A stretch of 31,923 nt of DNA from a virus. This document shows positions 1 through 31,923 of the stretch, in pieces; within the stretch, counting starts at the first letter, position 1, and each line of letters begins with the position of its first letter. The position numbers and the translations under genes are program-made. Under the pieces are notes generated by a model. The model was not told the DNA's origin. It was given only the letters and a program-made list of their open reading frames with translations, and ran no database searches. The stretch covers positions 1 through 31,923 of IMG/VR virus record IMGVR_UViG_3300034061_002094. One strand, written 5' to 3'.

Positions 1-176
1 AAATTAGCTTTATTTTCAGATAAGATACTTTTACTTTTTAAGATATTAACTACATCTTCGTAGTTATTATATTGATTAATATAATTTGGAAATAGGTAGC
101 GGGCTTGTTTTAAGAAATATGTTTTATTTCCATTGCCTTTTTTTATTTGGTTATATTGTTCTTGTAATGTTATCAT
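1..176 (-). CDS. Partial hypothetical protein, cut by the left edge
   Basis: An ATG at 174-176 opens a frame that stays open through 58 codons to the left edge, so only the N-terminus is visible. It begins MITLQEQYNQIKKGNG and continues with a hydrophilic, helical-looking stretch containing FLKQARYLFPNYINQY. I cannot name the family. It is the most downstream gene of the terminase-portal run and lies 15 nt after the stop of the 89-residue gene, so a head-assembly role is plausible from position only. The start is chosen because no earlier in-frame ATG exists before the preceding gene and spacing is typical of this genome. Confidence 0.65.
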   Translation of the reverse strand, partial: MITLQEQYNQIKKGNGNKTYFLKQARYLFPNYINQYNNYEDVVNILKSKSILSENKAN

Positions 177-191
177 TATGTTTTTGTTTTA

Positions 192-461
192 TTAAGTGTA
201 AAATAAGACATTTGCACTTGTTGTGTCTAATGAAGCGCTAGTTATAAATATAGGATATCCATGTCCAGCAAGGAAAAATAAATTTGATCCTGATGACATT
301 AATGAATTTCCATTTCCATCTTTAAGACCTCTAAAATGAGCTACTTGACTTTGTGGTGATGAAGTTGAGTTAGGGAGGACAGTAAATCCTGCGAAAGAAC
401 CAGTAATAGATTCTCCTTGTTTTAGTAATGTAGCGGTTGCGTTTACAGGTATATTTGCCAT
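192..461 (-). CDS. Small Gly/Ser/Thr-rich hypothetical protein, possible virion protein
   Basis: This 89-residue protein starts MANIPVNATATLLKQGESI. It is rich in Gly, Ser, Thr and small hydrophobic residues, has no Cys and only two Lys, and looks like an all-beta protein (alternating patterns such as NLFFLAGHGYPIFITSASL). There is no signal peptide or membrane segment. Its composition differs from the Lys/Glu-rich neighbours and would suit a small capsid, decoration or neck component. That is inference from composition and from its place downstream of the portal gene. I do not recognise the family. Confidence 0.7.
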   Translation of the reverse strand: MANIPVNATATLLKQGESITGSFAGFTVLPNSTSSPQSQVAHFRGLKDGNGNSLMSSGSNLFFLAGHGYPIFITSASLDTTSANVLFYT

Positions 462-470
462 ATTATATTT

Positions 471-569
471 TTAGTTTTTAAACATTTCAATTAAGTCATT
501 TAAGTAATCAACTGCTAAATCTGTACCATATATAACAGAAAAATCAGGTTTTTGTTTATAAGTATCCAT
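471..569 (-). CDS. Possible 32-residue ORF
   Basis: A short frame, ATG at 567-569 and TAA at 471-473, encodes MDTYKQKPDFSVIYGTDLAV followed by a short acidic helix ending in EMFKN. It fills the gap between the 165-residue and 89-residue genes (18 nt after one stop, 9 nt before the next start), matching the tight spacing elsewhere in this run. The only support is position, an intact frame and a protein-like composition. It could equally be untranslated spacer. Confidence 0.4.
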   Translation of the reverse strand: MDTYKQKPDFSVIYGTDLAVDYLNDLIEMFKN

Positions 570-587
570 TGTTTTTTGTTTTGCTTT

Positions 588-1085
588 TTACAATAATGGT
601 AATAATTCGTTAAGTTTAGTCTCTAACTTATCAAATCCAAGTATACGTCCAGCTATATATTTTTTTAGTTCAGGGCTTTCAATACCTAATGTGTTAATAT
701 ATTCTTCAACATTAGTATTTTCCCATAAATATTTAGTATCTACCCATTTTGCATTTTTGGCTAACTTCTTAGTATTAACATGTTTGTATCCAAATTTCTT
801 CACATACATATTATTAGTAACGCCAGTAAGACCTGCTTTAGGACCTTTACCTAATGTAGCTCCAGGATTAGTCTCATCCAATGGTTGATTAGGTGCTAAT
901 TTGTATCCCAATTTATAAGTGTATTTTATAGACTGAGCACCTTTAGCTTTCTTGTCTGGCTTGAAAGCAAATGGTGTAGCATATTGTGGGCCAATTCCTG
1001 GTGAGAAACTAGATTCACTTGGACCTACTGAACTTATTTCTTTAAGTTTCTTAAGAACAATGTCTGTTATTTTATTTTTATCCAT
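588..1085 (-). CDS. Hypothetical protein in portal cluster, leader-like N-terminus
   Basis: A 165-residue basic protein beginning MDKNKITDIVLKKLKE, an amphipathic helix ending in L-K-E like the leaders discussed in the findings. The middle (about 25-110) is rich in Gly, Pro, Lys and Tyr and looks extended. The C-terminal 60 residues are helical and Leu-rich. There is no membrane segment and no Cys. Its start overlaps the end of the 285-residue gene by 8 nt, which suggests translational coupling and a shared role. The position just after the portal gene is where T4 has small prohead-core genes and the protease, but I see no sequence link to gp67, gp68 or gp21. Confidence 0.75.
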   Translation of the reverse strand: MDKNKITDIVLKKLKEISSVGPSESSFSPGIGPQYATPFAFKPDKKAKGAQSIKYTYKLGYKLAPNQPLDETNPGATLGKGPKAGLTGVTNNMYVKKFGYKHVNTKKLAKNAKWVDTKYLWENTNVEEYINTLGIESPELKKYIAGRILGFDKLETKLNELLPLL

Positions 1086-1935
1086 GCAATTTAGTAAGTT
1101 CTTCTAATAATTCATAATATTGTAATAAATTAACTAAATCGTCATTCCCTACATTATCTGTTTTACCTAATTCTACTAATAAGTTAGATACCTCATTTAT
1201 TTTAATCTTAATAACTTTTTCTGTTACTTTTTTATTTAAACTATTTAATGATTTTTTAATTTCATTAATTTTAGTGTTATAAAATTGACGCAATGTAGGA
1301 GTTGAGTCTACTGAATTGATAAATTCTTTTAAGATTAATTTTTGATTATTGTTTAAATTAGCGTATTTCCCATTAAATTTTTCTAATAGTACTTTATAAG
1401 TTAAAATACGAAGATCTTTATCATATGATTTAAATTCCTCTAATAAATTATCTTTTACTTGTTTTTCATTAACTGTTTTATTAGTTAAAGTTTCAAGTAA
1501 TGCTATTTTATTTGCAATTATTTGATCAGGATTTGATAAATTTTCACTATTATATATTTCAATAAGTGTATATAAAGCTGCTTGAGCTTTATAATTAGGA
1601 AGTTTAGTTTTAAAAAATTCATCTAAATTATAATGATTAGATATCTCTTTAATAAGATTATATTTTTGTCTTTTAAGAGTTTTTCTATTTAATTGTTTAG
1701 ATGATTCAATTATTGTATTAATTACAATGTCTGCTTTTCCTTCACTTAAATGTCTTTTACTAAGTAATGTTTCATATAACTTATATTCTTTACCAAGTTC
1801 TGTCTTAACAAAGAATTTTTTTAAGATAGGTGTGGCTTTAGAATCTTTTCCTGATAGGCTATCAGCTGTTATTTGTCTTACAAGCAATTCAAACAAAATG
1901 CCTGTATTTTTGTATTTAGAATGAGATATTCGCAT
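1078..1935 (-). CDS. Hypothetical alpha-helical protein downstream of portal
   Basis: A 285-residue, almost wholly helical Lys/Leu/Asn-rich protein starting MRISHSKYKNTGILFELLVR. There are no Cys, no membrane segments and no recognisable catalytic motif. It follows the portal gene after 33 nt that hold an ATATTTATA box, and it overlaps the following gene by 8 nt. Long-helical composition beside the portal would suit a scaffold, core or head-completion protein, but I cannot assign a family. The start is the first ATG after the portal stop and sits 14 nt after the box. Confidence 0.8.
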   Translation of the reverse strand: MRISHSKYKNTGILFELLVRQITADSLSGKDSKATPILKKFFVKTELGKEYKLYETLLSKRHLSEGKADIVINTIIESSKQLNRKTLKRQKYNLIKEISNHYNLDEFFKTKLPNYKAQAALYTLIEIYNSENLSNPDQIIANKIALLETLTNKTVNEKQVKDNLLEEFKSYDKDLRILTYKVLLEKFNGKYANLNNNQKLILKEFINSVDSTPTLRQFYNTKINEIKKSLNSLNKKVTEKVIKIKINEVSNLLVELGKTDNVGNDDLVNLLQYYELLEELTKLHG

Positions 1936-1949
1936 TCAGTGGTTTTTAT

Positions 1950-1958
1950 TATAAATAT
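1950..1958 (-). promoter_or_regulatory. ATATTTATA box upstream of the 285-residue gene
   Basis: On the minus strand ATATTTATA is followed by ATAAAA, with 14 nt between box and ATG. A second partial copy (AATATTTAT) lies about 12 nt upstream. It is one of at least nine identical boxes in front of genes here. A -10-only phage promoter is the likeliest reading. Confidence 0.5.
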
Positions 1959-1968
1959 ATGATAAATA

Positions 1969-3864
1969 TTACTCTTTCAATTGACTCTCGTCTAATAATG
2001 TAATGTTTTCAGTTTCTTTGGGAAAAAGTGGTACTTTACTTAATCCTTCTATTAACGTCTTATTTTTCTGATATACTGATTGAGCTGTTTCAAGGGCAAG
2101 TGGAGATCCACCTTTGTAATTAGTTTTACCATATTCTTCTTGGTCATCAGTTTTCATATCTGCTTTACCTAATCTGTCTCTACCAAAAGCATTCTGTTGA
2201 GTATTTATGTTAGATGCCTTTTCTACAGGACGACCTAGTTTTAAATCTTCGTCATATCCATCAGGTACATTTTCAGGATTACTTCCCATTCTGCCTTTAC
2301 CATATAATGTAGCTAAGTCATGTGGTGTACCGTATGATTTACCTGTAGTTTTAGGATCATTACCTTCTTCAGTGATTTGTTTAATTCTGAACTCACGTTT
2401 AGCGTCTTCTAAAGCTAAGTCTCTATATTCTGAGTATTGATCTTGTGATAAATGGAATATGTTGTCGTATATCCAATCTGTAGGTAAGAGTTTAGATTCT
2501 TGTATACTCTTTGCTAATTCAACTTTTTCTTTCAACAACGCTATACGCTCTTGGTCATATATAATGGATGGAGTAGTGAGTGATAATTCGAAATTGGTAA
2601 GTTGGTCTGATGTATATCCTTGAGTATATAAATGAATTAATGCAATTTTATATAATTCAGATAATGTAATGCGTTGTATTCTGTCAATAGTACGAGCAAA
2701 ACGAATATCTTCAGCAGCTAACGTAGCTTTACCTGTTAAATCTTTCTCATATCCCATAAACGCTTTAGGTACCTTTAAAGCGGCAAATAACTTATCTCTT
2801 AAATATGTCACATCATCTATCGCGGTATATTGTAAACCAGGTAGATTTTCAATCTTGGTTACTTGGTCGTTTCCACGTACAGGTATGAAGAAATCTTCTA
2901 ATAAGTTTTGCATGTTGTACTTTAAATTATATTGACCTGTTTCTTGATCAATAAACGGAGTACGTTTCATGGTAGAAATAGTTTTTTGCATGAATGGTTC
3001 AACCTCATTAGGTGGGATAGAACCAACATTAAGATAAAACACACGTTTATCTGGCGAGCGAGAAATACGATGAATTAACATTGCGTCTTCCATTAATGTG
3101 TATTGTTTAAATAATCTACGAGCAGGTTCAATATATGCTCTACCATATGGTAAGTAGTTATTATCTGTCAATAGACGGAAATGAGCCATCTCATAATTGT
3201 CGAAGAACATACCTGGTGAGTTTTGTGGGTCAGTACCAGCTACACTATAATATCCAGACCCACCAGTGTAAAATCCATCTGGAGAATACTTAAATCGTAC
3301 TGAGAATGGGTTATCTTTGTCATATCCTTCTTGCCTTTCAATGTGATACGCCGCCATTGGAATTACATTGTACACACCAAATTTTTCAGATATTTCTAGT
3401 TTAAGGAAAAAATCACCATATTTACACATTTGACGTATCCAAGCCCATAAATTAAACTCAATATTCAATATGTCATAAAATAAGTTATATAATGTCTTTT
3501 GAACGTCTTCATTGCTGCTCCTAATTTGTAATACCTCACCCATATCGTTCTTTAAAGTACATTCTTCAGCGACAATATCGAGGGCTGATGCCACAATAGC
3601 GTCTGTATCCATAATGTCGTAATCTGAATATATTTGAGTTCTTAAGTAGCGGTAATTTAGGTTAAATTGCGCTCCAAAAAGTGATGTGGTGTTAGGTGAA
3701 TATATTCTGTTAAATCTATCTACCAATGCGTTTGTTGCAAACTCACCTGATTGTTGGATTGTGTTTGTGTCTATAACTTTAACTTGGTTTCCACCATCGT
3801 TACGGATTATAACATCTGTTGAAAACAAACGTTGCAGTCGTTTAAATATACTTGTATCTGCCAT
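1969..3864 (-). CDS. Portal protein (T4 gp20-like)
   Basis: The product forms the dodecameric ring at the special head vertex through which DNA is packaged and ejected, and it nucleates prohead assembly. The 631-residue protein is longer than T4 gp20 (about 520). Recognisable gp20-type stretches are the early segment around YDIMDTDAIVASALDIVAEE, the central EDAMLIHRISRSPDKRVFYL followed by a VGSIPPNEVE segment, then GQYNLKYNMQNLLEDFFIPV, and the tunnel/clip region around TKIENLPG. The last 130 residues are polar and extended, beyond the usual portal core. It lies directly downstream of the terminase gene. The family call is secure; I infer that the long C-terminal tail is a lineage-specific extension. 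Confidence 0.95.
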   Translation of the reverse strand: MADTSIFKRLQRLFSTDVIIRNDGGNQVKVIDTNTIQQSGEFATNALVDRFNRIYSPNTTSLFGAQFNLNYRYLRTQIYSDYDIMDTDAIVASALDIVAEECTLKNDMGEVLQIRSSNEDVQKTLYNLFYDILNIEFNLWAWIRQMCKYGDFFLKLEISEKFGVYNVIPMAAYHIERQEGYDKDNPFSVRFKYSPDGFYTGGSGYYSVAGTDPQNSPGMFFDNYEMAHFRLLTDNNYLPYGRAYIEPARRLFKQYTLMEDAMLIHRISRSPDKRVFYLNVGSIPPNEVEPFMQKTISTMKRTPFIDQETGQYNLKYNMQNLLEDFFIPVRGNDQVTKIENLPGLQYTAIDDVTYLRDKLFAALKVPKAFMGYEKDLTGKATLAAEDIRFARTIDRIQRITLSELYKIALIHLYTQGYTSDQLTNFELSLTTPSIIYDQERIALLKEKVELAKSIQESKLLPTDWIYDNIFHLSQDQYSEYRDLALEDAKREFRIKQITEEGNDPKTTGKSYGTPHDLATLYGKGRMGSNPENVPDGYDEDLKLGRPVEKASNINTQQNAFGRDRLGKADMKTDDQEEYGKTNYKGGSPLALETAQSVYQKNKTLIEGLSKVPLFPKETENITLLDESQLKE

Positions 3865-3870
3865 AGTAAT

Positions 3871-3902
3871 ATAATATACATATAAATATTGAGGGAACCA
3901 AG
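3871..3902 (-). promoter_or_regulatory. Possible TTTG-N20-TAnnTT type promoter for portal
   Basis: Minus strand CTTGGTTCCC (first four bases at 3899-3902) is followed after exactly 20 nt by TATATTAT (3871-3878), six bases before the portal ATG. The -35 differs by one base from the TTTGG of the other members. An ATATTTATA box (3881-3889) lies inside the spacer, so either element could be the functional one. Confidence 0.4.
3881..3889 (-). promoter_or_regulatory. ATATTTATA box upstream of portal gene
   Basis: Exact minus-strand ATATTTATA, 16 nt before the portal start codon, in the gap between terminase and portal genes. Same box as in front of the terminase and other genes. Confidence 0.5.
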
Positions 3903-3908
3903 TAAACT

Positions 3909-5483
3909 CTAACTAAAAATCCAACTAAAGTTTTCTTTCCCTCCCTTAGTGTCATCTAAAAGATATGGATTATCACGACCTGTAGCGAAATATACACCTT
4001 GGGTTGTACTTGGTTTGCTTATTCCACCTAATGCTGCTCTAGTAAGGTCATGACTCTGTTGTCTGAATTTCAGTGACGTATCTCGTAAATACATCCCCAT
4101 GCCGAACGACATTATTAAGTCATCATTATATCCTGATTGTGCTTCTGCTCGGCCATTTTTCCATACAAATACCTTCATTTCTTCTAATAAGCGTTTAGAT
4201 TTTATTGTAACTGATCTATCTCCGATATACTCTCTAAGTTTGTTTATCACTAGCGGTCGTGTTCTAAGAGACATAGTAAATCCTGGAGTCACATTATCAC
4301 TGTTTTCATACTTATTAAAATATGACTCAACAGTTAAGGTGTCTGCTTTAGGTGAATAATACATGTTTGGATACCCTCGTTCTAAAATAGCGTCTATTGT
4401 GGCCCATCCTATATTAGCGTTTTCTACAACAAGTAATGCTTGGTTGTATTCTGTAGCTACACCCACTAAAAAATATCCAAATTCTTTAGGTGGCAATTGG
4501 CCTTTATATTCAGCTACCTGTGTATTAGTAGCAATGTCTATGACATGAAATGCTGAAAAGTCCCTACCATCTCCTCTCGCTACGTCCGCCACTAGCATAT
4601 AATCTCTTTGATAATCTGGTTGTTCCCATACCCAGTAATTTTGGTCAGCCCCCCTGCGTTCAACTGGATCTTGTATTGTAGTTGTGGATATGAATTCTAC
4701 CCATTCACTATAGAATACTACATCACCAGATGTATTAAAGTTACAGTCACATTCTTGTGCCGCTAATCTTGGGTCACCTAAGAGTTCGTCTTGTTTTTTT
4801 CTCCAAGCATCATCACGTTCAGGGTGTACAAACCATGGTAACTTAATAGGTAAGAAATCATTATCTGCGTTTTCGGCTGCAATCCATGTTTGGTGAAACC
4901 AGTTTCCCGTTCCGTATGGTGTGGATAATACTATAGCACCACCGCCTGTTGCAAGAGTTTGTTGTGCAGATGCCCATGTTTCTTCAATATTTTCTATGAA
5001 CGCAGCCTCGTCTACTATAAGTAGAGACACAGCTTCTGAACGTGCTGCGTCGCTATTTGACGATTTGGCTTTGATTTGGGATCCGTTAGCTAGCCGTATA
5101 GATAACTTATTGTTTTCTTCAGCAGTTACTTTCAACCACGACGGTAAGTTATCATACATGAACTTAACCTTAGTAACCATATTGCGGGCTGTTTCCTGTG
5201 TTTTAGATAAACATAAGACGTTTTTATCTTTATGAAATAACATTAACCATAATGAGTATCCAGCAGCCAATGTTGATATACCTAACTGTCTAGATTTAAG
5301 TACTATTGAATATGGGTTATCTTTCCATAATGTTAATACTTTACCTTGGAATGGATATAAATTAAATATAACGCGTCCTCGCTGTGGATGTTGGATGAAT
5401 GTGTATTTTCTAATAAAATGTTCAGGTGAGGCTGCGCACTTTATATATTCTTCTTTTATTATATTTTTTATATCTTGGTTCAT
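3909..5483 (-). CDS. Terminase large subunit (T4 gp17-like)
   Basis: This ATPase-nuclease pumps DNA into the prohead and cuts the concatemer. The 524-residue protein has the N-terminal ATPase with Walker A variant SRQLGIST (64-71), Walker B LLIVDE followed by AAF (about 154-162) and the coupling motif STPYGTGN (187-194). The C-terminal RNase H-like nuclease has acidic residues in VADVARGDGRDF (D300), LLVVENANIG (E354) and GYNDDLIMS (D454/D455). Length is near the T4-type norm (about 610) minus the N-terminal extension. An ATATTTATA box lies 11 nt before the ATG, and a strong terminator just upstream isolates it from the preceding gene. No small terminase subunit is visible in the window. Confidence 0.96.
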   Translation of the reverse strand: MNQDIKNIIKEEYIKCAASPEHFIRKYTFIQHPQRGRVIFNLYPFQGKVLTLWKDNPYSIVLKSRQLGISTLAAGYSLWLMLFHKDKNVLCLSKTQETARNMVTKVKFMYDNLPSWLKVTAEENNKLSIRLANGSQIKAKSSNSDAARSEAVSLLIVDEAAFIENIEETWASAQQTLATGGGAIVLSTPYGTGNWFHQTWIAAENADNDFLPIKLPWFVHPERDDAWRKKQDELLGDPRLAAQECDCNFNTSGDVVFYSEWVEFISTTTIQDPVERRGADQNYWVWEQPDYQRDYMLVADVARGDGRDFSAFHVIDIATNTQVAEYKGQLPPKEFGYFLVGVATEYNQALLVVENANIGWATIDAILERGYPNMYYSPKADTLTVESYFNKYENSDNVTPGFTMSLRTRPLVINKLREYIGDRSVTIKSKRLLEEMKVFVWKNGRAEAQSGYNDDLIMSFGMGMYLRDTSLKFRQQSHDLTRAALGGISKPSTTQGVYFATGRDNPYLLDDTKGGKENFSWIFS

Positions 5484-5496
5484 ATGTTTATATGAC

Positions 5497-5505
5497 TATA
5501 AATAT
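5497..5505 (-). promoter_or_regulatory. ATATTTATA box upstream of terminase gene
   Basis: Exact ATATTTATA on the minus strand, 11 nt before the terminase ATG and downstream of the GC-rich terminator. This is where a new transcript would have to begin if the terminator is efficient. Confidence 0.55.
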
Positions 5506-5520
5506 TATATAAGGATATAA

Positions 5521-5542
5521 AAACCCGGCCTAAGCCGGGTTT
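5521..5542 (-). terminator. Intrinsic terminator after the 288-residue gene
   Basis: A perfect 9-bp inverted repeat, AAACCCGGC / GCCGGGTTT, with a 4-nt loop. On the minus strand it is followed by TT and an A/T-rich tail, giving a run of five T. It lies 22 nt after the stop codon of the gene ending at 5564. It is the only strong GC-rich hairpin I see in this very AT-rich window, and it separates that gene from the terminase gene. Confidence 0.9.
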
Positions 5543-5563
5543 AACTAAAGTTAATATCTATTC

Positions 5564-6430
5564 TTATCCTATTAAATCTGTTAGTTTATCTTGTTCTTTT
5601 TCTAGTTCTTTTTTAACTTTAGTTTTTTCTTTAAGTTGGTTTAGGAATTTTTCTTTTTCAGTACCTTCAGAACTTTTCCATTTTCCAGCTAATTCTTTCA
5701 TTTCTTTTTCTAAATCCTTTAATTGAGTAGTAACGCGTTGAAGTTTAGTTACATTACTTCCACCTTTTTTGGCAGCTGCTTGAGCTTTTTTATCAATTTT
5801 TTCTTCATCTTCTGTTTCATCATCATCACTTGATTTATTCCAATTGTCTTCAACTTCTTCATCCTCACCTTCATCCTTTTGTTTTTTAGACTTAGATTTA
5901 GGTGCTTCCTTTTTCTTAGGTGTTTCTTTCTTTTTAGGTTCTTCTTTTTTCTTAGATGTTTCCTTTTCACCTTTATCAGTTCCAATATAATCTGTAAATT
6001 CACCACCGTCTTTTTCTAAAGAAGCACGTGTTGTTGGGTTGTTCCAAGTTGCGGTGTCTTTACCTTTTTCCTTAGCTAAATCTTTAATATTTACTTCACC
6101 TTCTTTATCTAAAGCTACTAATAGTTGACCTAAAGCATTTTTATCATATTTATCACCTTTAAGTTCTTTATATTTTTTTAATGCTTTTTTAAAACCTTCT
6201 TTATCTTTAACTTTATAAAAGGTAGCCATTTCTTTAATTATAGATTCAGCTACACCTACTGATGTTTGTGTTTGTTTAGCTTGTTTTATAGCGTCTTTTA
6301 CTGTATTAGGACTAGTACGTTCACTTTTAGCGATGTTTGCTACTTCATCGGAAGGAGCTTGTGGACCAACCATTGTTAGTTCACTTACAATCATTTCGCG
6401 AATAATATATCTTAATTGGGATTTTTTCAT
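5564..6430 (-). CDS. Lys/Glu-rich coiled-coil protein with leader-like N-terminus
   Basis: A 288-residue protein starting MKKSQLRYIIREMIVSEL, a member of the recurrent leader family with an I-R-E site. Residues about 25-140 are moderately helical. Residues about 155-215 are a very highly charged low-complexity stretch with PKKKE-type repeats followed by acidic runs. The last 65 residues read as a coiled coil. Composition resembles scaffold or core proteins of T4-type proheads, which are acidic, helical and destroyed by the prohead protease; that is inference. An ATATTTATA box precedes the start and a terminator follows the stop, so it may be a single-gene unit. Confidence 0.8.
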   Translation of the reverse strand: MKKSQLRYIIREMIVSELTMVGPQAPSDEVANIAKSERTSPNTVKDAIKQAKQTQTSVGVAESIIKEMATFYKVKDKEGFKKALKKYKELKGDKYDKNALGQLLVALDKEGEVNIKDLAKEKGKDTATWNNPTTRASLEKDGGEFTDYIGTDKGEKETSKKKEEPKKKETPKKKEAPKSKSKKQKDEGEDEEVEDNWNKSSDDDETEDEEKIDKKAQAAAKKGGSNVTKLQRVTTQLKDLEKEMKELAGKWKSSEGTEKEKFLNQLKEKTKVKKELEKEQDKLTDLIG

Positions 6431-6444
6431 TATTGTGTTTTTGA

Positions 6445-6453
6445 TATAAATAT
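6445..6453 (-). promoter_or_regulatory. ATATTTATA box upstream of the 288-residue gene
   Basis: Exact ATATTTATA on the minus strand, 14 nt before the ATG at 6430, in the 33-nt gap between this gene and the 48-residue ORF. Confidence 0.5.
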
Positions 6454-6463
6454 TATATAGTAT

Positions 6464-6610
6464 TTAAGAAACGAAATTTATTTTATTAAAAATATCAGTA
6501 TCTAAAATATTTACAAGATATTTAGGCAAAGTAAAATGGTATAACTTTTTAGGAATTACATTTTTTTGAATTTCTTCTCTAATAAGCTGTCTTAATTCTA
6601 TCTTCTTCAT
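6464..6610 (-). CDS. 48-residue ORF consisting largely of a leader-type sequence
   Basis: ATG at 6608-6610 and TAA at 6464-6466 bound a frame encoding MKKIELRQLIREEIQKN and then about 30 residues with the pattern PKKLYHFTLPKYLVNIL. The first 16 residues differ from those of the 95-residue protein at 10999-11286 at only two positions (I/F and R/K). The close match to another leader, an A/T-rich upstream box of the local type (ATATTTAT at 6615-6622) and snug fit between neighbours support translation. The function is unknown. It could be a truncated remnant of a larger tagged protein or a small packaged peptide. Confidence 0.6.
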   Translation of the reverse strand: MKKIELRQLIREEIQKNVIPKKLYHFTLPKYLVNILDTDIFNKINFVS

Positions 6611-6621
6611 ATTAATAAATA

Positions 6622-7146
6622 TTATGGAAATAATACCTCTTTAATTTGATTAATACGTTCTTCATTAGAACCACTAACTTCAATTAATCGTTTAGGAGGG
6701 TATTCATTTAACATCTCCTTTATAACCAAATCTATCTTTTCCCTATAAACTGGATCTATTGTTCTTACTTGATTATCTTCAATTTCTACACCTTCAGGTG
6801 ATACATAAATTACAGCGTCATATTCATTACGTAATTGCATCATTAAGTTAACGAATTTTTCCTTAGTATTCCACTCAATAGACTTAGCACTCAATGTAAA
6901 TGCACATACATCATATATTGTACGATCTGTGATTATATTTTCTTCCATTAACTCAATAGAACGTTCAGCAGCAAATACAACTTGTCCTTTTAATGTTGAA
7001 TCTGTATTTAATGCTATGCCTTGATCACGTAAATACTTACTACGTTCAGTTTGTACTGAATGTGTACTAAATTCTTCTATTTCTCCTAATGCTTTTGCCA
7101 GTGTACTTTTACCTACTGACATTGTTCCTGTTAATCCTATACGCAT
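6622..7146 (-). CDS. P-loop NTPase, NadR/AAA_28-like kinase
   Basis: A 174-residue protein starting MRIGLTGTMSVGKSTLAKAL, with a Walker A motif GTMSVGKST at 7-15. The short single-domain layout fits small-molecule kinases. Features of the AAA_28/NadR-kinase type are the early ERSKYLRDQG segment, the ITDRTIYDV segment in the position of the substrate-binding DRT motif, and the later YDAVIYVSPEG strand. Nicotinamide riboside kinase or a nucleotide kinase are both possible. It ends at 6622 and starts 3 nt after the 81-residue gene, so it probably shares that gene's promoter. There is no leader-type N-terminus. Confidence 0.8.
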   Translation of the reverse strand: MRIGLTGTMSVGKSTLAKALGEIEEFSTHSVQTERSKYLRDQGIALNTDSTLKGQVVFAAERSIELMEENIITDRTIYDVCAFTLSAKSIEWNTKEKFVNLMMQLRNEYDAVIYVSPEGVEIEDNQVRTIDPVYREKIDLVIKEMLNEYPPKRLIEVSGSNEERINQIKEVLFP

Positions 7147-7149
7147 AAT

Positions 7150-7395
7150 TTATACTCTTGTTCCTGATGATTTACCTACTGATGATTTATAAAATGGAAT
7201 TCCTTCACCATCTTTCTTAATATTTTCCCACTGTTCCTTAGTTTTCTTAACACCCCAAACGTAATATTCAGCCAAACGTTTGTTACCTTGTGGTATTAAA
7301 GCAGGACCATCATAATTGTGGGTTAATGTTTTACCATCAATTACGACGTAATGTACAATAGTACCATCAGTTTGTTTTAAGCGTTTTGTTTGCAT
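7150..7395 (-). CDS. Small hypothetical protein with DGPA-type motif
   Basis: An 81-residue protein with a short beta-rich core and the segments THNYDGPALIPQGNKRLAEY and YYVWGVKKTKEQWENI. The DGPA pattern followed by a Tyr/Trp-rich strand recalls short repeat proteins of large viruses and phages with HREDGPA-type units. Here a single unit is present. Function is unknown. It is the first gene after a well-formed promoter at 7410-7441 and is followed 3 nt later by the NadR-like kinase. Confidence 0.7.
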   Translation of the reverse strand: MQTKRLKQTDGTIVHYVVIDGKTLTHNYDGPALIPQGNKRLAEYYVWGVKKTKEQWENIKKDGEGIPFYKSSVGKSSGTRV

Positions 7396-7409
7396 GTGTT
7401 TTATTTATA

Positions 7410-7441
7410 TAAATGTAGTGAATTTGTCTTGGTTTACCAAA
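7410..7441 (-). promoter_or_regulatory. TTTG-N20-TAnnTTTA promoter
   Basis: On the minus strand TTTGG begins the -35 (TTTG = 7438-7441) and TACATTTA is the -10 (7410-7417), separated by exactly 20 nt. The start codon of the 81-residue gene is 14 nt downstream. It has the same spacing and similar surroundings as the promoters before the MoxR, VWA and primase genes. Confidence 0.7.
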
Positions 7442-7519
7442 CTTATTCAGAAATTTTCTATAAAATCTGGGTATTCTTCGTTAGGATCTTGATACATGAT
7501 TAGTTTTGTAATAAATATG

Positions 7520-8386
7520 TTATTTATATTTCCATTTATACCCATATGCTGTTTCTTGTAAACCTATAAGACATTTTCTTATGGTTTCCCCACTTGTATT
7601 TTTAATTTCTATTCCAGCTTGTCTTATACTAGGCCATTCTTTTATGTAATTACCTTTTAAGTCATATTGAATTATATGTTTTCCTCGAGAATGGCCACCA
7701 GCTGTTTTACCTTTATTGCTATTACTAATTCTTTTTCGTCTTAATATTTCTATATTTTCTTTACCTAATAATTCTACTTCTTGCTGTCTTAATCGTTTTT
7801 TAGAATTATTCCATATGCCTTTATTTTCTTTAGTCATATTTGATATATCTTTTGTAAAATTATTACAACATTTTCTACTACAGTAATTTTGATACCCTTT
7901 AGTATAATTTTTAAATCTTTTTACATTGTTTCCACAAAGACATATAATATTTTTTAATTCTATGTTTTTATTAAAAGAATAATTAATACAATTTTTATTA
8001 TTATCGTTTAAAATAATATGAGGATATTTATTTTGGAAGGAAGTAATACATTTTTCATTAATTACTAATCCTAATTCTTGTTGTTTCCTTAATTTTAAAT
8101 ATTCATAGGTTCTAGAAGATATAAATACATTATATTGAAATTCTTTTCTTTTTTTAACAGTAGACATCATAAAAGCAGCATGAATTAATTTAAAATTCCT
8201 TGGATAAATTTCTACTAACAATAAATGACATAAGAAATGTTCTCTAGCTGTTAATTCAACTAGGTTTTCTTTACCATCTGTTCCCCCCATACATCGAGGA
8301 ATTATATGATGTTTTTCTTTATAACCTTCTAGTATTCTATTTTTAGCTTTTTCAATAATTTGATTGTAAATTCTTTTATAATCCAT
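7520..8386 (-). CDS. Free-standing HNH homing endonuclease with NUMOD-type DNA-binding tail
   Basis: A 288-residue protein. The N-terminal HNH nuclease core is KEKHHIIPRCMGGTDG (24-38) followed by ENLVELTAREHFLCH (40-54), giving the double His, central Asn and later His residues expected for metal binding and catalysis. A treble-clef-like Cys cluster follows (C149, C151, C169, C173, C174). Residues about 236-288 (IIQYDLKGNYIKEWPSIRQA onward) form a NUMOD1-type sequence-specific binding module. Such enzymes spread their own gene into empty sites. It sits immediately downstream of the intein-bearing oxidoreductase gene and is preceded by a hairpin at 8390-8410. Confidence 0.93.
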   Translation of the reverse strand: MDYKRIYNQIIEKAKNRILEGYKEKHHIIPRCMGGTDGKENLVELTAREHFLCHLLLVEIYPRNFKLIHAAFMMSTVKKRKEFQYNVFISSRTYEYLKLRKQQELGLVINEKCITSFQNKYPHIILNDNNKNCINYSFNKNIELKNIICLCGNNVKRFKNYTKGYQNYCSRKCCNNFTKDISNMTKENKGIWNNSKKRLRQQEVELLGKENIEILRRKRISNSNKGKTAGGHSRGKHIIQYDLKGNYIKEWPSIRQAGIEIKNTSGETIRKCLIGLQETAYGYKWKYK

Positions 8387-8389
8387 AAC

Positions 8390-8410
8390 ATACGTGTTTT
8401 ATTCACGTAT
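8390..8410 (-). promoter_or_regulatory. Perfect hairpin just upstream of the HNH endonuclease start
   Basis: A 7-bp perfect inverted repeat (ATACGTG / CACGTAT) with a 7-nt loop lies 3 nt upstream of the endonuclease start codon, overlapping the edge of the adjacent ATATTTATA box. Homing endonuclease genes of T4 are known to use start-region hairpins to block translation from read-through mRNA; the same role is inferred here. Confidence 0.55.
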
Positions 8411-8416
8411 AAATAT
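8408..8416 (-). promoter_or_regulatory. ATATTTATA box upstream of HNH gene
   Basis: Exact ATATTTATA on the minus strand, 21 nt before the ATG and overlapping the upstream arm of the hairpin. Transcripts starting here would lack the full upstream arm. Confidence 0.5.
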
Positions 8417-8427
8417 ATGAGAGGAAT

Positions 8428-10854
8428 TTATTTATTCACTTCTCGAAGAATAGAATCAGCAACCATTAATCCATGTAATGCTGATATATAAATTCCTCTA
8501 GCTCCAGCGGCGTCTCCTTGTAAGTGAACATTAGGATATTGTGGTAAAGATAAATTATTTTTATCTAATACTATTTCATTAGTTAAGAATTTAACTTCAG
8601 GGCAATAAAATATATAATCATTATTTATACCAAATGTTGTGTTTAAATCATCTATAAATTCTAGTATATAATCAGCATATTTACCAAAACCTTCTTTAAA
8701 TTTATCTAACGATATTTTATACCCAGGCACTTTATTACCTTGATCTGTTAATGATGGTTCACGATTAGATGGAGAATAATACGCTGCTTCGCCATTGTCT
8801 TGGAAAAAATTTACTAATTGTGTACTAAATTTAAATGGGTCTTCTATACCTCTGGCTTCTAGTAATATACCAAAATTGGTTAAGCCATTATATTTTTTAG
8901 GATCTTTATGGGCATGTCCGTTGTATGATTTCATCCCATATGTTTCTTCTTCAGCAACGAACGCAGCAAAATTATTTGTGCAATTATGAATAACTAATGG
9001 TGTATTCCCAGCTATAAAGTTATGGGTGTTTTCTACTTCAAAATCATATACCATCCCATCATAATATTCTGACTCTATTGAATAAATTTTTTCATAATTT
9101 TTAGTGTCTCTTTTTTTTAATTCAATATTAATATTCTCTTGTAGTAATTTATTTTTATTAATGTTTTGTAGCTTTAGTTTATTACTTAATAATAACATTG
9201 AATCCCTTTGAGCAACATTAATTATATTAATTTGGGAATTTTCTTTAAAATTAGTTGATTGTTTTCTAGTTCTACTTTTGTAAGATATTCCTAAATAATT
9301 GAACAAATATGTTAAGTCTCTATATAATAAATCAGATATTGTGAAATAATCTAAACAAATATTATGTTCTTTTTTTACTCTACCGTCCCCATCTATTAAT
9401 CCTGATAAGAATGAGTATATTTCTTCTTCAGACCAATTTAATATTGATTTTGGTAGTCCTCTTTCTTTGCCTTTTTTAAAGCACTCTTCATTAATTAAAA
9501 ATTCTTTTAATATTTTAGAAGTAAAATTTAATACAGAATAGTTATCATATTGTTGTTTAGAACTATAATTTTCATTTTGGTTATTTAATATATTAATTAC
9601 TCTATCTAAAATATAATCTTCATTAGTTAAATTAAAAGAATTAGTGTTCCATTTTGAATTATATTGCCCACTACCATCTGCAAACCATAATCCAAACATC
9701 CATAATTGTTCATTACTATAATTTGTTCCCTTTATATTACTTAATTTAGGGAAATTTTTAGGGGTAACTAATCTATCTCCAATTATTAAATTTTTCGCTT
9801 TTTTCTCAATTATTTTATTTAACTTAAAACTGTCATCTTTGCCTCCATCTTTACGATCATATTCATCTTTAATTATTTCTTTTTCCCAAACAAAATATAT
9901 GTGATCTTCAGTAGTTGTTAATTTATTATTAACAGTAACTAAATTTCCTTTATATTCTCTATTAAATATTGTTTTGGGATTAATAAATTCTGTGGTTTGT
10001 TTGTCAAAATTATAAGTTAATATTTTATCATTTTTTAAAATTTCATCTATATTAACAAATATTTTATATCCATTTCTTTCTATATGAATTTTTTCAGTTC
10101 CGGGTAAGCAAAAGCTGCGCCCACTATCTTCTCCAAATTTCTTATATAATTTGAAGTCATATGCTATTTTATTTAATTCTTCAAAATATTTACCATCAGT
10201 TTCATAACGAACACCAAATTGAGCTGGTTTCGGGACTGTAGTTAAATTATTTTCTTTAATTAATTTAGTAAGTAAATCCATTCCTGATTTGCCAGTTCCA
10301 ATAATTAATTTATCGTATTTAATATAGTCATGTCCTATACCTATTTCATTACGTTTAAAATCAATATTTGTTATTTCAACATTATATATTTGTCTTACTC
10401 CAACTTTATCAAAGTATTCAAATATATTTTTTACCTGTTGTTGACCATAATCTGTACCTAAGTGATAACAAGGTGATTGTCTCAATTCAAATGGTGAATC
10501 TTTAATAAATTGAGGTTCTTCAACTGGTTCAGTGTACATAATTTTAGATGGGTCTGGGTGGTATTTGACTATATAGTCATATAACTGTTTAGATAATTCT
10601 ATTGCATGTTCTTCATCTTGGCAATAATGTGGATAAAATAAACCACCTTGTTTAAATGAAGGAATTACTTTAAAATCACTCCATGTTCCAGCGCCACCGG
10701 CTCCCGTCATTACTTCTTCAGGTTGTCTATTATAGATACTATTACCTTTATCTATAATAGTAATTTTAGTTGGATCGTAACCATTTTTTAGTAAGTGAAG
10801 AACTCCATATTGTGTAGCTACACCTGCACCTACAATTATAATTTTCTTTTCCAT
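8428..10854 (-). CDS. FAD-dependent oxidoreductase interrupted by an intein
   Basis: The 808-residue precursor is a 432-residue extein plus a 376-residue intein. The N-extein (1-248) opens with a Rossmann dinucleotide motif IIIVGAGVATQYG and carries GAGGAGTWSDFK (51-62), the GGAGxxSDGK-type motif of the COG2509 FAD dehydrogenase group. The C-extein (625-808) ends with PNVHLQGDAAGARGIYISAL, the usual C-terminal FAD-binding GD motif. The intein splits the conserved SF-C motif (extein ...RSF then C625). The cell substrate is unknown. A TTTG-N20-TATATTAA promoter lies in front of it. The spliced enzyme looks complete, so activity is expected only after splicing. Confidence 0.92.
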   Translation of the reverse strand: MEKKIIIVGAGVATQYGVLHLLKNGYDPTKITIIDKGNSIYNRQPEEVMTGAGGAGTWSDFKVIPSFKQGGLFYPHYCQDEEHAIELSKQLYDYIVKYHPDPSKIMYTEPVEEPQFIKDSPFELRQSPCYHLGTDYGQQQVKNIFEYFDKVGVRQIYNVEITNIDFKRNEIGIGHDYIKYDKLIIGTGKSGMDLLTKLIKENNLTTVPKPAQFGVRYETDGKYFEELNKIAYDFKLYKKFGEDSGRSFCLPGTEKIHIERNGYKIFVNIDEILKNDKILTYNFDKQTTEFINPKTIFNREYKGNLVTVNNKLTTTEDHIYFVWEKEIIKDEYDRKDGGKDDSFKLNKIIEKKAKNLIIGDRLVTPKNFPKLSNIKGTNYSNEQLWMFGLWFADGSGQYNSKWNTNSFNLTNEDYILDRVINILNNQNENYSSKQQYDNYSVLNFTSKILKEFLINEECFKKGKERGLPKSILNWSEEEIYSFLSGLIDGDGRVKKEHNICLDYFTISDLLYRDLTYLFNYLGISYKSRTRKQSTNFKENSQINIINVAQRDSMLLLSNKLKLQNINKNKLLQENINIELKKRDTKNYEKIYSIESEYYDGMVYDFEVENTHNFIAGNTPLVIHNCTNNFAAFVAEEETYGMKSYNGHAHKDPKKYNGLTNFGILLEARGIEDPFKFSTQLVNFFQDNGEAAYYSPSNREPSLTDQGNKVPGYKISLDKFKEGFGKYADYILEFIDDLNTTFGINNDYIFYCPEVKFLTNEIVLDKNNLSLPQYPNVHLQGDAAGARGIYISALHGLMVADSILREVNK
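8983..10110 (-). mobile_element. Intein with LAGLIDADG homing endonuclease
   Basis: Residues 249-624 of the precursor. Splicing blocks are visible: block A CLPGTEKIHIE with Cys1 at 249, block B TTTEDHIYFVW (TxxH), block F VYDFEVENTHNFIAG (603-617) and block G LVIHN with the terminal His-Asn (623-624), followed by Cys+1. The endonuclease has two LAGLIDADG-type helices, WMFGLWFADG (385-394) and FLSGLIDGDG (482-491). All key residues are intact, so it should splice and probably cut. It is a class 1 intein in a conserved motif of the host protein, the usual location. Confidence 0.94.
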
Positions 10855-10860
10855 ATGATA

Positions 10861-10892
10861 TTAATATAATAAATTTTATTTAATGAGCCAAA
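10861..10892 (-). promoter_or_regulatory. TTTG-N20-TATATTAA promoter for the oxidoreductase
   Basis: Minus-strand TTTGGCTC begins the -35 (TTTG = 10889-10892). After 20 nt comes TATATTAA (10861-10868), six bases before the start codon. The -35 core TTTGGCT matches the MoxR and primase promoters. The remainder of the 144-nt gap (10893-10998) holds only a 6-bp hairpin (10903-10917) and A/T-rich sequence. Confidence 0.6.
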
Positions 10893-10998
10893 TAGAGGAG
10901 ACCTACCTTTTAGGTAGAATCAATATTTTATTTATATTATTTTTGTTTTAAAACCCCATCAAATGTATTATATTTATTAATCTGTAAATGTTTTAGAT

Positions 10999-11286
10999 TT
11001 ATGAAAAAGAAATATCTCCGTTTAAGTTTGGATTCTTATTAGATAGATATTTAGCTATAAGTTTTATTAAATTTTTATAATCCTCCTCAGTTACTTGAGA
11101 TATCCAACTAAAATCTGTTGTATTACCTGTTAAGTGTTTACTCATTTGTTGGAATATTTTTACAAAATTATCTGAATTTATATATCCTTGAGTTCCAAAT
11201 GAATTGGTGGTTTTGAAAGAATATTCATTAAGATTAATTTTTTGTATTTCTTCTTTAATGAGTTGACGCAATTCAAATTTTTTCAT
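10999..11286 (-). CDS. Small protein with leader-type N-terminus
   Basis: A 95-residue protein starting MKKFELRQLIKEEIQKINLN, a clear member of the recurrent leader family with possible cleavage sites at I-K-E and L-N-E. The rest is short, polar and helical, with no Cys and no membrane segment. The mature part, if cleaved, would be about 75 residues beginning near YSFKTTNS. I do not recognise it. An ATATTTATA box lies 13 nt before the start. Confidence 0.7.
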   Translation of the reverse strand: MKKFELRQLIKEEIQKINLNEYSFKTTNSFGTQGYINSDNFVKIFQQMSKHLTGNTTDFSWISQVTEEDYKNLIKLIAKYLSNKNPNLNGDISFS

Positions 11287-11299
11287 GTTTTTATTTTAT

Positions 11300-11308
11300 T
11301 ATAAATAT
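11300..11308 (-). promoter_or_regulatory. ATATTTATA box upstream of the 95-residue gene
   Basis: Exact minus-strand ATATTTATA followed by ATAAAATAAA, 13 nt before the ATG, in the 23-nt gap after the stop of the 81-residue gene. Confidence 0.5.
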
Positions 11309-11309
11309 G

Positions 11310-11555
11310 TTAGTTTTCCAATTCTTGTACATACATTAAGAAATCCTCATACACTTCTCTAACATTTTTATTAGAATTAACCATTGCTTCATTGAGCATT
11401 GAACTAATATCTCGTTTAGATTCAGTCAGTAAATTACCAAACTTAGATAATGTCTGTTCAGCTAACAAGTAGTTGTCTTGGTCTCCACCATAATCATCAA
11501 GATCGTTGAGATAAAGTTTAATATACTCGTTTAACTGTCGTTTGGATAGTTTCAT
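11310..11555 (-). CDS. Small acidic helical protein with leader-like start
   Basis: An 81-residue protein starting MKLSKRQLNEYIKLYLNDLD. I chose the ATG at 11553-11555 over an in-frame GTG 18 nt upstream because it gives the leader-type N-terminus (QLNEYIKLYL with L-N-E). It is acidic and helical, with a second LLTES and a MLNEAM segment further on. The start overlaps the end of the DUF6884-like gene by 38 nt, a larger overlap than usual here. The function is unknown. Confidence 0.65.
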   Translation of the reverse strand: MKLSKRQLNEYIKLYLNDLDDYGGDQDNYLLAEQTLSKFGNLLTESKRDISSMLNEAMVNSNKNVREVYEDFLMYVQELEN

Positions 11556-12018
11556 ATATGATATTTTTAACACGTTTTAATACCTCTTTAATTTTTTGTA
11601 CTTGTGAATTTAACCATTTAAGACGCTCACCAAAGCGTTTACCTTCCATAGGTGTTTCTATATGATCTTCAGGAATATATTTTAGAAGTGGTTTCATATA
11701 TTCAGAACCAGTCAACATTATAAATGTATCTTTTTCTGGTTTGATGCCGTTTTGTTTCATTTGTTTGTATACTTCTTCAGCCCACTTTTCTTTCTCATCT
11801 TTTGACATTTCTTTAAGTGTTTTATCATATGGAGATAATTTTTTACTTAATGGAACTAAATGATGTTTAGCGGATAATATGAACATTTTATCCGGCTTTA
11901 ATTCTTTACCATATTCTAGTGTTTTTTGGAACATAGGTGATGCAGAATATAAGTCTTGGGCCGCAGCTGGTTTGTCTAGTTTAGACTTAGTACAACTTAA
12001 TAATACAATTTTGGCCAT
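11518..12018 (-). CDS. DUF6884-like protein
   Basis: A 166-residue protein starting MAKIVLLSCTKSKLDKPAAA. The order of motifs fits the DUF6884 family: SCTKSKL at the end of the first strand, then DLYSASPMF, MFILSAKHHLVPLS with the strand-loop ILSAKxxLV, and SPYDKTL. A later MLTGSEYMKPL strand-helix resembles the GxxY segment of the family. The biochemical role of the family is not established to my knowledge. The C-terminal 35 residues are a basic helix. It begins right after an ATATTTATA box that fills its entire 15-nt upstream gap. Confidence 0.75.
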   Translation of the reverse strand: MAKIVLLSCTKSKLDKPAAAQDLYSASPMFQKTLEYGKELKPDKMFILSAKHHLVPLSKKLSPYDKTLKEMSKDEKEKWAEEVYKQMKQNGIKPEKDTFIMLTGSEYMKPLLKYIPEDHIETPMEGKRFGERLKWLNSQVQKIKEVLKRVKNIIYETIQTTVKRVY

Positions 12019-12025
12019 ATTTTAT

Positions 12026-12034
12026 TATAAATAT
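12026..12034 (-). promoter_or_regulatory. ATATTTATA box filling a 15-nt intergenic gap
   Basis: Exact minus-strand ATATTTATA only 7 nt before the ATG. The gap between two genes contains nothing but this box. If it is a -10 element, the transcript would be leaderless or nearly so. Confidence 0.5.
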
Positions 12035-12705
12035 TATACATTCTGTATTTCTACTTGAGGTTTAGGAAATATACTATTAGTAATCTTTTTATAGTCTTCA
12101 TCCCACACGTATTCCATATGTTTAACAATAGGAAAATATTTTTTCCAGTCTATTTTTTGAATATCTTCAAAATGTTTGTATTGTTTATTAACTCTATTAT
12201 CATAAGCATACTGTGACTTATAAGCTAATATAATTGATGGATGAGTAAGACGTAATGTATATTCTCCTTTATATTTTATATGGACTGAATCTTTAGCTCT
12301 GAGGATATGATTATTGAATATGTCAATTTTAGTGATTAAGTTCCACATTCCATCCACATTTACTTCTCCTTTAGACAATTGGATTAGTTCTTTATTTAGG
12401 AAATATGAAGGTGGTTTTATGTTAATGGAAAGTATATTTCCATCTGCTATAGTATCATAATCTCCACTCTTTATATCAAATTCTAAGTTAAAGAAATCAC
12501 GTACTGTTACCAGTTCTTCTTCAGTAAGAGACTCTAATATACTTAAATCAATGTCAGGAGAACGACCATTGAAGTCATAGTCCATAATATTAAACATATA
12601 TAGTGCTAAACTTCCTCCTAACACAAACTTATCACTCATGTTAAATAATGGTATAATAATGTCCTCATATTTTTGAGGCAACTCGTTTATTTTAAATTCA
12701 CTCAT
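12034..12705 (-). CDS. Nucleotidyltransferase-fold protein (pol beta superfamily)
   Basis: A 223-residue protein whose N-terminal third has the nucleotidyltransferase signature: KFVLGGSLALYMF (GGS on the first helix) followed by RSPDIDLSI (DxD metal ligands). A later strand, ILSINIKPPS, may supply the third acidic-position strand, but the expected Asp is not obvious. The THPSIILAYKSQYAYD helix and KHFEDIQKI segment recall the C-terminal helices of AbiEii/MNT-like nucleotidyltransferases. The substrate is unknown. It overlaps the VWA gene by 4 nt (ATGA), so the two are translationally coupled. Confidence 0.7.
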   Translation of the reverse strand: MSEFKINELPQKYEDIIIPLFNMSDKFVLGGSLALYMFNIMDYDFNGRSPDIDLSILESLTEEELVTVRDFFNLEFDIKSGDYDTIADGNILSINIKPPSYFLNKELIQLSKGEVNVDGMWNLITKIDIFNNHILRAKDSVHIKYKGEYTLRLTHPSIILAYKSQYAYDNRVNKQYKHFEDIQKIDWKKYFPIVKHMEYVWDEDYKKITNSIFPKPQVEIQNV

Positions 12706-13892
12706 TTATTAATTTTTACTTTAGCTCCAGGTAATTCTTCATTTATATCAGACTGTGAACAATGTACCCACAATATAGGTTTAATTGGTTTTGTATTAGG
12801 TGATGGAGCACCACCATCAGTCAGATAAATTAAATTAGCATACTTGTCTCTATGTTCTAGTAAATATTTCATTACTGGTTCAAAACTAGTACCACCACGT
12901 CCTTTTACCTCAATATCTTCTCTTTGACCTTCATACTTATACACTCTTTGAATTGCAGCATCACATTCTACAATATCAATATAAGTACCTGTTTTGTAAA
13001 TGTGGTATATCTCGTTAAAAAATTCAATTAAATCTTTAGTACTAACACTACCTGATGTGTCTATAGCGACTAACGTTTTTTTCTTCTGTTTAATTTTTAA
13101 TGCTGGACCACTACCAAATCTACGGTTTGGTTTACGTCTTGTTTTCTTAGTGTAAGTTACAGTAGACATACTATTAAAACGACGTAAATAAGATGACCAA
13201 TCAATAACTGGTTCGTTTATTTCGAATAAACTATCAATATAGTCTTTCATTTCTGATGGTATTAAACCTCTACCTCGACTTTGTCTTTCTAGTTCTTCAG
13301 CTATTTCTTTTAACTGGTAGTCAATTTGTTTGCCAATTAGATTACGTTCTGCCTCACCTAACTCCTCCATAGCCTTCCATAACTCATGGATATCACCTAT
13401 ACTATCTCCTCCTTTCATAGCTTGAGCTAGTTCTCCATCTGGATTCTCATTTATTTCTTTTTGTAGGACTTCATAATAATATTTAGTACCTTGTTTGGGC
13501 AGTAAATTTAATTCTTTGAATGGTGACTCAGTGATTTCTAATCCAATCCATGTATCACCTTTCATGTCATCGTTAATATATTGGTTGATTTCTAAGTCAG
13601 CGGCTACATTATATAGCTCTTTATTAGGGAACCTATCAAAATTATTCAAATGAAAAAACGCTACATGCAATAGTTCATGTTTAAGTACGCCCATTTTAGT
13701 CTTCTCATCTTGCTCAGACCAAAATTTAGGATTAACTACCAACTTTACATTAATATTATCTGGTGTGACACACGCGGTTGGAATAGATTTACTTAATTCT
13801 TTATTGAGAGATATAAGAAATAGACCATAAAATGGTTCTTTAAGCATGAGTGTTTTAGAACACTTAGTAATTTCTTGGTAAATTTGTTCCAT
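12702..13892 (-). CDS. Metallopeptidase-VWA domain protein (COG3864-like)
   Basis: A 396-residue protein. The N-terminal zinc-peptidase-like domain has HELLH at 72-76 and a helix with NVAADLEINQYI (95-106) that would supply a further ligand. The C-terminal VWA domain has a full MIDAS: DTSGS at 278-282, T335 in GGTSFEP, and D359 in YLTDGGAP. The layout matches the DUF2201 metallopeptidase plus VWA-like family. Such VWA proteins act with MoxR-type AAA+ ATPases, and one is encoded two genes upstream. A basic linker (249-275, KKTRRKPNRRFG) precedes the VWA domain. Its own promoter lies at 13909-13940, inside the end of the upstream gene. Confidence 0.9.
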   Translation of the reverse strand: MEQIYQEITKCSKTLMLKEPFYGLFLISLNKELSKSIPTACVTPDNINVKLVVNPKFWSEQDEKTKMGVLKHELLHVAFFHLNNFDRFPNKELYNVAADLEINQYINDDMKGDTWIGLEITESPFKELNLLPKQGTKYYYEVLQKEINENPDGELAQAMKGGDSIGDIHELWKAMEELGEAERNLIGKQIDYQLKEIAEELERQSRGRGLIPSEMKDYIDSLFEINEPVIDWSSYLRRFNSMSTVTYTKKTRRKPNRRFGSGPALKIKQKKKTLVAIDTSGSVSTKDLIEFFNEIYHIYKTGTYIDIVECDAAIQRVYKYEGQREDIEVKGRGGTSFEPVMKYLLEHRDKYANLIYLTDGGAPSPNTKPIKPILWVHCSQSDINEELPGAKVKINK

Positions 13893-13908
13893 ATTTTTTA
13901 TTTATAAT

Positions 13909-13940
13909 TAAATATAAGTAATTAAGCTTGGAAAGCCAAA
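13909..13940 (-). promoter_or_regulatory. TTTG-N20-TATATTTA promoter for the VWA gene
   Basis: Minus-strand TTTGGCTTTCC starts the -35 (TTTG = 13937-13940). TATATTTA (13909-13916) follows after exactly 20 nt, and the ATG is 16 nt further. The -35 lies within the last codons of the 353-residue gene, so the match is constrained by coding there, yet spacing and -10 are identical to the MoxR promoter. Confidence 0.65.
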
Positions 13941-14983
13941 TTAAATGACTCAATTTTGAACTGAGAGCCTGTTTTTAGAATGTCATTGATGTTTTTTAGT
14001 ACAAAATTTTCTATGACTGCTTTATATTCTGGGTCAGTTCCATAGTTTTTATATAGACCGTTTGAGAATGGTCTCCAATCTGTTTTCCAAACAATACCAC
14101 GACTCTTATAATATTTGTCTATGGTTTTAAAACTACTCATTGATGATGGAGTAATACCTTTTCCATGATCAAAAACACGTTGGTACTTATTTAGTAGTAA
14201 AGCAATAGTTAATGAATTTTTTTCAAGATTAACATTACTTAACATCTCAATAGCCAACTTAATATTGTCATTTTGGTTACTATTGAACATATTCTCTAAT
14301 GTATCAATATATTCTTTATCTAGATCTATACCGCCTGAGTTTAGTTCTTCTAATAGGTACTCATCAAATATAATGTTAACATTAGGGTGTATCTTTAAAA
14401 AATCTAGTAACAAGATAACATTTTCTATATTTTTTTCTCGATATAATGAGTAGTAGTATACTTGTTCTACATAATTATTTTGTATAAAATGTTTTGCATC
14501 CTTATTATGAACAACATTAATATCATTAGGTAAAATAACAAGTAAGTTTTGTTGTAAAAGAGGTAAATTCGGTCTACAATTAATATTATTATTTCTAACA
14601 TACTTTGCAAAATCATTATAAAGCTTCTCATCTTGAACATTTCTAATAATATTACTTTTGCTTAACTTATTAAGAAACTTCAAAGTACTATTAAAAATTG
14701 TTTTATCAACAATAATTGTATCACAATATTCTTGACGAGATGTACGTTTTAGTTTTTTAGAGGCAATATATTCTTTAAACTTAAAACGCTGAATACTACT
14801 TAAACTACTTGTGTATATAGTCTTACCAAAATTTAGATTTTTAGGTTGAGACAGTATTTTATTAATTTGTTTAATATAGTCTTCTCGTTCTTGATCATTT
14901 AGGATCAATTTATTGGCTTTACTGCCCCATGGATTCCAAATTGAATTGGCATCAACTTGTATAACTGAGTATTGTTTTATCAT
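13922..14983 (-). CDS. Hypothetical protein between MoxR and VWA genes
   Basis: A 353-residue basic protein starting MIKQYSVIQVDANSIWNPWG. The N-terminal 100 residues look alpha/beta, with TIYTSSLSSIQRFKFKEYIA and EYCDTIIVDK. The middle and end are Asn/Leu-rich and helical (FLKIHPNVNIIFDEYLLEEL), recalling helical repeats. There is no Cys cluster or recognised catalytic motif. I cannot name it. It has its own copy of the MoxR promoter (46/47 nt identical) and sits between the ATPase and its probable VWA partner, so a substrate or adaptor in that system is a reasonable inference. Confidence 0.8.
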   Translation of the reverse strand: MIKQYSVIQVDANSIWNPWGSKANKLILNDQEREDYIKQINKILSQPKNLNFGKTIYTSSLSSIQRFKFKEYIASKKLKRTSRQEYCDTIIVDKTIFNSTLKFLNKLSKSNIIRNVQDEKLYNDFAKYVRNNNINCRPNLPLLQQNLLVILPNDINVVHNKDAKHFIQNNYVEQVYYYSLYREKNIENVILLLDFLKIHPNVNIIFDEYLLEELNSGGIDLDKEYIDTLENMFNSNQNDNIKLAIEMLSNVNLEKNSLTIALLLNKYQRVFDHGKGITPSSMSSFKTIDKYYKSRGIVWKTDWRPFSNGLYKNYGTDPEYKAVIENFVLKNINDILKTGSQFKIESFNLAFQA

Positions 14984-14986
14984 ATT

Positions 14987-15033
14987 ATTTTTTATTTACT
15001 TAAATATAGCTAAGAAATCTTAGGTAACCAAAC
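14987..15033 (-). repeat. 47-nt direct repeat, copy 1 (promoter region)
   Basis: Identical at 46 of 47 positions to 16270-16316. It contains the complete promoter plus a small inverted repeat CTAAG/CTTAG between the -35 and -10. It precedes the 353-residue gene; the other copy precedes the MoxR gene. The rest of the gap (15034-15085) shows nothing recognisable. Confidence 0.85.
15001..15032 (-). promoter_or_regulatory. TTTG-N20-TATATTTA promoter for the 353-residue gene
   Basis: The -35 is TTTGGTTACC (TTTG = 15029-15032), the -10 TATATTTA (15001-15008), with a 20-nt spacer that includes the palindrome-like CTAAGATTTCTTAG. The palindrome between the elements is a possible operator. Confidence 0.7.
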
Positions 15034-15085
15034 CTATTTATTCATATTTCCATTTAAATCCCCCATAGAAATTTATCAAACATCA

Positions 15086-16267
15086 TCAACGCATTATATA
15101 TGATACTAAATTCTTATCCAACATCATCACTTTAAACTTATTTGGATTGTTGTTATAGATTGACTTGATCATGTTATAACAAATATCTTGTGTAAAGATT
15201 TTCTCATTTACAATCTTAGAAATCCTATCAATAATACTTTTCTCTACATGATTTGATTTAGCAAACAAATCCAAATAGTTAATAATACGAGTTGATAGTG
15301 TTGAGGCAATATCTGCTCGATACTTAGTATCTTTACCAACTAGAGATTTTAATGTATTAGTAACATATTTTTCATCTTGATCAAATACATTTTGTGGTGT
15401 GATCATTTTATCTAGCTTATTATTAATAAACATTGTAAACAAACTACTAAACTCTGATCCAACACTACCTTCTCCAATCATTTGAATTAGCGGTAATGAA
15501 CTTTCAAAACTTTTAATTGAGGAAATACTATTAAAAAACATTGACACACTCCTACTATTAACATCTTTTGTAACTAGTTCAGGATGCATAAGTAAAAAGT
15601 TAATACAACGACCATCAATTTCACTTTCTTCAGCCCATTTGGCCCAACAATCAATGTCAAACTTTAATTGTACTGAAATAAAACGTGTTTTTTGCGCGTT
15701 ATCAATACTATTAACTAAATAGTCACCATTATCAGGATTAGCAGTTAATATAATATGCCAATCTTTAGGTAATGTCCAACTAATATATTGTTGACGGTCA
15801 ATCAATTCCATTACAGCTTGAATAAATCTAACATCAGCGCGATTCCAGTCATCTAATAATAAAATACCACCTTTTTCTTTATTAGCAATCCATTCAGGTG
15901 GACAATAACTCATACGATTATTACCAGTCGATTTATAGCCTTGTTTATGATATTCATCAAATGCGTGTTCGTCAATCCAAATTTTTTCTTTTTTAAGTTC
16001 TACTTCAAACTGACGAATTGGAAAACCAACCAAGTCACCAATTTCTTCAATTTGGGCTAAATTTAACTTAACAAAATGTAAGTTCTCTTCTTTAGCTAAC
16101 TGAATAATTTGTGATGTTTTACCAATACCCGATTCACCAATAACCTCAATACTAACAGGTGATTTACCTTGTTCTTGTAGGAATCGGTTATTCTCAATAA
16201 TATGTTTAAGAAATGTTTTTAATTCATTTGGATTAACATAAACCAAATCTTTGGATTTTTTAGCCAT
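15086..16267 (-). CDS. MoxR-type AAA+ ATPase
   Basis: A 393-residue protein with Walker A GESGIGKTS (44-52), Walker B GILLLDDWNRAD (134-145), sensor 1 LTANPDNGDY (174-183) and a candidate arginine finger in AQKTRF (R195). The ordering and the DDWNRAD-type motif are typical of MoxR/dynein-like AAA+ proteins that remodel targets together with VWA-domain partners. The C-terminal 190 residues are helical, as in the family. The metallopeptidase-VWA gene two genes downstream is its likely partner. Expression is expected from the promoter at 16284-16315, twin of that of the next gene. Confidence 0.9.
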   Translation of the reverse strand: MAKKSKDLVYVNPNELKTFLKHIIENNRFLQEQGKSPVSIEVIGESGIGKTSQIIQLAKEENLHFVKLNLAQIEEIGDLVGFPIRQFEVELKKEKIWIDEHAFDEYHKQGYKSTGNNRMSYCPPEWIANKEKGGILLLDDWNRADVRFIQAVMELIDRQQYISWTLPKDWHIILTANPDNGDYLVNSIDNAQKTRFISVQLKFDIDCWAKWAEESEIDGRCINFLLMHPELVTKDVNSRSVSMFFNSISSIKSFESSLPLIQMIGEGSVGSEFSSLFTMFINNKLDKMITPQNVFDQDEKYVTNTLKSLVGKDTKYRADIASTLSTRIINYLDLFAKSNHVEKSIIDRISKIVNEKIFTQDICYNMIKSIYNNNPNKFKVMMLDKNLVSYIMR

Positions 16268-16269
16268 AT

Positions 16270-16316
16270 ATTTTTTATTTACTTAAATATAGCTAAGAAA
16301 TCTTAGGTAGCCAAAC
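16270..16316 (-). repeat. 47-nt direct repeat, copy 2 (promoter region)
   Basis: Second copy of the repeat at 14987-15033, with one substitution (minus strand GGCTACC here, GGTTACC there). It occupies nearly all of the gap between the cupin-like gene and the MoxR gene. Near identity suggests recent duplication or gene conversion. Confidence 0.85.
16284..16315 (-). promoter_or_regulatory. TTTG-N20-TATATTTA promoter for the MoxR gene
   Basis: The -35 TTTGGCTACC (TTTG = 16312-16315) and -10 TATATTTA (16284-16291) are separated by 20 nt, 16 nt before the ATG. It is the best-matching member of the promoter class and includes the CTAAG/CTTAG inverted repeat. Confidence 0.75.
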
Positions 16317-16321
16317 TTATT

Positions 16322-16582
16322 TTAGGATTTGTGTATTTTTAGTCGTAAATTGCCTGTTCCTTTAATGGCCCGATGCCACATATGTTTAGGAATGAATATA
16401 GGAACGTTCATAGATGTGGGTAATTGGTTGTCAAGTTGTATTTTCCAATCAGTTTCACCTATAATCTCAATTATGCGGTCTTCATTATCTTGATGCCACA
16501 TAAGTTCAACAGGATCTATATTCTCATTGAACTCACGTATAATATATTTGTCTGTGACTTCTATGTCTGTGTATGGTCTCAC
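16322..16582 (-). CDS. Small cupin-like beta-barrel protein
   Basis: An 86-residue protein. The pattern ELMWHQDNEDRIIEIIGE, then DWKIQLDNQLP, then IFIPKHMWHRAIKGTGNL reads as a compact double-stranded beta-helix with His residues in the first (WHQD) and last (MWHR) motifs, suggesting a metal site. No enzymatic role is evident. The start is a GTG at 16580-16582, 4 nt after the preceding stop. No ATG lies in a usable position, since the first in-frame Met would remove the first 28 residues. It is the last gene of the long run before the MoxR promoter. Confidence 0.65.
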   Translation of the reverse strand: MRPYTDIEVTDKYIIREFNENIDPVELMWHQDNEDRIIEIIGETDWKIQLDNQLPTSMNVPIFIPKHMWHRAIKGTGNLRLKIHKS

Positions 16583-16586
16583 TATC

Positions 16587-16850
16587 TTATCCTATAGGTT
16601 CCCACCAATTAGTACAATATTCATCAGCAGCATATGGTATAGTGTTAGTGCCGGCCCATTCAACATAGTATGTACTGTTACAAACTTGGTTTTCTTTATC
16701 CCACCATTTGCAGTTAGCGCAACATGAACCACCTTTAGGTACTTTTAAACCTGCTTTATGGTTATCAGGCAATTCCATGGGGCCAGGACCGCCATATTCT
16801 TCTTTAAGTTGTTGACTTAGTATGTAGTTTGTTATGTTAAACTGTTTCAT
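16587..16850 (-). CDS. Cys-rich small protein, possible HiPIP-like iron-sulfur protein
   Basis: An 87-residue protein. The start at 16850 (MKQFNITNYILSQQLKEE) is chosen because the frame further upstream lies wholly inside the previous gene and this ATG is 1 nt after that gene's stop. The N-terminal 18 residues are leader-like with L-K-E. The C-terminal half has CCANCKWWDKENQVCNS and DEYCTNWWEP, i.e. five Cys with C-x2-C, a third and a fourth Cys followed by Trp-Trp. That order recalls high-potential iron-sulfur proteins, although a structural zinc site is equally possible. Confidence 0.65.
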   Translation of the reverse strand: MKQFNITNYILSQQLKEEYGGPGPMELPDNHKAGLKVPKGGSCCANCKWWDKENQVCNSTYYVEWAGTNTIPYAADEYCTNWWEPIG

Positions 16851-16851
16851 A

Positions 16852-17535
16852 TTATTTAGTTTTACCCCATTTTTTACCTTTACCTGGTGATTTACATTGA
16901 GATGGTGTAGGGCGGCATGATGGGTATTTAGCACGTTTTTCACCTTTTTTTCTACCACAAGACTTACATTTTGTTTTGCCATTTACTTTACGGCAAGTAT
17001 TACAGTCTACCCATCCACCTTCTTTACCTGATGGGCCTTTACGTTTGAACCACTTATGGAGGGATTCATCTTCTTTTAAATTTTTCCAAATATTACCTTT
17101 ACGACATCTTACTATAGCACCTGATTTGTAAGCTGATGGTTTATCGTACTTGCGATCTGCTATACGTTTACAACGATCTTCTTCTTGTAATACCTCTTTG
17201 ATTAGTTTTTGTAATTTATTTTCTAATAAATCTCCAGCTTCTCTAGCTTCAGAACAAAATCTATTAAATTTAACTAAATCTCTAGTTGATTCAGTTAACC
17301 ATGTTATTGCTTCTTCTAATAATTCTTTTTCATCTTCAATTTCTTTATAAAATAAAGATGTTATATAAGAATCATATGCTTTTTTATAAAAATTAAATAC
17401 AGTTTCATTAGGTTCAATAAATCCAGGAAAATTTAACGCTTCACTTTTTTTAGCTTTTTTTAAATTAGAATTAGCTAAAGTAAGTTCAGTTTGAAAAATA
17501 TCAGCTATGTCTTGAAGGGTTTTATAATCTGACAT
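16852..17535 (-). CDS. Two-part protein: helical N-half, Cys-rich C-half, internal leader-like linker
   Basis: A 227-residue protein. Residues 1-105 are acidic and helical. Residues 108-118 (LQKLIKEVLQEE region) match the leader family and form the junction to a basic, Cys-rich C-half. That C-half runs through SAYKSGAIVRCRKGNIWK, SLHKWFKRKGPSG, GGWVDCNTC, KCKSCGRKKGEK and YPSCRPTPSQC, with eight Cys there, probably zinc binding. Similar WVDC/CGRK/YPxCRPT modules occur in other large phages to my recollection, without a known role. Its start overlaps the next upstream gene by 14 nt. The internal leader suggests fusion of two once-separate genes. Confidence 0.75.
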   Translation of the reverse strand: MSDYKTLQDIADIFQTELTLANSNLKKAKKSEALNFPGFIEPNETVFNFYKKAYDSYITSLFYKEIEDEKELLEEAITWLTESTRDLVKFNRFCSEAREAGDLLENKLQKLIKEVLQEEDRCKRIADRKYDKPSAYKSGAIVRCRKGNIWKNLKEDESLHKWFKRKGPSGKEGGWVDCNTCRKVNGKTKCKSCGRKKGEKRAKYPSCRPTPSQCKSPGKGKKWGKTK

Positions 17536-18001
17536 TGCCTGTTTTTTTATAATGATTTATATATTTGTCTAAATGTTGAGAAAAAGCTTTATTAATTTTA
17601 TTTCCTTTTTTTAATATATCTTTAATATTATCTACTTCTTCCTTTATAAGTTTTTTCTTAACAAACGTAATATTTTCAACTATAATAGGACTGGATATGA
17701 ATTTAGCTCCTCTAACATCAGGTAATTTCTTTATATCACTTAATATTTTTTCAAATGATGATTTATCAAATGGGTTGAATGGAGATGGGTCAATCTTAAT
17801 ATTAAGGTCTATAACATGTCTTCCTTCTTCAGTATTATAGTCTGAGTTAGTTATATCTACAGTAGTGACACCAGGAACTGCTCTTATGTCTGAGATAATT
17901 TCTGGGATCGCGCGGTTTCCAGCGTTCATTACAATTCTACATTCTACTTGGTAGATGTTTGGGTTATATGATTCGTTTAATATGTCGAGGAGTTTGATCA
18001 T
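17522..18001 (-). CDS. Leader-tagged small protein with ferredoxin-like pattern
   Basis: A 159-residue protein starting MIKLLDILNESYNPN. The first 10 residues are identical to those of the leucine-rich-repeat protein, and the DNA encoding them is nearly identical too. After the leader comes a beta-alpha-beta pattern: VECRIVMNAGNRAIPEIISD, RAVPGVTTVDI, then HVIDLNIKIDPSPFNPF and further helix and strand, suggesting a ferredoxin-like or ACT-like fold. There are two similar halves of about 50 residues. The C-terminus is a basic helix with an internal KKLIKEEVDNI. Function is unknown. It starts 2 nt after the stop of its upstream neighbour. Confidence 0.75.
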   Translation of the reverse strand: MIKLLDILNESYNPNIYQVECRIVMNAGNRAIPEIISDIRAVPGVTTVDITNSDYNTEEGRHVIDLNIKIDPSPFNPFDKSSFEKILSDIKKLPDVRGAKFISSPIIVENITFVKKKLIKEEVDNIKDILKKGNKINKAFSQHLDKYINHYKKTGNVRL

Positions 18002-18006
18002 GATTA
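17974..18006 (-). repeat. Start-module repeat, copy 1
   Basis: 33 nt covering TAATC, the ATG and the codons for MIKLLDILNE. Identical at 31 of 33 positions to 25063-25095 at the start of the leucine-rich-repeat gene, although the rest of the two genes is unrelated. A looser third version lies at the start of the kinase gene (29670-29699). Confidence 0.85.
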
Positions 18007-18741
18007 GTCTACGCCAATTATATCAGTAAATGTTTTTATATCTTTAGCATTTATCTGTTTATCTAAACCATCATATCCATCAATTTGACCATCTTCTAAA
18101 ATAGCTAATGCTACTACTTCTAATGCTTTATATCTTTTAGGAAATGCTTCTGCAAGTTGTTCTATTATTTTTGGAGATTTAACTCTAACATAATAAAACG
18201 TTACATTATTTGAGTAATAGTAGTCATTAAAATGGTCAGGGGCTTTATATGTTGTACACCATGCTGAGTCTTTGCCTCCTTCACAATCTCTGAATGCAAA
18301 TTTAGATAACCCTAAATAACGTGATGCTTCATGAGTGTGAGGAGACATAATTAATAAATCATTATTATCTACGATAGTGTCATAATCTTTTTCGAGGTCT
18401 TTAACAGATATACCCTCGCCTGATTTGTTGATTTGGTCTACTTCGTCATGTAATGCTTTAAATGACTTAAATTGGTTAATATCTTTGGTCTTGGCTTTGC
18501 CTTTTTTTAAGAAGGTGTCATATTCTTCAATAGTATTACGTAAGTCATCTATGTCTGGTTTTTCATTTATCCATATTTTAGCCAACCATCCTACATATTT
18601 TGGGTCAGGGGATATTTGGATTAATGTTTTTAAGTCTTCCTCAGATAATTTACTTTGGGAAACATACATTTTTCCTTGTTTTACATTTTCTAAAATGTAA
18701 TGCTTATTTTCTTTGAGTAGTTTGTATTTTTTTAATTGCAT
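18004..18741 (-). CDS. Hypothetical protein with conserved WCTTY/FYY-type domain
   Basis: A 245-residue protein starting MQLKKYKLLKENKHYILEN, leader-like with L-K-E and I-L-E sites. Residues about 20-130 are helical. The C-terminal half has a mixed domain with PHTHEASRYLGL, FRDCEGGKDSAWCTTY, DHFNDYYYSNNVTFYYVRVK and VVALAILEDGQIDGYDGLD. I have the impression of similar WCxxY...YY domains in other phage proteins, sometimes together with leucine-rich repeats, but know no function. Two Cys are close in sequence. An ATATTTATA box lies 16 nt before the start, making it a possible transcript head. Confidence 0.75.
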   Translation of the reverse strand: MQLKKYKLLKENKHYILENVKQGKMYVSQSKLSEEDLKTLIQISPDPKYVGWLAKIWINEKPDIDDLRNTIEEYDTFLKKGKAKTKDINQFKSFKALHDEVDQINKSGEGISVKDLEKDYDTIVDNNDLLIMSPHTHEASRYLGLSKFAFRDCEGGKDSAWCTTYKAPDHFNDYYYSNNVTFYYVRVKSPKIIEQLAEAFPKRYKALEVVALAILEDGQIDGYDGLDKQINAKDIKTFTDIIGVD

Positions 18742-18757
18742 TATATTAAATGTTTAT

Positions 18758-18766
18758 TATAAATAT
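18758..18766 (-). promoter_or_regulatory. ATATTTATA box upstream of the 245-residue gene
   Basis: Exact minus-strand ATATTTATA followed by ATAAAC, 16 nt before the start codon, in a 42-nt gap. Confidence 0.5.
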
Positions 18767-18783
18767 TGTGGGTGTAGCTTCCC

Positions 18784-19461
18784 TTACCAATACCCTGTGT
18801 AAGTGGTTTTGAACCCTAGTAGCTTAGCCATACGGGGCAACCTACAACTCCAGTATGAAGCTTTAGTTCTATCTTTCTTTTGTGGACAATTATGACGTTT
18901 AGAGAAAGCTGATCTGGCTTTTGAATTGTTAAGTTTTGCTCTTAATCCACCACCCGCCATACCAAAGGATACTTTTTTAACTTTTTTAGTTTTAGGGTCA
19001 CGAACATAGACATAGAACTTTTTAGAACCACCACGTTTAGGTTTATTCAGTTGGACTTTCTTACCTTGATATTCTGAGGATTCTGTAATTTCTTCTATAT
19101 CATCTTCAACTCTAGGCATGTCTAATTCTACTAATTTTCCATCGTACATACCATATTCACCTAAATTAGTTTCAGTGATGATTTTTTTATCTTCACCTGA
19201 TAAATGAATAGCATCGCGAGAATATAAGTAACGAGCTTCAGCCCACAAGTCTAAGAATGCGTCTGAACCGTATCTAAACGTGTTTTCTGTTAATGGCTTT
19301 TTATTAGTAATATGGTATGACATATTCTCAGTCATAGTTATTTTCGCGTCTAAACTTTCATTTAACATAGGTGCTTTAGTACATTTACCATGACATCCAC
19401 ACCCACAGTTATGTGTATGTTTAGATAATACTTCTTTGATGAGTTTACGTAGATTATTCAT
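18784..19461 (-). CDS. Leader-tagged protein with His/Cys cluster and basic C-terminal domain
   Basis: A 225-residue protein starting MNNLRKLIKEVLSKHTHN. A compact metal-ligand cluster follows immediately (HTHNCGCGCHGKC, residues 15-27). The middle (about 35-130) is acidic with several Leu/Ile-x-Glu sites (PMLNES, PLTEN, EEITES). The C-terminal domain is basic: KFYVYVRDPKTKKVKKVSFG, then KARSAFSKRHNCPQKKDR and YWSCRLPRMAKLLGF, with two more Cys, plausibly DNA or RNA binding. The chain of L-x-E sites invites proteolytic processing. Function is unknown. It starts 3 nt after the stop of the 399-residue gene. Confidence 0.75.
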   Translation of the reverse strand: MNNLRKLIKEVLSKHTHNCGCGCHGKCTKAPMLNESLDAKITMTENMSYHITNKKPLTENTFRYGSDAFLDLWAEARYLYSRDAIHLSGEDKKIITETNLGEYGMYDGKLVELDMPRVEDDIEEITESSEYQGKKVQLNKPKRGGSKKFYVYVRDPKTKKVKKVSFGMAGGGLRAKLNNSKARSAFSKRHNCPQKKDRTKASYWSCRLPRMAKLLGFKTTYTGYW

Positions 19462-19464
19462 ATT

Positions 19465-20664
19465 TTATTTTTTAACGTAGTCACACATTATATGAGTTGG
19501 GTATAAACCACCTTGTTTATTTCTAATGTTTATCTTAAACTTGTATGTTGGTGATTCAAATGTAATATCTACTCGTTTTCCATTTCCTCCTAAACCACCA
19601 TAATATATAATTGGGGCTGAAACGTCGGAAGCGGTGTTTGTATATTCTGAGTCTATATGCTCAAATTGAGTTGATTTACCACCTGCTTTAACCATATAAT
19701 ATCCTTCACCTATACCTGACTTTACTAGATTTTTTATTTTAGGGATACTATATTTAGTAGAGGCTCCATTTAATTCAGAGAAATCAGCGTCAGGGTAATC
19801 ATTGAATACTTTACAAAATGTTTCATTATCAATACCAAATGTATCTAATAAAGCAGCACCATTTGAATTAGATATTTTACCTGATTTAATTTCATCGGCT
19901 GGTAAAATTTTAGTTATACCTGAGTTGAAAAATGTTAGTGTATTTCCAAACTTGGCTGATAAATAGTATTTTGTTCCTTTTTTATTAATTGTTATGTCAG
20001 TCAAAGTCTCAGCCGCACTACCTTGTGAAAATTCTACTACAGGGCCTCCAGATTTAAAACCAAGGGGACGGGATTGATTTTTACCACCTTCAGGTGTTAC
20101 AGTGAAATTTCCTTTTTTTAATCCTAATTCTTTAGATATTTCTATAATTAGGTCAGGGTATTTAAATTGGTCTTTATTAGATTCTGGAATGCCTTCTTCA
20201 CGTAATAATTCTAGGTCACTTATTAGTTCACCTTCAAATCCTAAACCTTTTGATTTAATACCTCTACCACCACGGGATCCCTCACCCCATTTAATGCTAA
20301 TCCTATTCCATTTAGCTCCATCTGTTGGATCTAATTCAATATCTAATTCATCATTCAAATAATTAATGAACTTGGAGTCACGTTGTAATGAACGAGAAAT
20401 CTTAACAGTATTTGGAGACTTAGGATCTAACACTAAAGGATCACTTAATGTTAAATTAGGGTATGACTTAATAATTCTAAATAATTCTTTAACTTTCTCA
20501 TTAGAAATTTCATCCTCAGTAGTTGGAAATAATGAAAACGCCTCTCCTAACATTTCATCTAATATATTTTCTAACAACAAAATATCCTGCTCATTATTCA
20601 TGTCAGGATATCCTTTAGGAAATTTATATCCAAATTTTGTAAAAAATTTATCAAAAATATTCAT
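19465..20664 (-). CDS. Hypothetical protein with weak PD-(D/E)XK-like signature
   Basis: A 399-residue protein starting MNIFDKFFTKFGYKFPKGY. There is no leader of the common type. A helix with GFEGELISDLELLREEGI is followed by PDLIIEISKELGL and a strand pair, TDITINKKGTKYYLSAKFGN. The spacing Glu (helix), Asp, then S-A-K resembles the E...D...xxK core of PD-(D/E)XK nucleases, but the usual acidic residue before the Lys is Ser here. The C-terminal third is beta-rich with many Gly (YYGGLGGNGKRVDITFE). The family is not recognised, and the nuclease idea is tentative. Confidence 0.75.
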   Translation of the reverse strand: MNIFDKFFTKFGYKFPKGYPDMNNEQDILLLENILDEMLGEAFSLFPTTEDEISNEKVKELFRIIKSYPNLTLSDPLVLDPKSPNTVKISRSLQRDSKFINYLNDELDIELDPTDGAKWNRISIKWGEGSRGGRGIKSKGLGFEGELISDLELLREEGIPESNKDQFKYPDLIIEISKELGLKKGNFTVTPEGGKNQSRPLGFKSGGPVVEFSQGSAAETLTDITINKKGTKYYLSAKFGNTLTFFNSGITKILPADEIKSGKISNSNGAALLDTFGIDNETFCKVFNDYPDADFSELNGASTKYSIPKIKNLVKSGIGEGYYMVKAGGKSTQFEHIDSEYTNTASDVSAPIIYYGGLGGNGKRVDITFESPTYKFKINIRNKQGGLYPTHIMCDYVKK

Positions 20665-20665
20665 A

Positions 20666-21166
20666 TTATGCTGGGGTTTCTTTTGGTGTTTCTTCAGATG
20701 GAGTTTCCTCTTTCGCTGGTTCTTCTTCAGCAGGCATTTCTATTGACTCTCCTTCCTCAGGTGTTTCAGTTGCTTGATTACCATAATATAACATATGAGC
20801 TAGAGCTTGACAAGCAAATTCTTCTTCTCCTATATTAAGTAAATAATATTTTTTACCTTCAATTTGAGCTATCCAGCTTTTGGGTGTGTATATTAAATAA
20901 AATATTTCATCGTTAACTAGTAAAACTCTAAATGTTAGAGGTTTAGGTGCTACCCACTGTATGTCAGTTACAAATGGTTCGTAGTCTAGTGTGAGTAATG
21001 TCTCAATAGCGTCTTTGAGGGATGGGAATTTAAGCAGGATAGGGAACTTTTCTGAGTCTAGAGATACATCACTAGGTTCATCTATGTCAATAGAATTACT
21101 AGAAGCAGGTTTGTATACCTGCTTAACTAGTACTTTTATCTTTTCTTTAAGTTCGTCTTTGGTCAT
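20666..21166 (-). CDS. Hypothetical protein with leader-like start and acidic Pro-rich tail
   Basis: A 166-residue protein starting MTKDELKEKIKVLVKQVYKP, similar in pattern to the LRKLIKEVL leaders. The central 100 residues form alternating strands and helices (LLTLDYEPFVTDIQWVAPKP, TFRVLLVNDEIFYLIYTPKS, AQIEGKKYYLLNIGEEEF). Residues about 140-166 are low-complexity Glu/Pro/Thr (EEEPAKEETPSEETPKETPA), probably disordered. Its start shares 1 nt with the stop of the upstream gene (TAATG). Function is unknown. Confidence 0.75.
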   Translation of the reverse strand: MTKDELKEKIKVLVKQVYKPASSNSIDIDEPSDVSLDSEKFPILLKFPSLKDAIETLLTLDYEPFVTDIQWVAPKPLTFRVLLVNDEIFYLIYTPKSWIAQIEGKKYYLLNIGEEEFACQALAHMLYYGNQATETPEEGESIEMPAEEEPAKEETPSEETPKETPA

Positions 21167-21894
21167 TATCCATTCTTTAATTTATATATAATATTTTCAA
21201 CCATTTTTGAAGTTAAATTTTCTTCTACACCTTTTTCTTGTTGATACACTTTTTCAAATTCAGGAAAACTATTAACTTCTTCTCCATATAATTCAATTGT
21301 ATTATCATCAATATTAATATAAATATCGGATGTTTGGTAACCCATATCTAATATAATAGTACTATAGTTTTTACCAATAGCTGTACCTCCAGTAATTCTT
21401 TTACCTATTCTCTCAGTCCATCCCGCTACTTTATTTACTAAAGAAGAAACACCTTTTCTTTTAGCAAATGATTTAATATTATCAGGAACATAAGCTTCAG
21501 ATATTTCTTCTTCAGCTAATTTTTTAGCTTTAGCAGTAGCAATAGCATACATAGCACCTTTATCTCCTTTAAAAGACTTCTTCATGCCTTTAACAATGTC
21601 TTCTTTTTTACGTTTTTCAGCAGTAGTAAGTTTTTTTTCACTTAGTTTACTATCAACTATATGTTCATATTCAGCCATAGTAAGTATTTTACCACTACTG
21701 CTTAATGAAATTGCTTTTTCAGTTACATCATGTAAGTCCATATCAGTCTTAGCATCTTCTTTAGCGTATTCTAACATACGTAAAAATAAAGGAACATCCA
21801 TTTTAATGGTATCTGTAGGATTTGAACGAGACTCTAAATATAATTTAGAATTTATCTCTTCAATTTTTGATTTATTTAGACTCATTTTAGCCAT
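21166..21894 (-). CDS. Hypothetical protein with DUF-like helical domain and MYAIATAKAKK motif
   Basis: A 242-residue protein. Residues 30-80 (DVPLFLRMLEYAKEDAKTDM, DLHDVTEKAISLS) form a helical domain I associate with small phage proteins of unknown role. Residues 93-128 contain LTTAEKRKKEDIVKGMKKSF followed by GDKGAMYAIATAKAKKLAE, a basic motif also frequent in phage proteins. The C-terminal 90 residues include GKRITGGTAIGKNYSTIILD and strands, possibly a separate alpha/beta domain. It shares 1 nt with both neighbours (TAATG junctions), so it is translationally coupled within the run. Confidence 0.75.
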   Translation of the reverse strand: MAKMSLNKSKIEEINSKLYLESRSNPTDTIKMDVPLFLRMLEYAKEDAKTDMDLHDVTEKAISLSSSGKILTMAEYEHIVDSKLSEKKLTTAEKRKKEDIVKGMKKSFKGDKGAMYAIATAKAKKLAEEEISEAYVPDNIKSFAKRKGVSSLVNKVAGWTERIGKRITGGTAIGKNYSTIILDMGYQTSDIYINIDDNTIELYGEEVNSFPEFEKVYQQEKGVEENLTSKMVENIIYKLKNG

Positions 21895-22859
21895 TATATT
21901 TCATTAATAAGTACTTCTATATAATCTATAACATCTTCTTTATCAAATCCATCATTCATCCATTCAGTTGTTAATATTCTTAATTTAGTTTTAAGTATAT
22001 TTAAATCTTGTATATCAGCTAATCCTTCCATTCTATCTATAGCATCAGAGCTTATCATTTCATTTAATTCTGGTTTCTCAGCCACATGTTGACGAGTGAA
22101 GAATGTGATTGTATTACCAACTTGTTTAAGTAGTTTTTCATCCCCTAATTGTTCAGCAGCATCTTGTAATTGATCTAATAAATCTTGAATATTGTCTATT
22201 TCAGCATCTTCACCACCTGTTTCAGGCATTTCAGTATCAATATCAATATCTTCTACATCAATGTCTTCTTCATCTTCTTCATCTTTTTTTTTAGCTTCAC
22301 CTAATTCAGTTTTATTATAAACTAATTGGTTAGCCATTTGATCTTCCATACCTACTTGACGTAAAATATGTTCCATAGTTTCTCCATCTACATCCATATT
22401 TTGTAACATTTGGATCACTTCTTCAACACGTGGATCATTTATATATTCATTAACAAAATCGTAATCTTCTGCTTCAACAGCCGCACCATCAATTTCAGCT
22501 AAAACCATTTCACGTATTTTATCACGTAATTTAGATTTAGTCATTTTTTCTTTTTCAATTTTTTCACCAGCTTTTTTTCCCTTCTCATATTCATAAGCAC
22601 CCATACCTTCTTTTATGTTAGCTTCTTTTTTATACTTATCGTATAGTTTTTTTCCTTCTTCTCCTAAAGTACTAACTAGTTGTTTAATTTCATCTTCTTC
22701 TCTCTTGCCTCTATCATAACTACGATCGTCATCTGACATTCTGAAATACCAGTCATGACTTTTGAGCATTTTTTCTAGTTTATTTAAGTCACTATCCGTA
22801 TCAGTGTTTTCAATGATAAAGCCAGCTAATTTTTGCATACGTTTAAATTCGTTATTCAT
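21894..22859 (-). CDS. Acidic helical protein with two leader-type segments
   Basis: A 321-residue strongly acidic protein. It starts MNNEFKRMQKLAGFIIEN, a leader variant with I-I-E. A second leader-type segment lies at 106-120 (MTKSKLRDKIREMVL), followed by an acidic helical domain (YDFVNEYINDPRVEEVIQML). A low-complexity Asp/Glu run is at about 190-225 (DEEDEEDIDVEDIDIDTEMP), with more helices to the end. The composition suits a prohead core or scaffold protein or a packaged internal protein. The second segment looks like the start of a once-separate gene. An ATATTTATA box precedes it. Confidence 0.8.
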   Translation of the reverse strand: MNNEFKRMQKLAGFIIENTDTDSDLNKLEKMLKSHDWYFRMSDDDRSYDRGKREEDEIKQLVSTLGEEGKKLYDKYKKEANIKEGMGAYEYEKGKKAGEKIEKEKMTKSKLRDKIREMVLAEIDGAAVEAEDYDFVNEYINDPRVEEVIQMLQNMDVDGETMEHILRQVGMEDQMANQLVYNKTELGEAKKKDEEDEEDIDVEDIDIDTEMPETGGEDAEIDNIQDLLDQLQDAAEQLGDEKLLKQVGNTITFFTRQHVAEKPELNEMISSDAIDRMEGLADIQDLNILKTKLRILTTEWMNDGFDKEDVIDYIEVLINEI

Positions 22860-22879
22860 AGTTAAGTTTTATTTTTTAT

Positions 22880-22888
22880 TATAAATAT
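22880..22888 (-). promoter_or_regulatory. ATATTTATA box upstream of the 321-residue gene
   Basis: Exact minus-strand ATATTTATA followed by ATAAAA, 20 nt before the ATG, in the 30-nt gap after the 76-residue gene. Confidence 0.5.
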
Positions 22889-22889
22889 A

Positions 22890-23120
22890 TTAAGATTCTA
22901 AAATAGCCGGAATTGGCTTAGATTTTTTAAGTTTTGGTGTTTTTTCAATTATACTTTCTTGAGGATCCACCTTAATAATATCTTGCTTAATAGATTGAGA
23001 TATTAGGTTAGATTGTGGAGTAGGATCAAATTGTGGTATAACTGTATCTTTAATTATATTAGACTTAATGGGTGAGGTATAATATGATTGAGGTTTTATA
23101 AATGGTACAGGTGATTTCAT
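22890..23120 (-). CDS. Small Pro/Ser/Ile-rich hypothetical protein
   Basis: A 76-residue protein starting MKSPVPFIKPQSYYTSPIKS. It is rich in Pro, Lys, Ile and Ser with repeated short blocks (IIKDTVIPQFDPTPQ, IIKVDPQESIIEK) and no predicted globular pattern, Cys or membrane helix, so it is probably extended or disordered. It overlaps the gene upstream by 4 nt (ATGA), implying coupling to the membrane-anchored GAF-like protein. No function can be assigned. Confidence 0.65.
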   Translation of the reverse strand: MKSPVPFIKPQSYYTSPIKSNIIKDTVIPQFDPTPQSNLISQSIKQDIIKVDPQESIIEKTPKLKKSKPIPAILES

Positions 23121-23737
23121 TTCTTAACTTTTAAGTAATTTGTGAGTAATGTTCCTATAACACCTACCTTCTGGCGTAAGAATATCCAATTTTCTTTAGT
23201 CATTTCATATTTGTTCTCAGTAAATGAAATCCCCATAATACCTATCAGGTGGTTATCTAAACTATGTAATCCAACCGCATAGAAAGATTTAGTATCATAT
23301 TCAGTTGAAAAAGTATCTAGATCGTAAGTTTCATTATTGGTATAACTTAAAATAGATAATTCACCGTCTTTATACAACTTACCTAAAGCCTTAGGAAATA
23401 AAGATACAGGGATGTTCTGGAATGTATGTTGGGTTGGGGTCACATTAGGGGTTAATTTTTCATAAAAAAATGAAAATTTCTGTATGGATTTCCCTGTTGG
23501 ATAAAAATGTCCACCGTTATGAAATTGAGCAATCCATATTCGATTACATTTTAATTCATCCATTATAGTATCTAATTGATTATCTACTAATTCATTTAAC
23601 TCAACTGCTTCTTGTATAGGTGTTTTAGTTGGTTTAGATTTAAGTTTAACTTTTATCCATTCTACTAACGCTGGTCCAATAACAGCAGTTATAAACGCTA
23701 TAAATAATGGAATTAAAATGTTAAGATAATTTATCAT
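23117..23737 (-). CDS. Membrane-anchored GAF-like domain protein
   Basis: A 206-residue protein. Residues 3-26 (YLNILIPLFIAFITAVIGPA and onward) are one transmembrane helix at the N-terminus, followed by a basic KVKLKSKPTK stretch that would stay in the cytoplasm. The rest resembles a GAF-type sensor: CNRIWIAQFHNGGHFYPTGK, then FSFFYEKLTPNV, HLIGIMGISFTENKYEMT and a closing helix KENWIFLRQKVGVIGTLLTN. A ligand is not predictable. It overlaps both neighbours by 4 nt (ATGA). A role at the host inner membrane is inferred from the anchor. Confidence 0.75.
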   Translation of the reverse strand: MINYLNILIPLFIAFITAVIGPALVEWIKVKLKSKPTKTPIQEAVELNELVDNQLDTIMDELKCNRIWIAQFHNGGHFYPTGKSIQKFSFFYEKLTPNVTPTQHTFQNIPVSLFPKALGKLYKDGELSILSYTNNETYDLDTFSTEYDTKSFYAVGLHSLDNHLIGIMGISFTENKYEMTKENWIFLRQKVGVIGTLLTNYLKVKK

Positions 23738-24303
23738 TTCTTCTTCAAATTTTGTAAATATTTAATTGTTTCTTCACGATTCTTCAATAACAATTCTTTA
23801 CCATTACCGACCCATTGCTCTACATCACCATTTTCAGTGACGTAAGTTTCTCCTTCATTTATAATTTCATCACTCCATATCATGAAATCTTGTATTAAGA
23901 AATCTATGTCAGAGTTAATGATGTTTTTTTCGTATTCTTCCCATAACCCTTGTTTTTTAATATCTGATTCAAAATCAACTTGGCAGTTGAAGCAACGTTT
24001 ATACATAATCCAGAAACGTTTATCTAAGTGTGGTTTCATAAGACGACTACATTCTGGGCAGAATAACGGGAGATGGAGTTCTTGCTTTGCTTTATCTAAT
24101 TTAGTTAGATTTTGTTTAACACCATTCTGTATAGTCCATTTGCGATCATCTTCTTCCCATATATCCCCTTCTTTATGAAATTCTTCTTGTTTAGTATAAC
24201 CAATTCCAATGATTGTTTTATCACCTTGTTTTCCAGTCATTAAGTTACGCATACGTTGTACGTCATGCTGTTGGAATTCTTTCTTTAAAACTGTATCTTT
24301 CAT
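23734..24303 (-). CDS. Zinc-ribbon hypothetical phage protein
   Basis: A 189-residue protein starting MKDTVLKKEFQQHDVQRMRN. The segments RNLMTGKQGDKTIIGIGYTK, EGDIWEEDDRKWTIQNGVKQ and NLTKLDKAKQ are followed by a zinc ribbon: CPECSRLMKPHLDKRFW and then CFNCQVDFESD (C-x2-C twice). The C-terminal 70 residues are helical and acidic. The combination is one I associate with T4-like phages of uncultured hosts, but no function is known. It is coupled by 4-nt overlap to the GAF-like gene and follows the leucine-rich-repeat gene after 4 nt. Confidence 0.8.
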   Translation of the reverse strand: MKDTVLKKEFQQHDVQRMRNLMTGKQGDKTIIGIGYTKQEEFHKEGDIWEEDDRKWTIQNGVKQNLTKLDKAKQELHLPLFCPECSRLMKPHLDKRFWIMYKRCFNCQVDFESDIKKQGLWEEYEKNIINSDIDFLIQDFMIWSDEIINEGETYVTENGDVEQWVGNGKELLLKNREETIKYLQNLKKK

Positions 24304-24307
24304 AATA

Positions 24308-25090
24308 TTAAATATAAATACCTCCTTTTACATATCCTTCATTATCTTCTATCATTTGTTCTATTTGCCCTTTGGTGTATTTTTTGGAAAATGGAGTATT
24401 AGATAAATATAAACCACCTCCAACTTGTAAGTTATCAGGGAGTGAGGTGATTTTAGTATTTTCTAAATCTAAATCACCTCCAACTTTTAAATTATCAGGG
24501 AGTGAGGTGATTTTAGTATTTTCTAAATCTAAATCACCTCCAACTTTTAAATTATCAGGGAGTGAGGTGATTGGAGTATTTCTTAAATTTAAATCACCTC
24601 CAACTTTTAAGTTATCAGGGAGTGAGGTGATTGGAGTATTTCCTAAATATAAATCACCTCCAACTTGTAAGTTATCAGGGAGTGAGGTGATTTTAGTATT
24701 TTTTAAATATAAACCACCTCCAACTTTTAAGTTATCAGGGAGTGAGGTGATTGGAGTATTTCTTAAATATAAACCACCTCCAACTTTTAAGTTATCAGGG
24801 AGTGAGGTGATTGGAGTATTTCTTAAATTTAAATCACCTCCAACTTTTAAATTATCAGGGAGTGAGGTGATTGGAGTATCATCTAAATATAAACCACCTC
24901 CAACTTGTAAATTATCAGGGAGTGAGGCGATTGGAGTATTATTTAAATTTAAATAACCTTTACCCCCATCCTTGATGTATTGTTGGATTTTCTTTTGGAG
25001 GACTATTTGATAGTTCTTAGCACGTTCTTCAGGAGAGCGTCTAGGAACCAATATCTTGTTCTCATTTAATATGTCAAGGAGTTTGATCAT
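24308..25090 (-). CDS. Leader-tagged leucine-rich-repeat protein
   Basis: A 260-residue protein starting MIKLLDILNENK, identical over the first 11 residues except the last to the leader of the 159-residue protein. A basic helical linker (15-45) follows. Then come nine to ten 20-residue repeats of the form NTPITSLPDNLKVGGDLNLR, one beta strand and turn per unit, giving a curved solenoid suited to protein binding. The last 25 residues are a capping helix region (YTKGQIEQMIEDNEGYV). LRR solenoids without enzyme domains usually act as binding proteins. With the leader, an injected host-binding protein is possible (inference). The repeats are nearly identical at DNA level. Confidence 0.88.
   Translation of the reverse strand: MIKLLDILNENKILVPRRSPEERAKNYQIVLQKKIQQYIKDGGKGYLNLNNTPIASLPDNLQVGGGLYLDDTPITSLPDNLKVGGDLNLRNTPITSLPDNLKVGGGLYLRNTPITSLPDNLKVGGGLYLKNTKITSLPDNLQVGGDLYLGNTPITSLPDNLKVGGDLNLRNTPITSLPDNLKVGGDLDLENTKITSLPDNLKVGGDLDLENTKITSLPDNLQVGGGLYLSNTPFSKKYTKGQIEQMIEDNEGYVKGGIYI
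24413..24952 (-). repeat. Nine tandem 60-nt repeats in the LRR gene
   Basis: Nine consecutive 60-nt units, each encoding one 20-residue LRR. They share long identical blocks such as TTATCAGGGAGTGAGG (plus strand) with only a few substitutions per unit, mostly at the TTTTAGTATTTTC/TTGGAGTATTTCT position and the AAATC/AAACC variants. The period is exact, so copy number could change by slippage or unequal recombination without frameshift. Confidence 0.95.
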
Positions 25091-25095
25091 GATTA
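25063..25095 (-). repeat. Start-module repeat, copy 2
   Basis: 33 nt at the start of the LRR gene, identical at 31 positions to 17974-18006. It covers TAATC, ATG and the leader codons. Confidence 0.85.
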
Positions 25096-25506
25096 TAATA
25101 TAATAAATAAAGTTGCTATTATCACTAAAACTGCTGCTCCTGTTGTTTTTATTAATTTATTCTCAAATCTTAATTTCTTGTTCTTAGATTCTACTTTATT
25201 AAGATTAAGAACATATATTTTTTCTTTCTCATTGTATAATGAGATTTGATTCTCATAAGCATTTATTTTAATGGCATAATTATTAATAACGGTATCCTTT
25301 ATGTATGAATGTTGTTCAGTCAAACTAAGTAATTCTTGAGTCGACATTAATTCTACCTTAGCTCTATCTCCATCTACTAAGTCTAGGGCTATCTGTCTGG
25401 CTACTGGAGTTGGAAGTTTAATGAAATTGGTGTCCGTAACGACTTGAGAAGAAACTATCAAGCTGAACGTTAGAATACTTAGTAATAGTAGGACGTATTT
25501 TGTCAT
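25093..25506 (-). CDS. Exported coiled-coil protein with C-terminal membrane helix, spanin-like partner
   Basis: A 137-residue protein. An N-terminal signal-type segment (MTKYVLLLLSILTFSLIVSS) is followed by a periplasmic region with LPTPVARQIALDLVDGDRAK, a coiled coil (60-115, NAYENQISLYNEKEK), and a C-terminal membrane helix (AAVLVIIATLFIIL). No lipobox Cys is present. It begins inside the preceding gene, overlapping it by 89 nt in another frame, an arrangement typical of Rz/Rz1-type lysis pairs. Similar pairs occur in phages of Bacteroidota to my recollection. I infer a lysis or envelope role, but a definite spanin call is not possible without the lipoprotein signal. Confidence 0.7.
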   Translation of the reverse strand: MTKYVLLLLSILTFSLIVSSQVVTDTNFIKLPTPVARQIALDLVDGDRAKVELMSTQELLSLTEQHSYIKDTVINNYAIKINAYENQISLYNEKEKIYVLNLNKVESKNKKLRFENKLIKTTGAAVLVIIATLFIIL

Positions 25507-25765
25507 ATCTTTCTTTAAGTTTAGTTATCTTAATTTTATTAATTTCAATCACTCTATCTAAATAGACAATACTGTCTTTATATATTGTGATAATACTGTC
25601 TTGCTTTTTATGAGTAGAGTCAATTTTAATTATTTCAGCGTTTAGACTGTCTATCTTTTTCTTGTAGTTAATAGTATTAGTATGTTCTTTCTGGATTGTT
25701 TTGTTTATTATCCATATGCTTATTATGAGCAATAATATTGCTATTACTTTGTAATTTGGTTTCAT
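25418..25765 (-). CDS. Membrane-anchored coiled-coil protein, inner-membrane spanin-like
   Basis: A 115-residue protein with an N-terminal membrane helix (YKVIAILLLIISIWIINKTI) and then a long periplasmic coiled coil (INYKKKIDSLNAEIIKIDST, KLKERYDKIRP), closing with SNVQLDSFFSSRYGHQF. This is the layout of an inner-membrane spanin subunit (Rz-type). The final third is overlapped by the start of the next gene. No holin or endolysin is recognisable next to it. Confidence 0.7.
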   Translation of the reverse strand: MKPNYKVIAILLLIISIWIINKTIQKEHTNTINYKKKIDSLNAEIIKIDSTHKKQDSIITIYKDSIVYLDRVIEINKIKITKLKERYDKIRPTITKYSNVQLDSFFSSRYGHQFH

Positions 25766-25767
25766 TC

Positions 25768-26418
25768 TTATATTAATTTATTAAACCAATTTTTAAGTTT
25801 TTCATGTAATTCATAAGCTTCATCATCATTTAAATCTTTAGCGGCTTTTTTAATTAACTCTAATATTTGCATGTAATATTTATCTAATTTAGATTCTTTT
25901 TCAGATAAAACTTCTTTAACAAGTTGTTTTAATTTAACTTCATTTAATGTTTCTTTTTCTTTTACATCATACTCAACCCCAGCGTTATCTAATACAGTTT
26001 TAATAATTTTTTTAGTTAAATCTTTAGATGGATTAGTTTTTTGAGGAAAGATTAATGTGTCATTCTTGGGGGTGAATTTTAATAAGTTAGGTTTTGAGTT
26101 GAATGTTTTAATAAAATTATCCATAGCTTGTTTTGTTTTAACTGGGAATGGTTTGCCTGTTTGTTTTTCAATAGACTTACGTTTAGATGGGATGTTAGGG
26201 CCAAAATAATCCTCTATAGCTTTATTAATTTCAGCCTTATTAAGACTAGTGTTTCTGATATTTGAAACATATATTCCGTAATTGTCTATATTATTAAACG
26301 CTTTAATAACATCGTCAATTGGTCCCTTAGGTGTAATTACTATATCATATTCAGCTTTTACGACTGAGGGTTTTGGTTGGTCCGATAATTCTTGTTCAGA
26401 TTCAAATATATTTCTCAT
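25768..26418 (-). CDS. Two-part protein with internal leader-type segment
   Basis: A 216-residue protein starting MRNIFESEQELSDQPKPS, a short start with I-F-E. Residues 20-60 (VVKAEYDIVITPKGPIDDVI onward) have a strand-helix-strand pattern similar to the 159-residue protein at 17522-18001. The part to residue 155 is alpha/beta and basic. A leader-type segment ETLNEVKLKQLVKEVLSEKE (156-175) then introduces a short C-terminal helical domain (YYMQILELIKKAAKDL, ELHEKLKNWF). As in the 227- and 321-residue proteins, this looks like two units joined at a former start. It shares 1 nt with the HAD gene (TAATG). Confidence 0.75.
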   Translation of the reverse strand: MRNIFESEQELSDQPKPSVVKAEYDIVITPKGPIDDVIKAFNNIDNYGIYVSNIRNTSLNKAEINKAIEDYFGPNIPSKRKSIEKQTGKPFPVKTKQAMDNFIKTFNSKPNLLKFTPKNDTLIFPQKTNPSKDLTKKIIKTVLDNAGVEYDVKEKETLNEVKLKQLVKEVLSEKESKLDKYYMQILELIKKAAKDLNDDEAYELHEKLKNWFNKLI

Positions 26419-26933
26419 TATAGTCCTAATTTTTTAAGTTCATCTATTGTTTGTTCTGTGGATATAAATAGTATACCTTTTCCTCCTCTCGCATTCCATT
26501 CAGAAATAGTGTCAGGTCTATCATCAATTAAGATAGCGTTTGGTTCAGCATAGTTTTGCTTATTTGCGCGAGTTGCTAATACAAGTTTAGTTCCTGGTAT
26601 ATGGTTTTTAATCCATAATCTTTTACCCAAACGTGACTCATTTTCTCTTGATGGAGCTGATAATAATGTTGGGTTATATTTCTTGATATAATTCCATAAT
26701 TCTTTACCTTTAGACATCCATGGAATGCCAGCCCAAAATCTAACACCTTCTTTACTAATAGTGTCCCAAAATTTTTCAGTACCATATTTGTCTTCATATT
26801 CACGAGGAGACATGAATGTGAATTGTTCAAATCGTTTATCAAAGTCAGCTATAACACCATCCATATCACAATATATTTTATACTGTGGTTGTTCTTCTTT
26901 AATTTGTTTATATATGTCTGTTAGTTTATACAT
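26418..26933 (-). CDS. HAD-family phosphatase, 5'(3')-nucleotidase-like
   Basis: A 171-residue protein starting MYKLTDIYKQIKEEQ, leader-like with I-K-E. It then has HAD motif I YCDMDGVIADFD (D23 nucleophile, D25), motif II TLLSAPSRE, a Lys-containing helix GKRLWIKNHIPG (motif III) and motif IV AILIDDRPDTISEW followed by GGKGILFIS. The order and a cap inserted after motif I (KRFEQFTFMS onward) resemble deoxyribonucleotidases of the NT5C type. Its product would be a nucleoside or related dephosphorylated compound. The leader-like start suggests packaging, but the enzyme also makes sense in nucleotide recycling. Its end overlaps the next gene by 1 nt. Confidence 0.85.
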   Translation of the reverse strand: MYKLTDIYKQIKEEQPQYKIYCDMDGVIADFDKRFEQFTFMSPREYEDKYGTEKFWDTISKEGVRFWAGIPWMSKGKELWNYIKKYNPTLLSAPSRENESRLGKRLWIKNHIPGTKLVLATRANKQNYAEPNAILIDDRPDTISEWNARGGKGILFISTEQTIDELKKLGL

Positions 26934-27448
26934 TCGTTTTTTACTATTATGAAACCACCGTTTGATTGACCCGATCTATATTCTGGTATATTTTTAAGTT
27001 GGGATTTAATATACGCGTCATATAATGTATTTTTTTGAGTATTATTAAGATTACCTAATTCTTTAGATGTACCCTTAATAAACAATCCATCTGGTTTATT
27101 TTGTTTTACAAAGTCTTTCACAATATCAACCACAGTTGACATTATGGTGAGCAATGTTTTTAAGTTGGTTTTAGCATATTGATTCTCATCTCCTGATATA
27201 TTATATGCTATGTTATATGCTGATTTTATATTATCCTTATAAACTGGTGGAAATATGTAACGTATATGTTCTTTTACATCTTCAAAATCAACTGTAGCTA
27301 CTTCAGTAAAGTCACCTATATCAACTAAAAACTTATAACGGTAAGGTGAAACCTTAGTCCATTTAAGTGGTGAAACATTTGCCTCACCTATTTCTTTTAC
27401 AAGAATTTCATTGATAATAGGTACCAGTAATGTTGAGTATGACGCCAT
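26921..27448 (-). CDS. Hypothetical protein, paralogue of the C-terminal domain of the adjacent fusion protein
   Basis: A 175-residue protein starting MASYSTLLVPIINEILVKEI. Its residues about 60-172 match the last 110 residues of the 496-residue neighbour: a strand-helix block with TIMSTVVDIVKDFVKQNKPD (neighbour: STMYKIIVDFAEKEKPE), then LYDAYIKSQLKNIPEYRS (neighbour: IYANLTNNKSNRIPGYFR) and a closing GGFIIVK (neighbour: GRFVVLK). It is therefore a stand-alone copy of that domain. Function is unknown. It starts 2 nt after the fusion gene and overlaps the HAD gene by 13 nt. Confidence 0.75.
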   Translation of the reverse strand: MASYSTLLVPIINEILVKEIGEANVSPLKWTKVSPYRYKFLVDIGDFTEVATVDFEDVKEHIRYIFPPVYKDNIKSAYNIAYNISGDENQYAKTNLKTLLTIMSTVVDIVKDFVKQNKPDGLFIKGTSKELGNLNNTQKNTLYDAYIKSQLKNIPEYRSGQSNGGFIIVKNECIN

Positions 27449-27450
27449 GA

Positions 27451-28941
27451 TTAATCTTTTCTTTTTAAAACTACAAAACGACCTTTACCATTTGGTGTGT
27501 TAAATTCTAAACTAACATCTTTCCTAAAATATCCTGGTATTCTATTAGATTTATTATTAGTTAAATTAGCATATATTGTGTGATAATTTTTGTCTCCTAC
27601 ATTATCCATTGATGCTATACCAATATATTCTGGTTTTTCTTTTTCAGCAAAATCAACTATAATTTTATACATGGTGGATAAAATTTTAATATAATCTTTA
27701 GGATTTGTATCTTTTGTTGGTTTTGAAACAATTTTTTCCTGAGGAGTGAACTGGATATTGTAGAATACTCCTAAATCTTTATATGGATTTGGTATATTTT
27801 TTATAGAATAAACATATATTTTATTTCCTACTTGAAATTCACCTCCAGTTAAATCTCCATTTATTTTTACAGCATTATCTTTAGATAAAGTAATTTCATA
27901 TAAAGATTCATGTAAATTATCTACAAATGTTTTGGGTTGATTAAATTTAGGAATATCTAAAAAATATATTTCATTCACTGAACTCTTAATACTATCTTCC
28001 CAATTACGTAGCATCATATTTCCCTTCTCATACGCTTCACGTTCAATATCAGGTAATGTACCATCCTCATTTGTGTTAGTTGTGTTAACACCATTTAACC
28101 TATTTTCTAAATTTTGTACATGGTGTATCATCTCATGACTATATGAACGAATCACGTCTTTAGGATGACGATTCAATGTGTATAATGTAATACTTCTTTC
28201 ACTTGGATTGTAGTAAGCTGTATATCCAAGTAACTTGTCCGCGTTTTCCTTGTCATTACCTATAATTTTTAGTTTAGGCAATGGTGATATATTTAATCCA
28301 CTATCTAGCATGTATTTAGTTAAATATATGATCCCATCTCGAAGATTCCAAGCCTTTTCGGGAAGAGGTGATTGACAACTGCAGTGTTCATTTAATGTTT
28401 GATGTAAAACATCCCACACTTGTTCACGTTCTTTAATGTTAGGGATAAAATTATAAAAGGCTTCTTTATCTCCACTCATTAATGCTTTGCGAGCTTTTGT
28501 ACCACTTATTCCATTATTTAATGTTATTACTTTAACTTCTAAATTAGGGTATTTATTTATAGATTTTGTACGTTGGGCTATGTCTTGTAAGTCTTCTTCT
28601 TGTCCTTCTCTAGCTCCTAAAATCCAGTAAACTTTGTCTTCAGGGTGTTCTTTAGAATAGTCCATAATGGCCTTAACTGGGGATGTTGCTGGTTTTATTT
28701 TAACTTTAGACAGCAAATATTTAGAATATATGTTCCAAATTTTTAAGGATTGAGATTGTGTTATACTATCACGTACACCAGCCCCAACATATATTATAAG
28801 TTCGTCTATTTCAGGGTAGTCTTTTAACGTTTGTTGAATTACAGTAAAATGGCCTTTAGTTGGCGGCTTGAACCCCCCACCGTATATAGCTATTATTTTA
28901 GGTTTAATATTTTCAATTAATGTTTGAACAAGTTTATTCAT
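27451..28941 (-). CDS. Nucleotidyltransferase-metallopeptidase-like fusion protein
   Basis: A 496-residue protein starting MNKLVQTLIENIK (leader-like, L-I-E). Residues 13-180 form a cytidylyltransferase/NMNAT-type domain: AIYGGGFKPPTKGHFTVIQQ with T-x-G-H at 28-31 and GISGTKARKAL (ISxTxxR) at 144-154. Residues 245-320 hold a metallopeptidase-like segment with SYSHEMIHHVQ (HEMIH at 269-273) and a later glutamate-rich helix IEREAYEKG. Residues 345-496 form the domain shared with the next gene. The adenylyl or cytidylyl acceptor is unknown. The metal-binding motif may be active or only structural. The three-domain fusion is unusual. Confidence 0.88.
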   Translation of the reverse strand: MNKLVQTLIENIKPKIIAIYGGGFKPPTKGHFTVIQQTLKDYPEIDELIIYVGAGVRDSITQSQSLKIWNIYSKYLLSKVKIKPATSPVKAIMDYSKEHPEDKVYWILGAREGQEEDLQDIAQRTKSINKYPNLEVKVITLNNGISGTKARKALMSGDKEAFYNFIPNIKEREQVWDVLHQTLNEHCSCQSPLPEKAWNLRDGIIYLTKYMLDSGLNISPLPKLKIIGNDKENADKLLGYTAYYNPSERSITLYTLNRHPKDVIRSYSHEMIHHVQNLENRLNGVNTTNTNEDGTLPDIEREAYEKGNMMLRNWEDSIKSSVNEIYFLDIPKFNQPKTFVDNLHESLYEITLSKDNAVKINGDLTGGEFQVGNKIYVYSIKNIPNPYKDLGVFYNIQFTPQEKIVSKPTKDTNPKDYIKILSTMYKIIVDFAEKEKPEYIGIASMDNVGDKNYHTIYANLTNNKSNRIPGYFRKDVSLEFNTPNGKGRFVVLKRKD

Positions 28942-29699
28942 TATTTGATAAATTGTTGTACTTTAGATTTAGCTTGATCTATTGTATCAAATTCGGGAGT
29001 TGATTTAATTAAATCTTGGATGTCTTTATTTAATTGTTCAGCGTCAGCTTTAGATTTAGCTTGTTCTTCAGGTGATTTTTCTTTGCCTTTAAATTTAACA
29101 GTATCAAAAAAACGTTTTTTAATTTCTGAAGGGTCATAACTTGTTTGAGTTTCTTTAGGATCATTATTAACAATAATAAAATCATCCTCAAACGCTTGTT
29201 TATATGTTTCTATATTTTTATTTATATCTCTCCATGTTCTTATTACAATAGAAGGTAACAGAGAACGATCACGTGAAGCATTACGTTCTAATGATGTGAT
29301 AGGTGATACCCATATCATTAACATCATAGTTTTATATCCTAAGGCTTCTAATTCTGCTTTTTTCTTTAATAATGGTTTTGAAGAACCACCAGTTCCATCA
29401 ATGATTATATTATTTAAATTTTTAACAGATGTACTATATTTATCTTCTGTAGATTTTCTAGCTTGAGCCATTAATTTGGCAGCTTTAGATAATTCGTCAG
29501 GGCCAAAATCTTTTTGATTCATACCTAATCCACTTGCTTTAAGTAATTCTTCATAAGTATCATCAATATTAATTACTTTAAATTCTGATAATGGTAATTG
29601 TTTTGATATAAATGATTTACCAGCACCTGCTGGTCCTGCTAAAAATATAGCTTTTGGTGAGTTAGTAACTTCTAATAATAAATCAAGGAGTTTAATCAT
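28941..29699 (-). CDS. P-loop kinase (zeta-toxin-like fold) with leader
   Basis: A 252-residue protein starting MIKLLDLLLEVTNSP, the third MIKLL-type leader (L-L-E). The kinase core follows at once: AIFLAGPAGAGKSFISKQLP (Walker A GPAGAGKS at 22-29), VINIDDTYEELLK, IIIDGTGGSSKPLLKKKAEL, LMIWVSPITSLERNASRDRS and FIIVNNDPKE. The order and IDGTG motif fit zeta-toxin/AAA_33-type kinases. The target could be a sugar, nucleotide or polynucleotide end. The C-terminal 45 residues are a charged helix. The start shares 1 nt with the end of the previous gene. Confidence 0.85.
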   Translation of the reverse strand: MIKLLDLLLEVTNSPKAIFLAGPAGAGKSFISKQLPLSEFKVINIDDTYEELLKASGLGMNQKDFGPDELSKAAKLMAQARKSTEDKYSTSVKNLNNIIIDGTGGSSKPLLKKKAELEALGYKTMMLMIWVSPITSLERNASRDRSLLPSIVIRTWRDINKNIETYKQAFEDDFIIVNNDPKETQTSYDPSEIKKRFFDTVKFKGKEKSPEEQAKSKADAEQLNKDIQDLIKSTPEFDTIDQAKSKVQQFIK

Positions 29700-29717
29700 A
29701 TAGTGATAAATATTATA

Positions 29718-30557
29718 TTATTCCTTCTTCTTACGTCCTCGTTTATTAGCTATAGATAGTATCATTTGAGTAGGTTCATCTGTTATTTTAACAACAGTTG
29801 GTAATGTTTCAATATATGGTTTAGAATCTGGATTTTCCATTTTGTATATTTCGTATATATTTTTAAACATGTTAAAATAATATTCTATACCACCTATTTG
29901 TTTTAACTGCCAACCATTACCTTGTTTTCCATTTTTACCAGGACCTCTAGTTGATGCTTTTAACCATATTATTCCTGTATCTTCTACTTTTTCATTATGG
30001 GTTTCATTCCAAGCATTAGCATAAGCTGCTAATTGCAGATTATATGAACTATGTATTGAATTAGATGTTTTAATATCTAGTAAATGAATTTTACCATTTA
30101 ACCTACATATAATATCAGCAGTACCAGCATATTCATGTTTATCTGAAAATAAATGATATTCCGTAGCTATAAGCTCTGGTTGGTTAGTATTCCAAAAATC
30201 AGCGAATTTTAATATCATTCGCCATACATCTAAATTATATTTTGCTACTCCTTTATCGTCTATCCATGATAATTCATTTCCATCAAGAAAATATTCTATA
30301 GCATTATGAACTTGTGTGCCTTCCCAAGCAGCTTTTTGGGATATGATTTCACTATTATGCCCTACATCTTTTAGCCAGCTGTGAAAAAATTGATTTTTAG
30401 GAAAATAATTTAAAATACTAGATATTGATGGGTAATATTTTCCATGACGTTTATAAAATCTTTGATCTAAAACATTTACTTGTTTGTTGTCGACACTATA
30501 TTCTACAACTCGTTTAATTTTAGGGTCACGTATGATATTTGAACTTTTATCTATCAT
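29718..30557 (-). CDS. PD-(D/E)XK nuclease (RecB/Cas4-like)
   Basis: A 279-residue protein. The nuclease core has GTQVHNAIEYFL (H84, the RecB-type His) and then E133 in IATEYHLFSD. Next come AGTADIICRL with D148, LLDIKTS with D161 and K163 (D-x-K), and the QLAAYANAW helix with Gln175 and Tyr179. This is the full RecB-family order. The N-terminal 40 residues include the strand CDxRFY-type (VLDQRFYKRHGKYYPSI). It lies 4 nt into the primase gene and likely acts on phage DNA ends or recombination intermediates. No iron-sulfur Cys cluster is present, unlike Cas4. Confidence 0.88.
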   Translation of the reverse strand: MIDKSSNIIRDPKIKRVVEYSVDNKQVNVLDQRFYKRHGKYYPSISSILNYFPKNQFFHSWLKDVGHNSEIISQKAAWEGTQVHNAIEYFLDGNELSWIDDKGVAKYNLDVWRMILKFADFWNTNQPELIATEYHLFSDKHEYAGTADIICRLNGKIHLLDIKTSNSIHSSYNLQLAAYANAWNETHNEKVEDTGIIWLKASTRGPGKNGKQGNGWQLKQIGGIEYYFNMFKNIYEIYKMENPDSKPYIETLPTVVKITDEPTQMILSIANKRGRKKKE

Positions 30558-31480
30558 AACATAAGTTTTTTGTATAACAAGTCTGAAAATCCTAATGGTT
30601 CAGTATCTTGTATAATGTGAGTAAAATATTTGAATCCCATATCAGAGGGATCCTTGTCTTGCATATCAACTAAATATACTTCTTTGCCCTCATTCATAAG
30701 TTGTTGACAAAACTCTAATGCTTTCTTTTGAGCGTCTTTATCTAATGCTATATAAATCTTTTTAACAGATGATATAACAATACGTTTCATAAGATTGGAC
30801 TGTATGTTTTTACCAAGTAATGGAATGGCATTACGTTTTATGGCAATAGCATCAAATGGCCCCTCACATAATATTAGAGGTAAGTCCCAATTTATAAAAA
30901 ACTCAAAAGGAATGACATTACGAGATGAGTTTGGGTTTTTATATTTTATCGGATTATCTTTCTCAAAACTCCGTGCTGTGAAATAGTTTAACACACCATT
31001 TTCATCGCATGATGGTACTATTATTCGATTAGCATAAGTTCCAGATTCACAATATCCTAGGTTGTATTTAATAATGTCGTCATCATTAATACCACGTTTC
31101 TTGAGATATGCTATAGCATGTTTAGCCATAACTGATTTGGGAGGATTAATTAATGATATAAATTCTTTAGGTAAACGTACTTTATCAGTTGTAATAGGTG
31201 TTGTATCTTGTACATCAATTTTAATGTACGATTTTAACTCCATTATTTTTTCTTTAGGAGTATCTAAGGCTTTAAATAATTGTGTTAGTTTTTTTCCACG
31301 CTTACTGCATACCCAACATTGCCATGGATTATTGCCTTCCTTATTTTCTGTAAAATTAATCTCTAACTTTGGTTTATGATGTTTGCAAAAAGGACAATGA
31401 TAAGCATGATTACCTTTAGATGTAGCTTTACCACTACCTAAAACCGAATTTACTATTGCAACTAAAGCTTGATTTACCAT
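30554..31480 (-). CDS. DNA primase, DnaG/T4 gp61-like
   Basis: A 308-residue protein making RNA primers on the lagging strand. The N-terminal zinc-binding domain has HCPFCKHHKPK (C29, C32) and CWVC (C55, C58). The Toprim catalytic domain has PLILCEGPFDAIAIK (E206), YIALDKDAQKKAL (D247, D249) and VDMQDKDPSDMG. The small size matches phage gp61-type primases rather than full DnaG. It has its own promoter (31488-31519) inside the end of the GIY-YIG gene. A helicase partner is not in the window. Confidence 0.92.
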   Translation of the reverse strand: MVNQALVAIVNSVLGSGKATSKGNHAYHCPFCKHHKPKLEINFTENKEGNNPWQCWVCSKRGKKLTQLFKALDTPKEKIMELKSYIKIDVQDTTPITTDKVRLPKEFISLINPPKSVMAKHAIAYLKKRGINDDDIIKYNLGYCESGTYANRIIVPSCDENGVLNYFTARSFEKDNPIKYKNPNSSRNVIPFEFFINWDLPLILCEGPFDAIAIKRNAIPLLGKNIQSNLMKRIVISSVKKIYIALDKDAQKKALEFCQQLMNEGKEVYLVDMQDKDPSDMGFKYFTHIIQDTEPLGFSDLLYKKLML

Positions 31481-31487
31481 ATAACTT

Positions 31488-31519
31488 ATAATGTAATATC
31501 TTATACTTGGGTAGCCAAA
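31488..31519 (-). promoter_or_regulatory. TTTG-N20-TACATTAT promoter for primase
   Basis: Minus-strand TTTGGCTACC begins the -35 (TTTG = 31516-31519). TACATTAT (31488-31495) follows after exactly 20 nt, and the primase ATG is 7 nt further. The ten -35 bases are identical to those of the MoxR promoter although here they lie in the last codons of the upstream gene. Confidence 0.65.
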
Positions 31520-31923
31520 TCTTTTGGGAAAAATTTTCCAAGGATATTACTATTCACCCAACGTTTATCATCAGATAATACATCATATTCAAATAAATAT
31601 TTTGTTTCGTAGTAGGTTAACTCTTTTGAGGATAAACACAAACGTAATACTATACGTTGTAATTTTTCTAAAGGTACTGTTTTGGTCCATTCTTTAACTT
31701 CGTCCGCTGAACCATAATATGTCTTCCAGTTAGACTCTGTTATTACTTTTTTCTTGGTAGGAGTACGGCCGCGTTGTGTGGGTAAGGAGGTTAATTCTTT
31801 TTTGCCTAATTTCTTATTATTGGTATTTTTAAATATTTTCTTGCCTATGTATTGACGGCCATTTTCTAGGTTAGTTGTCATATAAACATATCCATAATAT
31901 TGGTTTATATCAAATGCTGGGTT
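31501..31923 (-). CDS. GIY-YIG-type nuclease, N-terminus beyond the right edge
   Basis: The frame is open to the right edge, so the gene is partial at its 5' end. A Met exists at 31881, but the preceding in-frame codons read ...INQYYGYVY before MTTNLENGRQYIGKK. That is the GIY-YIG core pattern (GYVY ... YIGK), so the true start lies outside the window. Downstream are ESNWKTYYGSADEVKEW, VLRLC and KELTYYETKYLFEYDVL, with the Glu of YYETKYLFE a candidate catalytic residue. Such proteins are often Seg-like homing enzymes in T4-type phages, though a housekeeping role is possible. Confidence 0.8.
   Translation of the reverse strand, partial: NPAFDINQYYGYVYMTTNLENGRQYIGKKIFKNTNNKKLGKKELTSLPTQRGRTPTKKKVITESNWKTYYGSADEVKEWTKTVPLEKLQRIVLRLCLSSKELTYYETKYLFEYDVLSDDKRWVNSNILGKFFPKDLATQV

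Follow-up and report, generated by a model that had tools for sequence, protein, structure and literature searches.

A predicted homing intein in the SFC motif of a COG2509-type flavoprotein from an uncultured T4-like phage

Analysis of a 31,923 bp virus record of IMG/VR (the whole stretch of DNA under study, referred to here as the window) points to a class 1 intein, furnished with its own LAGLIDADG endonuclease, which has invaded the conserved SF/C motif of a COG2509-type flavoprotein (the slash denoting the insertion point throughout) and which would splice out of the protein and home into co-infecting relatives, a reading to which we assign a probability of roughly 0.9. The anatomy of the insert, the existence of empty alleles, a core of flanking DNA shared by both known carriers and conversion-like tracts around the site form the basis of this reading. 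The window has a GC content of approximately 30% and nearly all of its genes lie on the minus strand. Since its terminase has its nearest match in Flavobacterium phage immuto (60%) and a portal gene is also encoded, the window is considered to be part of a T4-like phage genome, the host of which is probably a member of the Bacteroidota; the uncultured phage itself probably infects a flavobacterium.

According to the proposed mechanism, an acyl shift at Cys1 would be followed, after translation, by transfer to the +1 Cys and by cyclisation of the Asn, assisted by the His residues of blocks B and G. The intein would thereby be excised and the normal 432 aa enzyme left, the enzyme’s own conserved Cys serving as the +1 nucleophile. 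At the DNA level, the endonuclease would cleave the motif where a co-infecting relative has it uninterrupted, and a copy of the intein, together with a variable length of flanking DNA, would be inserted during repair.

Anatomy and distribution of the intein

The precursor, a flavin adenine dinucleotide (FAD) oxidoreductase interrupted by the intein, is encoded on the minus strand at positions 8428–10854 as a single open frame of 808 aa with Pfam and PHROG matches. The initial annotation placed the intein at these positions, which span the whole precursor, whereas the intein proper (376 aa, C249–N624; matched by PF14890, PF05204 and PF14528) occupies positions 8983–10110. It is preceded by an N-extein of 248 residues (10111–10854), recognised through the phrog_12409 match of the spliced sequence and containing the dinucleotide-binding motif GAGVATQ at residues 9–15, and is followed by a C-extein, delimited by alignment to intein-free alleles, which runs from Cys625 through the stop codon (8428–8982). 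The junctions proposed previously, F248/C249 and N624/C625, were located exactly as claimed, residues 248, 249, 624 and 625 being F, C (TGC), N (AAT) and C (TGC), respectively.

The class 1 assignment and the full set of splicing blocks and LAGLIDADG motifs put forward in the initial annotation were borne out by the Pfam and NCBIfam matches and by the blocks located in the sequence, all on the minus strand. Block A (CLPGTEKIHI, 10081–10110) begins with the nucleophile Cys1, block B (TTTEDHIYFV, 9889–9918) presents TxxH in the form of TEDH, and block G (TPLVIHN, 8983–9003) ends in the C-terminal His-Asn that is directly followed by the +1 Cys (VIHN/C). Block F (MVYDFEVENTHNFIAG, 9007–9054) falls within the match to TIGR01443, the NCBIfam model of the intein C-terminal splicing region (residues 602–625, E 1.3e-7), which also supports block G. 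Two LAGLIDADG motifs with their acidic residues were recognised: motif 1 (LWMFGLWFADG, 9673–9705), whose ADG was assigned by eye as the PF14528 match covers motif 2 only, and motif 2 (LSGLIDGDG, 9382–9408), whose GDG is supported by PF14528 (precursor residues 480–547) and PF05204. When the insert alone was searched, as had been suggested for it and for the spliced sequence separately, it matched Intein_splicing (PF14890, E 3.6e-18), Hom_end (E 4.9e-7) and LAGLIDADG_3 (E 1e-6), each above the cut-off. The predicted model of the intein alone, generated without an alignment, reached a pLDDT of 32 and is not used as support from structure.

Homologous viral contigs numbered 33 in a search with the spliced protein and 56 in a profile search. 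The site is contiguous and devoid of an insert in 54 of these 56; of the remaining two, L024 bears the intein and the other does not extend across the site. The empty site reads [ST]FC[TS]N, mostly as RSF/CTNNFAAF and as R[ST]F/C[ST]N in a 45%-identical branch, and a DNA form of it reads GGGCGCAGCTTT before and TGCACAAATAATTTTGC after the insertion point. Since 54 contigs are contiguous through the site, the junctions are exact, with C249 and N624 placed at them, and the in-frame insert is not one of the family’s own domains; these contigs are also the intein-free alleles which it had been proposed to look for among related phages. On its sequence features, the insert is a genuine class 1 intein with a LAGLIDADG homing endonuclease domain, and we infer that it splices.

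The second carrier, L024, contains the same intein, with four of 1128 bases differing and 99% amino acid identity. It was the only further carrier recovered from IMG/VR, searched by protein and by DNA pattern, and from isolated phages and 395 Bacteroidota genomes, searched by protein, while a search of a phage collection with the intein returned a single match with 27.5% identity over 54% of its length. The intein is therefore rare in the collections searched. No group I intron was detected with Rfam in the window, L024, L027 or L080, the latter two being relatives described below. Inteins of other genes were also encountered. Two Bacteroidota genomes (L095 and L096) harbour one, approximately 25% identical to that of the window, in a gene resembling a GDP/UDP-sugar epimerase or decarboxylase. 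In L088, a sister phage contig of L032, a minus-strand frame of approximately 908 aa encodes a terminase large subunit with another LAGLIDADG intein (E 3.4e-10, below the Pfam cut-off), inserted as AAQEC/...HN/CDCDF, at a site that is empty in the window’s own terminase (AAQECDCNF).

Phages often harbour class 1 LAGLIDADG inteins. The TerL inteins of mycobacteriophages (PMC5050341) resemble the window intein in possessing the same splicing blocks with a nested LAGLIDADG endonuclease, in their sporadic occurrence among close relatives and in their insertion into a conserved motif. The window intein differs from them in that its host is a flavoprotein and in its low sequence similarity to any known intein.

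Flanking DNA and evidence of movement

As only two intein-bearing alleles are known, conversion could be assessed on a single pair. The window and L024 differ at 62 of 5076 bp, comprising four differences in the 1128 bp intein, 40 in 365 bp of flanking sequence and 18 in the other 3583 bp. When 960 bp of extein sequence (−440 to +520 relative to the insertion point) were considered, all 40 differences were found between −215 and +150 (hypergeometric p = 3.9e-18, with boundaries drawn post hoc). Twenty close intein-free pairs displayed no enrichment in this interval (ratios of 0 to 1.3).

Within this divergent flank, a core of approximately 58 bp (−12 to +46) is identical in both intein-bearing alleles and unlike every intein-free allele (86% identity at best). 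On the minus strand of the window its upstream part (−12 to −1) corresponds to positions 10111–10122 and its downstream part, the first ~46 bp of the C-extein, to positions 8936–8982; the core is the putative minimal footprint carried along with the intein. A search for an intein-free donor allele carrying the exact core found none, the sole contig fitting the degenerate pattern GRSFCTNNFAA with an AGY serine, L013, being 86% identical to the core. Beyond the core, from +47 to +150, L024 is up to 95% like intein-free alleles and the window at most 85%, and no difference separates the window from L024 between +150 and +550; the flank upstream of the site gives a less distinct picture. A third contig, L027, matches the window at 99.7% identity over 3.8 kb downstream but has an empty site, and the two diverge solely in the surroundings of the site, starting at the contig edge (−87) and extending to about +440.

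Taken together, these patterns suggest a recent transfer of the intein between phages. Most simply, homing would have introduced the intein into an intein-free backbone, the co-converted tracts differing between the window and L024 in their length or in the donor from which they came; homing with co-conversion may possibly have occurred twice. The movement among related phages envisaged in the initial annotation is thus consistent with the shared core, the conversion-like flanking tracts and the empty site of L027.

It is conceivable, though we consider it improbable, that the intein splices while its endonuclease is inactive or irrelevant, a single acquisition having taken place in the ancestor common to both carriers, with ordinary phage recombination accounting for the flank differences. 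There are just two known carriers, their inteins are near-identical and recombination is frequent in T4-like phages, all of which such a history would accommodate. It accounts less readily for differences that flank the intein on either side while the ~58 bp core is shared and the remainder of the gene is identical, for the lack of anything similar in close intein-free pairs, and for the retention of the acidic residues of both LAGLIDADG motifs.

Homing by the intein must also be weighed against a second candidate for mobility, namely an open reading frame (7520–8386, minus strand) located 41 bp downstream of the host gene and encoding a MobB-like HNH homing endonuclease with a NUMOD1-like C-terminal end (phrog_655, E 2.5e-43). 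Its product is 29.4% identical over its full length (residues 1–287) to T4 MobB, a free-standing homing endonuclease, whereas the HNH gene of the window sits directly behind an intein-bearing gene. This gene is intact in L024, reduced in L027 (positions 640–900) to a remnant with an internal deletion of ~634 bp and a 1 bp frameshift, seemingly caught in the course of homing-gene decay, and absent from L002–L006, and it consequently represents a separate mobile gene near the intein. Its location directly after the host gene in the two carriers and its disruption in the intein-free L027 would fit a scenario in which the HNH enzyme, and not the LAGLIDADG domain, drove the movement and the intein was merely carried by co-conversion. 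We deem this unlikely, as the density of differences peaks at the intein site, the window and L024 are identical from +150 to +550, i.e. towards the HNH gene, and L027 has retained the HNH remnant on the same backbone without the intein.

The set represents a rare sequence-level case in uncultured phages, in which three near-identical backbones, two occupied and one empty, display conversion-like tracts centred on the intein, thereby opening the length of co-conversion and the frequency of homing to study in nature.

The interrupted flavoprotein

The spliced protein of 432 aa matches phrog_12409, annotated as ‘dehydrogenase’ (E 1.2e-26), and 49 phage records, mainly of Campylobacter phages, at 25–28% identity. 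Its fold was compared by means of a predicted model of the intein-free L002 homologue (pLDDT 77.6, pTM 0.81), for which the best PDB match was 3nlc (VP0956 of Vibrio; Z 26.2, rmsd 3.1, 365 residues aligned, 18% identity), well ahead of the runner-up (Z 19.6). 3nlc, which we take to be a COG2509-type flavoprotein, was also the top match of a sequence profile (E 5e-5), in which ARSFCTNN is aligned with YSFCMCPG of 3nlc. The GxGxxG-like FAD motif GAGVATQ, the GGAG[TL][FW]SD segment (GGAGTWSD) and RSFC all align to this structure. VP0956 thus shares the SFC motif at the insertion point, and differs in being a cellular protein of 549 aa without an intein. The putative NAD(FAD)-utilizing dehydrogenase of Campylobacter phages (phrog_12409), for example gp8 of NCTC12673, is a full-length homologue with 27–28% identity and RTFC at the insertion motif (LRTFCVN in NCTC12673); unlike the window gene, it lacks an intein and resides in another genome neighbourhood.

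The phrog_12409 match and the 3nlc-like fold agree with the earlier designation of the host as an FAD enzyme, as does the profile alignment with the placement of the intein in the SF/C motif of COG2509-type enzymes. Based on sequence and model, the host protein is a COG2509-type flavoprotein with predicted FAD binding and redox activity, likely a dehydrogenase or reductase that depends on flavin and serves the metabolism of the host or of the phage. The L002 model is weak just past the SFC motif (pLDDT about 40, residues 253–285), and for this reason no claim is made regarding the active site. Because the gene displays a dN/dS of 0.05–0.14 against relatives of 78–93% amino acid identity and a conserved synteny, an AAA_28 ATPase gene following it in 17 of the 17 relatives examined and the terminase gene in 15 of these 17, it is conserved under purifying selection and matters to these phages. 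Neither this conservation nor the presence of the intein indicates what the enzyme does, and the important redox function proposed in the initial annotation is a conjecture. Among the sampled Bacteroidota, a cellular copy was found only in a metagenome-assembled genome (L084), into which phage DNA may have been binned. The analysis flags a conserved flavoprotein gene, as yet uncharacterised, that precedes the terminase gene in a group of T4-like phages.

Since the insertion lies in the conserved Cys motif of a redox enzyme and this Cys is the +1 nucleophile, one could envisage that splicing is redox-dependent and that the intein acts as a switch that holds the enzyme back until circumstances inside the infected cell have shifted, a notion we hold to be very improbable. 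That the inserted 376 aa belong to the regular domains of this enzyme family instead of forming an intein, as the frame that is open throughout and the multi-domain nature of the host flavoprotein might suggest, is ruled out by the alignments, the insert being missing from the 54 contigs, the Campylobacter phage homologues and 3nlc and matching intein models.

While the type of element is well known, the flavoprotein host family appears to be unreported for inteins, as no report of inteins in this family was found in the open-access literature, and it would thus be added to the host genes known as intein targets. The initial annotation had described an FAD oxidoreductase as an uncommon host, a view that stands in part: mycobacteriophage inteins reside in nucleic-acid enzymes and none in oxidoreductases (PMC5050341), but inteins are present in the ribonucleotide reductases of T4-like and Campylobacter phages (PMC3653736), enzymes that are oxidoreductases too. 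In the latter case a phage redox enzyme is likewise interrupted, although ribonucleotide reductase is unrelated to the window host enzyme and forms part of nucleotide metabolism.

Additional observations

In L080 (positions 1–1000), whose homologue is ~48% identical, the FAD gene lacks its N-terminal portion as far as roughly residue 163–180, and an open reading frame for a GIY-YIG/NUMOD-type homing endonuclease is located directly upstream of the shortened gene. This contig begins inside the element, which may be a second mobile element splitting the FAD gene.

Near the FAD gene, a DUF6884 protein (11518–12018, E 7.7e-41) is retained in several relatives. L024 contains ~276 extra bp compared to the window (at about 5076–5352) downstream of the AAA_28 kinase gene. 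The product of 12702–13892 bears the PHROG label ‘HNH endonuclease’; as Pfam identifies DUF2201 metallopeptidase and VWA-like domains and an AAA ATPase is encoded nearby (15086–16267), these likely constitute a MoxR-VWA type pair and the label is likely erroneous. Finally, positions 24308–25090 encode a protein with about nine near-identical leucine-rich-like repeats of ‘SLPDNLKVGGDLYL’, and similar repeats were found elsewhere in L003 and L004.
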